64,000 nt of DNA from Helicobacter baculiformis. Its GTDB lineage: Bacteria > Campylobacterota > Campylobacteria > Campylobacterales > Helicobacteraceae. Shown here one piece after another: positions 1 through 64,000 of this stretch (its first letter is position 1; every line of letters starts with the position of its first letter). The notes beneath the pieces are model-generated. The model was not told the origin of the DNA and searched no databases. It saw nothing but the letters and a program-made list of their open reading frames with translations. The position numbers and the translations under genes are program-made. The DNA is taken from assembly GCF_900197685.1 (NCBI RefSeq), contig NZ_FZMF01000002.1:62001-126000 (forward strand). Direction: 5' to 3'.

Positions 1-400
1 CAGCGTGCAGACGGCGATCTATGTCTTTGAAGTGGGCACACCTCACTCTGAAGATAAATTAGTGAAATTCATCGACTTTAGCAACGATGGCTACACCCGC
101 GCGGCGCGCAAAAAGGCAAGAGCTAGCACAAATTTACGCGACACCGACCACGCTAAGGAGCGTTACGCTGAGCTTGTTGCCCTTGCGCTAGGTAAAAAGC
201 GCGCAACCAACTTTTATAAAGATCACTACATAGAGGACACCATCAATTTAAAGGGCAAGGACTGGACCTATGCCCAGCACCAAAAAATCGACACCATGCC
301 CCAAATGGGGAATTTTAAAGGGAGCGTAGCGGAGTTTCTAGCCTATGAAGTGTCCTTAGTGCTCAAAGGCACGGAGGGAAAGCCCCTAACCCACGCCTAA
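1..400 (+). CDS. Type I-like N6-adenine DNA methylase (HsdM-like), C-terminal end, partial
   Basis: The frame is open from the left edge, so this is the 3' end of a gene that starts outside the window. The remaining ~130 residues carry segments (IYVFEVGTPHSE, VKFIDFSNDGY, then a basic region) that resemble the region downstream of the catalytic motif in HsdM-type N6-adenine methylases. The catalytic NPPY motif itself would lie outside. The next gene looks like a specificity subunit, which supports a methylase/specificity pair (type I or BcgI-like). Assignment rests on resemblance and context, not on visible catalytic residues. Confidence 0.55.
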   Translation, partial: SVQTAIYVFEVGTPHSEDKLVKFIDFSNDGYTRAARKKARASTNLRDTDHAKERYAELVALALGKKRATNFYKDHYIEDTINLKGKDWTYAQHQKIDTMPQMGNFKGSVAEFLAYEVSLVLKGTEGKPLTHA

Positions 401-414
401 AAAGCTACCAAGCT

Positions 415-1185
415 TTGCAAGCTTTAGAGTGGCGTGGGGTGCAGTTAAGGGGGATTTTTGAGGTGCGCTCTAGCTGTAAGATTTTTCATGCCAACACTTT
501 AGATATTGAAGAGAAGCCCAAAGAGTATTTTTACCCTTATGTGGTGCGGAGTGCGCGCAACAACGGCATTAGGGGCTTTATCAAACAAGATGAAGTCTTT
601 CTAAACCCGGGCAATACTTTAAGTTTTGCGATGGACACTTTTAGCGTGTTTTACCAAGAAAGACCCTATTTTACGGGGAATAACCTTAAGATTCTTGTGC
701 CTAAATTCTCTCTTAACAGGCATAACGGGCTTTTTGTCGCTATCGCTTTACAAAAGTCGGTCGCCCATTTAAGTTGGGGCACTAATTGCACAATTAGCGA
801 TATGGAAAAGCTGCGCTTTTCTTTGCCCCACACCCCCAATGGGGAAATTGCTTTTGAGGCAATGGAAGCCTTTATAAAGGAACTTCAAGCGTATCTAAAA
901 GTAACAGGATTAGAGGACACCAAGCTAACCCCAGAAGAAACACATGCCTTTGAAGTCCTTGAAAATTACTTTAGGCGTTCGCGGGGAGGGGAGGGGGCGT
1001 GTTGGAGAAGCTTTGGGGTACAAATACAGACCAAGCCGCAGACTTTTTACCACGCCATCTATGCAAGGGGGGTGGCCGGGGTGGTGCGCGCTAAGGGGGT
1101 AGTGCTAGATGTCTATGCCTTGTTTGAAAGAGACATGGAGGCTGTGGCTAGGATTGTACAAGACACACTAGAAATGCCTGTTTGA
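415..1185 (+). CDS. Restriction-modification specificity subunit (HsdS-like), short
   Basis: 256 aa from a TTG start. The first ~150 residues resemble a target-recognition domain: an LRGIFEVRSSCKIFHAN start, then YPYVVRSARNNGIRGF, NPGNTLSFAMDTF and YFTGNNLKIL, a pattern familiar from HsdS and BcgI-B type subunits. A helical spacer-like segment follows around residues 150-190. Typical HsdS proteins of ~400 aa carry two recognition domains, so this is a half-size or one-domain subunit; the last ~70 residues are not recognised. No ATG exists upstream: the frame opens after a stop at 346-348 inside the methylase gene, so the start is uncertain and a past fusion with the methylase is possible. Confidence 0.55.
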   Translation: MQALEWRGVQLRGIFEVRSSCKIFHANTLDIEEKPKEYFYPYVVRSARNNGIRGFIKQDEVFLNPGNTLSFAMDTFSVFYQERPYFTGNNLKILVPKFSLNRHNGLFVAIALQKSVAHLSWGTNCTISDMEKLRFSLPHTPNGEIAFEAMEAFIKELQAYLKVTGLEDTKLTPEETHAFEVLENYFRRSRGGEGACWRSFGVQIQTKPQTFYHAIYARGVAGVVRAKGVVLDVYALFERDMEAVARIVQDTLEMPV

Positions 1186-1348
1186 ACACAAGAAAGATTT
1201 GCGCCTCTCTTTATGTATGCAAGAAGATAGCATGTAAGCAAAAACTAAAGAGCTTGTGAGGACATTTTATAGCAAATGCACTTGGACAAAGAGAATGAGC
1301 ATCGCTCGGTTGTGGGGGGAATACCGTGCACACTAGAGATCGTATGCC

Positions 1349-1963
1349 TCATTTATCTATCTTGGGATCTTTGATCGCCCCTCTTTTAATTTTCTTCTCC
1401 CTTAATTGGGCGTTTTGTAAAAGGCGGGCGTGGGTGTCTTTAGCCTCACTGGGCCAATCCTTGCCCTGCTCTTGGACATTCCACTCAGGGTAACACCCCA
1501 TCACTTTTTGGTAATCTAATAGACACGCATTTTCTAAAAATTTATAGCTAAGAGAAGGCTCAGGCACTTCGTGTAGCCCCAATAAACCTTTAACATGCGC
1601 CTTAAAATTATCTTGATAAATCATGTAAAATTCTATCTTTTTGCCCGATAAAATGGTGTGGTAGAGAAAATACCAAATCCCAAAACTGCGGATGCTCGGT
1701 CTCCCTTTCACACCCCCATCTCTATAAATTTCTAGGGTGTTTTTAATCCCCCCTTGTGCTTGAGAGCCCCCGATCTTTTTAATCATCCCATCCACAACAA
1801 TTAAATACACCCGGGTGATATTTTTACTCAAAATGTTTTGGGGTAGGGGATTGTGGTCTTCATCTCTCAATTCTTTAAGATAATTGAAGTTAAGTTTTGT
1901 ACTACCGGGCACAAACTCCACATCTGCGATTTTAAAGGCTGTTTTGACTTCTAAAATGCGCAT
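1349..1963 (-). CDS. Probable type II restriction endonuclease, GIY-YIG-like
   Basis: 204 aa. The start is placed at ATG 1963 because AAGGAG, inside the last codons of the upstream methylase, lies 5 nt before it; a GTG at 1969 is the alternative. Residues ~45-70 read ITRVYLIVVDGMIKKIGGS, which resembles the VYVF...GKIFKIGHS core of GIY-YIG nucleases such as Hpy188I; an Arg-containing helix (PSIRSFGIWYFLYH) and IEFYMIY follow in the expected order. It sits 2 bp after a methylase on the same strand, the usual layout of a type II restriction-modification pair. The nuclease fold is inferred from pattern; the recognition site is unknown. Confidence 0.55.
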   Translation of the reverse strand: MRILEVKTAFKIADVEFVPGSTKLNFNYLKELRDEDHNPLPQNILSKNITRVYLIVVDGMIKKIGGSQAQGGIKNTLEIYRDGGVKGRPSIRSFGIWYFLYHTILSGKKIEFYMIYQDNFKAHVKGLLGLHEVPEPSLSYKFLENACLLDYQKVMGCYPEWNVQEQGKDWPSEAKDTHARLLQNAQLREKKIKRGAIKDPKIDK

Positions 1964-1965
1964 TT

Positions 1966-2877
1966 TCACTCCTTAATAATTAAAAGTTCATGAGACTTTT
2001 TCACATACCCCACATCGCCCCGCTCTAAGCGGTTTTTGCCCATTCTGGTTTCTCCCTGCCCCATCGTGTATTGCCATGCCAATTCAACAATGTTAAAATC
2101 TTGATACGCCTCCCGTACAAAGGCGCAATCATTATAACTCAAAATAAAGGGTCCGGGGCGTGTTTTTAAGATTTGGGCTAATTCTTCATGGGCAAAACCA
2201 TTATGGTGTATGGGAAAATTGCGCATGGGATAAATCCCTTTAAACATCTTAGAATCTCCCTCTAAAAAGTAAGGTGGGTCTAAATAGGCAAAGTCATTAG
2301 GGTAGGCTAAAAGCACTTCTTTAAAGTCTGCACATTGCACGCTTAAAGTGGGGGCATCAAAGTTTTTTAACTTAGCTAGGGCGTTATGGTAGCGTTTTTC
2401 ATCGGTATAAATCTTGCTCATCCAGCCCAAAAACCCGGGGCCATAACTCAAGTTGAAGTTAAAATAATAATCCCGCGCTAGAATGAGCGGGTCTAATACG
2501 CGCTCTTTTTGATAATGCGCTTTGAGCTCGGCTTTAATGGTGTTATAAGTGTCTTGCGTGGGTTTTAGTGCAAGCAGGGCTTCATAAAGACGCGCTTTAT
2601 CTTTTAAGAGCACCTGCCAAAAATTCACCAAAATATCAAAAATGTCAAAAGCCAACACCTCTAAGCCCAGTTCTCTAGCACAGGCGATTTCCACACTCCC
2701 TCCGCCCATAAAAGGGCTAATAACCCTTGTGAGGCGAGCGGGCATGTGTTCTAAGATAAAGCCCACCGCCAAAGATTTACCCCCGCCATAGCGCAAAGGG
2801 CTTTTAGTGTAGCGTTTGTAGCGCAACTTTTGGGAACGCAGATTTTCTAAGAAAAGAGATTTTTTGACTGAATACAT
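1966..2877 (-). CDS. D12-class (Dam-like) N6-adenine DNA methyltransferase
   Basis: 303 aa. Residues ~27-45 (SPLRYGGGKS) and ~53-60 (PFMGGGS) are the AdoMet-binding motifs of the alpha-class D12 methylases, and YLDPPYF (about residue 195) is the catalytic DPPY motif, in alpha-class order. A Tyr/Phe-rich central region (YYFNFNLSYGPG) fits the target-recognition domain. The stop lies 2 bp before the start of the candidate endonuclease. The pair lies 46 bp downstream of groEL on the same strand, so it may be read from the groESL promoter. The class is clear; specificity cannot be read from sequence. Confidence 0.85.
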   Translation of the reverse strand: MYSVKKSLFLENLRSQKLRYKRYTKSPLRYGGGKSLAVGFILEHMPARLTRVISPFMGGGSVEIACARELGLEVLAFDIFDILVNFWQVLLKDKARLYEALLALKPTQDTYNTIKAELKAHYQKERVLDPLILARDYYFNFNLSYGPGFLGWMSKIYTDEKRYHNALAKLKNFDAPTLSVQCADFKEVLLAYPNDFAYLDPPYFLEGDSKMFKGIYPMRNFPIHHNGFAHEELAQILKTRPGPFILSYNDCAFVREAYQDFNIVELAWQYTMGQGETRMGKNRLERGDVGYVKKSHELLIIKE

Positions 2878-2923
2878 AGCAGAAATTCCCCCTCCTTGCC
2901 CCCTCCAAAAAGCAAAGGCAAGG

Positions 2924-4570
2924 CTACATCATACCGCCCATGCCACCCATACCGCCCATGCCACCCATATCAGGCATAGCAGGAGCAGGCTTGTCTTCTT
3001 TAACTTCGTGCACAGTGGCTTCTGTGGTTAAGAGCAAGCTAGAGACAGACACCGCATTTTGCAAAGCAATGCGCGCTACTTTGAGGGGGTCAATGATGCC
3101 CGCTTTAAACATATCCACATATTCGCCATTGCTCGCGTTGAAACCAAAATGGGCTTCTTTGTGCTTTTCTACCTCATTGACCACCACACCGCGATCGTAA
3201 CCCGCATTGGCCGCAATTTGGGCTAGAGGAGCTTTAATGGCGCGTTTGATGATTTCATAGCCCACTTTTTCATCTTCGTGCAATTCTAAATGCACTTTTT
3301 GGGCGGCACGGATGAGAGCCGCGCCCCCACCAATCACAATGCCCTCTTCTACGGCGGCTTTGGTGGCAGAAAGCGCGTCATCTACGCGATCTTTCTTTTC
3401 TTTCATTTCCACTTCAGAAGCCGCACCCACTTTAATCACCGCCACGCCACCGCTGAGTTTTGCCAAGCGTTCTTGAAGTTTTTCTTTATCGTAATCGCTG
3501 GTGGTGGATTCAATTTGGGTTTTGATTTGGGCGATGCGATCTTTAACGGCATGCGCTTGACCCTTGCCATCCACGATGGTGGTGTTGTCTTTGTCAATCA
3601 CAATGCGCGCCGCCACGCCTAGATCGCTCACATCGGCGTTTTCTAGGGTTTTGCCTAGCTCTTCAGAGATCACTTGCCCGCCTGTAAGGATTGCGATGTC
3701 TTTGAGCATTTCTTTACGGCGATCGCCAAAGCCGGGGGCTTTGACCGCTGCCACATTGAGTACACCCCTAAGTTTATTGACCACTAGAGTTGTGAGCGCT
3801 TCGCCCTCAATGTCTTCAGCGATGATCAAAAGGGGTTTGCCCTCTTTCATGGTGCGCTCCAACAAGGGCAAAATGTCTTTCATGCTAGAGATTTTCTTAT
3901 CTGTGAGCAAAATGTAAGCGTTTTCTAGCTGGGTGGTCATTTTTTCGGCGTTGGTAACAAAGTAGGGAGAAAGATAGCCACGATCAAATTGCATGCCCTC
4001 CACCACATCTAGTTCATCTTCAATTCCCTTAGCTTCTTCAACGGTGATCACGCCGTCTTTGCCCACTTTTTCCATCGCATCGGCGATTAATTTGCCGATT
4101 TTTTCATCGGAGTTAGCCGAAATGGTCGCAACTTGGGTGATTTCTTCTTTGCCACCCACTTTTTTGCTAGATTTTTTCAGCTCAGCAATGATGGCTTCGC
4201 TGGCTTTATCCATCCCGCGTTTGACTTCAATAGGGTTAGCCCCAGCGGTAATGTTGCGCAAACCTTCTTTAAAAATGCTGTAAGCTAAAACGGTGGCGGT
4301 GGTGGTGCCATCCCCAGCCGCATCGGCAGTTTTGCTCGCCACTTCTTTAACCAGTTGCGCGCCCATGTTGGCTACAGGGCAGGCGAGCTCAATTTCTTTA
4401 GCCACGCTCACGCCGTCTTTGGTAATGCTAGGCGCGCCATAGCTTTTTTGAATGAGCACATTGCGCCCGCGAGGTCCCATGGTAACCTTAACCGCGTCAT
4501 TGAGTTGTTTCACACCTTCAAAAAGTTTATTGCGTGCGTTGTCTGAAAATTTGATCTCTTTAGTTGCCAT
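2924..4570 (-). CDS. groEL: 60 kDa chaperonin GroEL
   Basis: 548 aa, full length for the family. It forms the ATP-driven folding chamber with GroES. Visible landmarks: [11 protein letters not shown] near residue 35, [10 protein letters not shown] at ~87 (ATP-binding site), the substrate-binding apical region with [10 protein letters not shown], the hinge GGGAALIRA at ~413, and the C-terminal GGM repeat ([13 protein letters not shown]). It is the second gene of groES-groEL, 61 bp downstream of groES, under the CIRCE-like promoter before groES. ATG at 4568-4570 has an AAAGGA-type ribosome site. In H. pylori the groES-groEL-dnaG order is the same. Confidence 0.98.
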
Positions 4571-4631
4571 TGTTTGTCCTTTTTTTGTTGTATGAATGGG
4601 AGGGGCGCGCTAAAACGCCCCAAAGTCTAGC

Positions 4632-4976
4632 TTAGTGGCTATGACAGCAGTCGCCCTCGTGTTTGTGATCGCCTTTTTTATGCCCGTGCTCATGCCCATG
4701 GCAGCAAGAATCCACCACGCCTAGCACATCCTCAAGCTCTAAAACCATAAATTCTTTCCCGCCTAGTACGATTTCTGTGCCTTTGTACTTGCCAAACGCC
4801 ACCACATCGCCCTCTTTAAGGCATTTGCACCCTTCACTGATTTTGTGGCTGACGGCTTTGACCACGCCCATTTGGGGTTTTTCTTTGGCGTTATCAGGGA
4901 TGATAATCCCAGAAGCGGTTTTCTTTTCTTCTTCTAGTCTTTCAACTAGCACTCTTTCACCTAATGGTTTAAACAT
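4632..4976 (-). CDS. groES: 10 kDa co-chaperonin GroES with metal-binding C-terminal tail
   Basis: 114 aa. The start is ATG 4976, preceded by CTAAAGGAGATACA; a longer reading frame upstream to 5024 runs through the operator and is not used. The GroES barrel ([13 protein letters not shown], mobile loop, [18 protein letters not shown]) occupies the first ~90 residues. A His/Cys-rich tail ([18 protein letters not shown]...CCHSH) follows, a hallmark of Helicobacter GroES (HspA), known to bind nickel and linked to urease and hydrogenase maturation. First gene of the groESL operon, divergent from dnaG. Confidence 0.97.
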
Positions 4977-4998
4977 TGTATCTCCTTTAGCACAAAAA

Positions 4999-5024
4999 TT
5001 AGCACTTAAAAATTTAAGTGCCAA
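4999..5024 (-). promoter_or_regulatory. CIRCE-like HrcA operator
   Basis: TTAGCACTT, 8 nt, AAGTGCCAA: an inverted repeat with one mismatched pair, close to the consensus TTAGCACTC-N9-GAGTGCTAA but with a spacer of 8 rather than 9. It begins directly downstream of the groES -10 box and ends 22 bp before the ATG, the position expected for HrcA repression of groESL. Confidence 0.8.
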
Positions 5025-5053
5025 ATAATAACAAAAATTCTAGGATAAGTCAA
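5025..5053 (-). promoter_or_regulatory. groESL promoter (vegetative sigma)
   Basis: On the minus strand TTGACT (5053-5048), a 17-nt spacer and TATTAT (5030-5025), immediately upstream of the CIRCE-like element. Spacing and hexamers fit the housekeeping sigma factor. Confidence 0.75.
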
Positions 5054-5142
5054 GGCTTATTTTAAAATTAAAATATTTTACTTAACAAACTTTATATAAA
5101 TAGACTAATATTATCTATAAAGTAGAGTATAAATAATCTTTT

Positions 5143-5171
5143 TTGACAAATAAGCCTATCTTGGCTACTAT
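5143..5171 (+). promoter_or_regulatory. dnaG promoter, predicted leaderless
   Basis: TTGACA (5143-5148), 17-nt spacer, TACTAT (5166-5171). Only GCGCCC separates the -10 box from the dnaG ATG at 5178, so transcription should start on or next to the A of the start codon. No Shine-Dalgarno sequence is present. Confidence 0.7.
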
Positions 5172-5177
5172 GCGCCC

Positions 5178-6851
5178 ATGATCACCCAAGAATCTCTAGA
5201 TCAACTCAAACAAGTCGCCGACATTGTGGCGGTGGTGCAAACCTACCTAGAACTCAAAAAAGCGGGGAATCTCTATGTGGCGATCTGCCCCTTTCATGAT
5301 GAAAAGACCCCTAGTTTTACCCTCAACCCTGTGCGCAATAGCTTTAAGTGCTTTGGTTGTGGCAAGGCGGGCAATGCGATCACCTTTGTGATGGAGTATG
5401 AAAAACTAGACTTTGTAGAAGCGACCCAAAAACTCGCCAACATGTTTTCTGTTGCCCTAGAATACACCACCGCCCAACCCCAACCCGCCCAAGAGTTAGA
5501 CCTCTTAGAAGAGATCACGCGTTGCTATCAAAATTTGTTAGAGCACCACAAAGAAGCCCAAGATTATTTAGCCAGCCGGGGCGTGCAGGCTAAAAGCATA
5601 CAGGAGTTTCGCTTGGGCTTTTGCTTGGGTCCTAGGGTGTTAGAGTTTATCCAACGCCGCAGGTTAGACAAACAAGCCCTTTTAGACTTGGGAGTCTTGG
5701 GGCAAGATGAGAGGGGTAAAATCTATGCGCGTTTTTCTAATCGCCTCATCTTCCCCATCCACAACCCCAATGGTAAGATTGTGGGCTTTGGGGGGCGGGT
5801 GTTGCAAGAAAACTCCCAAATGGCTAAATACGTTAACTCCCCACAAAGTCGCCTCTTTAATAAATCTAAATTGCTCTATGGCTATTTTCAAGGGCGCCAA
5901 CACATCGCTAAGAGTCAACAACTCATCTTGACAGAGGGGTATTTAGATGTGATCTTGCTCCATCAAGTGGGTTTTAATAATGCTGTTGCCACTCTAGGCA
6001 CGGCTTTAACCGAACAACATTTACCCTTGCTAGAGCGCTTTGATCCTGATGTGGTGGTAAGCTATGATGGGGATAAGGCGGGCAGAGCAGCCGCATTTAA
6101 AGGTGCACGGATGCTTGCTACGGCTAATAGGCGCGGGGGAGTTGTGCTTTTTAAAGAGGGATCAGATCCTGCAGAGTTGATTGCTCAAGGCAAGGATGAA
6201 GCGATGCGCACGCTTCTAGCAAACCCAACGCGTTTTGTTGCTTATGTGATTCGTACCATGTGTGCAAGGGCCAATCTGCACGACCCTCTATCCAAACAGC
6301 AGATCTTGCAAGAAGTGCTTGAATTTTTGCATACCTTGCCCCCTCTGCTACAGAAAGATTATCAAGGGATGGTTGCACATCTTTTAGATATCTCCCCTGC
6401 CTTTGTACGCCTGCAAGCTCATAAAGAGTCGCATTGTTTTCGCCACATTACTCCACAGCATTCTATGCCACGCTACATCCAAGAAGCTCTGTTGCTCAAA
6501 TATCTCTTAAACGATGTGTCTTTGCTAGCCCGCGCGCGTCCTTTTTTAGAAATAACCCTCTTTGAGAATTTGGCTAGCGAGCTAAGTGCTTTACTTGCAG
6601 GTAAATTTGATGATCCGCGATTGGTCAAGATTCGTTTAGACACAAGTTTACCCGTACGTGAAAATGGATTTAGGGGGGAATTGGTAGAATTTCTTAAAAT
6701 GCGCTATCAGGAGCAACAACGCCAAGTTGAAACTTTATATCAAAACCTGAGTCCCGAACAGCGCTTAGAAATGCTGATGGATTTGCGCATTAAAGCTATA
6801 CAACTAGAACAAAAAAAAGGAGATTTTTATGAAAGCCTTAGCCTTATTTAG
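5178..6851 (+). CDS. dnaG: DNA primase DnaG
   Basis: 557 aa, normal size. It synthesises RNA primers at the replication fork. The N-terminal zinc-binding domain shows C37-x2-H40 and C58-x2-C61 (CPFH...CFGC), followed by the RNA-polymerase core and TOPRIM motifs ILTEGYLDV (~250) and VVSYDGDKAG (~290). The C-terminal helicase-binding part is less conserved, as usual. The gene diverges from groES and overlaps the next gene by 23 bp. Its ATG directly follows the -10 box, so translation is probably leaderless. The order groES-dnaG matches H. pylori. Confidence 0.97.
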   Translation: MITQESLDQLKQVADIVAVVQTYLELKKAGNLYVAICPFHDEKTPSFTLNPVRNSFKCFGCGKAGNAITFVMEYEKLDFVEATQKLANMFSVALEYTTAQPQPAQELDLLEEITRCYQNLLEHHKEAQDYLASRGVQAKSIQEFRLGFCLGPRVLEFIQRRRLDKQALLDLGVLGQDERGKIYARFSNRLIFPIHNPNGKIVGFGGRVLQENSQMAKYVNSPQSRLFNKSKLLYGYFQGRQHIAKSQQLILTEGYLDVILLHQVGFNNAVATLGTALTEQHLPLLERFDPDVVVSYDGDKAGRAAAFKGARMLATANRRGGVVLFKEGSDPAELIAQGKDEAMRTLLANPTRFVAYVIRTMCARANLHDPLSKQQILQEVLEFLHTLPPLLQKDYQGMVAHLLDISPAFVRLQAHKESHCFRHITPQHSMPRYIQEALLLKYLLNDVSLLARARPFLEITLFENLASELSALLAGKFDDPRLVKIRLDTSLPVRENGFRGELVEFLKMRYQEQQRQVETLYQNLSPEQRLEMLMDLRIKAIQLEQKKGDFYESLSLI

Positions 6852-7887
6852 CGGAGGGTTAGATAGCTTATTATCCATGCACCTTGTGGCCTCACAGGGC
6901 ATTGAGGTGATCGCCTTGCATTTTAATATTGGATTTGGGGGCAATAAGGATAAACGCGATTACTTGCAAAAAGCGAGTGCACAAGTGGGTGCACAATTAT
7001 TATTGTGCGACATTCAAGAACAATTTTTTGATCAAGTACTCTTTGCGCCTAAATACGGCTATGGTAAATACTTTAACCCTTGCATTGATTGCCATGCTAA
7101 TATGTTTAGGCAGGCCTTCTACAAACTCTTAGAGTTACAGGCAGATTTTGTGATCAGCGGGGAGGTGTTAGGGCAACGCCCTAAAAGCCAACGCAAAGAA
7201 GCTTTAGGACAGGTGCAACAACTCGTGCGTAGTTTTGGGCAAGAAAGTTGCTTTGATAGCTTGCTGGATCGTCAGGGCAATAACCCCAATAAGCCTCAAT
7301 TTTTAGATCAACTCTTGCTAAGACCTATGAGTGCCCAACTGCTAGAGCCTAGCTTTATGGAAAAGCAGGGTTGGGTGGATCGCACGCGGTTGTGGGATGT
7401 GCAGGGGCGTAGCCGAGTGCGCCAACTAGCTAAGATCAAAGAACTTGGGCTAGAGCATTATGAAAATCCTAGTGGGGGGTGTCTGCTCACAGATTTAAGT
7501 GTGAGTCAAAAGCTGAAAGATTTACAAGCCCATCGCCAAAGTACTCAACAAACAATGGTGGTACAAGACAATGTGATCGTAAAAGTAGGGCGTTACATGG
7601 TGGTGGGGGGGGCGCGTTGTGTGGTGGCGCGCAATGAGTTAGAGAATACCAAGCTAGATATTAACCATCCATTAATGGATCGCATCGAATTACTAGATTG
7701 CAAAGGTCCTTTAGGGCTTGTTGAAAAGCATGCTAGCGCACAAGAAAAAAGTTTGGCTGCGCAAATTGTGCTCGGTTATGGCAAAAGTCAACTTGATACG
7801 CTTTATCGTGTACAGGTGGGCGATGTGGTGTTACACTTAAATCCCATGCACAGAGAAGAGGCTCAAAAATATCTCTTCATGAGCTGA
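6829..7887 (+). CDS. PP-loop ATPase of the MnmA/ThiI-like tRNA-thiolation group
   Basis: 352 aa; ATG 6829 follows AAGGAGATTTTT and overlaps the end of dnaG, suggesting translational coupling. The PP-loop FSGGLDSLL lies at residues 7-15, the signature of enzymes that adenylate tRNA or related substrates. CIDCH (~residue 87) and GGCLLTD (~220) give paired cysteines of the kind used in sulfur transfer. The family is conserved beside dnaG in Helicobacter; its exact substrate is not known to me, and it is not a canonical MnmA. A run of eight G (7605-7612) lies inside the reading frame. Confidence 0.7.
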   Translation: MKALALFSGGLDSLLSMHLVASQGIEVIALHFNIGFGGNKDKRDYLQKASAQVGAQLLLCDIQEQFFDQVLFAPKYGYGKYFNPCIDCHANMFRQAFYKLLELQADFVISGEVLGQRPKSQRKEALGQVQQLVRSFGQESCFDSLLDRQGNNPNKPQFLDQLLLRPMSAQLLEPSFMEKQGWVDRTRLWDVQGRSRVRQLAKIKELGLEHYENPSGGCLLTDLSVSQKLKDLQAHRQSTQQTMVVQDNVIVKVGRYMVVGGARCVVARNELENTKLDINHPLMDRIELLDCKGPLGLVEKHASAQEKSLAAQIVLGYGKSQLDTLYRVQVGDVVLHLNPMHREEAQKYLFMS

Positions 7888-7894
7888 GAGTGTG

Positions 7895-7900
7895 TATAAT
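7895..7900 (+). promoter_or_regulatory. -10 box upstream of the conserved 281-aa gene
   Basis: A perfect TATAAT, with a GAGGAG ribosome site 8 bp downstream and ATG at 7921. No clear -35 hexamer, which is common for Helicobacter promoters. Confidence 0.5.
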
Positions 7901-7920
7901 GGCACGATGAGGAGCTAGTG

Positions 7921-8766
7921 ATGGAAAAATTTATTGGATTAGGGGTCGTGGGTAATTTTGCAAAACACTTAGAACAAGCAGGTGAAATCCATACTTTCAT
8001 CAATATGAAACACATCGAAAAAGACGCGCCTAAGGGGCTTTTTCCTTTTTATCTTCCCCATGATAGCGGGTATTTGGGACGTTATTGTATTGATAACCAG
8101 TATATCATTGTACCTGATGTGCCTGATTTACATGTGCAGGCTGAACCAGAGATTGCCTTAGAATGCGAAATTCTCTACAATAAGGAAGGTTTTGTAGAAG
8201 ATATTGTGCCCAGCCACTTTATGGCATTTAATGACACTTCTATCCGCAATTTACAAGCAGAAAAACTTTCAGAAAAGAAAAACTTTTCTAAGGGGTCTAA
8301 GGGCATGGGCGAGAAATTGCTCATCGATCGCTTTGTCTATGGGGGGGTGTGCAATGATTATTCCATCGCCTCTTTTCTCACGAGGGAGGGCACGACCCAT
8401 GTTTATGGAGAAAACTCCAAGTTGGTTAAATACGAGTACTTTTATGACAAACTCTTAAGCTGGATTGTAGAAATGCTCAACACCCAAAAAAATGAGGGGA
8501 GTTTAGAAGATTTGCACCACCTCTTGAAAGAGCAGCACCTTGTACAGCAGTGTATCATCACTATCGGGGCAACCCCCTACATGCCCTTTGCTCAAGAGAA
8601 TTTCTTGCAAAAAGGCGACGTGGTGACCATCATTGCCTATAATCACCGCCGTTACAGCTTTGAAAAAATTTTTGAAGTCGTTTCCACCCAACAGCTTGGC
8701 AAAACGCGTCTTAAAGCGGTGTCTTATGTCCAACAGGAGGTTGTTTTAGAGGGCGATTTACGCTAA
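7921..8766 (+). CDS. Conserved protein of unknown function (DUF5718-like)
   Basis: 281 aa from ATG 7921, chosen over an in-frame GTG at 7918 because GAGGAG then has a 6-nt spacing. No signal peptide or membrane helix is visible, so it is probably cytosolic. Landmarks are IGLGVVGNFAKHLEQAGE at the N terminus, EPEIALECEILY (~80) and KGSKGMGEKLLIDRF (~125). The acidic EPEIALECE segment is reminiscent of the metal-binding region of fumarylacetoacetase-type hydrolases, but this is only a hint. It follows dnaG and the PP-loop gene, as in H. pylori. A run of seven G occurs at 8341-8347. Function unassigned. Confidence 0.6.
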   Translation: MEKFIGLGVVGNFAKHLEQAGEIHTFINMKHIEKDAPKGLFPFYLPHDSGYLGRYCIDNQYIIVPDVPDLHVQAEPEIALECEILYNKEGFVEDIVPSHFMAFNDTSIRNLQAEKLSEKKNFSKGSKGMGEKLLIDRFVYGGVCNDYSIASFLTREGTTHVYGENSKLVKYEYFYDKLLSWIVEMLNTQKNEGSLEDLHHLLKEQHLVQQCIITIGATPYMPFAQENFLQKGDVVTIIAYNHRRYSFEKIFEVVSTQQLGKTRLKAVSYVQQEVVLEGDLR

Positions 8767-8802
8767 CCTTATAGGAATTATTTTTTTAATTACATATGTA
8801 AT

Positions 8803-8833
8803 ACTCTTTGAGACTTCTTATTAAGAGTTTTTT
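8803..8833 (+). terminator. AT-rich rho-independent terminator
   Basis: ACTCTT (8803-8808), a 14-nt loop, AAGAGT (8823-8828), then a T run. Located 37 bp after the stop of the preceding plus-strand gene. The stem is short and AT-rich, so strength is uncertain. Confidence 0.4.
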
Positions 8834-8884
8834 AAATCACTTTTTATTAAAAATAAGATGAAATTTTATAAACAGAGGGCAAAT

Positions 8885-9259
8885 ATGAAGGTCAATAAGG
8901 GTTTAGATTCCCATCAGGATTTCCACCAAGAATTCAATAGGCTCAAGCAAGAGTATTGGCGACAAGAAAGCGTTTATTCTACCTATCTTAGAGAGAGCAA
9001 GCGTAATCTCTATGGTTGCAAGGATATTCGCACGCGCCATAAATTTTTTGTCGATCGCATGCAAGCCTACAAGCCACTTAGCGATATTTACCTGCGTCTG
9101 CGCGAATTTTCTAAACGCCATAAAATCGCCATGCACCAAATCCGCGAGTCTTTTGAAAAATTTAGGCGCACTTACAATAATACCTTAACCTCTATTCGCC
9201 GCTACGAAGTCAAGATTCAAAGAATTAAAGAAGGTAGGTCTCCCTCAGATTGGGATTGA
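8885..9259 (+). CDS. Hypothetical basic, helical cytosolic protein
   Basis: 124 aa from ATG 8885, which has GAGGG 5 nt upstream; an in-frame ATG at 8858 gives a 133-aa form with a poorer ribosome site. The protein is rich in Arg, Lys, Tyr and Gln and looks fully alpha-helical (LRLREFSKRHKIAMHQIRES, then FEKFRRTYNNTLTSIRRYEV), possibly coiled coil. There is no signal peptide, membrane segment or known motif. It lies alone between the terminator-like hairpin and the convergent dxs gene. Function unknown. Confidence 0.6.
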   Translation: MKVNKGLDSHQDFHQEFNRLKQEYWRQESVYSTYLRESKRNLYGCKDIRTRHKFFVDRMQAYKPLSDIYLRLREFSKRHKIAMHQIRESFEKFRRTYNNTLTSIRRYEVKIQRIKEGRSPSDWD

Positions 9260-9320
9260 TAGGTCAATAGAAGCGCCTTTATTTCATTAAGGCATTGAGT
9301 ATGGAGTTTTCTTAGTGTCT

Positions 9321-11180
9321 TTAGAGGTCCTCTCGCACCTTTTGGGCTAGACTGGCAGGATCGATACCTAGACTTTGCTCAATAAGCGCACTGTTGCCGT
9401 GTAAGATAAAGAGGTCGGGCAACTCAAAACTTTTAAAGAGGGTAGGGAAGTGGTTTATCTCTGCCAAGTATTCTAATAACGCGCTCCCCACTCCATTCAA
9501 GCGGTACGAATCGCTAAAGACATAAATTTTAGGATAACGAGGCAGGACTTCTTTTAAATGGGCATCGAGAGGCTTTAGAAAGCATAGATCAAGTAGGGCA
9601 ATTTCTAGTCCCTCTTGGGCGAGAATCTTCATGGTTTGATACGCCCGCCCCACCCCATTGCCATAGCCTATAAATAAAATATCTCCACCCTTTTGTAAGA
9701 GTACACTTCTGCCATGCGCATAGGGTCTTGCCTCAAACACTCCCTCTGGGAGCAACCACCCCCCGCGCGGGTATCTAAAAGCGCAGGGACCAGCGTCATA
9801 TCCTTGAGCAAAGGCAATGGCGTGTTCTAGGGTGGCGTTATCGCGGGGGGCTAACAAAGTCATGCTAGGGATGGAGCGCAAATAGGCGATGTCCAACAAG
9901 CCTTGATGGGTTTCGCCATCTTCGCCCACAATCCCGGCGCGATCGATAGCAAATTTAACGGGCAAAGACATGATGCCCACATCGTGCACAATCTGATCAA
10001 AAGCGCGTTGCAAGAAGGTAGAGTAGACGCTCACAAAGGGCTTAAAGCCTTCTTTAGCCAAGGCGGCCATAGAGGTTACGGCATGTTGTTCGGCGATGCC
10101 CACATCCCAAAAGCGATCAGGGTAAGTATCCATGAGTTTACCCAGTCCTGTTCCCCCTGGCATCGCTGCAGTAACGCCTACAATTTTGGTATCCTGAGCG
10201 GCATGCTCTGATAGCACTTTGGAATAAACTTCTGTAGGGCTTAAAGGTTTTGAGCTATCTTTAACGCTTTTGGGTAAGCCTGTGGCCAAATCAAAGGGTC
10301 CTACACCATGCCATTTTTCATAAGGTCCCTCGGCGATTTTGTACCCCTTACCCTTTGTAGTTTGGGCGTGGATTAACAAAGGTCCTTTGGTTTCTTTAGC
10401 CAGTTTGAGCGCTTGTACGATTGCCTCTAAATCATGCCCATCAATAGGCCCCATATAACTAATGCCTAGCTCTTCGAACAAAATTCCCGGAGTGATAAGC
10501 TTAAAGGATTCCTCTAGGCGATTAGCTAGGTAATTCACTCCTTCAGGCATAGACTTTAAAATTATCTTAATTTTATCGCGAAGGGACTGATAAAGGGGGC
10601 CTGCCATCAGCTGAGATAGGGCGTTGCTAATCGCCCCAATAGGTTTAGCAATGCTCATTTCATTGTCGTTTAAGAGAATCACTAGGGGATATTTGCGATC
10701 CCCTAGTTCATTGAGCGCTTCATAAGCTAACCCCGCACTCAGACTCCCATCGCCCACCATCACCACAGGCACAGAGGCAATTCCCTTGAGTGCATACGCC
10801 TTAGCTGCCCCAACACCTACAGAAATTGCCGTAGAGCTGTGTCCAGCAATAAAATAATCATAGGGCGATTCGCTAGGGCGACAAAACCCGCTCAAGCCAT
10901 TAATTTGGCGCAAGGTGTCAAAGCTTTCAAAGCGCCCCGTTAAAAGCTTGTGTGCATAGGCTTGATGACTGGTATCAAAAATAAAAGGGTGTTTGTCTTT
11001 ATCAAAGACGCTGTGCAAGCCCACAATGAGCTCAGTTGCACCCAAAGATGAACTTAAATGTCCACCCTTAGCGCTCACCACCTCTAAAATCCGCTGCCTC
11101 AACAAAGCACAGACCTTCTCTAGGTGTGCGCCCGCCTGCCCGTAAACTTCTAACTCCCTCATACTGATTAGCGCTTCCAT
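9321..11180 (-). CDS. dxs: 1-deoxy-D-xylulose-5-phosphate synthase
   Basis: 619 aa, full length. It condenses pyruvate and glyceraldehyde-3-phosphate with thiamine diphosphate, the first step of the non-mevalonate isoprenoid pathway. Seen: HLSSSLGATELIVGLH near the N terminus, the thiamine-binding GDGSLSAG...LNDNEMSI (GDG-N motif, ~145-180), and DRAGIVGEDGETHQG (~415) in the transketolase pyrimidine domain. It starts 1 bp after fliH stops, and AAGGTG in the last fliH codons serves as its ribosome site, so it is cotranscribed with the flagellar genes, as in H. pylori (fliF-fliG-fliH-dxs). Confidence 0.97.
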   Translation of the reverse strand: MEALISMRELEVYGQAGAHLEKVCALLRQRILEVVSAKGGHLSSSLGATELIVGLHSVFDKDKHPFIFDTSHQAYAHKLLTGRFESFDTLRQINGLSGFCRPSESPYDYFIAGHSSTAISVGVGAAKAYALKGIASVPVVMVGDGSLSAGLAYEALNELGDRKYPLVILLNDNEMSIAKPIGAISNALSQLMAGPLYQSLRDKIKIILKSMPEGVNYLANRLEESFKLITPGILFEELGISYMGPIDGHDLEAIVQALKLAKETKGPLLIHAQTTKGKGYKIAEGPYEKWHGVGPFDLATGLPKSVKDSSKPLSPTEVYSKVLSEHAAQDTKIVGVTAAMPGGTGLGKLMDTYPDRFWDVGIAEQHAVTSMAALAKEGFKPFVSVYSTFLQRAFDQIVHDVGIMSLPVKFAIDRAGIVGEDGETHQGLLDIAYLRSIPSMTLLAPRDNATLEHAIAFAQGYDAGPCAFRYPRGGWLLPEGVFEARPYAHGRSVLLQKGGDILFIGYGNGVGRAYQTMKILAQEGLEIALLDLCFLKPLDAHLKEVLPRYPKIYVFSDSYRLNGVGSALLEYLAEINHFPTLFKSFELPDLFILHGNSALIEQSLGIDPASLAQKVREDL

Positions 11181-11181
11181 C

Positions 11182-11976
11182 TCACACCTTCAAATTATCT
11201 AGTACGCTTTCCTTGAGATTCTTATAGCGCGCCATTAAGTTCCCATCAATATTGCCCTGAGAACTGCTAATCAATACCCCACCTTTGGCAATGGCATCAT
11301 TAGGCTCTAACTTGATTTTAGGCATGTCTTTGAGATGTTGAGATAAGAAAGGGTAGTCTAGGGTGTTGACTTTAACACAAATGTCAGTCGCATCCATGAT
11401 ATTTTGCAAAAGTTGCTTGGCTAGGGCTAGTGCAACCTCTTGGCTCTTTTCCTCGACCTCTTTAACAATGACTTCCTTGGCGATCTCAACAGCGATTGCA
11501 CTAAGCTCTTTTTCTAAGGTTTCTAGATGGTTTTGAGATTGTTGCATTTGTTGATCAATCGCGCTTAAGGATTGTAAAAGATGCTTTTTTTCCTCATCAA
11601 CGCTAGCTCCCAAATCGTCCTTAGCTTTTTGTTCGCCCTCTTTAAAGCCTAATTTATAGCTATCTTCGCGGGTCTGTTGCAAGAGAGTTTGGTTTTCCTC
11701 TTGGCTTTTTTCAAATTGCATTTGCAACTTAGCCAAATGGCTAGAGAGCTCATCAGTTTTTTTTAGCAAGCACTCGATCAGCTCGTTTTCCATTTGGATA
11801 GAGCGGGTAATGGGTTCTGGAGGTTCTGCTGGGGGGGGTGGGGGCGTGCGAGGTGGAGTTTTATCAGGTTCAATTTCAGAGGGAAAATCGGCAATGGATT
11901 TAAATTCATAACGCGCGATGGTATGCTTAGAGAGATCGTCCTTAGCGATTAAATTCTCTTCGTTAAAGTTATTCAA
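11182..11976 (-). CDS. fliH: Flagellar export-ATPase regulator FliH
   Basis: 264 aa. FliH binds the export ATPase FliI at the cytosolic base of the flagellum. Seen: a proline-rich segment at residues ~38-60 (TPPRTPPPPPAEPPEP), a long coiled coil (~75-165: LSSHLAKLQMQFEKSQEENQ) and the conserved C-terminal domain (VEIAKEVIVKEV...LLQNIMDATDICVKVN). It overlaps fliG by 8 bp and abuts dxs. The proline-rich part is encoded over a run of eight C on the coding strand (11831-11838), where slippage would truncate the protein. Identity rests on the coiled coil plus the conserved fliF-fliG-fliH order. Confidence 0.9.
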   Translation of the reverse strand: MNNFNEENLIAKDDLSKHTIARYEFKSIADFPSEIEPDKTPPRTPPPPPAEPPEPITRSIQMENELIECLLKKTDELSSHLAKLQMQFEKSQEENQTLLQQTREDSYKLGFKEGEQKAKDDLGASVDEEKKHLLQSLSAIDQQMQQSQNHLETLEKELSAIAVEIAKEVIVKEVEEKSQEVALALAKQLLQNIMDATDICVKVNTLDYPFLSQHLKDMPKIKLEPNDAIAKGGVLISSSQGNIDGNLMARYKNLKESVLDNLKV

Positions 11977-12997
11977 CGATATCTTCCTCTCCGCTCATTT
12001 GAATCACGCCTTTTTCTGCTAACGATTGCACAATCTCAATGATCTTTCTTTGGGCGGATTCCACATCTTTAATTTTAACAGCGCCCAAGTAAGCCATCTC
12101 TTCGATGAATTGCTCACTTGCACGGCTACTCATGTTGCTTAAAAATTTCGCTTTAAGCTCTTCTGTAGAAGTCTTGAGGGCTAAGGTAAGGTCTTTTTTG
12201 TCTGCTACTTTGAGAATTTCACGGATAGCAAAGTTATCCAAGCCAGAGATATCTTCAAAGGTGAACATCATTTCTTTGATGTCATTAGCCAACTTGGCAT
12301 CGATGTTTTCAATGCGCGCCAAGGTAGTTTTTGCTGCTTTCTGTCCCAAGCGGTTAAAGATTTCAGCCACCGCACGCGTACCTCCTACTTCCACTTTATA
12401 ACTAGTGAGCGCTTCTAGTTTATTTTCTAGCACGGTGGAAACACGCTTGACAACTTGAGGAGAAATATCTCCTAAGCTCGCCATGCGGATACTCACCTCA
12501 GCTTTCATGTCGTCAGGAAAAAAACTAAGAGTTTCTGCAGCATTGGGCGATTCCATGTGAGCCAAGATAAGCGCGATGGTTTGAGGGTGTTCATTGATAA
12601 TAAAGTCAGCGAGTTGTTGGGGCTTGATACGCCCCAAATAAGCGAAGTTCTTTTGAGTTTGCAAAGATCGACTAAGCTTTTCTAAAATGATCTTAGCCTG
12701 CTCGGGTCCTAGGGCTTTGATCAAAAGCTCACGCGCGTATTCCAACCCTCCGCTATTGATGTATTGGTTAGATTGCAAGATTGCAAAAAACTCTTCTAGC
12801 ACCGCTGCACCTACGGCTTTATCTGTGCCATTGAGCTGCACAATTTGCTTACTAATTTCAGTAATAGAATCCACATCTAAGTGTCGCAAGATGCCTGCTG
12901 TAGCTTCTTCACCCACTTGAATGAGCAAAATTGCGAGCTTTTCAGACATGGTAAATTCGTCTAGTTGGGTTTTTTGTCTAGGGGTTAGCTTTGCCAT
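11969..12997 (-). CDS. fliG: Flagellar motor switch protein FliG
   Basis: 342 aa, typical length. FliG is the rotor protein that meets the MotA stator and couples to FliM. Seen: MSEKLAILLIQVGEEATAGI near the N terminus (FliF-binding domain), the middle-domain EHPQTIALILAHM motif (~132-145), and the charged C-terminal torque helix region (DDIKEMMFTFEDISGLD). The ATG directly follows the fliF stop (TAG ATG) with AAGGAAAC upstream, and the 3' end overlaps fliH by 8 bp, so translation is coupled. Confidence 0.97.
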   Translation of the reverse strand: MAKLTPRQKTQLDEFTMSEKLAILLIQVGEEATAGILRHLDVDSITEISKQIVQLNGTDKAVGAAVLEEFFAILQSNQYINSGGLEYARELLIKALGPEQAKIILEKLSRSLQTQKNFAYLGRIKPQQLADFIINEHPQTIALILAHMESPNAAETLSFFPDDMKAEVSIRMASLGDISPQVVKRVSTVLENKLEALTSYKVEVGGTRAVAEIFNRLGQKAAKTTLARIENIDAKLANDIKEMMFTFEDISGLDNFAIREILKVADKKDLTLALKTSTEELKAKFLSNMSSRASEQFIEEMAYLGAVKIKDVESAQRKIIEIVQSLAEKGVIQMSGEEDIVE

Positions 12998-14701
12998 CTA
13001 GTTTCCTTTCGTGCTCGTAATGGCTACCTCGTCTTTGATAAGCAATTTAAACAAAGAAGCCACCTCTTCGGGTCTTTCCTTCAACGCCCCTTTAACACGC
13101 TCTAGCATGATGTCATATTTTACATCTTCCTCATCAAAACTCGCGCTCAAGCCCAATTGATCTTCCACCTTCTTACGCATTTCCCCAAAGCGATCAATTT
13201 CCTCATCATCGTCTTCGTCAACAGCAAAGAGAGATTGCACTTGCTCCTCCTCATCAGGATGGATTTCAAGCATGCGCTGACTGAAGGGAGTAATAACCTT
13301 CTTGTAAAAGACATAGAGTACCAATCCGATGATGAGATACTTCAAGAGGGATGAGAAAGGTCCTAAATATTTCTCTGTTGTATGGACAAATTTTTCATAG
13401 GCGCTCATGGGCACATACTTAGTCGCCTTAGCATTAAACTCAAAATTGCTTACTGCTACTGCATCACCCCGACTTTGGTTATAGCCAATCGCTTGTTTAA
13501 CGAGCGCATTAATTTTATCCATTTCTTCAGCACTCAAGGGGATATACTCGATGGTTTCAACCCCGTTTTTATCCACCTTTTTGTAACGCCCATCGACCAC
13601 TACAGCAGCATTTAGGCGTGTGAGCACCCCAAATTCCCCCTTGATCTCACTGATAGTTTTACCCACCTCGTAATTAGTGGTGTTGGTGGACTTCTCATAT
13701 TTTTCTTTGAGCTGGTCATTAGCCACACCCTGCACAGGACCAATATTGCTCACCACCCCGGGCACGCCCCCCACTTCCTTTTTAGGGAAACCTTCCTTTT
13801 TTTCTTCCATCGTTTGCTCACTGCGCACGACATTGTTAGGATCAAAGGTTTCCTTGGTGCTCTTTTTTTGACTAAAATCGAACTCTGCGCTCACCTTAGC
13901 CACCACTTTATCACGCCCTCCTACAATCGGGCTTAGAATTTTAGAAATCTTATTTTCTAAGAGATTTTCAAAGTTCTGCTTGTAATGTAGTTGAGCTTGG
14001 GCTAACTCGCGTGTGCTGTCTAGTTCATCATCTTCTCCCAAAGGTTCACCATTTTCATTCACCAGTTTTACATTCTCCACGGTGAGCTTGGGCACAGAAG
14101 CGGCAATCAAGTTTTTGATCCCTAAAATCTGCTTGGGCAATAAGCGCATGTTAGGCTTGATACTGAGCATCACTGAGGCGGTGGGTGGGATTTCGCGACT
14201 CACAAAAACACTATCTTTAGGAATCGCAATGTGCACATTGGCTTTCTCTATGGGGGTGAGACTCTCAATGGTACGACTGAGTTCTCCCTCAATGGCGCGA
14301 ATGTATTTGATATTCTGATCAAAATCGGTTGCTCCAAAATCCTTAGTGTCGAAGATTTCATAGCCCACTTTGCTAGTTTTGGGAATTCCCTGCGAAGCTA
14401 ACGCAATCCGCTCTTCGTAAATCTTGTCCTTAGGGATTAAGATCGTGTCGTCTTTGGGAATTTTATAGGGAATTTGTTTTTGTTGTAAATATTGCAGCAC
14501 TAACGCGTTGTCGCTATTATCCATTCCTTCAAAGAGCACACCATAATCTGAAAGCGTGTCCTTACCGCGTGTAGGGTAGACGAGTAAAAATATTAAAAAC
14601 GCAACTACCAATACAAAAGCACTCACAATTGTGATCTTTTGTGCTTTATTGAGCCTAGCAAACAGGTCGATGATCTGCTGGAATAAACTCTTAAAATCCA
14701 C
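12998..14701 (-). CDS. fliF: Flagellar MS-ring protein FliF
   Basis: 567 aa, typical length. FliF builds the inner-membrane MS ring. Seen: TM1 at ~20-42 (KITIVSAFVLVVAFLIFLLVY), the YscJ/FliF periplasmic domain (LVLQYLQQKQIPYKI, ARAIEGELSRTIESL-type motif around 140, KANVHIAIPKDSVF), TM2 at ~440-460 and an acidic cytosolic tail (DEDDDEEIDRFGEM) that binds FliG. The start is GTG 14701 with AGGATAG upstream. It is only 16 bp after the PAP2 gene, so that gene probably shares the transcript. Confidence 0.97.
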   Translation of the reverse strand: MDFKSLFQQIIDLFARLNKAQKITIVSAFVLVVAFLIFLLVYPTRGKDTLSDYGVLFEGMDNSDNALVLQYLQQKQIPYKIPKDDTILIPKDKIYEERIALASQGIPKTSKVGYEIFDTKDFGATDFDQNIKYIRAIEGELSRTIESLTPIEKANVHIAIPKDSVFVSREIPPTASVMLSIKPNMRLLPKQILGIKNLIAASVPKLTVENVKLVNENGEPLGEDDELDSTRELAQAQLHYKQNFENLLENKISKILSPIVGGRDKVVAKVSAEFDFSQKKSTKETFDPNNVVRSEQTMEEKKEGFPKKEVGGVPGVVSNIGPVQGVANDQLKEKYEKSTNTTNYEVGKTISEIKGEFGVLTRLNAAVVVDGRYKKVDKNGVETIEYIPLSAEEMDKINALVKQAIGYNQSRGDAVAVSNFEFNAKATKYVPMSAYEKFVHTTEKYLGPFSSLLKYLIIGLVLYVFYKKVITPFSQRMLEIHPDEEEQVQSLFAVDEDDDEEIDRFGEMRKKVEDQLGLSASFDEEDVKYDIMLERVKGALKERPEEVASLFKLLIKDEVAITSTKGN

Positions 14702-14717
14702 GCGCTATCCTATGCCA

Positions 14718-15422
14718 TTAGTGTTTTTGCGACCATTTAGCATACAACCCTACGGAAAAACATGCCCATGCGATACCCATGAGAAAACCCCCCAGCACAT
14801 CGGTAGGGTAATGTACCCCCAGATACACACGCGTATACATCATCAGCCAAATCCACAACAACAAAACGAGGCTTAAAGACCACTTAGCGCTGGTTTTTAT
14901 AGAGCTTATGCACACGAGTGCGATCAATAAACCATAGAACAAGCTTGCTGCTAGGGCATGCCCGCTAGGGTAGCTAAAACCATGTGCGAGGGCTACCTCT
15001 CCATTAGTGCTAGGTCTAGGGCGTGCGATCCACATCTTAAACCCTTTGAGCGCGCTCTCACCTACAACAACGCTCAAGAAAAAACTCAGCCCTAACATCT
15101 TATTTTTGTAGACAAAGATATAAAACAGCCCCACAAGTGCAGCTAAAGTCAGAGTAAATTTAGACTTTGCAAAAAAAGTGATGAATTTAATTGCTTGCAC
15201 ATAGCCACTTTCTGCAACAGGGATAGGGTGGGTGCGCACCCACGAGATCACTGCTTTATCCAAATGCTGTACCCACTCTTGGTGGGTTTTGATGGAAAAA
15301 GTTTCCACGCACAGCAACACCAACAACACGCTTCCTAAAATCCATGCATAGTCGATCCATTTGCGTGTTGCAGGGGACAACACACCCGCATTACTGATCA
15401 AATGTTTGTAGGGACTCCCCAT
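14718..15422 (-). CDS. PAP2-family membrane phosphatase
   Basis: 234 aa. Start at ATG 15422 with GGAG 8 nt upstream; an upstream frame to 15464 lacks a ribosome site. The three PAP2 signatures are present in order: K-x6-RP (KMWIARPRP, ~128-136), PSGH (~153) and R-x5-H-x3-D (RVYLGVHYPTD, ~200). About six membrane helices flank them. Such enzymes remove phosphate from lipid A, undecaprenyl pyrophosphate or phosphatidylglycerol phosphate; which one cannot be told here. It precedes fliF closely and diverges from napA. Confidence 0.85.
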   Translation of the reverse strand: MGSPYKHLISNAGVLSPATRKWIDYAWILGSVLLVLLCVETFSIKTHQEWVQHLDKAVISWVRTHPIPVAESGYVQAIKFITFFAKSKFTLTLAALVGLFYIFVYKNKMLGLSFFLSVVVGESALKGFKMWIARPRPSTNGEVALAHGFSYPSGHALAASLFYGLLIALVCISSIKTSAKWSLSLVLLLWIWLMMYTRVYLGVHYPTDVLGGFLMGIAWACFSVGLYAKWSQKH

Positions 15423-15535
15423 TATAGATTCTCCGCTTGTATTGTAAGCCCGTAATGCACGCAATCATAACCAAAAAATGATAAAAAGTAACTATAGAAC
15501 GCGCAATAGCATACTTATCTAAACGGATTTTAGAA

Positions 15536-15567
15536 TATAATAGCGTGCTAATCACTAGTAAGGAGGT
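15536..15567 (+). promoter_or_regulatory. napA -10 box and strong ribosome site
   Basis: TATAAT at 15536-15541 and AAGGAGG at 15560-15566 ahead of ATG 15571. No clear -35 hexamer or FNR/ArsR-type palindrome was seen in the 150-bp divergent region. Confidence 0.5.
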
Positions 15568-15570
15568 TTC

Positions 15571-18390
15571 ATGATAAACCAACCCCATGAAAATCATGCA
15601 CAGGATGCTTCTAGACGCGAGTTTTTGAAATCTGTCGCCATCACTTCGGCTTTGGGTAGTGCGGGACTGCTTACCCCCCCAAGCCTAGCCGCTAAAGCCC
15701 AACAAGCCCAGGCGGACTGGAAATGGGATAAGGCAGTGTGCCGTTTCTGTGGCACGGGTTGTGGGATCATGGTTGCCACAAAAGACGATAAGATCGTTGC
15801 TACTAAAGGCGATCCACTTGCTCCTGTCAATCGCGGATTGAACTGCATCAAAGGCTACTTCAATGCCAAGATCATGTATGGCGCTGATCGCTTAGTACAA
15901 CCACTTTTGAGAGTGAATGAGCAAGGGGAATTTGACAAAAAGGGCAAATTTAAACAAATCTCTTGGAAGCGCGCCTTTGATGAGATGGAGAAGCAATTTA
16001 AGAAGTATTACCAAGAGTTGGGCGTAAGTGGAGTTGGGGTTTTTGGGAGTGGGCAATACACAATCCAAGAGGGCTATGCGGCAAGCAAGTTGGTGAAAGC
16101 AGGCTTTAGAAGCAACAACATCGATCCCAACGCGCGCCACTGCATGGCTAGCGCGGTGGTAGGCTTTATACAAACCTTTGGTATTGATGAGCCTAGCGGG
16201 TGTTATGATGACATCGAAGCCACGGATACTATCATCACTTGGGGGGCGAACATGGCTGAAATGCACCCCATTTTGTGGTCTAGAGTGAGCGATCACAAAT
16301 TGAGCAACCCTGATAAAGTCAAGGTCGTCAATCTCACCACATTCTCTAACCGTACCTCTAGTGTGGCGGATATGGAGATCATCTTCACTCCTAACACCGA
16401 TCTAGCCATTTGGAACTATATTGCTAGGGAGATCGTTTATAGCCACCCTGAGGCGATCGATCAAGAGTTCATCAACAAACACATCGTGTTTGCCACCGGA
16501 TATGCAGATATTGGCTATGGCATGCGCTCTGATCCCAGTCATCCCGGCTTTAAGCCCAGTGAAAAAGATACTCTAGAAAAGCAAAACGCCATCACTCTAG
16601 ATGCGCAAGAGGCGACCGCGCTCAAACATCTAGGAGTCAAGGCCGGCGATGTGTTGCATATGACACACCAAAATGAACCGGGCAAGCATTGGGAAATCAC
16701 CTTTGCACAATTCAAAGAAGCTCTAGAGCCCTACACTTTGGACTATGTCGCACAGGTGGCCAAGGGCGATGCCAACGAATCGATGGAAAGTTTCAAGCAT
16801 AAACTGCAACAATTACTCAAACTTTACATTGAGAAAGATCGCAAGGTGGTGAGCTTTTGGACTATGGGGTTTAACCAACACACGCGAGGATCCTGGGCAA
16901 ATGAGCAAGCCTACATGGTGCATTTCTTGCTAGGCAAACAGGCTAAACCGGGCTGTGGGGCGTTTTCTCTCACCGGGCAGCCTAGTGCTTGTGGCACAGC
17001 TAGAGAGGTGGGTACCTTTGCCCACCGCCTACCTGCAGATATGGTGGTTACCAACCCCGAGCATGTCAAAACCGCCGAAAAGCTTTGGCATGTACCCCAT
17101 GGCACCATCAATCCCAAACCCGGCTATGATTTTCTAGCGATGATGCGCGCTCTAGAAGATGGCAAAGTCAAATTCATTTGGGTACAGGTCAACAACCCAT
17201 GGCAGAACACCGCCAATGCCAACCACTGGATCAAAGCCGCTAGGGAGATGGATAACTTCATCGTGGTGAGCGATTGTTATCCGGGGATTAGCGCGAAAGT
17301 GGCGGATTTAATTCTGCCCAGCGCGATGATCTATGAGAAATGGGGGGCTTATGGAAATGCTGAGAGAAGATCACAGCATTGGAAACAGCAGGTTACCCCT
17401 GTGGGGCACGCGATGAGCGATACATGGCAGATTTTAGAATTTGCCAAACGCTTCAAGCTTAAAGAGGTTTGGAAAGCACAAAAGGTCGATGACAAACTCA
17501 CCTTGCCAAACATCCTAGCTCAAGCGCGCAAAATGGGCTATAAGGAGAGCGACACGCTCTATGATGTGCTCTTTGCCAACAAATACGCCAGACGCTACAA
17601 AAGTAACGATCCCATTGCCAAAGGTGCGCCCAATTCAGAAGTGCATGGAGATAAGCGCCATGTGGCGGGCAGTGATGGCAAGCCCTTTAAGGGCTATGGC
17701 TTCTTTATCCAAAAGTACCTTTGGGAAGAATACCGCAAATTTGGAATCGGGCATGGGCATGACTTGGCGTATTTTGATGCGTACCACCACGCTAGAGGCT
17801 TAAGGTGGCCTGTGGTCAATGGCAAGGAAACCCGTTGGCGCTTCAACACGCAATATGATTATTACGCTAAAAAGGCAGCCCCAGATAGCGATTTTGCCTT
17901 CTATGGCAAGGCGATGAAAAAGCTCGTCAGTGGGGATCTCAAGGCCCCCACCGGCACCACCCCTAAAAGCTTAGAAAATAAAGCCAAGATTTTCTTTAGA
18001 CCCTTTATGAAGGCTCCCGAGCGCCCCGATAAGGAGTACCCCTTCTGGTTAGCAACAGGGCGGGTTTTGGAGCACTGGCACAGCGGCACGATGACCATGC
18101 GCGTGCCCGAACTCTTTAGGGCTGTGCCGGAGGCTCTATGTTACATGCACGAGGATGATGGCAAGAAACTTGGAGTCAATCAGGGCGATGCGGTGTGGAT
18201 CGAGTCGCGACGGGGCAAGGTAAAGGCTAGAGTCGATATGCGCGGGCGCAACACGCCTCCGGTTGGTTTGGTCTATGTACCATGGTTTGATGAGAATGTG
18301 TACATCAATAAGGTATGCTTAGATGCGACCTGTCCACTCTCCAAACAAACCGACTACAAGAAATGCGCCGTGAAGATCACTAAAGCCTAA
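15571..18390 (+). CDS. napA: Periplasmic nitrate reductase catalytic subunit NapA
   Basis: 939 aa. A molybdopterin enzyme that reduces nitrate to nitrite in the periplasm. Seen: a twin-arginine signal (SRREFLKS, residues ~14-21) with an Ala-rich h-region; the [4Fe-4S] ligands C-x2-C-x3-C...C (CRFCGTGC, then GLNCIKGY); the putative Mo-ligand cysteine in ARHCMASAV (~190); and C-terminal guanine-dinucleotide binding segments ([11 protein letters not shown]). First gene of napAGH, with napG 2 bp downstream. Synthesis of its cofactor would use moeA, found at 33317-34531. H. pylori lacks nap; some gastric non-pylori species have it. A run of seven C at 15674-15680 falls in the signal-peptide region. 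Confidence 0.97.
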
Positions 18391-18392
18391 CC

Positions 18393-19124
18393 ATGCAACG
18401 GCGCGCCTTCCTACAAAAGGCGATTGGGGGGGCGTGTTTGTGCGCGGGGGGTGGGTTATTCTTGGGGACTTTGCTCAAAGCCAAGCGCACCTACGCGCTC
18501 AGACCCCCGGGCGCAGAAGATGAGGCGCGTTTCTTGAGCGCGTGCGTGCGCTGTGGGCTGTGCGTGCGCGCTTGCCCCTATGACACCCTCAAACTAGCTA
18601 GCTTGTTAGACACTCCCAAAACCGGGACCCCCTTCTTTAACGCGCGCCAAGTTCCCTGTTATCTCTGTGCGGATATTCCCTGTATCCAAGCCTGCCCCAC
18701 AGACGCGCTTGATCACCAACATCTCAAACCCGATCAAGGGATCACTTCGCTTAAGATGGGGATTGCGGTGGTGGATTCGCATTCTTGTGTGGCGTTTTGG
18801 GGGGTGCGTTGCGATGTGTGCTATCGCGTATGTCCCCTGATCGACAAGGCGATCAAATTGGAATTCAAGCACGATAGCCGCACTAACAAACACGCCTACA
18901 TGTTGCCTGTCGTAGAACCGAGCGTGTGTGTGGGTTGTGGGCTGTGCGAGCGCGCTTGTATCACTAAAGAGCCCGCCATTCGGGTTTTGCCCAGCGCGTT
19001 TGTGAGCGGGCAGACTGATACCCACTACCTCAAAATGGGGAGCTCTGCTCCCCCCAACACCCCACCCCCTAAAACTCCCCATAAGGGTAACCCTATGGAC
19101 TATCTCAATCAAGGCGATCTGTAA
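18393..19124 (+). CDS. napG: Ferredoxin-type quinol-dehydrogenase subunit NapG
   Basis: 243 aa. NapG with NapH passes electrons from menaquinol to the nitrate reductase. Seen: a twin-arginine-like signal (QRRAFLQ) and four cysteine clusters of the [4Fe-4S] type: CVRCGLCVRACP, CYLCADIPCIQACP, CVAFWGVRCDVCYRVCP and CVGCGLCERAC. It starts 2 bp after napA and its last base overlaps the first base of napH (TAATG), so the three genes are one transcript. A seven-G run (18426-18432) lies near the signal peptide. Confidence 0.95.
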   Translation: MQRRAFLQKAIGGACLCAGGGLFLGTLLKAKRTYALRPPGAEDEARFLSACVRCGLCVRACPYDTLKLASLLDTPKTGTPFFNARQVPCYLCADIPCIQACPTDALDHQHLKPDQGITSLKMGIAVVDSHSCVAFWGVRCDVCYRVCPLIDKAIKLEFKHDSRTNKHAYMLPVVEPSVCVGCGLCERACITKEPAIRVLPSAFVSGQTDTHYLKMGSSAPPNTPPPKTPHKGNPMDYLNQGDL

Positions 19125-19915
19125 TGCGCTACTTGCTTGCTAGGCGCGTGGTACAAGCAGGGATTTTAGCCCTTTTTGCATGGAGTGGGGCGCACGCCAT
19201 TTTAAAAGGCAATCTGAGCGCGTCTATGCTCTTTGATCGTGTGCCTTTGAGCGACCCTTTTGCGGTGTTACAAGTGTATTTGGCGAGTTTGCAGATAAAT
19301 TTAGAAGCCTTGCTAGGGGCGCTTTTTATTTTAGTGCTCTATGGCTTGTTCTTAGGGCGCGCTTTTTGTGCGTGGGTGTGCCCCATAAACCCCATTGTCG
19401 ATAGCGCTGCTTGGGTGCGGCGTAAGCTAGGTCTTACACGGGTGTCTGTGTCTGTTCCCAAACACACCCGTTATATACTCTTAGCCCTGAGCTTGATTCT
19501 CTCTTTTGTGCTGTCTTTGCCCGCATTTGAGAGCGTGTCCTACATCGGCATTGTGCAACGGGGGATCATTTTTGGCACTAGCGCGTGGGTGGGGGTTGCG
19601 CTCTTGCTTTTTGGCATCGACACCTTTATAGGCGATAAGCTCATCTGTTCGCATTTATGCCCCCTAGGGGGCTTTTACGCCCTCAGTGGGCGTTATGCGC
19701 TCTTAAAGGTACAACACCATGCCATGCGTTGCACCAAGTGCGATCTCTGCTTAGAAGTGTGCCCAGAGGCGCAGGTATTGTGGATGGTGGGTTTGCAGAG
19801 CGCAGCGGTCAATTCCGGGGAGTGCACGCGTTGTGGACGTTGTATTGAAGTGTGCGAAGATGATGCATTAAACTTTAGTCTTTTAGATTTTAATTCTAAG
19901 AGGAATTTTGGTTAA
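19124..19915 (+). CDS. napH: Membrane quinol dehydrogenase subunit NapH
   Basis: 263 aa. Four or so membrane helices (residues ~10-30, ~55-80, ~118-140, ~145-170), two CxxxCP motifs typical of NapH (CAWVCPINP, CSHLCPLGG) and two C-terminal [4Fe-4S] clusters (CTKCDLCLEVCP, CTRCGRCIEVC). It would oxidise menaquinol at the inner membrane and hand electrons to NapG. The operon stops here: neither the dihaem cytochrome napB nor napD or napL follows, unlike the Campylobacter napAGHBLD order. The gene ends 36 bp before the decanucleotide repeat array. Confidence 0.95.
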   Translation: MRYLLARRVVQAGILALFAWSGAHAILKGNLSASMLFDRVPLSDPFAVLQVYLASLQINLEALLGALFILVLYGLFLGRAFCAWVCPINPIVDSAAWVRRKLGLTRVSVSVPKHTRYILLALSLILSFVLSLPAFESVSYIGIVQRGIIFGTSAWVGVALLLFGIDTFIGDKLICSHLCPLGGFYALSGRYALLKVQHHAMRCTKCDLCLEVCPEAQVLWMVGLQSAAVNSGECTRCGRCIEVCEDDALNFSLLDFNSKRNFG

Positions 19916-19934
19916 TACCATTAACTTTTTCTGC

Positions 19935-19940
19935 TATAAT
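19935..19940 (+). promoter_or_regulatory. -10 box upstream of the decanucleotide array
   Basis: A perfect TATAAT lies 10 bp before the first repeat unit, so the array would form most of the untranslated leader of the chemoreceptor gene. No convincing -35 hexamer. Confidence 0.45.
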
Positions 19941-19950
19941 AAACACTGAT

Positions 19951-20077
19951 GATCTATCATGATCTATCATGATCTATCATGATCTATCATGATCTATCAT
20001 GATCTATCATGATCTATCATGATCTATCATGATCTATCATGATCTATCATGATCTATCATGATCTATCATGATCTAT
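19951..20077. repeat. Tandem decanucleotide array, 12 perfect copies of GATCTATCAT
   Basis: Twelve identical 10-bp units (19951-20070) followed by a 7-bp partial unit. Each unit junction creates the palindrome ATCATGAT and each unit holds GATC. The period is close to one helical turn, so every unit presents on the same face of the DNA. Any ATG inside the array hits TGA after seven codons except the last (20069), which is in frame with the chemoreceptor gene. It lies between a -10 box and the likely start codon at 20111. Confidence 0.97.
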
Positions 20078-20110
20078 GCGATCATGATATCAATCTCTCA
20101 GGAGCATACC

Positions 20111-21451
20111 ATGTTCTCCGGTCCCTACACGCGTTTCTTGGAGCGTCTTAACTCCGTTGTTGTTCAAGCAGAATGGAGGGAACTCAAAACCCTAGATGCT
20201 ACTTGCGCCAAGTTGCAGGATTTGCGTGAGTTTCCCTGCGACGAGGCGCGCGCGTTGGTACATGTTTTTGTTTCCCTTATCCAAGCTCTCCGCACCAATT
20301 TGGAAGAACATGCCCATCTCTCTAGAGAATTGCAGGCACTCAGAGAAAGTTCTAAAACCCTAGATCAAGAGCGTTATGTCGCCCAAAACATGGCGGATGC
20401 GAGTCTGAACGGTTTGTGGTATATGCACTATCCGGCCAGTGGACAAGTAGATGGCAACACGCCTTTTATGTGGTCCAAGAAATTTCGTAAACTCCTAGAC
20501 TTTGAGAGTGAAGAGGATTTCCCTAATGTCTTGTCTTCATGGGCAGACCGCTTACACCCTGATGATGCGCAACGCGTCTTTGCGCTCTTTAGCGCGTCCT
20601 TGGCAGATAGGACGGGGCAGACCGTCTATTCATGCAAATACCGCATTAAGAACAAAGCAGGCATTTATAGATACTTTGAGGCTAATGGAGACATTAAGCG
20701 TGATGTACATGGCAATCCGATTTTTATCGCCGGGTCTTTCCAAGATATTGACAATGAGATTCGCCATAAGCAGGAGCTAGATAATATTGTTGAGCGCTTT
20801 ACGCTATCCCTTTCTCTCATTTCCGATCAACTCTTTGATATCCGCTTGCAGGATAGAGATCTACTCTCTCCTAACAATCCTTGTTGGTTTTCTCCTCACT
20901 TAGCTAAAAGCGTTCTGCACACCGACCAGCCTTCTTTACGTGTCTTGCTAGCATGTCTTTCTGCGGAAAGCAAACCGCTTTTCCTAGAGGCTTTGGAGAA
21001 ACTCGCTCAGGAACTTGTTCAAAATAAGGCTATCAAGCCCATAGAGTTAGAAATCAGTATCAAGCCCCAAGGCGAGCAACATTACTATGCCTACAAATTT
21101 CAGGCCACAGCTATTCGGAAAGATGAGGAGGGCCGTAGCTCTGAGCGTATTGTGGGGGTGCTCTCTAATATTGATGCACAGAAAAAACAGGCGGAGTTCA
21201 TCGCTAAAGAAGAGGAGTTTAACAACAAGGCTAAGGAAAGCTTGAGTAATATTGCCGAGATCATCACTAAGATTGATGGGATCGCTAAACAGACTAACTT
21301 GCTCGCGCTCAACGCGGCGATCGAAGCTGCACGCGCGGGCGAACATGGAAGAGGTTTTGCGGTGGTGGCTGATGAGGTGGGCAAGCTAGCAAGTAAAACC
21401 AGCGATGCGACCAATGAAATTGGAGCATTGCTTAGATCGGAGCACCCTTAG
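20111..21451 (+). CDS. Cytosolic PAS-domain chemoreceptor, truncated signalling domain
   Basis: 446 aa. Start at ATG 20111 with CAGGAG upstream; an in-frame ATG at 20069 inside the repeat array would add 14 residues. No membrane helix. A PAS domain with PAC-like end lies at ~100-230 (LNGLWYMHY...[10 protein letters not shown]...[10 protein letters not shown]), a second PAS-like region at ~235-370, then the chemoreceptor hairpin tip ([28 protein letters not shown], ~392-420). The protein ends about 20 residues after the tip, whereas the membrane receptor elsewhere in this window continues ~85 residues, so the returning helix is nearly absent. Likely role: redox or energy sensing to CheW/CheA, if still functional. 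Confidence 0.75.
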
Positions 21452-21634
21452 GACTTAGTGTCTCCGCAAGTGCGATTATCATCGCGCTTGGCTACACCCC
21501 TCAGATTTCCTAGCTTTAGCTTGCGAGTTGCGGACTTAGAACATCAGCGCGGTGTGCTTGTGAAGGAGCTTTCGCTAGGATTGATTCATTTTTTTTCGAT
21601 AAACCATGCTATTATAGCCCAAAAAGGAAATAGT
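21452..21634 (+). other. Possible gene remnant at the truncated chemoreceptor end
   Basis: The stretch is open in two plus-strand frames without a credible start. One frame, entered from inside the chemoreceptor end, reads a short hydrophobic segment (LSVSASAIIIALGYTPQIS) and then stops. Another runs into the following lipoprotein gene. It looks like leftover coding DNA at a recombination junction rather than a designed spacer. The TATTATAGC box near 21610 may be a promoter for the lipoprotein. Confidence 0.3.
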
Positions 21635-21952
21635 ATGATGCGCTTGTTTAGTCTTTGCGCTCTGTTGATAGGGTGTTTGTTGCTTGGGGGTTGCAAGGAT
21701 ACAGCGCGATCTAGCAAGTCTGCACCAGTCCAAAATATAGGCACACAAGACCCCACCTTAGAGAGCCTAGAACACAAGCTTGACGATGCTAAAACCACTC
21801 AAAGACTGGATAATATTATCAATACGGAAAATGCTATCCAAGATGCCACTCAGCCCACTGGACCGATGTTTACACCCCAAAATAATAATGTTCTACAAAA
21901 TTGGAACAACCACGAAGATAATTTGAGTTCGCCACTCAATCATAATTATTAG
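21635..21952 (+). CDS. Small lipoprotein
   Basis: 105 aa. The start is ATG 21635 (or 21638), with AAGGAAA upstream; the reading frame continues upstream to 21458 but without a ribosome site. Residues 1-20 form a type II signal peptide ending in the lipobox LLGGC (MMRLFSLCALLIGCLLLGGC), so the mature protein would be lipidated and membrane-anchored. The rest is Asn/Asp/Thr-rich, low-complexity and probably disordered (MFTPQNNNVLQNWNNHED). It ends 8 bp before the next gene's probable start. Function unknown. Confidence 0.7.
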   Translation: MMRLFSLCALLIGCLLLGGCKDTARSSKSAPVQNIGTQDPTLESLEHKLDDAKTTQRLDNIINTENAIQDATQPTGPMFTPQNNNVLQNWNNHEDNLSSPLNHNY

Positions 21953-21960
21953 GGATAGGT

Positions 21961-22593
21961 ATTTTCATACGTCTGCTGTGGATTTTGGGGGTTTTAGGGT
22001 TAGTGACTTCCTCTTTGTATGCTGCCAAGAGTCGTACTTTTTTGCTAAGTCAGTACCAAGTGGGGCAGATGCATTTTTACACCAAAAACTCCCAAGGGGA
22101 TTTAATCAAAAATTACCGCCTTATTCAGGGCGCGAGTATTATTTTTGGCTATGAATACAACCCTCTAGATCGCTGGTTTTACACACGCTATTACGGCTTT
22201 TTGGATTATGGTTTTGTGATTTTGGATAAAAGCAGCAATGTGGAAACCAACATGTTCACCTATGGTGCTGGTGCGGACTTGGTGATAGAGTACCATAAAA
22301 ACCCCCTGAATGTGTGGGGGCTTTTCTATGGCATGATGATAGCGGGCAATACATGGACCACTTCGCGTTACTCGCGGAATTTTCTCATTGAAAATTACCG
22401 ATCTTTCACCAGCTTGCGTTTTAAAGACACTTTCTTTAGATTTTTTGGGCAAGTAGGGATACGATTCCAAACCATTATTCTTTACCATGATGTCTCGGTA
22501 GAAGTGGGGTTTAAATTCCCTTTCGACAATGAAATAGGCTCTAAATTTGTGCGTGATTATAGTGTTTTTGTCTCGCATACTTGGTATTTTTAG
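21961..22593 (+). CDS. Small outer membrane beta-barrel protein with non-AUG start
   Basis: About 210 aa. The C-terminal half has alternating aromatic beta-strands and ends in a Phe (HTWYF), the usual assembly signal of Helicobacter outer membrane proteins. A good signal peptide (FIRLLWILGVLGLVTSSLYA) is encoded from 21964, but there is no ATG or GTG before it. An ATT at 21961 sits 6 nt after AGGG and would give a complete signal; the only standard codon, TTG at 21985, would cut the basic N terminus off. It follows the lipoprotein by 8 bp. Family member of the Hop/Hor/Hom type by its C-terminal domain; adhesion or porin role unknown. Confidence 0.65.
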   Translation: MFIRLLWILGVLGLVTSSLYAAKSRTFLLSQYQVGQMHFYTKNSQGDLIKNYRLIQGASIIFGYEYNPLDRWFYTRYYGFLDYGFVILDKSSNVETNMFTYGAGADLVIEYHKNPLNVWGLFYGMMIAGNTWTTSRYSRNFLIENYRSFTSLRFKDTFFRFFGQVGIRFQTIILYHDVSVEVGFKFPFDNEIGSKFVRDYSVFVSHTWYF

Positions 22594-22620
22594 GCTACAA
22601 TCTTCATAAAAAGGATCGAC

Positions 22621-23559
22621 ATGGCGATTGCATTATTTGGTGGACAAGGTGCTCAGCATGTGGGCATGGGTAAGGATTTTTGCACCCATTTTAGTTTAGC
22701 TAGAGAAATGTTCGAAGAGGCTAGTGAAGTCTTAAAAATAAACATGCAAACGCTGTTGTGGGAAGATAACGATCAGCTCAATCAGAGCCCTTATACCCAA
22801 AGCGCGCTTTTTTTAGTTTCTATGGTGGCTTTTAGAGTGTTTATCGCAGAGAGCGGATCATCTCCAATCAGTGTAGGACTAGGGCATTCTTTGGGGGAGA
22901 TTAGCGCAAATGCAGCTAGTGGAGCGCTCAGTTTAGAAAAGGGGTTAAAACTCGTGTTTGAACGGGGGCGTTTGATGGAACGCGTGTGCGCGCAAAGCCC
23001 TAAAGAATTGGGCATGCTAGCGGTCTTGGGCGCGTCTAAAGAAACTATTTTAGATTTTTGCGCCCATTCTAGATCGCAAGGGCGCGTGTTGTATGCGGCT
23101 AATTTTAATGGCTCTCAAGTGGTGCTTGCAGGAGTTAAGCAAGATTTGAGCGCGTTGCAAGCTAAAGATTTAGGGGCTAAAAAATTAGTGCTACTGCCCA
23201 TGAGCGTGGTAAGCCATTGTGAAATTCTAGTACCCATGCTGGAAGATTTTAGCGCACTTCTAGCGACGAGTTTAGAAGATAGCTACCATTTTAGCGTAGT
23301 TTCCAACGCGAACGCTCTGCTCTATAACTCTAAAGAGGAAGCGCTAAAGTGCCTAAGCGTACAGCTAATCCAACCGGTACTATATGATGCCTGCTTGCAA
23401 CTATGTGAATCTAGCGCGTCCTATTACTTAGAATTTGGCACAAGCGTGCTTAAAAATCTTAATAAACGCCTCAGCTCCAAGCCCACCTTAAGCATCACAG
23501 ACTCCGCAAGCTTGCAAGAATCCCTAGAATTCCTCGCGCGCACAAAAGAGTCAAAATAA
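22621..23559 (+). CDS. fabD: Malonyl-CoA:ACP transacylase FabD
   Basis: 312 aa. It loads malonyl groups on acyl carrier protein for fatty-acid synthesis; its partners fabF, acpP, fabG and accA lie at 59883-63271. Seen: FGGQGAQHVGMGKDF at residues 5-19, catalytic serine in GHSLGE (~residue 90), a conserved arginine in FERGRLME (~120) and the second active-site histidine region (MSVVSHCEIL). The ATG follows AAAAGGATCGAC, with a TACAAT box at 22596-22601. Confidence 0.97.
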   Translation: MAIALFGGQGAQHVGMGKDFCTHFSLAREMFEEASEVLKINMQTLLWEDNDQLNQSPYTQSALFLVSMVAFRVFIAESGSSPISVGLGHSLGEISANAASGALSLEKGLKLVFERGRLMERVCAQSPKELGMLAVLGASKETILDFCAHSRSQGRVLYAANFNGSQVVLAGVKQDLSALQAKDLGAKKLVLLPMSVVSHCEILVPMLEDFSALLATSLEDSYHFSVVSNANALLYNSKEEALKCLSVQLIQPVLYDACLQLCESSASYYLEFGTSVLKNLNKRLSSKPTLSITDSASLQESLEFLARTKESK

Positions 23560-23590
23560 CCCCACGCCCTTGTTTTAGTTACTTCATGTA

Positions 23591-23631
23591 GCATGCAATC
23601 TATTTTAGTTTTGAAAATAGAAACTGCGTGC
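23591..23631. other. Two-step hairpin downstream of fabD
   Basis: GCATGCA (23591-23597) pairs with TGCGTGC (23625-23631) with one wobble, and CTATTTT (23600-23606) pairs with AAAATAG (23614-23620) inside it. No T run follows, so it is a weak terminator candidate or an RNA stability element. Confidence 0.35.
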
Positions 23632-23662
23632 ACTTCTTAATAACACTATTACAACTTTTTTG

Positions 23663-23676
23663 TTACTATATAGTAA
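23663..23676. promoter_or_regulatory. Perfect 14-bp palindrome upstream of the first Hof gene
   Basis: TTACTATATAGTAA is its own reverse complement and ends 55 bp before the GTG start of the first porin. It includes TATAGT, a possible -10 box, so a dimeric regulator bound here would block transcription. The regulator is unknown. Confidence 0.35.
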
Positions 23677-23731
23677 ACTATCTGTAAAAAGGTGTGTTTA
23701 AAATTCTCTACTCTAAATTTTAGGAGGCTTC

Positions 23732-25231
23732 GTGCAGCAGGGTTTGTGTGTTTCTAAGCAGGGTACTTCAAAAACTTCTCTGATGGTTGTAGCTAGCTCC
23801 TTGGCCTTTGTGACTGGCGCGCTTCAATCTTATGAATTCAAACTTGGGGGCTTTGCCGACCAATCCGCTTTCATCGGTTTTAACAACAGCAAAATTAACA
23901 GAGAAAAGGGAATTTACCCCACAGAGCGTTACGCCACCATCACCGGGTATTTAGGCTTAGACATGGACTTGCTGCCCAAAAATACAAAGGATCACAGTCT
24001 AAAGGCTAAAATCGGGGGCATCGTGGGGGGTGTGCTCTATGATGGCACGAAGTCTAAACAAGGGGGCTCGATCATCAGCGATATCTTTGGAGATTATAAT
24101 GGTTTTATGGGGGGGTATAAATTCTTGTCAGATGATGAGAACTTTATAGTGTCAAATGGTGATAAGACTATCACGCGCAACTATACTTGGAGCGATATTT
24201 ATATCGATTACCAATACAAGCAGTATTTTGGATTTAAGGGATGGCGTTATAAATCTAGTATGGCGTATCAAACTGGACATACACAAGGCTTTGAAGTGTA
24301 TGGAGGTTTCAAAGATTTCCGCCTCACGTGGTTTAGTTCCTTTGGTCGGGCTTTCGCCACTGGTTCTTATATTAAGGATTGGTATGCCCCACGCACAACC
24401 TACTATGGCAATTATACGAAAAATGCTCAAGGGGGCTGGGATTCGCATGGCGCTCAGACATTTTTAGGCACCCATGCCCTGCAGGTTAACTACCAGCGGC
24501 ATAAACTCTCGCTGGAAGGCTTCTTCTATTTTTCACCTAAGATTTATAATGCTCCGGGCTTTAAAGTCGCTTGGGATAGCAACCCCAACTTTACTAACCG
24601 GGGTTTCCGTTCTCAAACGAGCATTCTTGCATTTTTCCCCATTTATTATCCATGGATGGTGATTAATAGTAGCGGAGGGCATATTTATCAATATGGCCGC
24701 CCAGTAACCCAAAATGGCCAAAGCTTAGCGATCAAACAACGCTTTGATTTTAACGAATTTTACTTAGTAGGAACCTTCTTAAAGAATTTCAAAAATCCTA
24801 ACTATAAAATTGGGAATATGGGTAACCCAGCTGGGGTAGAATTTGGTAGCGATAGTGCTTGGGTTGGGATCAAGGGACCTGCTATAACTGGAGATGCCGT
24901 AACAGGCAACATTGGTTACGGTGGATCACATTTCAAAGATAAATTCGTGTGGCAAATGCAATGGCAATGGACAAGCGCGCCTGTGGCTTATGCAGCGCGT
25001 GTGGGTGTGTTATTCCAGTATACCTTTAATAAAATCTTGAGTGCAACCGTGGATCTTAGCTATTATGGAATCCATACACGCAAAGGTTATCAGCCCGATA
25101 TAAGTACACAGGCTTGTATAGCTGGGCAAAACACAAATCCAGAAAAACCAAGCGAGGGTTACATCATGACTTGTCAAGGAGGCTATCAAGATCGCAGTAG
25201 CTTAACAACAAGCTTAGTGGCTACTTTTTGA
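23732..25231 (+). CDS. Hof-family outer membrane protein (1 of 6)
   Basis: 499 aa. The start is GTG 23732, with AGGAGG 4 nt upstream. A signal peptide spans ~1-33 (SLMVVASSLAFVTGALQS). The mature N terminus carries the motif shared by all six tandem proteins: FIGFNNSKIN..KGIYPTE. Other shared blocks are HTQGFEVY, WFSSFGRA, YFSPKIYNAPGFK, FRSQT, IKQRFDFN and a C-terminal QDRSSLTTS ending in Phe. This pattern fits the Hof porin/adhesin family of Helicobacter. It is the first of six in a row; a palindrome upstream may control it. Which Hof number it matches cannot be told by eye. Confidence 0.75.
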   Translation: MQQGLCVSKQGTSKTSLMVVASSLAFVTGALQSYEFKLGGFADQSAFIGFNNSKINREKGIYPTERYATITGYLGLDMDLLPKNTKDHSLKAKIGGIVGGVLYDGTKSKQGGSIISDIFGDYNGFMGGYKFLSDDENFIVSNGDKTITRNYTWSDIYIDYQYKQYFGFKGWRYKSSMAYQTGHTQGFEVYGGFKDFRLTWFSSFGRAFATGSYIKDWYAPRTTYYGNYTKNAQGGWDSHGAQTFLGTHALQVNYQRHKLSLEGFFYFSPKIYNAPGFKVAWDSNPNFTNRGFRSQTSILAFFPIYYPWMVINSSGGHIYQYGRPVTQNGQSLAIKQRFDFNEFYLVGTFLKNFKNPNYKIGNMGNPAGVEFGSDSAWVGIKGPAITGDAVTGNIGYGGSHFKDKFVWQMQWQWTSAPVAYAARVGVLFQYTFNKILSATVDLSYYGIHTRKGYQPDISTQACIAGQNTNPEKPSEGYIMTCQGGYQDRSSLTTSLVATF

Positions 25232-25326
25232 AACAGATTTAGGGTGTAACTTCTTAGCAAATCGAGCACACTAAGAAAAAAATAACTTCTCGCATGCTAT
25301 GATCGCGCGGAGTTAGGGCATCAACT

Positions 25327-25369
25327 CTTAAAAAGGGGCCGCGGGTCCCGCAAAAAGCGGGCTTTTAAG
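25327..25369 (+). terminator. GC-rich hairpin between Hof genes 1 and 2
   Basis: CCCGC-AAAAA-GCGGG (25347-25361) followed by CTTTT, enclosed in an outer stem of CTTAAAAAG (25327-25335) with CTTTTAAG (25362-25369). A second GCGGG at 25341-25345 could compete for the same CCCGC. Likely terminator of Hof gene 1, possibly an attenuator for gene 2. Confidence 0.55.
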
Positions 25370-25402
25370 CACCGAAAACCTCTAGTCTAGAATAGGGGAA
25401 GC

Positions 25403-25480
25403 ATGCCAATCAAAGGTAAATGCAACTTAAGGCGCATGCCGGACATTTACCCCTCATCACACACAAGGGGCGGGCATTGA
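25403..25480 (+). CDS. Possible 25-aa leader peptide before Hof gene 2
   Basis: A 25-codon frame from ATG 25403 (preceded by AGGGGAAGC and a TAGAAT box at 25388-25393). Its TGA stop (25478-25480) overlaps the TTG start of the next gene (25477-25479) in CATTGA, the arrangement of translational coupling. The predicted peptide is basic and Pro/His-rich with no known motif. No evidence of expression beyond this layout. Confidence 0.35.
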   Translation: MPIKGKCNLRRMPDIYPSSHTRGGH

Positions 25481-27027
25481 AAAAGATCGCTTTATTATCA
25501 CGAAGCTTAGCAGCCTTGCTAGGGTTGTGGAGCGAGGTCGACGCGCTGGATTGGCGTAATTTAGAATCCTTTGCCAAGTTTAAGGCAGGGGCAGAATCAT
25601 TTGCGAAAGTGGGTTTCAACAACAAACCCATCAACACCAAAAAAGGGCTTTACCCCACAGAAACTTTTATGACTGTCGTGGCGTATTTGCAACTAGATTT
25701 CCCCGAATTGCTTTCTAAAAGCGCTAATGCCGCCGGACACCATCTTTCAGGGAGCTTAGGGGGTATGGGCGGGGGACTCATCTATGATGGTACGCGCAAT
25801 CTTATCGATCAGTCCACAGGACAGAAATACGGCGACATGGCTTGGAACTACTTTGGCTATTGGGGGGGGCTGGTGGCGCAAAAACCATGGGCGCAGTGCT
25901 GGTATGGACTTGGAGGGGGCTCGCAAGCGGATTATGCAGGCTTGAGCGCACAGCAGTTACAGGCTCTATCTGATTATACCGGCAATGTCAATTTCCCCGT
26001 TTCTAAGAACATCACTTGGCTGAATGGGAAGGACGCTTCTAATTGTGTTCAAGGTTATGCTGATCATAGTAGGGATTATGTGATCTATAACGCTTACATC
26101 GATTATTCCTATAAGGATATTTTCCGCTTCAGGGGTGGGCGTTATGAATCCCCTGCAGACTACATGAGTGGTTACACGCAAGGGTTTGACATGACCTTTA
26201 AGGTGAAGAACTTCAAGTTTTGGTGGTTTAGCTCTTTTGGACGGGGCTTTGCCTACAACGAATGGCTTTATAATTTTTACTCACCTAAAACCTATACTCT
26301 AGCCAATGGCAAGAAAATCAACCCCGGGGTGCATGCTTTCTATGTTACATGGGAGTATAAGGGCTTTAGCATTGTACCTTTCTTCTATTTTTCTCCCGAC
26401 AACGAGTACGATCCCAACTTCACTTTACTTTATGACAGCAAGCCCGACTTTAAGGGGTTGGGCTGGCGTTCACAAACGGATATCACGGTCTTAAACCCCT
26501 TTTACGCTAAGCGCTTTTGGGATACTTACCAATTTGGTATGCTTTCTAAAAAGAATGCGCATAGCTTGATGATTAAGCAACGCTTTGACTACAATAACTA
26601 TAACTTTGGGGGCGGGATTTATAAGAGTTTTGGCAACGCTAACTGGATGATTGGCTATCACGGGAACCGCTTAGGCTTTGACTTTTGGACCAATAGCGTT
26701 TATGCAAACACGCTTAATTCACTCTCTTACATGATGGATGCCGATGCCTTTACGGGGTTTCTCTTCGGGGGGGGTGTGCATGGGCGATTTTTATGGGGTT
26801 GTTTAGGGCGGCTAACTTATGGACCTAGAGCAAACGAACAAGTTTTCTCTTTCAACTTAGGCTATGAATTTTCCAAACATTTTTATGCAGATATTAAAGT
26901 GGAGTATTACAATATCAATATGCATCATGGGTATAAGGTGGGCTGGAATGGTCCCTATCTGCCCCTCCAAGCTGCGACAGATCAGGACAGAAGCCATATC
27001 TTTACGGAAATTAAGGTAAAACTGTAG
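25477..27027 (+). CDS. Hof-family outer membrane protein (2 of 6)
   Basis: 516 aa from TTG 25477 with AGGGGCGGG upstream; this start gives a clean signal peptide (MKKIALLSRSLAALLGLWSE, cut near VDA). A longer reading to ATG 25420 lacks a signal at its N terminus. Shared Hof blocks: VGFNNKPINTKKGLYPTE, YMSGYTQGFDM, FSSFGRGFA, YFSPDNEYDPNF, WRSQTDI, MIKQRFDYN, GPRANEQ and DRSHIFTE. It ends in Leu instead of the usual Phe. The region around residues 100-170 is an insertion absent from some paralogues. Two runs of eight G (25862-25869, 26767-26774) lie in the frame and are candidate slippage sites. Confidence 0.75.
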   Translation: MKKIALLSRSLAALLGLWSEVDALDWRNLESFAKFKAGAESFAKVGFNNKPINTKKGLYPTETFMTVVAYLQLDFPELLSKSANAAGHHLSGSLGGMGGGLIYDGTRNLIDQSTGQKYGDMAWNYFGYWGGLVAQKPWAQCWYGLGGGSQADYAGLSAQQLQALSDYTGNVNFPVSKNITWLNGKDASNCVQGYADHSRDYVIYNAYIDYSYKDIFRFRGGRYESPADYMSGYTQGFDMTFKVKNFKFWWFSSFGRGFAYNEWLYNFYSPKTYTLANGKKINPGVHAFYVTWEYKGFSIVPFFYFSPDNEYDPNFTLLYDSKPDFKGLGWRSQTDITVLNPFYAKRFWDTYQFGMLSKKNAHSLMIKQRFDYNNYNFGGGIYKSFGNANWMIGYHGNRLGFDFWTNSVYANTLNSLSYMMDADAFTGFLFGGGVHGRFLWGCLGRLTYGPRANEQVFSFNLGYEFSKHFYADIKVEYYNINMHHGYKVGWNGPYLPLQAATDQDRSHIFTEIKVKL

Positions 27028-27036
27028 TAGGTTTGC

Positions 27037-28401
27037 ATGCGCAAAGTTGCGTGCGCTCTGCTTTCTGTGTGTGCGCTAGGTTGGGCACTTCTGCGAGGCT
27101 TTGATTATAAGCTGAGCGGTGTAGCCGAGTCGGTTTCTAAAGTAGGCTTTAATAATTCTCCTATCAATTCCAACAAGGGCGTTTATCCTACAGAAAGTTT
27201 TGTGGCGATGACTATAAAAGCCCAAGCAGATGCGACTTTGTTTAACAAAAATAAGCATAAAATTAGTAGTGGTGTTGGGGGGGCTTTGGGATCACTAGCT
27301 TATGATAGCACGCGCTACCTTGTCGATCAAAGCACGGGTAAAATTTACGGCTCTAAGGTTTTTTATTACATGGGCAGGTGGTGGGGCTACTTGGGCAATG
27401 CGCCATGGAAGGTATCCAATGTGCAATCCGATCAGCACACCCGCCCCTATGTTCTTTACAACGCCTATTTGCGTTATGATTATGCAAAAACGCTTACGAT
27501 CATCGTAGGTAGGTATTTAGCAAAAACAACTTTTATGAGCGGGTATACAGAAGGCTTTGAAGTTTCTTACCACTTTTTGAAGAATTTTCGCCTCAGATGG
27601 TTTAGCTCTTTTGGGCGTGCGCTGGCGGTAGGGGAATTTATCCGCGATTGGTATGCCCCCATTACCACCACCACTAAAGACGGCAAGCCCATTAATCTGG
27701 GCATTCATGCTATTGGACTTGATTACACCACCGCGCATTTTGGTTTTTCTCCTTTGTTATATTTTTCCCCTAATACCTACATCACACCGGGGTTTAAATT
27801 CCACTACAATAGTAACCCTAAATTTGAAGGAGTGGGGTTTAAATCTCTGACGGAGGTTGTTGTGATCTTCCCCACTTATAGCCACCATCTTTATGACACC
27901 TATTACAGGGGTAGCCCTTTGGGATCTTGGGGGGCAAGTCTGTATTTTAACCAGCGTTTTGATTATAACCAATTCAACTTTGGAGGTGGGTATTTTCAAA
28001 ACATTGGTAACGCTAGCGCTAAGATTACATGGTATGGAGGACCTATTGGGATCGATTACCGGGATAATAGCGTTTATGGAGGATTGCTAGATAATATGAT
28101 TTCACCCGATGCGATCACGGGTTTTATCTTCGGAGGTGGGGTGTATAAAAGATTTTATTGGGGTCTACTGGGGAAGCTCACCTACTCACCTAGAGCCGAT
28201 GAACAAACCGCTTCCTTTAACTTAGGAATTCGGTGGAATGAATATGTTACTAGCGATGTGCGTATCGTCTACCATGAGGTGAGCACACACCGGGGTTATA
28301 AAGTGGGCTATAATGGACCCTACGATCCTACTAACCCTGATTTTGCGCCCAACACCCAAGATAGAAGCTTCCTAATGACTTCTCTCAAGGCGCAGTTCTA
28401 A
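27037..28401 (+). CDS. Hof-family outer membrane protein (3 of 6)
   Basis: 454 aa. ATG 27037 lies 9 bp after gene 2, so both are likely on one transcript. The signal peptide is MRKVACALLSVCALGWALLRG. Shared Hof blocks: VGFNNSPINSNKGVYPTE, FMSGYTEGFEV, WFSSFGRALA, YFSPNTYITPGFK, FKSLTEV, NQRFDYNQFNFGGGY, YSPRADEQ and a C-terminal QDRSFLMTS ending in Phe. A run of seven G (27277-27283) lies in the frame. It is shorter than its neighbours because it lacks the N-terminal insertion seen in gene 2. Confidence 0.75.
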   Translation: MRKVACALLSVCALGWALLRGFDYKLSGVAESVSKVGFNNSPINSNKGVYPTESFVAMTIKAQADATLFNKNKHKISSGVGGALGSLAYDSTRYLVDQSTGKIYGSKVFYYMGRWWGYLGNAPWKVSNVQSDQHTRPYVLYNAYLRYDYAKTLTIIVGRYLAKTTFMSGYTEGFEVSYHFLKNFRLRWFSSFGRALAVGEFIRDWYAPITTTTKDGKPINLGIHAIGLDYTTAHFGFSPLLYFSPNTYITPGFKFHYNSNPKFEGVGFKSLTEVVVIFPTYSHHLYDTYYRGSPLGSWGASLYFNQRFDYNQFNFGGGYFQNIGNASAKITWYGGPIGIDYRDNSVYGGLLDNMISPDAITGFIFGGGVYKRFYWGLLGKLTYSPRADEQTASFNLGIRWNEYVTSDVRIVYHEVSTHRGYKVGYNGPYDPTNPDFAPNTQDRSFLMTSLKAQF

Positions 28402-28431
28402 TAAATGTATCGTTTTGTAATATTTAAAAGA

Positions 28432-28437
28432 TATAAT
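28432..28437 (+). promoter_or_regulatory. -10 box for Hof gene 4
   Basis: A perfect TATAAT 71 bp before ATG 28509, in a 107-bp AT-rich spacer. The start codon has AAGGAG upstream. Confidence 0.45.
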
Positions 28438-28508
28438 GTCTAGTATATGACTTGGTTTTTCATTCAAAAAAAGCACTCTATGGTAGGAATCATGAATAAG
28501 GAGTTTTT

Positions 28509-30014
28509 ATGTCAGAGCACCGATTTAAGGGTGTGCGTGTTTGTTCTAGTCGCCTAATTGGCATGTTGGGTTTTGTGGGGGTGTCTTGGCTCTATGCTTT
28601 TGATTACAGCTTTAGCGGGCAAGTAGATACGTTTTCTAAGATTGGGTTTAACCATTCTCATATCAATACTAAATTTGGCATTTTTCCTACAGAAAGTTTT
28701 GTCGATGTGGCGGGTACTGCCCAAATTAGGGTGGGCTTGCTGCCTAAGCATACCACCGATCACAAACTTAATTTCCATCTCGGGGGCGAGATGGCAGGGG
28801 TACCTTATGACTCTACGAAGTATTTAGTGGATCAGGCTAACGGTAAGGTCTTTGGTTCTGATGTCTATAACTTCATCGGGGGATGGCATGGCTACTTCTT
28901 CAATAAGTATTTTGGACCCGATTATGCAGGGCATGCTCAATCAGGAGCATGGCATGCGCGCCCCTATATTTTAGACACCGCTTACATAGACTACCAGTAT
29001 AAAGATATTTTTGGGATAAAACTAGGGCGCTATGCAGCCAACATCGATCTGATGAGCGGATCTAACCAAGGTTTTGAGTTTTATTACCGCCCTATCAGAA
29101 ATCTCAAGCTATGGTGGTGGAGCTCCTTTGGGCGGGGCTTGGCGTTTAACTCTTGGATTTATCAATTCTACGCTGTTGTCCCCTATTTACAAAAAAATGG
29201 GCAATACATCAACTACGGTTGGCATGGGATCAGCGCCACTTACGATTACGATAAGTTGAGCGCGGAGTTTTATTATTACTTCGCCCCTAAAACCTACAAC
29301 GCTCCGGGATTCAAACTCGTTTACGACACTAATAAGAATTTTCAACAAGTGGGCTTTCGCTCCCAAACCTTGCTAATGGTAACCGTGCCTATTTATAATT
29401 CTGGTTGGTATAATCCTAAAACAGGGCTTTATAGCATTTGGGACGAAGCCCAACACGGCTCACGACTTGGCAAGTATGGCGTAACTCTCAATATCCGTCA
29501 GATTTTCCGCTGGAATAAGTTTACTTATATTTTGGGGCTCTACAACACCTTTGGCAATTCCGATGGCTTGATCGGTAGCCACACCATGCCCATGGGGAAC
29601 AACACTTCCTATGTCAATGACATTTATGGGATTGTTGCTTATGACTTTTGGGATAATACCGGGTATGATGGTTTATCCGATGCGCTGGCTAATGCCAACA
29701 CCACAACTATTTATGGCTCTGTGGGGAGTGTGTATAAAAAATTTGCATGGCATATTTTTGGGCGGGTGAGCAATGCCAATAAAGACCCGCAAGGACATCG
29801 AGGGCGGGCTAATGAATATTCTGCGGCTCTAAGCTTGGATTACGCGTTCACACCCTCAATACTTCTTCACTTTAAGATCGAGTATTATGGAGTGCAAATC
29901 CATCAGGGCTATCAGGTGGGCTACTTTGGACTGCCTCAGTTCACAAACCCAGATTTTAGAGCAAATTACCAAGATAGAAGCCACTTGATGACCAATATCA
30001 CCTTAAAATTCTAA
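28509..30014 (+). CDS. Hof-family outer membrane protein (4 of 6)
   Basis: 501 aa. ATG 28509 follows AAGGAGTTTTT. The signal peptide ends near residue 30 (MLGFVGVSWLYA). Shared Hof blocks: IGFNHSHINTKFGIFPTE, LMSGSNQGFEFY, WWSSFGRGLA, YFAPKTYNAPGFK, FRSQTLL, IRQIFRWN, GRANEYSAAL and a C-terminal QDRSHLMTN ending in KF. In this copy the usual KQRFD motif is changed to RQIFR. It has its own -10 box upstream and a GC hairpin with a T run downstream, so it may be expressed separately. Confidence 0.75.
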   Translation: MSEHRFKGVRVCSSRLIGMLGFVGVSWLYAFDYSFSGQVDTFSKIGFNHSHINTKFGIFPTESFVDVAGTAQIRVGLLPKHTTDHKLNFHLGGEMAGVPYDSTKYLVDQANGKVFGSDVYNFIGGWHGYFFNKYFGPDYAGHAQSGAWHARPYILDTAYIDYQYKDIFGIKLGRYAANIDLMSGSNQGFEFYYRPIRNLKLWWWSSFGRGLAFNSWIYQFYAVVPYLQKNGQYINYGWHGISATYDYDKLSAEFYYYFAPKTYNAPGFKLVYDTNKNFQQVGFRSQTLLMVTVPIYNSGWYNPKTGLYSIWDEAQHGSRLGKYGVTLNIRQIFRWNKFTYILGLYNTFGNSDGLIGSHTMPMGNNTSYVNDIYGIVAYDFWDNTGYDGLSDALANANTTTIYGSVGSVYKKFAWHIFGRVSNANKDPQGHRGRANEYSAALSLDYAFTPSILLHFKIEYYGVQIHQGYQVGYFGLPQFTNPDFRANYQDRSHLMTNITLKF

Positions 30015-30082
30015 CGATGAAAGTATGAATAAAAAACTTAAAATAACATTCTTGACGACAACAAAAAAGAGAGAAACTAGGG

Positions 30083-30100
30083 TTTTTTTAAGAAAAAAAA
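30083..30100 (+). repeat. Adjacent T7 and A8 homopolymer tracts in the Hof gene 5 promoter region
   Basis: T7 at 30083-30089 and A8 at 30093-30100, followed by TACTAAAAT as a possible -10 region. Tracts at this position can change spacer length by slippage. Confidence 0.5.
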
Positions 30101-30109
30101 TACTAAAAT

Positions 30110-30133
30110 GCGCGCACGAGAGCGCGTGTTTTT
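30110..30133 (+). terminator. Rho-independent terminator between Hof genes 4 and 5
   Basis: CGCGC (30111-30115), loop ACGAGA, GCGCG (30122-30126), then TG and a T run (30129-30133). Confidence 0.5.
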
Positions 30134-30174
30134 GGAGAGCCAGCTCAATTTTAAGTCAAAGAAGGGAGCACAAT

Positions 30175-31875
30175 ATGAAGAAGGCAACAAAGAAGCAGAC
30201 AGACGAGGCAGGGGGGCTGACTCGATCAGCCTTTAGTAGGTTCTTCCCCGCCTTGCTCGCCTCGTCTTCCTTGGGGCTGTGCGGTTTGGACGCGATAACT
30301 TACGAGGTCCATGGCGATCTCATCAACTTCTCTAAGGTGGGTTTTAATAACTCCCCCATTAACCCCGTTAAAGGGCTTTACCCTACGGGAACCTTTGTGG
30401 AACTAACTGGTAAGCTAGAGAGCACCATGCATTTAGGCAAGGGTTGGAGTGTGAGTGTGGGCGGAGCGCTAGGGGGTATGCCCTATGATGGCACGCGTTA
30501 TGATACCTATTCTAAAAGTGTGGAAGCGGATGCGAAAGCCTATATTCTGCCTGATGGGAAGTCTTTATGGGATCAGTGGCAAGCTGACAAAGATAAGTGT
30601 AGCACTTTAGGAGGGCAGTTCTGTTCGTCCATTATTACAGGTGGACCTTATGCTAACGCCTACTCTCCAGGAGGGGTGGCTGACCCTAGGGGGATTGGCT
30701 ATATGTTTATGGGGGAGTGGAACGGGCTGTTTCCTAACTACTACCCTGCCTATGCCTATTCACCCGGACAATCACGGCGTTATGAGATCTACAAGGCGAA
30801 TATCCAGTATAAAAGCGATAAGGTGTGGATGATCTTAGGGCGTTACGACACAACCCAAGTTAAGGACATTGATTGGTTCTATCAGCTCACACAGGGCTTT
30901 TACGGGCTGTTCAAGCTGCACCCTAAAGTGGAACTTCAGATTTTCAGCTCCTGGGGTCGTGGTATCGCTGATGGGCAATGGATGTTCCCTATCTACCGCG
31001 AGAAGCCTTGGGGGGAGCACAAGGTAGGGTTAATTTACCAAGTTAACAAGCATTTTTCTATCCACCCCCATGTGTGGTTTTCCCCTCAGGTGTTCACCGC
31101 TCCTGAGATCAAGCTCTACTATGACACTAACCCCGATTTTGACGGGCGTGGGTTTAGGGCTCAGACTACCTTCTATGGCATGTATGTCTACCAGTGGAAG
31201 AACGACTATGTTCCGGGTATCGGACATGTTGGGCGTTACGGGCTAGCCCGTTATAACACTTGGGATACTTGGAATCTCTATGGGAGTTACTGGGCAAGAA
31301 ATGGCTTGCAAGGCCCCGGAGGGGCAACCTTGCTTTTCAAACAACGCTTTGATATTAACAACTATAACACTTCTTTTGGGATTTACTGGAACATCGGTAA
31401 CCCCAACCCTAACATCGGGACCTATGGTAACCCAGTGGCGATCGATGGGGTCGAACAATGGACCGGCAGTATCTATGGCTTAGGGTTTGCAAGTATCAAC
31501 AACATCACCGCCGCCGACGCTGTAACCGCATATTGGAAAGGCGGTGGTGTTTATGGGAAGTTCAACTGGGAGCTTGCAGAGCGTTATACCAACTCCCCAC
31601 GCGCCAAAGAACAGGCTTTAGCGTTGTATCTGAATTATCAATTTGGCAAGCATGTCAATGTGGGGCTTAAGCTTGAGTGGTTCTTATCTACCATCAATCC
31701 GGGCTACAACCCCGGCGTAGGCTTCCTAAGCAAATACGGGCAACCTTTCAACATGAACACCGGGCTTTTCTCTTCTAGCTCTTTTGCCCAAAACTACGCG
31801 AATGTAGGTGGGATCAAACACGCCGTTACCCAAGATCGTAGCCACTTGATGACTCACATCAGCTACAGCTTCTAA
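30175..31875 (+). CDS. Hof-family outer membrane protein (5 of 6)
   Basis: 566 aa. Start at ATG 30175, with GAAGGGAG upstream; the frame is open to 30025 but that part lacks a ribosome site and crosses a terminator. The N terminus is long and charged before the hydrophobic signal core (FFPALLASSSLGLCG). Shared Hof blocks: VGFNNSPINPVKGLYPTG, LTQGFYGLF, FSSWGRGIA, WFSPQVFTAPEIKLYYDTNP, FRAQTTF, LFKQRFDINNYN, NSPRAKEQ and QDRSHLMTH ending in SF. It is the largest of the six because of extra loop sequence at ~100-180. Six G occur at 30212-30217. Confidence 0.75.
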   Translation: MKKATKKQTDEAGGLTRSAFSRFFPALLASSSLGLCGLDAITYEVHGDLINFSKVGFNNSPINPVKGLYPTGTFVELTGKLESTMHLGKGWSVSVGGALGGMPYDGTRYDTYSKSVEADAKAYILPDGKSLWDQWQADKDKCSTLGGQFCSSIITGGPYANAYSPGGVADPRGIGYMFMGEWNGLFPNYYPAYAYSPGQSRRYEIYKANIQYKSDKVWMILGRYDTTQVKDIDWFYQLTQGFYGLFKLHPKVELQIFSSWGRGIADGQWMFPIYREKPWGEHKVGLIYQVNKHFSIHPHVWFSPQVFTAPEIKLYYDTNPDFDGRGFRAQTTFYGMYVYQWKNDYVPGIGHVGRYGLARYNTWDTWNLYGSYWARNGLQGPGGATLLFKQRFDINNYNTSFGIYWNIGNPNPNIGTYGNPVAIDGVEQWTGSIYGLGFASINNITAADAVTAYWKGGGVYGKFNWELAERYTNSPRAKEQALALYLNYQFGKHVNVGLKLEWFLSTINPGYNPGVGFLSKYGQPFNMNTGLFSSSSFAQNYANVGGIKHAVTQDRSHLMTHISYSF

Positions 31876-31881
31876 AAAAAT

Positions 31882-31916
31882 GCTAATTCCCGCACCCAAG
31901 CGGGGCGGAATTTAGC
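31882..31916. terminator. Strong hairpin between Hof genes 5 and 6
   Basis: GCTAATTCCCGC, loop ACCCAA, GCGGG..GGAATTTAGC with a small bulge. An A7 tract precedes it, so on the minus strand it reads as stem plus T7. A TATAAT box (31917-31922) follows directly on the plus strand. Confidence 0.5.
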
Positions 31917-31922
31917 TATAAT
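31917..31922 (+). promoter_or_regulatory. -10 box for Hof gene 6
   Basis: A perfect TATAAT that abuts the preceding hairpin; the predicted transcript would start near 31929, about 32 nt before the putative ATC start. Confidence 0.4.
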
Positions 31923-31960
31923 CGCCTCATTTGATCGTAAAAATAGATTAAGGGCAATCC

Positions 31961-33310
31961 ATCAGACGCAAGACACTCATTTTATTAGGACTCATGCTAG
32001 TACTTGTTAGGCATGTTGTCGCGTTCGATCTCAGTCTAACGGGCAAGCTGAGCACCTATACCAAGATTGGTTTTAATAACCAAAAATACGACCCAGCACA
32101 CTTGATCTACCCCACAGGAAGTTATACTTCTTTGCTCGCGGAAATGAATATGAGTGTGAACATTTATAAGGGTCTGCGCGCAGAAGTGGGAGCAATGATG
32201 GCGGGTCTACCCTATGACTCGACAGCTTATCAGGGAAATAACATTCCCCCGGGGCAACCCGGAGGACCCGGAGATTACTATAAACACGACGGGGGAATAT
32301 TTTGGGAATACATTGGCTGGTATGCAGGACATAGCGGTTTACATGTGCAAAAGCCCCGTTATGCGATGGTGCACAATGCCTATTTAAGCTATGACTACAA
32401 AGGAATTTTTGGGATCAAGGGCGGGCGTTATGAGCTCTCTGACTATGATTGGTTTACCTCTTTTAGTCAGGGTGTAGAGGCTTATGTTAAATATAAAGAC
32501 ACCAAGTTACGCGTACTCTACTCCGATGCGCGTGCTTCTGCCTCGAGCGACTGGTTTTGGCCCTATGGGCGTTACTACACTAGCGGCAAACCTCTCATGA
32601 TTGCCGAGTTGCGCTATCAAAAAAAAGGGTGGAAAGTTAATCCCTACTTTTATTCTATCTTTGGGCGTATGAATGCTCCCGGAATCAACATTACTTACGA
32701 CACCAACCCTAATTTTAGAGATAAGGGCTTTAGATGGGTGGGTACTTTTGTGGGACTCTTCCCCTTTTTTCCCCCTTCAGGGCGTGGTCCTGATATTATT
32801 CTTTTCCAACAAGAAACTATTGGAAAGGACGCGCAGACCCTTTTTTTCCGCTCCCGTTTTTACTATAATAAATGGAGCTTTGGGGGAAGCATCTATAAAA
32901 ATATCGGTAACGCTAATGGTGATATTGGGATTTATGGCGACCCTCTAGGTTACAATATTTGGACCAATAGTATTTACGATGCTGAGATTAACAACATCGT
33001 TGGCAAAGACGCGATCAATGGGTTTTTATATTTTGGATCGCACTATCGGGGGTTCACTTGGAAAATTCTAGGGCGGCTTACCGCTTCCCCGCGTGCCAAT
33101 GAGCAAAGTGTGGCGCTGTTTTTGAACTATTTTTGGAGCAAATACAACCTAGAATTCGATCTTAAACTGGAATATTATAACAACATCACCAAAAAGGGCT
33201 ATTGTATCGGCTATTGTAGCTCATGGGGTGCGTTCCCCCTGCCCCACAATGTGGATTCCGATCGCAGCCATTTGATGTTCACTCTCACCTATGGGTTTCA
33301 AATCTTATAA
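31961..33310 (+). CDS. Hof-family outer membrane protein (6 of 6), probable non-AUG start
   Basis: About 449 aa. The full signal peptide (RRKTLILLGLMLVLVRHVVA) is encoded from 31964, right after ATC 31961, with AAGGG 6 nt upstream, but the frame holds no ATG, GTG or TTG there. The first standard codon, ATG 31994, lies in the middle of the signal and would remove its basic end. Shared Hof blocks: IGFNNQKYDPAHLIYPTG, TSFSQGVEAY, GRMNAPGINITYDTNP, FFRSRFYYNKWSFGG, ASPRANEQ and SDRSHLMFT. It ends GFQIL, three residues past the usual terminal Phe. It is convergent with moeA, 6 bp apart. Confidence 0.7.
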   Translation: MRRKTLILLGLMLVLVRHVVAFDLSLTGKLSTYTKIGFNNQKYDPAHLIYPTGSYTSLLAEMNMSVNIYKGLRAEVGAMMAGLPYDSTAYQGNNIPPGQPGGPGDYYKHDGGIFWEYIGWYAGHSGLHVQKPRYAMVHNAYLSYDYKGIFGIKGGRYELSDYDWFTSFSQGVEAYVKYKDTKLRVLYSDARASASSDWFWPYGRYYTSGKPLMIAELRYQKKGWKVNPYFYSIFGRMNAPGINITYDTNPNFRDKGFRWVGTFVGLFPFFPPSGRGPDIILFQQETIGKDAQTLFFRSRFYYNKWSFGGSIYKNIGNANGDIGIYGDPLGYNIWTNSIYDAEINNIVGKDAINGFLYFGSHYRGFTWKILGRLTASPRANEQSVALFLNYFWSKYNLEFDLKLEYYNNITKKGYCIGYCSSWGAFPLPHNVDSDRSHLMFTLTYGFQIL

Positions 33311-33316
33311 GAAATT

Positions 33317-34531
33317 CTACAGAAAGCGTTGATAAAACAACACTTCTACGCTCTCTTTGACCTCTAACACGCCCGGTTTGATAAGCGCTAAGGCGTTGCA
33401 CGCCCCTAGTGCGTCAATAGCGCCTGAGCCATAACGATTGTGGCGATAGGGCGTAAATACCCCTTGTTTGACATGCCCTAAAACAAGATGCAGGCGTTGT
33501 CCCTTAAAAAATAAAGGTTCGCTTAAAGGTACACGCAATATCTCATCTTGTCCACAAGCACCGGCAAGTTTTTCTAACATGGGTAACACTAAGGTTAGGC
33601 AAGTGAGCATACAGCTCACCGGATTGCCGGGCATGCCAAAGACAAAAGTAGGGCGCACAGAAGAAGTAAAACTAGCCAGCATGATGGGTTTACCCGGCTT
33701 GAGATTAACCCCGTGGTAATGGATAATTGCGCCCTGTTGCAATAGGGCATCTTTGAAATAATCCCTATCCCCCACACTCACCCCAGCACTGCTCACCACC
33801 ACATCATAATCCCCCCATGTCTGCATAGCTTGGCATTGACTTTCCAAATTATCCCCAAGCCTACCTATATGTACTATATGATGTCCATAGCTTTTTAAAA
33901 GAGAGGCAAGCATGGGGGCATTGCTATCATAAATTTGATGTTCCTGTGCTTGTGTGCCCAAAGCAACCACCTCATCTCCGCTACTAAAAATGGCGATCTT
34001 AAGCTGTTTAAAAACTTGAACGCGTGCAATCCCTTGTGAAGCGAGTAGGGCAATTGTGCCTGCATGGATTCTTGTGCCCATATGGGCAATAAGCTCATCC
34101 TGATGAATATCTTCGCCCATAAAGCGGATATTAGCCCCTTGCTTAAATGTTTTGGCGGGGGCTTGAGCTTGCTTATGGTTAAAAAAATCCATCTCTTCAA
34201 AGGGCACAACAATTTCTGCTCCCTTAGGCACTAACGCTCCCGTCATAATTTTGGCACATGCACCCGTAGGAATCTGTATTCCTTTCACATTCTGCCCAGC
34301 ATAGATAGTTTGCACAATTTCTAAAGGTCTGCCCACATCTTCCAAGCGCAAAGCGAAGCCGTCCATTGCAGAGTTAGTTGCTTTGGGCAGAGGCTCACGC
34401 GCCACCACACTTTGGGATAAAATCCGCCCCATCGCATCCTCTAGAGCGATTTCCTCTACAGCAGGCGTGTGTTTGATAAGTTCTAAGCTCAGCGCGAGCG
34501 CCTGATCATACTCCATCAAGGGGATTTTCAT
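33317..34531 (-). CDS. moeA: Molybdopterin molybdenumtransferase MoeA
   Basis: 404 aa, typical. MoeA inserts molybdate into adenylated molybdopterin, making the cofactor used by NapA (15571-18390). Seen: NSAMDGFALR (~45), FSSGDEVV (~185), SSAGVSVGDRDYF (~250) and the GMPGNPVSCMLT motif (~305). ATG 34531 follows AAAGGATCACA. It lies 9 bp after fliR on the same strand, so it is probably cotranscribed with fliR. Confidence 0.96.
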   Translation of the reverse strand: MKIPLMEYDQALALSLELIKHTPAVEEIALEDAMGRILSQSVVAREPLPKATNSAMDGFALRLEDVGRPLEIVQTIYAGQNVKGIQIPTGACAKIMTGALVPKGAEIVVPFEEMDFFNHKQAQAPAKTFKQGANIRFMGEDIHQDELIAHMGTRIHAGTIALLASQGIARVQVFKQLKIAIFSSGDEVVALGTQAQEHQIYDSNAPMLASLLKSYGHHIVHIGRLGDNLESQCQAMQTWGDYDVVVSSAGVSVGDRDYFKDALLQQGAIIHYHGVNLKPGKPIMLASFTSSVRPTFVFGMPGNPVSCMLTCLTLVLPMLEKLAGACGQDEILRVPLSEPLFFKGQRLHLVLGHVKQGVFTPYRHNRYGSGAIDALGACNALALIKPGVLEVKESVEVLFYQRFL

Positions 34532-34540
34532 TGTGATCCT

Positions 34541-35308
34541 TTAAAATAATTTAGAAAGCAATTGGAAAGCATCTAGCAAATGATCTTTAAAGCGATGCAT
34601 CATCGCCCCTAAGACCATGATCAGCCCAATAAATGCGATGGCAATCTTTAAGGGGAAACCAATCGCTAGTAAGTTGAACTGCGGGTGGGTTTTCATAATC
34701 ATGCCAAAGACAATATCACTTAGCATAATGAGCGCAAGAATGGGGAAAGCCATACTAAAACCAATACTGAAGAGATAAGCAAATGCCTTTACGCTTGCCT
34801 TAACAACATCAGGGGCTAGGCTAAAACTGCCTAAGGGCACTCTTTCTAAACTATGTTGCACCCAAAGAATGATGAAATGGTGCATAGAAGTTTGGAGCAT
34901 GATCAAGATTGCCAACAATAAAACCACTTGCCCCACGATTGCTTTTTGCGCGCCCGAGATAGGATCGTAAGCGCTTGCCATCGTCAAGCCCATCGAAAAG
35001 CTGATCGTATCGGTAGCAAAGGCTAGTGTGCTAAATACCAAATGTAAGAAAAATGAGGCACATAATCCTAGCAAGAGTTCAGAAAGCAAGGCGATCAAAA
35101 AATCTTGAGAATCGAGGTTTAAGGGGGCGTGGGGGATTGTGGGGTAAAAGACAAGGGTTAAGAAAAAGCTTAATGCGCCCCTAAGGGATACGGGCACTAG
35201 ATTATTGTCAAAAAAAGGGAAAAATGCCATCACACCAGCCAAACGCACGAAAAGTAACCAAAATCCCGTAATATTCTGACTTTGCATCCATACGAGCCAA
35301 TCTAGCAT
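34541..35308 (-). CDS. fliR: Flagellar export gate protein FliR
   Basis: 255 aa, normal for FliR. Inner-membrane part of the type III export gate. Six membrane helices: ITGFWLLFVRLAGVMAFFPF (~10-32), SLRGALSFFLTLVFYP, the LLSELLLGLCASF segment, a GLTMASAYDP loop, VVLLLAILIMLQ and the C-terminal FPLKIAIAFIGLIMVLGAM. The start is ATG 35308; the frame runs upstream to 35488 across rpe but has no support there. The ATG follows TATAAT-GCGCCC, so the gene seems to be read from a leaderless promoter inside the end of the transcription unit containing rpe. It precedes moeA. Confidence 0.93.
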   Translation of the reverse strand: MLDWLVWMQSQNITGFWLLFVRLAGVMAFFPFFDNNLVPVSLRGALSFFLTLVFYPTIPHAPLNLDSQDFLIALLSELLLGLCASFFLHLVFSTLAFATDTISFSMGLTMASAYDPISGAQKAIVGQVVLLLAILIMLQTSMHHFIILWVQHSLERVPLGSFSLAPDVVKASVKAFAYLFSIGFSMAFPILALIMLSDIVFGMIMKTHPQFNLLAIGFPLKIAIAFIGLIMVLGAMMHRFKDHLLDAFQLLSKLF

Positions 35309-35314
35309 GGGCGC

Positions 35315-35320
35315 ATTATA
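35315..35320 (-). promoter_or_regulatory. fliR -10 box, predicted leaderless
   Basis: On the minus strand TATAAT, then GCGCCC, then ATG of fliR. This matches the dnaG arrangement (TACTAT-GCGCCC-ATG) at 13 of 15 positions. No Shine-Dalgarno sequence. Confidence 0.5.
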
Positions 35321-35348
35321 GCGTAAGGACGCTAAGAAAGAATAAGGC

Positions 35349-35978
35349 TTAGGTGCGTAGTGTCTGTAATGCGTGGGTGGGATTGTCATGGCTGAAGAGA
35401 TAATTGCCCACCACAAGCATATTGACTCCACAAGCACGCAACAAAGGGGCATTATGCGCATTAACTCCCCCATCCACTTCAAGGACACCTTGATAGTGGG
35501 GAAAGCGCGCTCTAAACGCCTTTACTTTATCCAACACAAAAGGTAAGAAACTCTGCCCTCCAAAACCCGGATTGACACTCATGAGCAAAACTAAATCCAA
35601 ATCTTGCACAATATAATCCAAGCCACATAGAGGCGTGGAGGGGTTTAAACTAATACCTGCCTTGATTCCTAAGCTTTTTATGTGGTGCACGCTTCTGTGC
35701 AAATGGGGAGTGTTTTCTAAATGCAAGGTGATAAAAGCGGGTTGTAAGTCTTTGTAAAGATCGATGAAGAAAAGGGGATTTTCTACCATCAAATGGACAT
35801 CTAGGGGGGTCTTAAAATATTGATGTAAATTTTTCAGAACACAAGGTCCAAAGGTTAGATTAGGTACAAAGTGCCCGTCCATCACATCGATATGGAAAAA
35901 ATCCACACCTGCTACACGATCCAAGCTCGTTTTGAGATTCATAAAATCCGCGCTGAGGAGACTTGCGGCGATTTGCAT
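35349..35978 (-). CDS. rpe: Ribulose-phosphate 3-epimerase
   Basis: 209 aa. It interconverts ribulose-5-phosphate and xylulose-5-phosphate in the pentose phosphate pathway. Seen: IAASLLSADF at the N terminus, HIDVMDGHFVPNLTFGP (~28-44, metal-binding His and Asp), MSVNPGFGGQSF (~135) and VDGGVN (~172). The C-terminal stop lies 40 bp before the fliR start. It is preceded by the CAU tRNA on the same strand, 16 bp upstream. Confidence 0.96.
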   Translation of the reverse strand: MQIAASLLSADFMNLKTSLDRVAGVDFFHIDVMDGHFVPNLTFGPCVLKNLHQYFKTPLDVHLMVENPLFFIDLYKDLQPAFITLHLENTPHLHRSVHHIKSLGIKAGISLNPSTPLCGLDYIVQDLDLVLLMSVNPGFGGQSFLPFVLDKVKAFRARFPHYQGVLEVDGGVNAHNAPLLRACGVNMLVVGNYLFSHDNPTHALQTLRT

Positions 35979-35993
35979 CTAGATCCTTAAAGC

Positions 35994-36070
35994 TGGTGGA
36001 TTCTGTAGGACTTGAACCTACGACCAATCGGTTATGAGCCGAGTGCTCTAACCAGCTGAGCTAAGAATCC
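35994..36070 (-). tRNA. tRNA with CAU anticodon (Met, or Ile2)
   Basis: A cloverleaf on the minus strand: acceptor GGATTCT/AGAATCC, D-arm AGCTCAGCTGGTTAGAGC, anticodon loop CTCATAA (CAT at 36036-36034), T-arm TAGGTTCAAGTCCTA and encoded CCA (35996-35994). CAU can be elongator Met or lysidine-modified Ile2; the variable loop TTGGTCG and TTCAAGTCC resemble E. coli Ile2 (ileX), but this is not decisive. A TATAAT box lies ~20 bp upstream, inside rodA. The 5' half overlaps the rodA reading frame. Confidence 0.95.
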
Positions 36071-37177
36071 CTTTTTTCTAGACGGGCGATTATAACCAAA
36101 ACTAAATTTAAATGCAAGTAGATTTTCAAAGATACCAAAGAGAGCGATAAATGTGATAAAACTACTTCCCCCATAGCTAAATAGAGGTAAGGGCAAACCC
36201 ACTACAGGGGCCAGCCCTAAAGTCATGGCAATGTTCACACTCGTATAAACAAAAATCAAAATCGCGATCCCAACGACAATAGCCTGTAAAAAATGATCTG
36301 TGGGATTATTTTTAAAATAGGCTAAAAAGTGCATGACAAAAACCATATAAAAACTCAAGAGCAACAACGCTCCCAAAAATCCAAAGCGCTCCACAAAATA
36401 GGCAAAAATAAAATCACTCGTCGCGATGGGTAAAAACTTCAACTTAGCCTGAGTTGATTCCTCTTTGGATTTACCCAAAAAACCCCCCGAACCGATGGCG
36501 ATGATGGATTGACGGACATGGTAATTGGGTTTCTCGGCAATAAAGTCATGGATACGCTTTTTTTGGTAATCATGTAAAGAACTATAAATAAGGGGAGAGG
36601 CGATGGCAAAGACCAAGCCCAAAGTGATCCAAATTTTGGGGTGTACGCCCACCAAGAAAAGCACGCCAAAACCCATGATGAGGATCACTAGGGCTGTGCC
36701 CAAATCGGGCTGTTTTAAAATAAGAATAGCAGGGAGCACGATATAGAAACTCAGCTTGCCAAAAATTTTCCAACCATAACCCCCATTGGGTACAGGATTG
36801 ATGCGGATTAGATGCGCTAGTAAGAGCAAAATAGCGATTTTAACGGGCTCGCTAGGTTGGAAAGAAATAGACAAAATGGGAATGCTCAGCCAACGTTGTG
36901 CGCCTAATTTACTTGTGCCCGCCACATTGACTAGAACCAATAAGAAAATGCAAAACCAGTAAATGATATAGAAACTACGATCCAATCTCCTAAAGGGAAC
37001 AAGGAGCATGCCCCAAAAAACCACGAAGGCAACTATGAAATATAGCCCTTGCTTAAAACTTAAAGTGGCGTTGGCTTCATGGATGAGAAAGGCAGACAAT
37101 CCCATCAGCGGGAACAAGAAAAAGAACAACAAAAAATCAAAGTGCGTGAGTACACGCCGATCCAGTATGGGTTGCAT
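36032..37177 (-). CDS. rodA: Rod-shape cell-wall glycosyltransferase RodA
   Basis: 381 aa, FtsW/RodA (SEDS) family; polymerises peptidoglycan during elongation. About ten membrane helices; conserved blocks ILKQPDLGTALVIL (~150), FLPIATSDFIFAYFVERFG (~245) and the C-terminal GLPLPLFSYGGSSFI (~330). The start is ATG 37177; no good ribosome site, but TATGCT lies 6 nt upstream. The reading frame runs into the adjacent tRNA gene and stops on a TAA formed by the anticodon loop, so its last 12 residues are tRNA-encoded. Upstream is the chemoreceptor, 124 bp away. Confidence 0.93.
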   Translation of the reverse strand: MQPILDRRVLTHFDFLLFFFLFPLMGLSAFLIHEANATLSFKQGLYFIVAFVVFWGMLLVPFRRLDRSFYIIYWFCIFLLVLVNVAGTSKLGAQRWLSIPILSISFQPSEPVKIAILLLLAHLIRINPVPNGGYGWKIFGKLSFYIVLPAILILKQPDLGTALVILIMGFGVLFLVGVHPKIWITLGLVFAIASPLIYSSLHDYQKKRIHDFIAEKPNYHVRQSIIAIGSGGFLGKSKEESTQAKLKFLPIATSDFIFAYFVERFGFLGALLLLSFYMVFVMHFLAYFKNNPTDHFLQAIVVGIAILIFVYTSVNIAMTLGLAPVVGLPLPLFSYGGSSFITFIALFGIFENLLAFKFSFGYNRPSRKKGFLAQLVRALGS

Positions 37178-37262
37178 AACGCTAGCATAGCACAAAAGAT
37201 TAAAACTGGCAAACTAGGATCTAGCTAGATAGAACCACAAGGAGCTATTCAAAAGCTGACTT

Positions 37263-37277
37263 GGCAGGAGTTCTGCC
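37263..37277 (-). terminator. Hairpin downstream of the chemoreceptor
   Basis: GGCAG, 5-nt loop, CTGCC in the gap between the chemoreceptor gene and rodA; on the minus strand it is followed by AAGTCAGCTTTT. Weak terminator candidate. Confidence 0.3.
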
Positions 37278-37301
37278 TACCAAAGGTGATGGCAAATGAC
37301 C

Positions 37302-39371
37302 TTAAAACTTCTTGCGCTCCACATCTTTTAAAATCTCTTCGGAGATGCGGTTAACATCTTGAGAGGCGTTTAGAGAGTCGCGGGCGATCGCGATATTGCT
37401 CTCGATATCCTTTTTAAATTCCTCTAAGGATTGGTTAATGGATTCCACTTCTTTGGCTTGATTTTGAATACTCACGGATGTATCTGAAATGCTCTGTACA
37501 AGCACATTAATATTAGTCTCAATCTCGCTTAGAGATTTTTGCGTGCGCTCGGCCAGTTTTCTGACTTCATCAGCCACCACTGCAAAGCCCCGCCCATGTT
37601 CGCCCGCGCGTGCAGCCTCGATCGCTGCATTGAGCGCGAGCAGGTTGGTTTGATCGGCGATGTCGCGGATGATCTCAACGATATTTTTGATATCCTGCCC
37701 TTGCTGGATCATGCCCTCGCTTTTATGGGCGACTTCTGTGATCCCGCTGGTGATTCCCCCGATGCTCCCAATCGTCTTATCCAAGCTATTATTTTGGCTG
37801 TTGGCAATCTCATTAAGACGATCCACGCAATCATTCAGGATATCCACCTTGCCATCTAACTCTTTGGCAAAATCTGCTGAGGTGCTGAGCATGCGCCGTG
37901 TTTCACTAGCAAGCGCATCGAGCACAATTTCAATATGCCCACTCGCTTGAGGGATACCCTCTCTAAAATCGTATTGAGAATAACGCTCAAAGGCATCGTT
38001 AATTGTGCGTAAATGCATGCCGATGTTCTTTTGCATATAAAAAATGATGTTGTTGATATTTTTCTTAAGCGCAATCAAAGAGGGGTTGCTAGGTTCTACA
38101 CTGATAACCTGGCTAAAATCCCCCACCTCTACCCTAGAAGCCACTTCAATACTATCTTGCACTGCTTTTTCATCTTGCACAATCGTGCGTTGCACCCTTT
38201 GGATATTTTCATTGATCGCACTCTGCATTTTGCCCAAATCGTCCCCACTATTGGCAGGGATGAGTTTAATATGTTCTGGAGAAACTTCATGGCGTAGAAT
38301 TTTAAAGAAGTTCTCCAAATTGCGAGAGACATTGCCAATGCGCCGACTCATTAAGGTATAGAGTAACCAGTAGATGATGCCAATCACCACGATTAGCCCA
38401 ACGATACCCGTAATACGCACGGTGAATTTAATGGAGTCAATATCTCTAAACACACGCTTTTCACTTCTCAAGCCCACTACAGCCCAACGATACGAATTGT
38501 TGTCAATGCCCTCTAAAACCTTGAAAGGATAGATCGCTCCATAAGATAGCTCATGGCTGATTTGTGAATACACTTGGATCACCTTTTTTTCTCCATTGCG
38601 AATCAAGGGTAGTCCCTGTCTAGCAAAGTTGGCATTCTGTTCTGCCCACGGGCGTCCACGCCAATTTGGAGCCCCATGAGCAACTAAAACCGTGCCATCT
38701 TGAGAAGCAAGGTTAAACTTGGTGTCGCCCACACCATAAGCCTTAAGCACAGAATCAAAGCGATCGATATTAATAAACACGATAATAGCCCCTTTGAAAA
38801 TCCCCTTATCATCTTTAAGAGGGTAGCCCACATCAACACCATAGATGCTACTTCCATCCTGCATTTTGCGCACATAAGGCTTACCTAAAGTGAAGCTAGA
38901 GCTATTTTTGCTAGCTAGATAAAGGGGATGTGTGTAGAGATCGGGGGCATGGGTGATCTCAATCTTGCCCGCACCCGTTAAGCTATTGGCAGACATCTTA
39001 TCTCGCACGCTTTTATCAAACACATAGGCATTTTTATGATCATTTTCTAGAGCAATAGATAGTGCAAAAACAGCTCTTGTGTAGTATAAGTATTCGCTCA
39101 AAAGGTTTTTTTCAAAGACAACATCCGGAGACATGTTATCTTTTAAGAGCACGACTCTTAAGATATGCAAGCGCACTAGCGCGCGCGCGATGCTGGCTTG
39201 TACTCCTTGCCCTGCGTTGCGTACCTGTGCTTGTAGGCGGTTAAGGGCTTCTTCTTCTAAGAGTCTTTCCACTTTATAAGAGACTACATAGCTCATCACA
39301 ATGATCAATGTTGCCAACACCGACCCGATAGCAAGCACCATTTTATTCCGCAAAGTCATGTTTTTAAACAT
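37302..39371 (-). CDS. Transmembrane methyl-accepting chemotaxis protein (dCache-type sensor)
   Basis: 689 aa. TM1 at ~10-32 ([20 protein letters not shown]), a ~280-residue periplasmic domain with Cache-type features ([21 protein letters not shown], then [14 protein letters not shown]), TM2 at ~313-340 ([17 protein letters not shown]), a HAMP-like linker and the cytosolic hairpin with tip [28 protein letters not shown] (~590-617). It signals through CheW/CheA. Its full-length returning helix (KLAERTQKS to the C terminus) is a useful comparison for the truncated receptor at 20111-21451. Ligand unknown; which Tlp it matches is not clear. It is the last gene before the small membrane-protein array. 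Confidence 0.93.
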
Positions 39372-39486
39372 CGCTTCCCTTTTAGGACAATTAAAAACTT
39401 TCAGTCTAACATAAGAAAGTTAGTATTGCAAGAGCAAGGATTCCTCTAGCATGATAAAAGTCCAAAGAACAAAGTCTGTAACTCTT

Positions 39487-39945
39487 TCACTCCCCCTTGT
39501 CTGACATTTCTATCCTCTCCACATCTTTGCCTTTCTGGTGGTAGGTGTATGCAAAATCCGCATCCCCACCCATACAGAGATCTGTATGTACAGAGATGGT
39601 TTTGGCATCAAGGCGTTTGATCTCTAAGCCATAAAAATTCTCTTCTTGGGGTCCAAATTTTTGATTTTGCAAAAGGGACTTGGAGGCTAGTACCCGCTTA
39701 AAAAATTGTATGCAACGCGCATCGCCCCCATTAGGGTCGCGACTTGTCTTTTCTAACCAATAGTTAAGATCGTTTTTGAGCGCGCCTAAAAGATTTGTAT
39801 TTTTGATCCAACATTTAGAAGCCCCGCAACTAAAATCATCGCCGCATTGTTTTTCTTGATAAGACTTGGCGCACACAATCTCCAATCTCCCCTGTGCTAA
39901 AACAACACCCCCTAGCAAGCATAAAAGCCCAAGTATTCTCTTCAT
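39487..39945 (-). CDS. Secreted Cys-rich protein of unknown function
   Basis: 152 aa. The start is ATG 39945 with AAGGAAAAAG upstream; the frame continues to 39996 without support. The signal peptide is MKRILGLLCLLGGVVLAQG. The mature part has six cysteines (CAKSYQEKQCGDDFSCGASKC, then two single ones), suggesting disulfides in the periplasm, and resembles small periplasmic proteins of the lysozyme-inhibitor size class, but no family is recognised. It lies at the 3' end of the membrane-protein array, 16 bp after it, so it may share its transcript. Confidence 0.6.
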   Translation of the reverse strand: MKRILGLLCLLGGVVLAQGRLEIVCAKSYQEKQCGDDFSCGASKCWIKNTNLLGALKNDLNYWLEKTSRDPNGGDARCIQFFKRVLASKSLLQNQKFGPQEENFYGLEIKRLDAKTISVHTDLCMGGDADFAYTYHQKGKDVERIEMSDKGE

Positions 39946-39961
39946 CTTTTTCCTTCTTATT

Positions 39962-40273
39962 TTAATGGTGCGGACCAAAGAAAACATATGCCGCAAAGCC
40001 CATGCCTCCTATTAAAATCACCCCATTAAGCCCGGCGATCGCCAAACAAGCCCCCTTCCACACCTTGCTAGGTTTTGTTTCATCATAAACCACATAAATT
40101 ATCCAAAAGGAGGGCAAACTACAAAGGGGTGCGCTCAAAAGCGCTAAAATTTCATGCCCCAAATAAGATAATCTGCCCCCCACTCTAGCGCATAAAAAAA
40201 GCGTCAAAAAGGGTGTGATGCCAAGCAAAAGCCCTAAATAAAACCGATATACGCGCTTGATCCACTTCTTCAT
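39962..40273 (-). CDS. Small membrane protein, family 1 copy A
   Basis: 103 aa, three hydrophobic segments (~12-35, ~42-65, ~80-98). It shows the family 1 pattern: an N-terminal FYLGLLLGITPFLT segment with a central Pro, then GHEILALLS and a third helix starting at WKGAC. Compared with other copies, LSFLPIxxIYKxT is changed to PSFWIIYVVYDETKPS. The protein is ~80% identical to copy B next to it, a recent duplication. No homologue with known function is recognised. It is the last family 1 copy before the secreted protein. Confidence 0.65.
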   Translation of the reverse strand: MKKWIKRVYRFYLGLLLGITPFLTLFLCARVGGRLSYLGHEILALLSAPLCSLPSFWIIYVVYDETKPSKVWKGACLAIAGLNGVILIGGMGFAAYVFFGPHH

Positions 40274-40282
40274 AACGCCCCT

Positions 40283-40594
40283 TTAATCATGCGGACCAAA
40301 GAAAACCCATGCGACAAAGCCCATGCCTCCTATTAAAATCACCCCATTAAGCCCGGCGCTCGCCAAACAAGCCCCCTTCCACACCTTGCTAGGTTTTGTG
40401 TCATCATAAACCCCATAAATTGTCCAAAAGGAGAACAAACCACAAAGGAGTACGCTCAAAAGCGCTAAAATCTCATGCCCCGAATGCAATAATATGCTCC
40501 CCACTCTAGCGCATAAAAAAGGCGTTAAAAAGGGTGTGATGAAAAGCAAAACCCCTAAATAAAACCGCTCTATGAGCTTGATCCACTTCTTCAT
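40283..40594 (-). CDS. Small membrane protein, family 1 copy B
   Basis: 103 aa, near-copy of A: same MKKWIK start, FYLGVLLFITPFLTPFLCARVG first helix, GHEILALLS, SFWTIYGVYDDTKPSKVWKGAC and a C terminus ending FFGPHD. The two genes are also very similar at the DNA level, including their start regions, and are 9 bp apart. Three predicted helices, small basic N terminus, so probably inner membrane with the N terminus inside. Function unknown. Confidence 0.65.
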   Translation of the reverse strand: MKKWIKLIERFYLGVLLFITPFLTPFLCARVGSILLHSGHEILALLSVLLCGLFSFWTIYGVYDDTKPSKVWKGACLASAGLNGVILIGGMGFVAWVFFGPHD

Positions 40595-40633
40595 AACGCC
40601 CCTTTAAATCCTGTCAAATCAAGAACACCCATC

Positions 40634-40909
40634 TTAACAAAACGGCTTTAAAGCCACCAGCCCCATGTAAAACCCACCCACCACCACCAAACCATTAAAA
40701 AACCCACTCAGCGTACAGCTAAAAGCCCAGTTGGTGTATTTGTAAATCTGAAAAATAGGCAGAAAGGACAAAGAGCCTAGAATGATTTCACTAAACACTG
40801 CTAAATGAGAATGGCAAGCCTTAGCCAGCCATGCGCCCACCACACCGCACACAAATAAAGTGATAAAGGGCATGAGCACCAACACTAGCCCTAAGAAAAA
40901 TGCTTTCAT
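40634..40909 (-). CDS. Small membrane protein, family 1 copy C
   Basis: 91 aa, a compact typical member. First helix FFLGLVLVLMPFITLFVC, then CHSHLAVFSEIILG, the signature LSFLPIFQIYKYT, then WAFSCTLSGFFNGLVVVGG and a terminal cysteine (KPFC). Three membrane helices with almost no soluble part. Its start is 19 bp after the end of copy D. The terminal cysteine is shared with copies D and F. Function unknown. Confidence 0.65.
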   Translation of the reverse strand: MKAFFLGLVLVLMPFITLFVCGVVGAWLAKACHSHLAVFSEIILGSLSFLPIFQIYKYTNWAFSCTLSGFFNGLVVVGGFYMGLVALKPFC

Positions 40910-40928
40910 CTTATTAACCCCACGCGTT

Positions 40929-41216
40929 TTAACAAGGGTAATCCAAATACCCCAGCCCTATAAAAAACCCACTCAACACGACCAGCAAAGTAAAAGTCGC
41001 GCTCATCTTACAGCCAAAAGCCCAACCTGTGTGTTTGTAAATTTTGACAATGGGCAAAAAGGACAGCATGCCTAAGAGCACTTCACTCAAAAGCGCTAGG
41101 TAAGAATGGCAAATCATAATGAGCCCTGCCCCTACCAATGCACACACCACAAACACCAAAATAGGCATGAGCACCAACACTAGCCCTAAGAAAAATGTTT
41201 TAACATCCATGCACAC
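40929..41216 (-). CDS. Small membrane protein, family 1 copy D
   Basis: 95 aa from GTG 41216, or 93 aa from ATG 41210, which has GGGGG 5 nt upstream. Family pattern: FFLGLVLVLMPILVFVVC, CHSYLALLSEVLLG, LSFLPIVKIYKHT, WAFGCKMSATFTLLVVLSGFF and a terminal DYPC. It is closest to copy G, with which it shares the WAFGCKMS and TLLVVLSGFF segments. A 62-bp spacer separates it from the 51-aa gene upstream. Function unknown. Confidence 0.65.
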   Translation of the reverse strand: MCMDVKTFFLGLVLVLMPILVFVVCALVGAGLIMICHSYLALLSEVLLGMLSFLPIVKIYKHTGWAFGCKMSATFTLLVVLSGFFIGLGYLDYPC

Positions 41217-41278
41217 CCCCCATGCACACCAAAGCTTTTTAACTTCATCTCAACAAACTCGCCTTAGGGTATTCAAAA

Positions 41279-41434
41279 CTAGGAACACTTACCAATATAG
41301 GTCCAAAAACACAAAAGAGCAACCCCCAAAAGTTTAGAGATAACACATAAAACAAAAAGATTATTAGCCTTGCTAACAAACATCCACAAAAAAGCGATAA
41401 GTCTTTTAGTTTTAAAGAATTTAGCCATAGGCAT
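41279..41434 (-). CDS. 51-aa basic membrane protein
   Basis: A short gene. ATG 41434 is preceded by GGAGGTGATT, a near-perfect Shine-Dalgarno sequence that is made of the last codons and stop of the gene upstream. The protein has a basic N terminus (MPMAKFFKTKRL), one or two helices (IAFLWMFV, then VLCVISKLLGVALLCFW) and ends TYIGKCS. The strong ribosome site and the tight coupling argue that it is real. It belongs to neither family by sequence. Function unknown. Confidence 0.55.
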   Translation of the reverse strand: MPMAKFFKTKRLIAFLWMFVSKANNLFVLCVISKLLGVALLCFWTYIGKCS

Positions 41435-41436
41435 AA

Positions 41437-41817
41437 TCACCTCCCCAATAAAAACTGCTCCATAAGATTAAAGGGTATCAATAGATTGCATAAAACAAAA
41501 CAGGCAAGGATAAACACACACGCCTTAGACTTTCTAAGCCCAAACCATAGTAGAAGTGTATAGATTATCAAACAAACACCCTTATATAGCAAGAAGACAC
41601 TTTTAGAGACCCGCAACTCGTGTTGCAGTAAGCCCCATATGTTGTAATTATCCTTAAGAACATCGTAAAAATCCAAGGCATTGAGCAAGAACATCGGAGC
41701 AAAAGCCAAGATGAGGGCTAGCGACCTAAACTTGGGTTTATGAACAAAGATCAAAATGGGTATGAGTGCAGAAAGCAGGCATGGAGCAAAGATAGAGAAC
41801 ATAAACTTAAGTCCCAA
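41437..41817 (-). CDS. Four-helix membrane protein in the array, unassigned
   Basis: 126 aa, with hydrophobic segments at ~5-25, ~33-50, ~75-95 and ~100-120. It overlaps the upstream family 2 gene by 11 bp and its final codons supply the ribosome site of the 51-aa gene. No clear match to family 1 (no LSFLPI or IYK motif) or family 2 (no QALHAAN or CPNK motif). A charged stretch (LDFYDVLKDNYN) lies between helices 2 and 3. Function unknown. Confidence 0.55.
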   Translation of the reverse strand: MGLKFMFSIFAPCLLSALIPILIFVHKPKFRSLALILAFAPMFLLNALDFYDVLKDNYNIWGLLQHELRVSKSVFLLYKGVCLIIYTLLLWFGLRKSKACVFILACFVLCNLLIPFNLMEQFLLGR

Positions 41818-42367
41818 TATATGGCTTCAAATACTTTAAGGGTTCAAAAACAAATAATATACACCAAAAAACAAATGTAACAACCAGAACGCCCAAGAAC
41901 CTCAAATACCAATGGGCGTTTCTAATGGGGTATGTGCAGAGCATGGGAAAAAGCAGGAGGACATAATATACCAGTGTCCCTGATACCGACAATTTACGCC
42001 CGGATAAAGAAAAAACAATGCCGATTAAAAGCGGTATAGGGAGAAGCCACCATTTTTTATCCCCAAAACACGCCCAAAAAACAAGAGCTGCTACACTCCC
42101 TATAACATATCCCATATACCTTGCAGGAGGCACGAATACGCAGTAACACAGCACAAACCCCAGAGCGATAATTTCTAGAGAAATGCGTTTGTTAGGGCAT
42201 AACACCAGAATGATAGCGCCTATGTAGGCAAGCAAGCCAAATAGCATGATTGCCATTCCACCTCCTACTCCATGAGAGTGGTTAGGGGCCATCATTGTAT
42301 TGACAATAACAAAGAACCAAATTGTATTAGCAAAATGTAAAGCTTGTTTAATAAATAGTTTATCCAT
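41807..42367 (-). CDS. Multi-helix membrane protein, family 2 copy a
   Basis: 186 aa. Family 2 signature seen in all three copies: LFIKQALHFAN at the N terminus, GAIILVLCPNKRISLEIIALGF, PPARYMG, a GDKKWWLLPIPLLIGI loop and CTYPIRNAHWYLR. About five or six helices. ATG 42367 is preceded by AAGGATTCTC. A 53-bp inverted-repeat element lies between this gene and copy b. It overlaps the next gene by 11 bp. No known family recognised; the conserved Lys-Lys-Trp-Trp loop is distinctive. Confidence 0.65.
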   Translation of the reverse strand: MDKLFIKQALHFANTIWFFVIVNTMMAPNHSHGVGGGMAIMLFGLLAYIGAIILVLCPNKRISLEIIALGFVLCYCVFVPPARYMGYVIGSVAALVFWACFGDKKWWLLPIPLLIGIVFSLSGRKLSVSGTLVYYVLLLFPMLCTYPIRNAHWYLRFLGVLVVTFVFWCILFVFEPLKYLKPYIGT

Positions 42368-42401
42368 GAGAATCCTTAGACGAGTTCAGAATAAGATTTT
42401 T

Positions 42402-42454
42402 TTGCGCGCCTCCCTCATCGTGCTATGAAGCAATCCATGCCACTAGGCGCGCAA
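42402..42454. repeat. Inverted-repeat element, copy 1
   Basis: Ten-bp perfect arms TTGCGCGCCT (42402-42411) and AGGCGCGCAA (42445-42454) around a 33-bp interior. The interior, read on the minus strand, contains a seven-codon frame starting ATG GAT TGC. The 53 bp are identical to copy 2 at 43105-43157, including the loop. A T7 tract flanks it on the plus-strand left side. Confidence 0.9.
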
Positions 42455-42484
42455 CTTGGAGTCGTTGCCTTGTTAGCGTATAAC

Positions 42485-43072
42485 CTATTTACCAAAAAGG
42501 AGAGACACTAGGAGCAATATAACTTGAAGATCGAGAAGCCAAAAAACAACTATAGCTACTAAACAGCGCAAAAACCAATGCGCGTTTCTAATGGGATAAG
42601 TGCAAAGCGTGCAAAGAAATACAATGCTATAGCAACTCAGCGTGACTTTTAACATTTTAAACAAGAACACGAACGCCTTCCACGCATCATGCGACTCAAA
42701 CAAGATAAGAATAATAGCGATTAAAGGCGGGATGGGAAAAAGCCACCATTTTTTATTACCAACATACGCCCAAAAGATGAGAGCTCCTACGCTAAGTACG
42801 ATTGTTCCGTGTTTTGGGGGAGGGATAAATGGAGCACAACATAGCACAAGTCCTAAAGCAATGAGTCCTAAAGAGATGCGTTTGTTAGGGTATAACGCTA
42901 AAATAACAGCACCCATTTCAAGGCATGCTACAAAGAAAGTTACATCAAGTTCCCATCCCCATGCGCGTGAATCGTGAGCAAGAACGATGCAAAACACGAT
43001 CAAGGCAAACAAAAAAATATTGGCGGCATGCAAAGCTTGTTTCATGGCTTGTTTAGTAAACAGCGTGTCCAT
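42485..43072 (-). CDS. Multi-helix membrane protein, family 2 copy b
   Basis: 195 aa. Same pattern as copy a: MKQALHAANIFLFALIV, GAVILALYPNKRISLGLIALG, PPPKHGTIVLSVGALIFWAYVGNKKWW (here GNKK), LLxFPIPP and CTYPIRNAHWFLRC. Five or six helices. ATG 43072 is preceded by AAGGATTTTA, matching the ribosome sites of the other copies. A spacer of 117 bp follows with the inverted-repeat element. Function unknown. Confidence 0.65.
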   Translation of the reverse strand: MDTLFTKQAMKQALHAANIFLFALIVFCIVLAHDSRAWGWELDVTFFVACLEMGAVILALYPNKRISLGLIALGLVLCCAPFIPPPKHGTIVLSVGALIFWAYVGNKKWWLFPIPPLIAIILILFESHDAWKAFVFLFKMLKVTLSCYSIVFLCTLCTYPIRNAHWFLRCLVAIVVFWLLDLQVILLLVSLLFGK

Positions 43073-43104
43073 TAAAATCCTTGCTGAGTTTTGAATAAGA
43101 TTTT

Positions 43105-43157
43105 TTGCGCGCCTCCCTCATCGTGCTATGAAGCAATCCATGCCACTAGGCGCGCAA
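43105..43157. repeat. Inverted-repeat element, copy 2
   Basis: Identical 53 bp to copy 1, with the same arms (43105-43114 and 43148-43157). A further TTGCGCGCC-like core (plus-strand GGCGCGCAA) lies at 43179-43187, just before the stop of the family 2c gene. The T tract beside it is T6 here and T7 in copy 1. Confidence 0.9.
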
Positions 43158-43193
43158 CCCGACATCGTTGCCTTGTTGGCGCGCAACTAATGG

Positions 43194-43808
43194 TTAATTT
43201 ACAATCATCATTATGGGAAAGAGACACAATAAAATAGCTATAGCTATGGAACAGCGCTCAAGCCAATGTGCGTTTTTAATGGGATAAGTGCAAAACACGC
43301 AAAAAAGTATAACGCCACAGTAGATTAGCGTGGTTAACATGATGATAGCGATTGAAGGCGGAATGAAAAAGAGCCACCATTTTTTATCGCCAATATATGC
43401 CCAAAAGATGAGAGCTCCTACACTAAATGTGATTGCTCCCATGTATCTTGGGGGAGGGGGAGAGCCATAGTAACACAGCACAAATCCTAAAACAATGAGT
43501 CCTAAAGAGATGTGTTTATTAGGACATAACGCTAAAATGATAGCACCCATCTCAAGGCACATTACGAAAGGAAATACATCAATCCATCGTGCGCGCAAAC
43601 CATCGTGAATAAAAACGATGTAAAACACGATCCAGGCAAACGAAAAAATATTGGCGGCATGTAAAGCTTGTTTACCAAACAGCTTGTCGTCCATTAAAAT
43701 CCCTGCTGAGTTTGAACTATCACGCTCCAAACTCAACCTATCATACACAAACAAAATAATAAGGGATATCAACACTAACCCCAAGAACAAGAAAAAAATT
43801 TTCAACAT
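43194..43808 (-). CDS. Multi-helix membrane protein, family 2 copy c, with a family 1-like N-terminal helix
   Basis: 204 aa in this frame. From residue 39 (ATG 43694, preceded by GGGATTTTA) it is an ordinary family 2 protein: LFGKQALHAANIFSFAWIV, GAIILALCPNKHISLGLIVLGF, PPPPRYMG, GDKKWWLFFIPP, CTYPIKNAHWLERC. The first 38 residues form one helix (MLKIFFLFLGLVLISLIILFVY) that resembles the first helix of family 1, with its own ribosome site (AAGGATTA) before 43808. Either a fusion of the two families or a gene with two starts. Confidence 0.6.
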   Translation of the reverse strand: MLKIFFLFLGLVLISLIILFVYDRLSLERDSSNSAGILMDDKLFGKQALHAANIFSFAWIVFYIVFIHDGLRARWIDVFPFVMCLEMGAIILALCPNKHISLGLIVLGFVLCYYGSPPPPRYMGAITFSVGALIFWAYIGDKKWWLFFIPPSIAIIMLTTLIYCGVILFCVFCTYPIKNAHWLERCSIAIAILLCLFPIMMIVN

Positions 43809-43838
43809 TAATCCTTACTAGGGCATAGAACGCAAGCC

Positions 43839-44111
43839 TTAAATAAATAAGGCATACCACAGCACCACAGCTAGAGCATAAAAAACCCCGCTAATGACAC
43901 AACGCCACGCCCAAACTTCGCTAGGCGCATGGCGCTTGTAAATCTTAAAAATGGGATAAAAGGACAAGCCCCCTAAGATCAATGAAGCGATAAGGGCGAG
44001 GTTAAGATCACTAACAATGCAAAGAACCAGCACGCAAAAGAAAAGGCACGCTGCAAAAGTAACAAAGGGCATGAGCACCAACTCCAAGCAAAACAATGTC
44101 GTCTTTTTCAT
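43839..44111 (-). CDS. Small membrane protein, family 1 copy E
   Basis: 90 aa. FCLELVLMPFVTFAAC, LNLALIASLILG, the signature LSFYPIFKIYKRH, then WAWRCVISGVFYALAVVLW. It lacks the terminal cysteine. The first helix is three residues shorter than in most copies (VLVLMP becomes VLMP). It lies 9 bp after copy F. Three membrane helices; function unknown. Confidence 0.6.
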   Translation of the reverse strand: MKKTTLFCLELVLMPFVTFAACLFFCVLVLCIVSDLNLALIASLILGGLSFYPIFKIYKRHAPSEVWAWRCVISGVFYALAVVLWYALFI

Positions 44112-44120
44112 TTTATGCTC

Positions 44121-44423
44121 CTAACAACGAAACGATTGCATGTCTAAAAGTAGTCCCCCTATAATCAGCAAGTACACCACAACCATCATATTAGTGTACA
44201 TACTGATCTTGCAATTCAAAGCCCAAGTCTTACTAGAGGCGGTGTATTGATAGATTTTGACAAGGGGCACAAAAGAGAGAGCCCCTAAGAGCACATCACT
44301 CAGACAGGCTAAACGCACATGGCAAGGACCAAAGTATATCATCGCTTTTGAACACACCCAAAAAGTTAAAAGGGGCATGAGCACCAACACCGCCCCCAAG
44401 CAAAACGCCTTAGTCTTTTTCAT
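44121..44423 (-). CDS. Small membrane protein, family 1 copy F
   Basis: 100 aa. FCLGAVLVLMPLLTFWVC, CHVRLACLSDVLLG, LSFVPLVKIYQYT, then WALNCKISMYTNMMVVVYLL, ending in a cysteine (SFRC). Same N-terminal MKKT start as copy E. ATG 44423 is preceded by an AGGGGTTATG-type site. Three membrane helices; function unknown. Confidence 0.6.
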   Translation of the reverse strand: MKKTKAFCLGAVLVLMPLLTFWVCSKAMIYFGPCHVRLACLSDVLLGALSFVPLVKIYQYTASSKTWALNCKISMYTNMMVVVYLLIIGGLLLDMQSFRC

Positions 44424-44438
44424 AACCCCTAAAACATC

Positions 44439-44867
44439 TTAGTCGGGAAACCTAGTAGCGCGACCCAAACACTCAGGGCACTGCTGTCCGATACAACTAT
44501 CTTTATCCTTCACAGGGTCTGTAGGACAAGGGCTCTCATAACACATCCCCTCACACACGCACCGCTCTGCATAGCAAGGGCGATCCCAAACCCCAAGCCC
44601 CACAAAAAACCCACTCAGCACCACTAATAAGGTGAAAATCCCGCTCATTTTACAGCCAAAAGCCCAGCCCGTGCGCTTGTAAATCCCAAAAACTAACAAA
44701 AGAAACAGCGCGCCTAAGGGCACTTGGCTTAAAGCTGCTAAGTGAGAATGGCAGGCATTCACAAGTTGCCTCCCCACAAACAAACACGCCCCAAACGCCA
44801 AAACAGGCATCAACCCCAACACTAGCCCCAAAAGCTCTAGAAACCCTTGTCTATTTTTCATCACCAA
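44439..44867 (-). CDS. Small membrane protein, family 1 copy G, with Cys-rich tail
   Basis: 142 aa, the longest family 1 copy. Residues ~10-92 are the family body (LLGLVLGLMPVLAFGAC, CHSHLAALSQVPLG, IYKRTGWAFGCKMSG, TLLVVLSGFFVGLG). In place of the usual terminal cysteine a ~45-residue hydrophilic tail follows with eight cysteines (RPCYAERCVCEGMCYESPC, then SCIGQQCPEC). The tail could bind metal or form disulfides; it looks acquired or evolved by extension. The LSFLPI motif is altered to LFLLLV. Function unknown. Confidence 0.6.
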   Translation of the reverse strand: MVMKNRQGFLELLGLVLGLMPVLAFGACLFVGRQLVNACHSHLAALSQVPLGALFLLLVFGIYKRTGWAFGCKMSGIFTLLVVLSGFFVGLGVWDRPCYAERCVCEGMCYESPCPTDPVKDKDSCIGQQCPECLGRATRFPD

Positions 44868-44872
44868 CCTTT

Positions 44873-45154
44873 TTAATATGTGTGGGATGCTATCATATAG
44901 CAGAATACCATCACTAATCCATTAAAACCCCCACTCAGCACACAGCCAAAAGCCCGACCCGTGTGTTTATAAATCTCTCTAATGGGTAAAAAAGACAGCG
45001 CGCCCAGCACCGCTACGCTCGCACTCCCCAAAATATGCGCATGGCAACCACACTCATGCAATGTTTCTATCACCCCAAAACACATACACAGAGTGAAAAA
45101 GGGCATTGACACCAACACTAGCCCTGAGAGAGACGCTTCTTTAGTTTTCACCAC
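44873..45154 (-). CDS. Small membrane protein, family 1 copy H
   Basis: 93 aa. SGLVLVSMPFFTLCMCFGVI, a His/Cys-rich loop (HECGCHAHILGS), LSFLPIREIYKHT, then AFGCVLSGGFNGLVMVF. The FLPIREIYK form is shared with copies I and J, so H, I and J form a subgroup nearest to uvrB. Three helices; start 5 bp before the array's copy G. Function unknown. Confidence 0.6.
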   Translation of the reverse strand: MVKTKEASLSGLVLVSMPFFTLCMCFGVIETLHECGCHAHILGSASVAVLGALSFLPIREIYKHTGRAFGCVLSGGFNGLVMVFCYMIASHTY

Positions 45155-45184
45155 TCACCTTTTTATATTGTATATGGAGTGCTA

Positions 45185-45466
45185 TCAAAATATTATGTGT
45201 AATAATATTGTAGGAAATAATATTACGCTCCCTGCATTAAAAATCCCACTCACCACACAGGCATCACGCCAACCCGTGTATTTATAAATCTCCCTAATGG
45301 GCAAAAAAGACAGCCCATACAACACCCATACACCCATTGAGGCTATATTTCCCAAAACCCCGCAACTATAATCAAACGACATTGCGATTATCCCAAAAAA
45401 CATACATGTCGTGAAGAGCGGCATTAATACCAACACCAGCCCTAAGAGCACTTGTTTAGTTTTCAT
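45185..45466 (-). CDS. Small membrane protein, family 1 copy I
   Basis: 93 aa. LLGLVLVLMPLFTTCMFFGIIAM, a DYSCGVLGNI loop, LYGLSFLPIREIYKYTGWRDAC and a VVSGIFNAGSVILF third helix. Protein and DNA are nearly identical to copy J, down to synonymous positions in the REIYKYTGWRDAC part, so these are a recent tandem duplicate. Spaced 21 bp from J. Function unknown. Confidence 0.6.
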   Translation of the reverse strand: MKTKQVLLGLVLVLMPLFTTCMFFGIIAMSFDYSCGVLGNIASMGVWVLYGLSFLPIREIYKYTGWRDACVVSGIFNAGSVILFPTILLHIIF

Positions 45467-45487
45467 GGCTTACCTTTTAATGTAATT

Positions 45488-45784
45488 TTATATATGGAGT
45501 TCTATCATTATCATTTTTATATAGAGTAATATCATGGGGACGAGTATTACGCTCCCTGCATTAACAATCCCACTCACCACACAGGCATCACGCCAACCCG
45601 TGTATTTATAAATCTCTCTAATGGGCAAAAAAGACAGCCCATACAACACCACTATGCCCATCAAGACTATATTTGCCAAAGCCCCGCAACTATAATCAAG
45701 CGATATTACGATTATCCCAATGCACATACACGCCGTGAAGAGGGGCATGAGCACCAACGCCAGCCCTAAGAAAAATTTTTTCAT
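45488..45784 (-). CDS. Small membrane protein, family 1 copy J
   Basis: 98 aa. The start is ATG 45784, 4 bp after the uvrB stop; the frame is open to 45841 only because it overlaps uvrB. MKKFFLGLALVLMPLFTAC, DYSCGALANI, LYGLSFLPIREIYKYTGWRDAC, VVSGIVNAGSVILVP. First gene of the array in transcription order and likely cotranscribed with uvrB. The C-terminal KMIMIELHI is specific to this copy. Confidence 0.6.
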   Translation of the reverse strand: MKKFFLGLALVLMPLFTACMCIGIIVISLDYSCGALANIVLMGIVVLYGLSFLPIREIYKYTGWRDACVVSGIVNAGSVILVPMILLYIKMIMIELHI

Positions 45785-45788
45785 CAAT

Positions 45789-47762
45789 CTACAACCCTCT
45801 AATCCGTGCGATCTCATCGCGCAATCTTGCCGCCTCTTCAAAGTCCAACACCTTAGCGCGTTGTTGCATTTGCGCCCTTAAAGTTTTGATCAAGCGATCT
45901 TTTTCGCTCTTGGGCATTTTTTCTAGGGCTTTGGAGCGTTTGGGCTTTGCAGGCAGGCTATCAATCAACTCCTCTTCCACATGCCTTTGCACACTTTTAG
46001 GCTCAATGCCATGTTCTGCATTAAAGGCTTTTTGTTTAGCCCGTCTCTCATCGCTAATTTGCATCGCCCTTTGCATGCTTGCTGTGATCTTGTCTGCATA
46101 AAAGATCACCTTGCCATGTACATGCCGTGCGGCGCGCCCCATTGTCTGAATTAAGCTGGTTTCACTGCGCAAAAAGCCTTCTTTGTCCGCATCCAAGATC
46201 GCCACTAAGGACACTTCAGGCAAGTCTAACCCCTCTCTTAACAAGTTGATCCCAATGAGCACATCAAAAACCCCTAATCTAAGCTCTCTAATCAAATGGT
46301 TGCGCTCAATGGCATCAATATCGCTATGCAGATACTGCACCCTCAAGCCCCATTCTAAATAGTGCTTGCACAACTCCTCAGCCATGCGCTTAGTCAAGGT
46401 GGTTACTAACACGCGCTCTTTTCTTGCCACCACCTCTTTAATAGTTTCGTATAAATCCCGCACTTGGTTAGCAATAGGGCGCACTTCGTATTCGGGGTCT
46501 AGTAACCCGGTGGGGCGGATGATCTGTTCAGCGATATACCCTTGTGAGAGTTCTAATTCTAGGGGGTTGGGGGTGGCTGAGACAAAGAGAAAATGGGGGG
46601 GTTTGGCGATAAACTCCTCGTATTGAAGGGGGCGATTATCCAGCGCGCAAGGCAATCTAAAGCCATAATCTACCAAGACCTGCTTACGGCTCAAGTCCCC
46701 CGCATACATCCCCCTAAATTGGGGCAGACTCACATGCGACTCATCTACGATCACCAAAAAGGGGCGTTGCTTTTGGGCGAAGTAATCCATCAAAGTATAG
46801 GGGGTCTCCCCCCCTTGTTTGCCCGTGAAGTGGCGCGCGTAATTCTCAATGCCCTTACAAATGCCTGTGGCACTAATCATTTCTAAATCAAATTCAGTAC
46901 GGGTTTTGAGGCGCTCATACTCTAGGGGCTTTTGGGCTTGTTTGAAAAAGCTTAGGCGCGCTTGCAATTCTTGTTCAATGTCTTTAATGGCTTGTTGCAA
47001 ACGCTCCGGGCTCACAATAAAGGCGTTTGCCGCATAGAGGGGGTAAGAGTCTAGTTGCTTTAAGGGGGTGTTTTCTAACGCGTCCATGCTGGTGATGCGC
47101 TCGATCTCATCGCCAAAAAATTCTACACGGATAAAGTTTTCATCATTGTAAGCGGGGAAAATATCCACGCACTCCCCCACCGCCCTAAACTTGCCCCGCT
47201 CTAAGATGTCTTGGCGACTATAACCCATTTCTACCAGTTTGAGCAAGAATTGCTTATAAGGGCGCACCTGCCCCACTTGGATTTTTTCTAGCATGCTCAA
47301 ATACTCCCCCGGGTTGCCCAGCCCATAATTAGCCGAGACGCTAGCGACCACAATCACATCATCATAGCTTAATAGCGAAGTGACCGCGCTCAAGCGCAGG
47401 CGTTCTAAATCCTCATTGATGGAGCTGTCTTTTTCTATGAATAGATCGCGTCTAGGGATGTAGGACTCGGGCTGGTAATAATCAAAGTGGGAGATAAAGT
47501 ATTCTACATGGTTTTTAGGGAAGAAGCCTTTGAACTCGCTATAAAGCTGGGCACAGAGGGTTTTATTATGGCTCATGATCAAAGTGGGCATTTGCAAGCG
47601 CGCGATCAAATTAGCCATGCTAAAGGTCTTGCCCGAACCCGTAACCCCGATCAAAGTTTGATAACGCGCCCCTTGTGCCACCCCCTCGCTCAAAATTTGC
47701 ACGACTTTTTCTTGCTCTAAACTCATCGCATAGGGGGCGTGTAATTGAAAAATTGACATCAT
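45789..47762 (-). CDS. uvrB: Excinuclease ABC subunit B
   Basis: 657 aa, normal size. UvrB opens damaged DNA with UvrA and UvrC. Seen: Walker [13 protein letters not shown] (~40), the beta-hairpin region (YYQPESYIP), Walker B/DEAD-like [10 protein letters not shown] (~340), [14 protein letters not shown] and QTMGRAARH helicase motifs, and the C-terminal UVR motif ([16 protein letters not shown]). It precedes the small membrane-protein array by 4 bp. Upstream, 110 bp, is the secreted SH3-like gene transcribed divergently... on the same minus strand. Confidence 0.97.
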
Positions 47763-47875
47763 CTCTCTTTTTGCTAATCATAGCACACCCTAAGGGGGGA
47801 GTTTTCTAACTAATTTTGTCCTTACCATACAAACAATCCCAAAAATCCAAAGAGCCATAAATCACACGCATTTTT

Positions 47876-48580
47876 TCAAGGTAAATTTGATATTCTGAAA
47901 CTCTCAATCCATGATTTAATAATCTCGCCGTTTTTGCGCCTAAAAGCGATAAAACTAAATGCGTCTTGTTGTTGTAAAAGATATACCCTGTCTTTGGGGA
48001 TTAAAAAGAGATCGTTGATCTTGCAATGCTTGTTAGGGGCGGAGTAAAAATATGCCCTGCCCTTGCCTACAATGGTTTTTAGGGGGTGGGCTTGTACCTC
48101 CTGATCTTTAAAGCGCGCCTGCAAGGCTTTAGTTTGGCTAGCATCGCAAAATTGCAAACATGTTGCTAGTTGGTGGGCGTATTGTAAGGGGAAGGTGAGA
48201 TTAACCCTGTTTAAATCTTGTAATTTATGCGTTTTGAGATCATAATTTGCCCAGCCTATTGTGCCTGTGCCTAAAAACTCAGGGTGCTTGGGGTCTTGTT
48301 GCCAGTTAAAATACAATTTAGCCATAATATGGTTTTGATCCCATGTGTCTATGTAGTAGGAGATATGTGCTTTGAGCCACTTTACGCCCTTGTGATCGCT
48401 ATCCCACTGCTTAAAATTAAAAGAGCTATGCTCCACCAAAGAGATAAATTTTAAGACACATTCAGAATTGACATGTCCGGGGAAATCAATTTGAGTTGGG
48501 GTGGCTTCTTGGGCGTAAGCTAGGGCGATACAGATGATCCAACCGATCCAAAACCCCACTTGCATTGACGGCGGGTTCAT
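47876..48580 (-). CDS. Secreted protein with SH3-like C terminus
   Basis: 234 aa. A signal peptide at ~1-23 (FWIGWIICIALAYAQ). The middle (residues ~60-170) is not recognised. The C-terminal ~60 residues (GRAYFYSAPNKHCKINDLFL, then KDRVYLLQQ..FSFIAFRRKNGE) follow the strand pattern of bacterial SH3-like domains, often found in cell-wall-associated periplasmic proteins. A divergence-free neighbourhood: the gene lies between uvrB and the WlbA-like gene on the same strand. Function unknown. Confidence 0.6.
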   Translation of the reverse strand: MNPPSMQVGFWIGWIICIALAYAQEATPTQIDFPGHVNSECVLKFISLVEHSSFNFKQWDSDHKGVKWLKAHISYYIDTWDQNHIMAKLYFNWQQDPKHPEFLGTGTIGWANYDLKTHKLQDLNRVNLTFPLQYAHQLATCLQFCDASQTKALQARFKDQEVQAHPLKTIVGKGRAYFYSAPNKHCKINDLFLIPKDRVYLLQQQDAFSFIAFRRKNGEIIKSWIESFRISNLP

Positions 48581-48659
48581 TATATTTTGGGATAAAAAAA
48601 AGGCTTAGGACTGAGACACTCTAGAGAAAATCTTCGCTAGAGTTGTTTTTCAACCTCTT

Positions 48660-49616
48660 TTATTCCGACACATCGTCATGCAAGACCTTATGACACAGAG
48701 GATGACAACTTTCCTCTGGATTGCTAGGAGACATGCACCTAATGGCATTTACCAATTCGATAGCTGCGCGTGCGTCTTCCACCCCTATACCATCGCCTTC
48801 TAAGATTTGTTTGTAACTTTGAGTGTGCAAATCGTCAAAGCCATCACTGAAATCAATCTCATTACCCTCTGAGATTAAAGATCGGTATGCGCTATCGCGG
48901 TGCACGCCCAAGTGCTCAGGATTGATAGACAGAAACCAAGAAATCCTAGCATGCTTTAGGGTTAAAAACCCTCCCATGCAATCATTTTGGTGCACATGCA
49001 CGACATTATCCACCACATCCCCAAAAATATCCAACAGGATATCAAAGAAATGAACGCCAATGTTGGCGGCTAACCCTCCACTTTTATTCTCATCGCCCTT
49101 CCAAGAGTTTAGATACCACTTTCCGCGCAAGATCAGATATGTTAAAGAAATTTCATAAACCTTAGAGGGGTCTTTAAGCAATTCTGCAGACACATTTTCT
49201 TTAAGAGCGATGATGTTAGGGTGCAGGCGTAATTGCAAAATATTGAAAACCCGTCTTTGATATTTTTTTTCTAATGCACTGATCTCCTCAAGCTCGCTAG
49301 GATCAAGCACCAAAGGTTTCTCACAAATTACATGGATGCCATGTGAAAGTGCAAATTCGATATGTTCAAAATGTAAATAATTGGGACTACAAATCACCAT
49401 GTAATCTAAAAACTTTTCCCGCTCCTTGCAATCTTGCAAATACTGATGTAAATCTTCAAGATCGCTGAAAAACTCACAATCAAGCCCATATTGATCTAAA
49501 ACCCGTACACTATCGTGAATATCCATAGCACAATCAAGAACATGCCCTAGTTCTCGGATAGCCTGTAGATGTTTGGGGGCGATAAAGCCTCCCACCCCAA
49601 TAACCCCAAATAACAT
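48660..49616 (-). CDS. WlbA/WbpB-like UDP-sugar 3-dehydrogenase (Gfo/Idh/MocA family)
   Basis: 318 aa. N-terminal Rossmann fold (FGVIGVGGFIAPKH, residues 3-16) and the CEKPL motif (~98) typical of Gfo/Idh/MocA oxidoreductases. The C-terminal half has GKWYLNSWKGDENKSGG and NIGVHFFDIL, characteristic of UDP-N-acetyl-glucosaminuronate 3-dehydrogenases in the diamino-uronic acid pathway. Such sugars go to LPS O-antigen or glycoprotein glycans. The transaminase, acetyltransferase and epimerase partners are not in the window, so it is an orphan here. Confidence 0.75.
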   Translation of the reverse strand: MLFGVIGVGGFIAPKHLQAIRELGHVLDCAMDIHDSVRVLDQYGLDCEFFSDLEDLHQYLQDCKEREKFLDYMVICSPNYLHFEHIEFALSHGIHVICEKPLVLDPSELEEISALEKKYQRRVFNILQLRLHPNIIALKENVSAELLKDPSKVYEISLTYLILRGKWYLNSWKGDENKSGGLAANIGVHFFDILLDIFGDVVDNVVHVHQNDCMGGFLTLKHARISWFLSINPEHLGVHRDSAYRSLISEGNEIDFSDGFDDLHTQSYKQILEGDGIGVEDARAAIELVNAIRCMSPSNPEESCHPLCHKVLHDDVSE

Positions 49617-49743
49617 GTGTACGCTCCTTAGACATGATTGGCAATGGTAACAAAAGTAAGTTAAGGCGGTTCTTTAAATGCTAAACAATTTCCTAGCAAG
49701 AGGACATTACCTCTTGAAGTTCAGACATGGCAACTTTGGTAAT

Positions 49744-51150
49744 TTAACATCTAGGAATGTGTACATTGACCGCCAAGCCCCCCAAAGAGGTTTCGCGGTA
49801 TTTAGAATCGATGGATTTGCCCACCTGCAACATCGTCAAGATCACCTCATCTAAGCCAACTTTGGCTTGATAGCCATGCTCTAGGGCTAGGCGCGCCGCC
49901 GTAACGGCTTTGATTGCCCCCACTACATTGCGCTCAATGCAGGGGATTTGAACTAGCCCCCCCACCGGATCGCAAGTGAGCCCTAAATGGTGCTCCATAG
50001 CGATCTCTGCCGCGCTCAACACTTGATGCACTCCTGCGCCCATCACAAAGGCAAAACCAGCCGCCGCCATAGAAGAAGCCGCGCCCACCTCTGCCTGACA
50101 CCCCGCTTCTGCCCCACTGATCGAGCCGTTCTTTTTGTAGAGATAGCCAATCGCACAGCATGTCAGCAAGAAATGTACAATCTCCTCTTGACTTAAAGGC
50201 TTGATATGGCGATGGCAGTAAAGCAACACGGCGGGCACAACCCCACACGCGCCATTGGTGGGCGCGGTAACAACCTTGTTACCGCAGGCATTTTCTTCGC
50301 TAATGGCGCGCGCGTACATGGTCATGTAATCCATCACCGCTAGGGGGTCTTGCGGGTTGGATTGGCTAGCGATGCGCTCTTGGATACTAGGGGCTAAACG
50401 CTCCATACCAATACACCCGGGCAAGCGTTTATCCTTAGCATGCACCCCGCTCTCAAAGCAGGCTAGCATGGCTTCATACACTTCTAAGCAGTGGTTCTTG
50501 GCATAATCCTCCCCAAAAAGCGCGCTTTCATGTTTTTGCACAATAGCGGCGATATGGCAATGGTGCTTGGCACATAGACTTTCTAGCTCTTTGGCATTAT
50601 TGAAGTCAAAGGGGGTGTGTTTGGCATGCGTGGGGCTAGATTTTCTATGTTGTAACTCCTCTTGGGTGTAGATAAACCCCCCCCCTGTGGAGTAGTAAAC
50701 TTCTTGAATCAACTCTTGCTCTTGCGCGTCAAAGGCGCGCACCACCATGCCATTTTCATGGAGACTCAAAGCCTTGTTTTCAAAGAGAATATCATGCGCA
50801 AAATCAAAGACAATATCATGGTGTTGGGCAAGATAAAGGCGTTGCTCTTTGAGCACCCTTTGTACAATTTGGTGGCGTTGCTCAACGCTGACTTTTCTAG
50901 CGCTGATCCCACTCAAACCCACCAAACATGCCAAATCGCTCAAATGCCCCTTACCCGTGAGAGCTAAAGAGCCATGCAAAGTAACCCGCGCGCGCGCCAC
51001 GCGTTCTAGCAACCCCTTTTCTTGCAACAGCGCACAAAAGCGCACACAAGCGTCCATAGGTCCGATGGTGTGTGAGGAGCTAGGTCCTATGCCGATTTTG
51101 AAGATAGAAGTCATAGACTGCGCATAGATTTCTTGTTGGGTGTTGTCCAT
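49744..51150 (-). CDS. sdaA: L-serine dehydratase (single-chain, iron-sulfur)
   Basis: 468 aa. It deaminates L-serine to pyruvate and ammonia. Seen: SIFKIGIGPSSSHTIGPM near residue 15, FESGVHAKDKRLPGCIGMERL (~225), the NKVVTAPTNGACGVVPAVL block (~285) and CDPVGGLVQIPCIERN (~410); the cysteines fit the [4Fe-4S] ligands of the family. It is 29 bp after sdaC on the same strand, as in H. pylori (sdaA/sdaC). A run of nine G on the coding strand (50687-50695 as C) falls in the STGGGFIY region. Confidence 0.96.
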   Translation of the reverse strand: MDNTQQEIYAQSMTSIFKIGIGPSSSHTIGPMDACVRFCALLQEKGLLERVARARVTLHGSLALTGKGHLSDLACLVGLSGISARKVSVEQRHQIVQRVLKEQRLYLAQHHDIVFDFAHDILFENKALSLHENGMVVRAFDAQEQELIQEVYYSTGGGFIYTQEELQHRKSSPTHAKHTPFDFNNAKELESLCAKHHCHIAAIVQKHESALFGEDYAKNHCLEVYEAMLACFESGVHAKDKRLPGCIGMERLAPSIQERIASQSNPQDPLAVMDYMTMYARAISEENACGNKVVTAPTNGACGVVPAVLLYCHRHIKPLSQEEIVHFLLTCCAIGYLYKKNGSISGAEAGCQAEVGAASSMAAAGFAFVMGAGVHQVLSAAEIAMEHHLGLTCDPVGGLVQIPCIERNVVGAIKAVTAARLALEHGYQAKVGLDEVILTMLQVGKSIDSKYRETSLGGLAVNVHIPRC

Positions 51151-51179
51151 CGATCATCCTTTCTTGCAGGTTAGCGCAA

Positions 51180-52430
51180 TCACTTAAACACGAGTCCAAT
51201 GATGGCATTAAGCACGGTCAAAACCCCCACAATCAACAAAAAGCCATCTACCCAAGGATTTCTAAAATCCTTCATAGAAGGCAACAGATACATCGCCACA
51301 ATGGGCAGAATAAAAGTGATGGTCGCTAGTGCAGGACCACCCAAACTTTCAATGAAACCCAAGATGCTAGGGTTGTAATAAGAAACCAAAATGATACTGA
51401 TCCACAAGAACAAAGTGACACAGATGTCAATTTGTCGATGACGGCTTGGACTGAGCTTGTCCTTGAGAAAGGTTTGGACCACCAACCCTTTAAGCCCCTC
51501 TTTAGCCCCGTAATAATGCCCAAAAAAGGAGGTGCTGATCGCCAAAAACGCCACAATGGGGCCGGTGTAGCCAATAATGGGGTTGCCTAGGGTATTGGCA
51601 AAATAACTTAAAATGGGAATGTTTTGTTCCCTAGCCTTGATAAAATCTGCAGGCTCTAGGCAGAGAATGCAAGAAAAGACAAAGAACATCACAAAGAAAA
51701 GCAATAAGGAGGTGTTGAGCAATTCGATTTGATTGGTTTTAAAGTGCTTGAGCGCGCCATAGCGGCGCTCAACAGCTTGGGCAAAGGTAGAGATGATCGC
51801 GCTGTGGTTGAAGGAAAAAACCAAAACCGGCAGGGTAAACCAAAGTGCGGCAAAGAATCCCCCAAAGGTAGGGATTTCTTTGAGCATGGCGCTCTTCCAA
51901 TAGGGAATTAGGTAAAAAGAAAAAAGCAAGAGAATCAGCGCCATAGGGTAGACTAAAAGGTTAGCCACGCGCGTTACGATGGTGGTGTTAAAGATCATCA
52001 CAAAGATCATGCCACTCACAAGGTGCTCGGCTAGAAAAAAGCGATTGTGCTCGAAATAATTTAGCCCAAGCTGGTGTGCAAAAAAGGATTCGGCGGTGTT
52101 GGTGATCCCCACTCCATAGGCAAGACAGATAGGGTAAAAGGTGAAAAAATACACAAAGGTGATGATAAAACCCGCGTTTTTGCCCAAATAAGTTGCCGCA
52201 TGGGTGATGTCGTGATTGCCGATGGCGTTGACAAAGCGCGCTAGGGCGCGGTGGCTAAGCCAAGTCATCGGGAAGCTCAAAAACGCCATCACCACCACAG
52301 GCCAAAAGCCATGCATGCCCGCTTTAATGGGCAAAAACAAAATCCCCGCCCCAATCGCCGTGCCAAACATCGACCACATCCAGCGGATGTCAAATAAATT
52401 AAGCGCCCTATCCTTGGGGTTCTCCATCAT
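51180..52430 (-). CDS. sdaC: Serine transporter SdaC
   Basis: 416 aa from ATG 52430; ATG 52427 has the better ribosome-site spacing (AAGGATTATG). Eleven or so membrane helices of the amino acid/polyamine hydroxy transporter group, with the conserved start FDIRWMWSMFGTAIGAGILFLPIKAG. It imports serine (with H+ or Na+) for the dehydratase encoded downstream. The pair sdaC-sdaA forms an operon; serine is a major carbon and energy source for Helicobacter and related bacteria. Confidence 0.93.
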   Translation of the reverse strand: MMENPKDRALNLFDIRWMWSMFGTAIGAGILFLPIKAGMHGFWPVVVMAFLSFPMTWLSHRALARFVNAIGNHDITHAATYLGKNAGFIITFVYFFTFYPICLAYGVGITNTAESFFAHQLGLNYFEHNRFFLAEHLVSGMIFVMIFNTTIVTRVANLLVYPMALILLLFSFYLIPYWKSAMLKEIPTFGGFFAALWFTLPVLVFSFNHSAIISTFAQAVERRYGALKHFKTNQIELLNTSLLLFFVMFFVFSCILCLEPADFIKAREQNIPILSYFANTLGNPIIGYTGPIVAFLAISTSFFGHYYGAKEGLKGLVVQTFLKDKLSPSRHRQIDICVTLFLWISIILVSYYNPSILGFIESLGGPALATITFILPIVAMYLLPSMKDFRNPWVDGFLLIVGVLTVLNAIIGLVFK

Positions 52431-52535
52431 AATCCTTCAAAAAAAGATATTGGCATGCTAACAGATTTTGCCTAAGTCCCATGCAAAACCGCCTTCAATC
52501 CCCCTCTATGTCCCAAGAATGCTTAGTATGGTAAC

Positions 52536-53678
52536 TTAAGATTTCTGCAGAGCATGGGTGATTTTGAGCATGTCTATATGGGGGGCGATGTCGTGCACAC
52601 GCAAGAGACTAGCCCCATTTTGCAGGGCAATTAGGTGGAGGGCTAGTGTGCCAGCCAAGCGCTCTTCAACTTCTCTATTACAGACTTCTCCGACACATTT
52701 TTTACGACTCGCCCCCACCAACAAGGGGTAACCAAAGTGTAAGAAATGCGCCAAGTGTTGGATAAGCGCTAGATTATGTGCGGTGGTCTTGTTAAAGCCG
52801 ATCCCCACATCTAAAATAATTTCTGTGATCCCATGCGCGTGCAAACGCTCCAACTGCGTCTCAAAAAACGCGTCCATCTCTGCAAAAAGACAGGTATAGG
52901 GGGCGAAGTGATCCATGTCCATAGGCACACCCTGTGCATGCATCAAGATCACGGGGACTTGATAGGCTTTTGCCACAGCACACATGGCATCGTCTCTAAA
53001 CCCATTGACATCGTTGAGCAATGTAAAACCATGCCCTAGTGCGAAATCCGCGCTCTTGGCGTTATAGGTGTCAATGCTAAAGATGGCGTGTTGGTTGAGG
53101 TTTTGGGCTTTGATTTCAAAACAGACTTCTTTGAGGCGCGCGATCTCTTCTTGAGGATCGATGCGTGCGCTAAAGGGGCGCGAACTCGCCGCCCCAATAT
53201 CGATATAGGGGATTTGTTGCTCCAAGCAGGCGTAAATGCGATCCAAAGCCTTTTGGGGGCTATAACGGCTATGGGGATAAAAACTATCTGGGGTGAGATT
53301 GATCACACCCATGAGCGCGGGGTTTTTAGGATACTTGGCTTGGAGGTGGGGCTCTAGCATATGGGCTAGGCGTTTGAGCCCGAAGGCTTGGGTGGTGCAC
53401 TTGGCACGCAGGCGTTCAAGCTGATCTAGAGTGCCCACTAACAAGCAGGTGTAATGGGTTTTTTTAGCCAGAATGCAATCTTTGGGCGTGGCTAATTCTG
53501 CTCCCACGCGCAACGCCTCTTGCTTTAGAGTCAGTGCCGCGCTCAAGGGTAGAGCTTCAATTTTAAAGGCTAAAAGTTGGGCTTTTTTAGCCATGATGGC
53601 TTGCCCGATGGGATGGGGGGTAATGCGTTCTAGTTCTTGCTCAAAACGCGCCGGGGTAATGCGTTCTAAAAACATCAT
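52536..53678 (-). CDS. folP: Dihydropteroate synthase FolP
   Basis: 380 aa. Folate-synthesis enzyme that joins p-aminobenzoate to the pterin pyrophosphate. Seen: MGVINLTPDSFYPHSRYSP (~120), IDIGAASSRP (~155), LLNDVNGF, ILMHAQG and the C-terminal VGASRKKCVG (~318, conserved Lys-Arg site). The ~110-residue N-terminal extension is longer than in most bacteria but seen in epsilonproteobacteria. It overlaps holB by 4 bp. Confidence 0.95.
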   Translation of the reverse strand: MMFLERITPARFEQELERITPHPIGQAIMAKKAQLLAFKIEALPLSAALTLKQEALRVGAELATPKDCILAKKTHYTCLLVGTLDQLERLRAKCTTQAFGLKRLAHMLEPHLQAKYPKNPALMGVINLTPDSFYPHSRYSPQKALDRIYACLEQQIPYIDIGAASSRPFSARIDPQEEIARLKEVCFEIKAQNLNQHAIFSIDTYNAKSADFALGHGFTLLNDVNGFRDDAMCAVAKAYQVPVILMHAQGVPMDMDHFAPYTCLFAEMDAFFETQLERLHAHGITEIILDVGIGFNKTTAHNLALIQHLAHFLHFGYPLLVGASRKKCVGEVCNREVEERLAGTLALHLIALQNGASLLRVHDIAPHIDMLKITHALQKS

Positions 53679-54295
53679 GCCTCTCTTAGTTCTAACACCC
53701 TCAAAAGCAAGGGCAGGAGATTATAGCTAGCGCGGTAATACAAATGGTTGGCGTGCATGGCTTGATCGATACTCTCAAGCATGTCCATAGGCAGAGGGAT
53801 CGCGCTCTCTTGCAGAGCGTATAAGAAAGCTTGGATTTGCGTTTTAGTCTCTTCAGGGTTTAAGGGGGCTTTGTCCAAATCTTGCACATAAGCGTAAATA
53901 TCGGCTAAAGTGCAGGTGCGCAGGTTCAAGCCAAAGCGTTCATGGGCGACTTTGACGCGCCGATCCTCATAGCTTAGGCGCGAGAGCAAGGTGCTTAAAA
54001 GCGCGTGTTTGTGCTTGGCGATGAGTACAAAGCGCGTGTTCAAGGGGGGTTCTTCTAAAATCTTGAGCAGGGCGTTTTGGGCAAAGGTGTTGAAGTGGTG
54101 TGCGGCGATGATGTAGATTTTTTGTTGGGTGTGGCTGAGCACACAGCGGCATTTGATCTCGTGGGCATGCTCAATTTTGAGCTCGTCCTCTACAAAGGAT
54201 TCGACCCATGCGAGGGGTTGCTGGCTTGCTATCTCTTCTTGATAAGTCAGGGCTTCCTGCTTGGGGGCGTTTGCTAGGATTAAAAGATTGCTCAT
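53675..54295 (-). CDS. holB: DNA polymerase III delta-prime subunit (HolB-like)
   Basis: 206 aa, short for the family. Clamp-loader subunit. Seen: LSHTQQKIYIIAAHHFNTFAQNALLKILEEPP (~60-85 region), the NALLKILEEPP block conserved in the delta-prime and gamma subunits, followed by RLSYEDRRVK. No zinc module or P-loop, as usual for this group. It overlaps folP and hobA by 4 bp each, so the genes are translationally coupled, as in H. pylori. Confidence 0.9.
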   Translation of the reverse strand: MSNLLILANAPKQEALTYQEEIASQQPLAWVESFVEDELKIEHAHEIKCRCVLSHTQQKIYIIAAHHFNTFAQNALLKILEEPPLNTRFVLIAKHKHALLSTLLSRLSYEDRRVKVAHERFGLNLRTCTLADIYAYVQDLDKAPLNPEETKTQIQAFLYALQESAIPLPMDMLESIDQAMHANHLYYRASYNLLPLLLRVLELREA

Positions 54296-54807
54296 TCTAA
54301 AGCTAATTTCCCCAATAAACTCTCAAAGAGTACGCCTTCAAAGACTTGATAGAGCTGTAAGAGTTTGAGATCGCGCATGGGATCGCGCGGGCTTAGCAGT
54401 GCCCCTTGACCATCTAGCAACCATAGAAAATGATCCTTGCTCAAGACAAGTTCGCTCAACACGCCCTCTTTGCCGACATACCAAAACATATAATTTTGAT
54501 AGGTTAAATCCAGCAAATGGCTAATTAAGGGCAATTCTTGGGTGTCATGCAAGAGGGGCGCATACCCTAGCAAGCCATCTACAATGGGCACAAGCGGGCG
54601 TAACCTTTGTGCGTTCAGATGAGTCAGCACATACTGCTTAAACCAAGTGCGCTCCATATCCACGCATAACAACACACTCCCACCCCCCAAAATGTGGCGA
54701 ATGCTTTTGATAAAGCCACTCCAGTCATAAGACTCTAGCCACGCGCTCCCCAACTTGGCGTGTTGCTCTTGAAGGAGTTGGCGTGCCCGGTGGGTTAACT
54801 CCATCAC
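54292..54807 (-). CDS. hobA: DnaA-binding replication initiation protein HobA
   Basis: 171 aa. Helicobacter/Campylobacter protein that binds DnaA and promotes orisome assembly (structural counterpart of DiaA). Identification rests on size, on a start region like LLQEQHAKLGSAWLESYDWSGF, on YMFWYVGKEGVLSELVLSKDHFLW in the C-terminal half and on its invariant place between lysC and holB. It overlaps both by 4 bp. Confidence 0.85.
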   Translation of the reverse strand: MMELTHRARQLLQEQHAKLGSAWLESYDWSGFIKSIRHILGGGSVLLCVDMERTWFKQYVLTHLNAQRLRPLVPIVDGLLGYAPLLHDTQELPLISHLLDLTYQNYMFWYVGKEGVLSELVLSKDHFLWLLDGQGALLSPRDPMRDLKLLQLYQVFEGVLFESLLGKLALE

Positions 54808-56006
54808 AACGCTAATTTAAACGCCTTGTGCAAAGTTTGCAAAGCGAGTTCGGCTAAAGAGACCTCAACCACCACAGAGATTTTGATCTCGCTAGTGCTG
54901 ATCATTAAGATATTGATATTTTCTTTGGCTAGGGCTTTAAAGGCGGCACTAGCAATGCCAGAATGGGAGCGCATGCCCACACCCACCACAGACACCTTAG
55001 CCACTTGGCGATCGCATTCCACAGAACCGATGTCGCGTACATTCTTAAGCACTCGCTGGCAAATTTCTAAATCCTCTTCGGGCAAAGTGAAATTGATATT
55101 GGTCTTGCCATTCTTGCCGATGGTTTGCACGATCATATCAATATTGAGCTTAGCTTCTGCGAGCAAGCCAAAAATTTCCCCTGCAATGCCCGGGTAATCG
55201 CACGCGTCAATGATATTCACGCGCGCCTGATCCTTGTCTAGGGCGATACCGCTCACAATGGGTTTTTCCACAATTTGCTCCTCTGAAGTGATGAGAGTCC
55301 CGGGGTTGTCATTAAAAGAATTGCGCGTGATGAGGGGGATATTGTATTTTTTAGCCAGCTCTACTGAGCGGTTAAAAAGCACTTTAGCCCCCATAGAGGC
55401 TAGTTCTAACATTTCATCATAACTGATTTGGGCAATCTTGCGCGCATCGGACACAATGCGCGGATCGGTGGTGTAAATGCCATCCACATCGGTATAAATC
55501 TCGCAAAGTTGGGCGCGCAAAGCCCCAGCTAACGCCACCGCGCTCAAATCGCTCCCCCCTCGCCCTAAGGTGGTGATCTCTCCGCTCTTGCTCACCCCCT
55601 GAAAACCCGCCACCACCACGATAAAATTCTGCGCCAATAAATCTTGGATACGGGCGGTGTCGATCTCTAAAATCTGCGCGCGAGTGAAGTGTACATCTGT
55701 TAAAATCCCGGCATCTCTGCCACTCAAAGAATAGGCTTTCTGCCCTAGGGATTCTAGGGCAATGGCTAAGAGCGCGCTAGAAATCTGTTCACCACTGCTA
55801 AGCAGGCGATCCATCTCCCTGCGGTTGATCTTGTTGCCAAAAGAATGGGCTAAATCGAGCAAATCATCCGTAGTGTCCCCCATCGCTGAGACCACCACCA
55901 CCACATCTTCAAAGCGCGCTTTGCTCTGTGCGACCCTTTGGGCTACGGCTTGAATCCGCGCACAACTCCCCACACTGCTACCCCCAAATTTCTGTACAAC
56001 CAGCAC
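54804..56006 (-). CDS. lysC: Aspartokinase
   Basis: 400 aa. First step of the aspartate pathway to lysine, threonine, methionine and diaminopimelate. Seen: VVQKFGGSSVG at residues 3-13, TTLGRGGSDLSAVALA (~150), YTDVDGIYTTDPR (~173), and two C-terminal ACT domains (~265-400, IDMIVQTIGKNGKTNINFT) that allow feedback control. The start ATG 56006 is adjacent to the rppH stop at 56007. Confidence 0.95.
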   Translation of the reverse strand: MLVVQKFGGSSVGSCARIQAVAQRVAQSKARFEDVVVVVSAMGDTTDDLLDLAHSFGNKINRREMDRLLSSGEQISSALLAIALESLGQKAYSLSGRDAGILTDVHFTRAQILEIDTARIQDLLAQNFIVVVAGFQGVSKSGEITTLGRGGSDLSAVALAGALRAQLCEIYTDVDGIYTTDPRIVSDARKIAQISYDEMLELASMGAKVLFNRSVELAKKYNIPLITRNSFNDNPGTLITSEEQIVEKPIVSGIALDKDQARVNIIDACDYPGIAGEIFGLLAEAKLNIDMIVQTIGKNGKTNINFTLPEEDLEICQRVLKNVRDIGSVECDRQVAKVSVVGVGMRSHSGIASAAFKALAKENINILMISTSEIKISVVVEVSLAELALQTLHKAFKLAL

Positions 56007-56477
56007 TTACAAATACCCTTGTTGTCTGAAATAACCAATGACTTGGCGATAAACTTGCCGTTTGAAATGCACCACTTTAGAAAAGAGTTCTTTAGGTTTG
56101 ACAAATTCGTAGCGATCAAATTCTGGGGAGGGAGTTTTGATATTGATCAGAGTGTTATTCTTAAGGCGCACCAAAAAATAGCGCTGCTTCTGCCCATCGA
56201 AAGGATAGAGCTTTTTTGTCATGGTGGGTGGGAAATCATAGGCGATCCACTTAGGATATTCGGCGATCACCTCCACCGCATTCGTGCCAATTTCTTCGAG
56301 CAGTTCGCGATACAAGGCTTTAAGAGGAGTCTCGCCCTGATCGATCCCCCCCTGAGGGAATTGCCATGCCCCTTGAATATCGATACGCTGAGCGATGAAA
56401 AACTCACAATCCCTAGGGTAACAAGATGAAAGCACCACAGCGGCCACATTGGGGCGGTAGCTTTTCTGAGCATCCAT
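56007..56477 (-). CDS. rppH: Nudix hydrolase, RNA pyrophosphohydrolase RppH/NudA
   Basis: 156 aa from ATG 56477 with AAAGGATTATAC upstream; longer frames upstream lack support. The Nudix box G-x5-E-x7-REUXEE-x-GU is complete ([22 protein letters not shown], residues ~38-60; catalytic REL-LEE). Known roles are RNA 5'-end pyrophosphate removal that starts decay, and dinucleoside polyphosphate hydrolysis (H. pylori NudA). Diverged upstream is the cytochrome gene by 93 bp. Confidence 0.95.
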
Positions 56478-56570
56478 GTATAATCCTTTGTAGTGCCACA
56501 AGGACACCAAACTGAGAAATTATAGCACATGGGACTAAAACGCACCTAAAGCCATGCCCCTATTGCACCT

Positions 56571-56873
56571 CTACTTTTTAAGAGTAGGAATATATTTTGC
56601 CAAAGCTTCAATCTCGGCATCGCTAAGGTTTTTAGCTTGGCTATGCATAACCACACCAGAACCATAGCGATTGAGCGAGCCCGCCTTATAGCCCATCAAA
56701 TCTTCTTTAATTTGCGCGCTGTCCAAAGTGTTAACCACATGCCCTTTACCAAAGGCCTTTCTATCCATAGAAGGTCCATGACAACCTGCACACTTCTTAA
56801 TGAGAGTCGCAGGGTCAGCCGCCCCAAGCAAACTTAACCCGACAAAAGCCCCCAAGAAAACCACCTTTTTCAT
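56571..56873 (-). CDS. Cytochrome c553
   Basis: 100 aa from ATG 56873 (GGAG 6 nt upstream; TTG 56879 is the alternative). A signal peptide at ~1-19 (VVFLGAFVGLSLLGA), haem site CAGCH (~29) with the axial methionine probably in VVMHSQAKNLSDAEIEALA. Small periplasmic electron carrier, the donor to cbb3 oxidase in Helicobacter. Single gene, divergent from hemW. Confidence 0.93.
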   Translation of the reverse strand: MKKVVFLGAFVGLSLLGAADPATLIKKCAGCHGPSMDRKAFGKGHVVNTLDSAQIKEDLMGYKAGSLNRYGSGVVMHSQAKNLSDAEIEALAKYIPTLKK

Positions 56874-56927
56874 AGCCAACTCCTTACCAAAAATGTGCCA
56901 TAATGGTATTATTTCAAGGATTAAGCC

Positions 56928-57989
56928 ATGCTTAAAACTAACATTCCTTCATGCAGAAGTCTCTATGTGCACATCCCCTTTTGTCAAAGCAAATGCGGGT
57001 ATTGCGCCTTCAACTCTTTTAGTGGACTAGAATCTCTGAGAGAAGCGTATGTAGACGCGCTTTGTTTAGACCTCAAGGCATCTCTAAGAGAGGTGCGGTT
57101 GCGATCGATTTTTATTGGGGGAGGTACACCTAACATGCTAGACTCCAAACATTACGAGAAGATTTTTAATAGCATTGCAAGCCATGCGCGCCTGAGTCCT
57201 AAGATAGAAATCACCCTAGAAGCTAATCCCGATCTGGTCTCTTTGGAGTGGTGTCGCGCACTCAAAGAACTGGGCATGACCCGCTTATCCTTAGGTGTAC
57301 AAAGTTTTTTTAAACCTAAATTGCGCTTTTTACAACGCGATCACACGCCCAAAAATGTCTACAAGGCCTTAAAATACGCCTCTCAAAGCGCTATTGCCCA
57401 TCTAAGTATTGACCTTATTTACAATACCCCCCTAGACACCCCTCAAAGTCTCGAGCAAGAAGTTACCCGTGCTAGCGCCTTACCCATCGATCATCTCTCT
57501 GCTTATAGTCTGACTTTGGAGGATAATACCCGACTTGCCGCCACTCCGGTGCACACTCTACCCAATTTGGACACACACATGAGAGCGCATTTATGCGCTA
57601 GAGGGTTTATCCCCTATGAGGTTTCAAATTATGCTAGAAATTATCAATCTGTACACAATCTAAGTTATTGGGAATCTTTAGAGTATCTTGGATGTGGAGC
57701 AGGGGCAGTGGGGCGCGTGGGAAGGACACGTCTCTATAAACTTAAAGATGTGAAAAGCTATATAGCCAATCCTACACACGCACGCGTTGAGCGATTGAGC
57801 ATGAAAGATTTGGATTTTGAAGCGGTGTTTTTGGGCTTGCGTTGCGCTTTGGGGGTCAGCACCACCCTGCTTGTGCCTGAAAAAGTCAAGATCCTACTAG
57901 AAGAGGGGATTTGTTACCTGAGAGGAGATCGCCTCGTCGCGCGAGACTTTCTCCTAGCTGATGAGATCGCCCTGTGGCTGAGCCACTGA
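56928..57989 (+). CDS. hemW: Radical SAM coproporphyrinogen oxidase-like / haem chaperone HemW
   Basis: 353 aa. YVHIPFCQSKCGYCAF near residue 15 is the radical SAM CxxxCxxC cluster; IGGGTPNML (~65), EANPDL (~98) and LGVQSF (~120) complete the core, and the ~350-aa length and YxHIPFC pattern fit HemW rather than the ~450-aa HemN. In H. pylori this gene is annotated hemN. ATG 56928 follows AAGGATTAAGCC. It is convergent with flaA, 10 bp apart. Confidence 0.85.
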   Translation: MLKTNIPSCRSLYVHIPFCQSKCGYCAFNSFSGLESLREAYVDALCLDLKASLREVRLRSIFIGGGTPNMLDSKHYEKIFNSIASHARLSPKIEITLEANPDLVSLEWCRALKELGMTRLSLGVQSFFKPKLRFLQRDHTPKNVYKALKYASQSAIAHLSIDLIYNTPLDTPQSLEQEVTRASALPIDHLSAYSLTLEDNTRLAATPVHTLPNLDTHMRAHLCARGFIPYEVSNYARNYQSVHNLSYWESLEYLGCGAGAVGRVGRTRLYKLKDVKSYIANPTHARVERLSMKDLDFEAVFLGLRCALGVSTTLLVPEKVKILLEEGICYLRGDRLVARDFLLADEIALWLSH

Positions 57990-57999
57990 GCTTAAAAAC

Positions 58000-59541
58000 C
58001 TAAGTCAAAAGGCGCAAGATGTTTTGTTGCACGGTGTTGGCCTGACTCATCGCATAGCTACCAGATTGTGCCAAGATATTGTTCTTGCTGAAATTGGCAC
58101 TCTCTTGAGCAAAATCCACATCCCTAATTTGTGATTCAGCCGCTTTCACATTCACCTGAGTGATGGTGATGTTGTTCACAGTGCTGACCATTTGGTTTTG
58201 CACAGAACCCAAATCAGAGCGCACTTTGTCAAGCATCTTTTGCGCAGACTCGGCAATATCCATCACCACCATCGCCCCACGCAAGGTAGTTACGCCAGAA
58301 CCAAGCGTGAGGTTTTCGCTGGCTAAGGTTTTGTTGTAGTTAGCCCCAGAAGCCGAGCGCACAGCCTGATTAAATTCACCCAAAACATCCCTAAGGTTGA
58401 CCGTGGTATTTGCCGTTTTTCCTTTGGCAAAGCCAATAGCGCCATAGCCTGCAGATGCGCTCACATTAGCCCCAGAAACCACCAAAATATCCCTAGCATC
58501 CTGTCTCACCAAAGAGAGACGCCCAAAGTTCAAAGACCCTTTAGTAACATCTTGTCCACCATTTAAGGTAGTCAAAGCCAAGCCCTGTGCATCCACATTA
58601 GACGGACTTACCTTAATATTAATACCACGCCCATCGATGCTACGAAGATTCAAGCGCCCCACAGAGTCGGTGTAAGCTTCTACGCCCGTTTGGGCTGTTA
58701 CCGCATTTAAGGCGGCCACTAAACGCCCATCGCTGTCGTTTTTCTTAATTCCGAGGATATTCCCAATCTGTACCCCATTTACATTCAGATTGCTTAAGCT
58801 TCCAGATTTGATCGCACTATCAGAAGTGGTGATGACATTGGCAGTCGCACGCACCCCTGTGGCGTTGGAGTTCTTATTGATCACCTCTGCCAACACGCCA
58901 AGTCCAGTGCCCGCGCTTGTAGAGATTTTTACACTCTCTAAAGAGATATCGTGTACTCCATCTACCTGCTTAAAGGTTAGAGCCACCTCACCGGCTGCGG
59001 TGATATTCTGCCCGGTAACGATTTTAACCTGACCGATCTTATCTGAAGTAGCAGCCCCGATACTCGCTTTGATAGTCTCGTTGGAATACGCCCCCACTTG
59101 GAATTCCTTGTTAGAAAACGCCCCAGACAAGAGCGTTTGTCCATTGTAGGAGGTCGTGTTCCCAATATTATCCAAGCTTTGGATCAAGCGCACAATATCC
59201 GCTTGCAACGCCTTCCTAGACTGGGTATTTTGTCCATCCTGAGCGGCTTGTGTCGCTTTCACTTTGATGGTGTCTAGGATTTTGATCTGTTCATCCATCG
59301 CCTTATCTGCGATTTGGATAATCCCCATACCATCATTAGTGTTAGAGATTGCCTGCCCCAAACTCTTAGCTTGCGAACGCAATGAATCCGCGATGGTCAT
59401 CCCTGACGCGTCATCAGCAGCCTTGTTAATTCGCAAGCCCGAACTCAAACGCTCAAGTGACTCGCGCAAATCGCGTTGCGTAACCAACCCGACGGCGTGA
59501 GCGTTCAACGCGTTGATGTTCGTATTAACCTGAAATGCCAT
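58000..59541 (-). CDS. flaA: Major flagellin FlaA
   Basis: 513 aa. Seen: N-terminal D0/D1 ([19 protein letters not shown]), the [24 protein letters not shown] stretch, the TLR5-evading Campylobacterota form of D1, central [13 protein letters not shown] and the C-terminal [16 protein letters not shown]...[19 protein letters not shown]. Sequence blocks fit H. pylori FlaA better than FlaB. The promoter is sigma-28 type (GCCGATAT). ATG 59541 has AAGGAG upstream. Confidence 0.93.
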
Positions 59542-59590
59542 ACTAACTCCTTGTTAATTAACCTAAAGCTTCCTTGCTTCGGTGTCTCCT

Positions 59591-59620
59591 ATATCGGCTA
59601 TAAATTTGAATTATAAACCC
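59591..59620 (-). promoter_or_regulatory. Sigma-28 (FliA) promoter of flaA
   Basis: On the minus strand GCCGATAT (59598-59591), matching the FliA -10 element, with a TTTATA-like -35 region about 15 nt upstream. About 50 nt before the ATG. Confidence 0.75.
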
Positions 59621-59882
59621 CTTCTTTGATTGTTTATGGATAGAAATCTCGGCAAATGTGGTGCGTCTGTTTTTAGCGATGGAATGCGTAATTTGATGTA
59701 TGGCTTTTGTGTCTAGTGCTAGAAGTATGAAAAGGGTGCACTGGCCTACGGGGAGAGCGCGTTGGAGCTAGTAGCTCTATAAATCTCTACGAGTGGAATT
59801 TGTATAGGATAGGAACTATCTCTATCCTACGGGCAATACTACTTCAAAGAGTCTAAAACATCTCAGTATTTGAAGTTTTGCT
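59621..59882. other. Intergenic region between accA and flaA, with a hairpin
   Basis: Together with the promoter this makes a 341-bp gap. TAGGATAG (59805-59812) and CTATCCTA (59822-59829) form a perfect 8-bp stem with a 9-nt loop, the best candidate for the accA operon terminator although no T run follows on the minus strand. No small gene or repeat was seen in the rest. Confidence 0.4.
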
Positions 59883-60806
59883 TTAGGCAAATGCTCCACA
59901 ATCCATCAATTTTCGGTAGCGCGATGTTAAAAAATCATCAGCTTGGACTAGGGGAAGTTGTGTTAGAAAGTAATCCTTAATAGCAAGACTTGCCTCAACT
60001 TTATCGCGGTGAGCTCCTCTTTGGGGCTCTAAAATAATATCATCAATTAGCTTTGCGCGTTTCAAGTCTGCTGGGGTGATTTTCATGGCTTTAACCGCTA
60101 CTTCTACTTTACTAGGATCGTTCCACAGGATCGCTGCACAGCCCTCTGGTGAGATGACGCTAAAAATGGAGTACTCCATCATCGCTAAGCGATCTGCCAC
60201 AGCGATCGCTAGCGCGCCCCCGCTCCCCCCCTCACCAATGATAATGGAAATCGTGGGCACTTTAAGAGTTGCAAACTCTTGCAGATTCTTAGCAATCGCC
60301 TCGCTCTGCCCTCTCTCTTCAGCCCCAATCCCTGGATAAGCCCCAGCCGTGTCTACCAACATGAGAATGGGCAAACCAAATTTTTCGGCGAATTTCGCGC
60401 TTTTCAGGGCTTTTCGATAACCCTCCGGGTTGGGCATGCCAAAATTACGCCGTAACTTGTTTTTGGTGCCCCGTCCCTTTTCTTCAGCAATCACGACTAC
60501 AGGAATCCCGCCGATCTTACCAACAAAGCTAACAATAGCCTTATCGTCGCTGAAGTGTCGATCGCCAAAGATTTCATAGCGATTTTCCAAAATCAACTCA
60601 ATGTAATCCATTGCATAGGGTCGATCGGGATGTCTAGCAAGTTGTAGGCGCTGATAGTCTGTTAAATTAGCATAGACACTCTTGATTTCTTTCGTTAAGC
60701 GTTTTTCCAAAATCTCTTGCGCATCAGAGTCACCCCTGATTGCTGCCATCTCAATATCATCTTGAAGCCCTTTAATGCGGGTTTCAAAGTCTAGATAGAC
60801 TGCCAC
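59883..60806 (-). CDS. accA: Acetyl-CoA carboxylase carboxyltransferase alpha subunit
   Basis: 307 aa, typical. It transfers CO2 from biotin to acetyl-CoA, making malonyl-CoA. Seen: [11 protein letters not shown] at the N terminus, [13 protein letters not shown] (~57), [12 protein letters not shown] (~78), [15 protein letters not shown] and the [15 protein letters not shown] block (~185). It is 9 bp after fabF on the same strand; the order accA-fabF-acpP-fabG-rpsU is the same as in H. pylori. Confidence 0.97.
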
Positions 60807-60815
60807 TTGCCTAAC

Positions 60816-62063
60816 CTAGACAGCCTTGAAGACCACCACCGCATTGGTGCCCCCAAAACCAAAAGAATTACTCATGACTGCTTGCAATTTGGCATCTCTA
60901 GCCTCATTGGGAATATAGTCCAAATCGCAACCCGGATCCTTAACCTCTTGGTTAATGGTGGGTGGCATCACACCCTTTTGCAATGCCATCAAGGAGATAA
61001 CCGCCTCAATAGCACCAGCTGCACCTAAACAATGCCCAATCTGTCCCTTAGTAGAACTCACGGGTGGCACATTCTCCTTACCACTAAAGACATTTTTCAA
61101 CGCGATGGTCTCATAAAGGTCATTGTAGCTAGTACTTGTACCATGCGCATTAATATAACCCACCTGAGCTCCGCATTTGCTTGCCATCTCTAAAGCACCC
61201 TTCATGGCACGATAAGCGCCTTCGCCATTAGGTGCAGGTGCGGTGATATGACTAGCATCTCCACTTTCTCCATAACCCACTAACTCGGCAATAATATGCG
61301 CCCCGCGCTGTTTAGCACTTTCGTACTCTTCAAGCACCAACGCCCCCGCACCCTCGCCCATCACAAACCCATTACGCCCCTTGTCAAAGGGTCTAGATGC
61401 TTTTGAAGGCTCATCATTACGATTAGATAAAGCACGGATAGAAGCAAAGCCTCCAATACCAACAGGGCAGATCGTAGATTCTGCACCCACAACCAGCATG
61501 CGATCCGCACCCTCCAAGAGGATAGTTTTGTAGGCTTCAATAATGGCATGAGTACCTGCTGCACAGGCAGTTACGCTAGAAACATTAGGTCCTTTAATTC
61601 CATATTCAATGGATACAAACCCCCCAATCATGTTTACTAAGGCAGATGTAATAAAAAAAGGATTGACCTTTCTAGGACCCTTATCATAGCAATAGATCGA
61701 GTTGGCCTCGATATTGCCTAAACCCCCAATCCCAGAACCTGAGCTAATACCCATCTTATCTGCAAATGTCTCAGGGCATCTGCCCTCTACTAAAATCTGA
61801 CTTTCTGCCATTGCTTCTTTGCTAGCAAGCAAAGCTAGTTGGATAAAGCGCCCTGCCTTTTTAACATCCTTAAGATTCATGACAGAAGCGGGATCAAAGT
61901 TTGTAATTTCAGCAGCAATTTGCACAGGAAAACCCGTTGTGTCAAAACAGGAAATCTTCTTGACTCCACACTCCCCGCGCACAATGGCATTAAAAGCAGT
62001 CTCTTTATCTAGTCCTAGGGCATTCACCATTCCCATGCCCGTTACTACAACCCTACGCAACAA
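60816..62063 (-). CDS. fabF: 3-oxoacyl-ACP synthase II FabF
   Basis: 415 aa. Elongating condensing enzyme of fatty-acid synthesis. Seen: VVVTGMGMVNALG at the N terminus, catalytic cysteine in SVTACAAGTHA (~165), the histidines in NAHGTSTSYND (~305) and GQIGHCLGAAG (~340), and the C-terminal NSFGFGGTNA. ATG 62063. It follows acpP by 38 bp. Confidence 0.97.
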   Translation of the reverse strand: MLRRVVVTGMGMVNALGLDKETAFNAIVRGECGVKKISCFDTTGFPVQIAAEITNFDPASVMNLKDVKKAGRFIQLALLASKEAMAESQILVEGRCPETFADKMGISSGSGIGGLGNIEANSIYCYDKGPRKVNPFFITSALVNMIGGFVSIEYGIKGPNVSSVTACAAGTHAIIEAYKTILLEGADRMLVVGAESTICPVGIGGFASIRALSNRNDEPSKASRPFDKGRNGFVMGEGAGALVLEEYESAKQRGAHIIAELVGYGESGDASHITAPAPNGEGAYRAMKGALEMASKCGAQVGYINAHGTSTSYNDLYETIALKNVFSGKENVPPVSSTKGQIGHCLGAAGAIEAVISLMALQKGVMPPTINQEVKDPGCDLDYIPNEARDAKLQAVMSNSFGFGGTNAVVVFKAV

Positions 62064-62101
62064 CTCTCCTTTATAGTCAACGCGCCAAGACTAACGCGCC
62101 A

Positions 62102-62338
62102 CTACGCTAGTTTATGCTCTTCAATAAACTTAATCACATCACCAACAGTTTTAATTTTTTCCGCTTCTTCATCGGGGATGTCAATTCCAAATTTTTCTTC
62201 CAAGGCCATGATGAGCTCTACCACATCTAAAGAATCCGCATTGAGATCCTTGATAAAATCCGCCTCTTCTGTCACCTGTGATGCACTCACATTTAACTGC
62301 TCTACAATCACTGCCTGGATTTCCTCAAATAATGCCAT
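62102..62338 (-). CDS. acpP: Acyl carrier protein
   Basis: 78 aa. The phosphopantetheine serine lies in [12 protein letters not shown] (~residue 37). Acidic, helical, cytosolic. A TAGAAT box about 35 bp upstream of ATG 62338 suggests its own promoter. Central partner of FabD, FabF and FabG in this window. Confidence 0.97.
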
Positions 62339-62410
62339 AAACTCTCCTACTCAAATTTTGCAATCAAGCTTAAATTCTAGCCTAAAATCACTTCAGCAAA
62401 CTTAAAAAGG

Positions 62411-62491
62411 TTATTTGCGCTCTAACACATCTACGATCCGATAGAGAAAATAGATAATCACCAATAATAAAATTAGAATGACAAATGACAT
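62411..62491 (-). CDS. 26-aa membrane micropeptide between acpP and fabG
   Basis: ATG 62491 with GGAGAACAC directly upstream. The peptide is one hydrophobic helix (SFVILILLLVIIYFLYR) followed by a basic end (IVDVLERK). Position and size correspond to the short unnamed gene between acpP and fabG in H. pylori. The good ribosome site and conserved place argue that it is translated. Function unknown. Confidence 0.5.
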   Translation of the reverse strand: MSFVILILLLVIIYFLYRIVDVLERK

Positions 62492-62509
62492 GTGTTCTCC
62501 TTGCTTATT

Positions 62510-63271
62510 CTACATATACAAACCGCCGTTGACCTTGAGCGTTTCGCCAGTAATATAGCTAGCTAAATCGCTAAGCAAAAATGCCACAGCCCCAGCTACT
62601 TCTTTGGATTCCCCTAATCGCGCTAAAGGAATGCTTTTAAGATATTCTGCTTTAAGTTCGTCTTTTAATCCAGCATTCATATCCGTTAAAATAAAACCGG
62701 GAGTGATGCAATTAAAACGGATATTACGCAAAGCTCCCTCATAGGCAAAGGACTTGCTCATAGAGATCACTCCGCCCTTGCTTGCTGCATAATTAGTCTG
62801 CCCCATGTTTCCCCTTTCAGCAATCACAGAAGAAAGGTTAACGACACTCCCAAACTTTTGTTTGCCCATTACCTTTAGAGCCTCGCGACAGCCCACAAAA
62901 ACCGATTTTAAATTGGTTTCTAGTACTTGTAAAAATTCTTGGGTTTTCATACGCACAGCCAATTTATCTAGCACAATTCCGGCATTATTGACCAAGTAGC
63001 TTAAGCCTCCATCGCTATCTGCAATGGTTTTAATCCCTTCCACAAATGCTTCTTCGCAGGTAACATCAAATTTCACCAAAGCAGCACGCCCCCCAGCTTT
63101 CTCGATTTCCTGCTTTAGAGTATCTGCTTCTTCATGATTAGAGCGGTAATTAATCCATACTTTCAAAGGCTGGTCATCTTTATTGCGATACCCTCCCAGC
63201 AACAACGCGATGGCGCGTCCAATACCTCGATTTGCCCCAGTTACTAGCACATTGTGCCCGCTAAATTCCAT
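62510..63271 (-). CDS. fabG: 3-oxoacyl-ACP reductase FabG
   Basis: 253 aa. NADPH-dependent short-chain dehydrogenase of fatty-acid synthesis. Seen: TGANRGIGRA (~11-20), the NNAGI motif (~90), catalytic Ser (NLSSV) and YxxxK (YAASKGG, ~165), and the C-terminal DLASYITGETLKVNGG. ATG 63271 is 11 bp after rpsU stops. Confidence 0.96.
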   Translation of the reverse strand: MEFSGHNVLVTGANRGIGRAIALLLGGYRNKDDQPLKVWINYRSNHEEADTLKQEIEKAGGRAALVKFDVTCEEAFVEGIKTIADSDGGLSYLVNNAGIVLDKLAVRMKTQEFLQVLETNLKSVFVGCREALKVMGKQKFGSVVNLSSVIAERGNMGQTNYAASKGGVISMSKSFAYEGALRNIRFNCITPGFILTDMNAGLKDELKAEYLKSIPLARLGESKEVAGAVAFLLSDLASYITGETLKVNGGLYM

Positions 63272-63282
63272 GAAAAACCCTC

Positions 63283-63495
63283 CTAAAGTTTCGATTCGTA
63301 ACGCCTAAGCATGTATAGGCGTTTTAAGATTTTCTTTTTAGCGTTAATTTTTTGTTTTTTACGTTTTTCAGTTTTAGACTCAAAAAAACGCCGTGCACGA
63401 CACTCTGTTACGACTAAATTACGATCTGTCTGTTTCTTAAAACGCCGATAAGCTTCATCAAAGCTATCGCTCTCTCTGACTTTGATCCCGGGCAT
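63283..63495 (-). CDS. rpsU: 30S ribosomal protein S21
   Basis: 70 aa, highly basic. [22 protein letters not shown], then [18 protein letters not shown] are the S21 blocks; helps mRNA binding in the 30S subunit. AGTAGGTGATGGC precedes ATG 63495. First gene of the fatty-acid operon on this strand. Confidence 0.97.
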
Positions 63496-63575
63496 GCCAT
63501 CACCTACTTTCTCGTTAATTTGTGCGATTTTAACAAATTTTTGTGAAATTTAACCTAAAATCGCGCAAATTTTGT

Positions 63576-63581
63576 TATAAT
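63576..63581 (+). promoter_or_regulatory. -10 box of the tRNA-Arg gene
   Basis: A perfect TATAAT, 11 bp before the tRNA 5' end. The -35 region is not clear. Confidence 0.5.
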
Positions 63582-63592
63582 GCATTTTTTGG

Positions 63593-63669
63593 GTGCTCAT
63601 AGCTCAGCTGAATAGAGCAACAGGTTGCGGTCCTGTAGGTCGGGGGTTTGAATCCCTCTGAGCACACCA
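63593..63669 (+). tRNA. tRNA-Arg(GCG)
   Basis: A full cloverleaf: acceptor GTGCTCA/TGAGCAC, D-arm GCTC...GAGC, anticodon stem ACAGG/CCTGT with loop TTGCGGT (anticodon GCG, 63627-63629), T-arm CGGGGGTTTGAATCCCTCTG, discriminator A and encoded CCA. It decodes CGC/CGU. Promoter TATAAT upstream. The acceptor is followed by the end of gdhA, convergent. Confidence 0.93.
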
Positions 63670-63682
63670 TCTTCTAAAAACT

Positions 63683-64000
63683 TTAATATCCTTGATCGAT
63701 CATAGCGTTCGCGACTTTTCTAAATCCAGCAATATTAGATCCCAAAACTAAGTTTGTAGGATCGTTAAACTCTTGGGCAGTCTGTGCGCTATTTTCAAAA
63801 ATCTCTTTCATAATTGTGCGTAATTTGCGATCTACTACTTCGAAGGTCCAAGGATGCATGCTGGCATTTTGTGCCATTTCCAATCCGCTTACAGCCACCC
63901 CACCTGCATTAGCCGCTTTCCCGGGTCCATAGCAAATTTTGGCCTTTAAAAATACTTCGGCAGCTTTAGTACTAGAGGGCATGTTGGCTCCTTCTACCAC
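63683..64000 (-). CDS. gdhA: NADP-specific glutamate dehydrogenase, C-terminal part
   Basis: The window holds only the last ~105 residues; the frame runs out of the right edge, and the ATG seen at 64000 is internal. VEGANMPSSTKAAEVFLKAKICYGPGKAANAGGVAVSGLEMAQN is the conserved C-terminal block of hexameric glutamate dehydrogenases (the GANMPST-like part closes on NADP). It assimilates ammonia to glutamate. Convergent with the tRNA-Arg gene. Confidence 0.93.
   Translation of the reverse strand: MVEGANMPSSTKAAEVFLKAKICYGPGKAANAGGVAVSGLEMAQNASMHPWTFEVVDRKLRTIMKEIFENSAQTAQEFNDPTNLVLGSNIAGFRKVANAMIDQGY

Follow-up and report, generated by a model that had tools for sequence, protein, structure and literature searches.

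A perfect decanucleotide tandem array in the leader of a Helicobacter chemoreceptor gene, a candidate contingency repeat acting after transcription start

In Helicobacter pylori the length of a G-repeat in the tlpB leader tunes a chemoreceptor through the sRNA RepG (PMC8295292). The hmw1A and hmw2A genes of Haemophilus influenzae carry a heptanucleotide array, (ATCTTTC)n, of 13-24 copies in the 5' UTR, and for hmw1A more repeats lead to less mRNA and protein (PMC8262952). In Moraxella catarrhalis a strain-variable (AGAT)n repeat in the 5' UTR sets the expression of uspA2, according to work cited in PMC4679880, and in Beggiatoaceae arrays of the heptamer TAACTGA occur upstream of start codons, for which a post-transcriptional role has been proposed (PMC4679880). 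SSR contingency genes, among them an MCP, are numerous in gastric Helicobacter, which possess no mismatch repair genes; H. bizzozeronii is likewise without mismatch repair genes, and an MCP is one of its SSR-bearing genes (PMC3234257).

The DNA analysed here (the window, 64,000 nt) contains a decanucleotide array in front of a chemoreceptor gene. Its source is a gastric, non-pylori Helicobacter. The features of the locus are the following:

19124..19915, plus strand: NapH-like ferredoxin-type protein, the upstream neighbour (Pfam Fer4_5/Fer4_21)
19912..19940, plus strand: predicted promoter, TTAATA, 17 nt, extended -10 TGC-TATAAT (consensus scan, 10/12 matches)
19949..20077, plus strand: tandem array in the 5' UTR (TRF, sequence, genome and genus searches)
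20069..20110, plus strand: upstream in-frame ATG in the last array unit, 14-codon extension (sequence)
20078..20098, plus strand: downstream flank with GATCATGATA at 20080-20089 (sequence, RNA fold)
20101..20105, plus strand: Shine-Dalgarno AGGAG of the receptor gene (sequence; AAGG/AAAGG in relatives)
20111..21451, plus strand: PAS_3 + MCPsignal chemoreceptor, 446 aa, intact (Pfam)

TRF delimits positions 19949-20077 as a single tandem array with period 10, 12.9 copies, 100% matches and no indels (score 258), i.e. 129 perfect bp of (ATGATCTATC)x12.9, an exact copy number that is only as reliable as the assembly, which is in 82 contigs. A perfect period-10 run of 129 bp has a probability of ~4^-119 per position and has not arisen by chance. 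The first-pass annotation described twelve error-free repeats, each with GATC and a palindromic junction, and this description is accurate: GATCTATCAT is repeated exactly x12 at 19951-20070 and followed by GATCTAT to 20077, the periodicity being already perfect two bases earlier, and every unit contains GATC and the junction palindrome ATCATGAT, as well as CATG. A search for the array elsewhere in the source genome, which the annotation proposed, revealed no second copy in the 1.67-Mb assembly, where the two-unit 20-mer is confined to this locus and the array 15-mer, with up to 2 mismatches allowed, has only two scattered 2-mismatch matches outside it. The array is absent in 33 other genomes of the genus Helicobacter, neither 399 sampled genomes of the order nor plasmids yielded it, and no match to its 24-mer turned up in viral contigs. 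A repeat family or mobile element is ruled out by this uniqueness in the genome and by the absence from the order sample, viral contigs and plasmids. At the other 18 MCP loci of the source genome, the stretches inspected (a few of which end short of the gene start) contain no comparable array, the only repeats being a C11/C9 tract and a hexamer in 3 copies. There is no other such array within the window. Elsewhere in the window (39961-40607) a recent duplication has left two tandem copies, of 321 bp and 90% identical, of a gene whose product is a putative membrane protein of 103 aa.

The array was annotated as lying between a TATAAT box and the start codon, and so it does (box 19935-19940, array 19949-20077, ATG 20111). 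The hexamer, with TG preceding, belongs to an extended -10 element, TGCTATAAT, at 19932-19940, and the array begins 9 nt after it. Given the usual distance from the -10 element, transcription is expected to start near 19946-19949, and the array would then begin within ~3 bases of the mRNA 5' end. The alternate ATG noticed in the last unit (20069) proved on a frame check to be in frame with the receptor gene, and it stays in frame at any copy number. It is preceded by no Shine-Dalgarno sequence and is probably not the main start, since the orthologues begin at the methionine of 20111, with a matching MF..Y..FL N-terminus; the conserved start has AGGAG upstream. The receptor gene adjoins nap genes, and its product contains the domains PF08447 (E 1.9e-16) and PF00015 (E 1.5e-29). 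Its MCP signalling domain is very short, ending ~30 residues past the hairpin tip; as the orthologues end at the equivalent position, this appears to be a conserved compact form. Homologues of the receptor with ~44% identity are present in Mucispirillum.

Compared with the described systems, the array is, by analogy, probably most similar in function to the tlpB G-repeat and the hmw1A heptamers. With tlpB it shares the genus, a chemoreceptor gene and a simple 5'-UTR repeat with no influence on the frame, whereas the tlpB unit is 1 nt long and acts via pairing with RepG, and here the unit is of 10 nt and no sRNA partner was found; the receptors also differ (a PAS_3-MCP protein here, TlpB in H. 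pylori). A variable repeat with a graded effect of length belongs to tlpB, and for the present array it is proposed. Like hmw1A, the locus has a perfect short array with which the 5' UTR begins, 3' of the functional promoter (here the predicted one), and the copy numbers are similar. However, in hmw1A the array overlaps the -10 element, the unit is not self-complementary and the product is an adhesin, while here the array is wholly downstream of the -10 element and precedes a receptor gene; instability and an effect on expression are established for hmw1A and are proposed for the array described here. The uspA2 repeat is likewise a short tandem repeat in the 5' UTR, but it is a tetranucleotide in front of a surface protein gene, and the account that cites it describes no rod-forming unit (PMC4679880). 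Beggiatoaceae also have short direct repeats in leaders, but there one unit occurs at many loci, in contrast to the single locus and genome-unique unit found here. The array is thus set apart from the known leader repeats by a 10-nt self-complementary unit, a position wholly 3' of the -10 element and no known sRNA partner.

Relatives of the receptor were detected by an alignment-based scan in H. suis, H. cynogastricus, H. vulpis, H. labacensis and H. cetorum (a single-protein scan of genome contigs gave no match), and the orthologues are 44-69% identical. The NapH-like gene is found in the sequence upstream of the receptor in all three H. suis-group genomes, and at H. suis locus L059 the translated neighbour directly upstream is the C-terminus of the NapH-like protein. 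The -10-like hexamers can be aligned (TATCAT/TATAGT in H. suis, TATAAT in H. felis, TATCAT in H. cynogastricus). The two H. suis genomes measured have 30-32 nt from the -10 element to the ATG, G016, which we take to be H. felis, has 31 nt and H. cynogastricus 38 nt, versus 170 nt in the source genome, or 41 nt with the array removed. These leader lengths identify the array as a lineage-specific insertion, by local expansion, into an ordinary short 5' UTR, and its absence from the 33 congeners and the order sample implies that it is young.

A perfect short tandem repeat in a regulatory region is the structure of an SSR contingency locus, and we think it rather probable that the array is such a repeat, generated by slipped-strand expansion in the 5' UTR, and that gain and loss of units tune receptor expression after transcription start. 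Among the three readings offered by the first-pass annotation (a phased binding array, a Dam-type methylation-sensitive region and a copy-number switch for expression) the copy-number switch is the best, because of the 5' UTR position, the perfect repetition, the absence in relatives and the close known parallels. The perfect array, its position, its lineage-specific insertion, its uniqueness and the predicted rod described below were computed; from them we infer instability of the copy number, an effect on expression and the direction of this effect. Slipped-strand expansion inside the receptor 5' UTR would create the array, and gain or loss of 10-bp units would change the length and structure of the leader with the promoter hexamers and the reading frame untouched, so that the receptor level could be set cell by cell, in a graded or stochastic manner. 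Physically, the array would most likely act once transcription has begun, its RNA rod changing both the access of ribosomes and the decay of the mRNA (through RNase III or 5' processing); in this model, translation or mRNA decay is likely to depend on the length of the array.

The same expansion could have been neutral: in a genus that lacks mismatch repair, a microsatellite may have grown by slippage in a leader whose length is of little consequence, and would then have no regulatory role. We hold this to be a serious possibility, albeit clearly the less probable one. The array is lineage-specific and absent in all relatives checked, insertions in leaders leave the frame intact, and the family is not protected from loss, with a nonsense codon in an H. 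suis-group genome and a frameshift in H. labacensis. Moreover, a comparison of sampled stretches (452 kb of the source genome and 360 kb of G011, of the H. cetorum group) revealed 26 SSRs in G011, with many arrays of unrelated units. However, in the 452 kb of the source genome there are 6 SSRs, among which the array is by far the longest of short period; it is placed exactly between promoter and Shine-Dalgarno sequence, its freedom from errors suggests recent turnover, and in comparable systems the length of a leader repeat does alter expression (PMC8295292, PMC8262952).

Repeats and lesions were also observed elsewhere in the receptor family. Locus L018 of G011 is closely related to the named H. 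cetorum locus L064 and presumably is itself from H. cetorum. Ahead of its receptor gene, ~43 to 68 nt from the start, is an A26 tract that ends ~5 nt before a TACAAT -10 box; this is the longest homopolymer in the 360 kb sampled of G011 and likely a promoter-type slippage tract. A receptor paralogue from H. cynogastricus (L068, 2974-2983) contains a C10 tract ~38 codons into the reading frame, in frame in the assembly, which is likely a translational phase-variation tract. The receptor gene is interrupted by an in-frame stop in an H. suis-group genome (L012, G005), and in H. labacensis (L063/L016) it has a frameshift in the signalling domain. These repeats and broken copies fit a family whose expression is often gambled with, the excess of SSRs being weak (2/10 homologues with the source array excluded, ~0.53 expected, P ~0.10). 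A perfect 8-bp repeat, AAATACCT, is present in 29 copies in G011 (L089, 5343-5577), one of the many long arrays of that genome.

Two familiar modes of repeat-based switching are ruled out by the layout of the locus. In a translational ON/OFF frame switch the number of units would shift the receptor frame, which it cannot do here, since the start codon is 3' of the array and stops close every array frame. A promoter-spacing switch is equally excluded: the array neither lies between the -35 and -10 elements nor overlaps them, and as both are upstream of it, promoter spacing does not change. The ATGs of the array suggest a further scheme, in which ribosomes step down the leader through 7-codon ORFs (MIYHDLS), one per unit, the TGA of each overlapping the ATG two units on, and only one copy-number parity arrives in the receptor frame. 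The geometry is exact, with ATGs at 19949+10k whose stops overlap the ATG of unit k+2 (each ATG, except the last two, opens only MIYHDLS); the ATG at 20069 is in the receptor frame and that at 20059 is out, and the first ATG would be a few nt from the predicted 5' end. Yet this geometry is automatic for any 10-mer with ATGA, no unit is preceded by a Shine-Dalgarno sequence and the rod hairpin would oppose stepping, which makes such a relay barely credible.

The period near one helical turn, and the GATC and CATG in each unit, could also point to the DNA itself, i.e. to phased protein-binding sites or a methylation-sensitive switch acting on the promoter. The source genome has three D12-class adenine methyltransferase genes, one of which passes the Dam-family cut-off. 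These methylases are, however, known by family and not by target, no Dam-sensitive regulator was identified, and the array is 3' of the predicted start point. For the phased binding array proposed in the annotation we found no positive evidence: no comparable site or array occurs anywhere else in the genome, and repeats spaced by 10.0 bp fall ~6 bp out of register with a helix of 10.5 bp per turn across 13 units. The Dam-type region fares little better, GATC and CATG being not depleted in 452 kb of the source genome (observed/expected 1.06 and 1.18). On balance, a role at the DNA level seems very improbable. Restriction in the past has likely left its mark on the same 452 kb, which include the window: GGCC and ACGT are far below expectation (observed/expected 0.14 and 0.17) and CCGG is above it (1.36). 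On the minus strand of the window (~1350-2880), beside groEL, a D12-class adenine methyltransferase gene overlaps a downstream gene for a 206-aa protein without a Pfam match, and the two are possibly a restriction-modification pair.

The array unit is almost identical to its own reverse complement, and the leader RNA is predicted to fold with -69.3 kcal/mol (z -5.4 versus shuffles) into a single rod in which 8-bp helices alternate with CU/CU internal loops. Single-stranded array DNA is predicted to fold likewise, and therefore slippage should be favoured. When leaders with 0 to 20 units are modelled, the energy drops by ~10 kcal/mol for every two units added, and the predicted accessibility of the Shine-Dalgarno sequence (from energy parameters only) alternates between 0.15 for even and 0.03 for odd n, because GATCATGATA in the flank is perfectly complementary to the array, being an inverted repeat of TATCATGATC; the effect is small in absolute terms, as a local hairpin already masks the Shine-Dalgarno sequence. 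In this model the array would give the chemoreceptor mRNA a 5'-terminal RNA rod of adjustable length, to which every two units add a helix and in which odd or even copy number toggles access to the ribosome site, a structure-based rheostat without sRNA or frame shift. We regard this as a rather improbable elaboration, and since any self-complementary array would fold well, the rod may be incidental.

Alternatively, the repeated leader unit could be bound by an sRNA or an RNA-binding protein, like the tlpB G-repeat by RepG; the precedent is in a chemoreceptor leader of H. pylori (PMC8295292), and a partner would be titrated, or its binding multiplied, by twelve identical sites. Against this, a genome-wide search for antisense matches to the 15-nt unit junction (up to 2 mismatches) yielded only two scattered 2-mismatch matches, and thus no sRNA loop complementary to the repeat of the tlpB/RepG type, at the 15-mer level searched. 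No Rfam family making biological sense was found either. We consider an RNA target array very improbable. A known RNA family is ruled out, the Rfam hits being chance matches to eukaryotic miRNA/snoRNA models, far below gathering scores.

A contingency repeat in the leader, the reading we prefer, would be of use in studying such loci, as an array wholly downstream of the promoter allows effects of repeat number on transcription to be told apart from those that come after it, which was left open for hmw1A (PMC8262952). If its copy number varies and matters, the receptor described here would be a second Helicobacter chemoreceptor tuned by a simple leader repeat, which would suggest that bacterial populations diversify their sensing as well as their surfaces.
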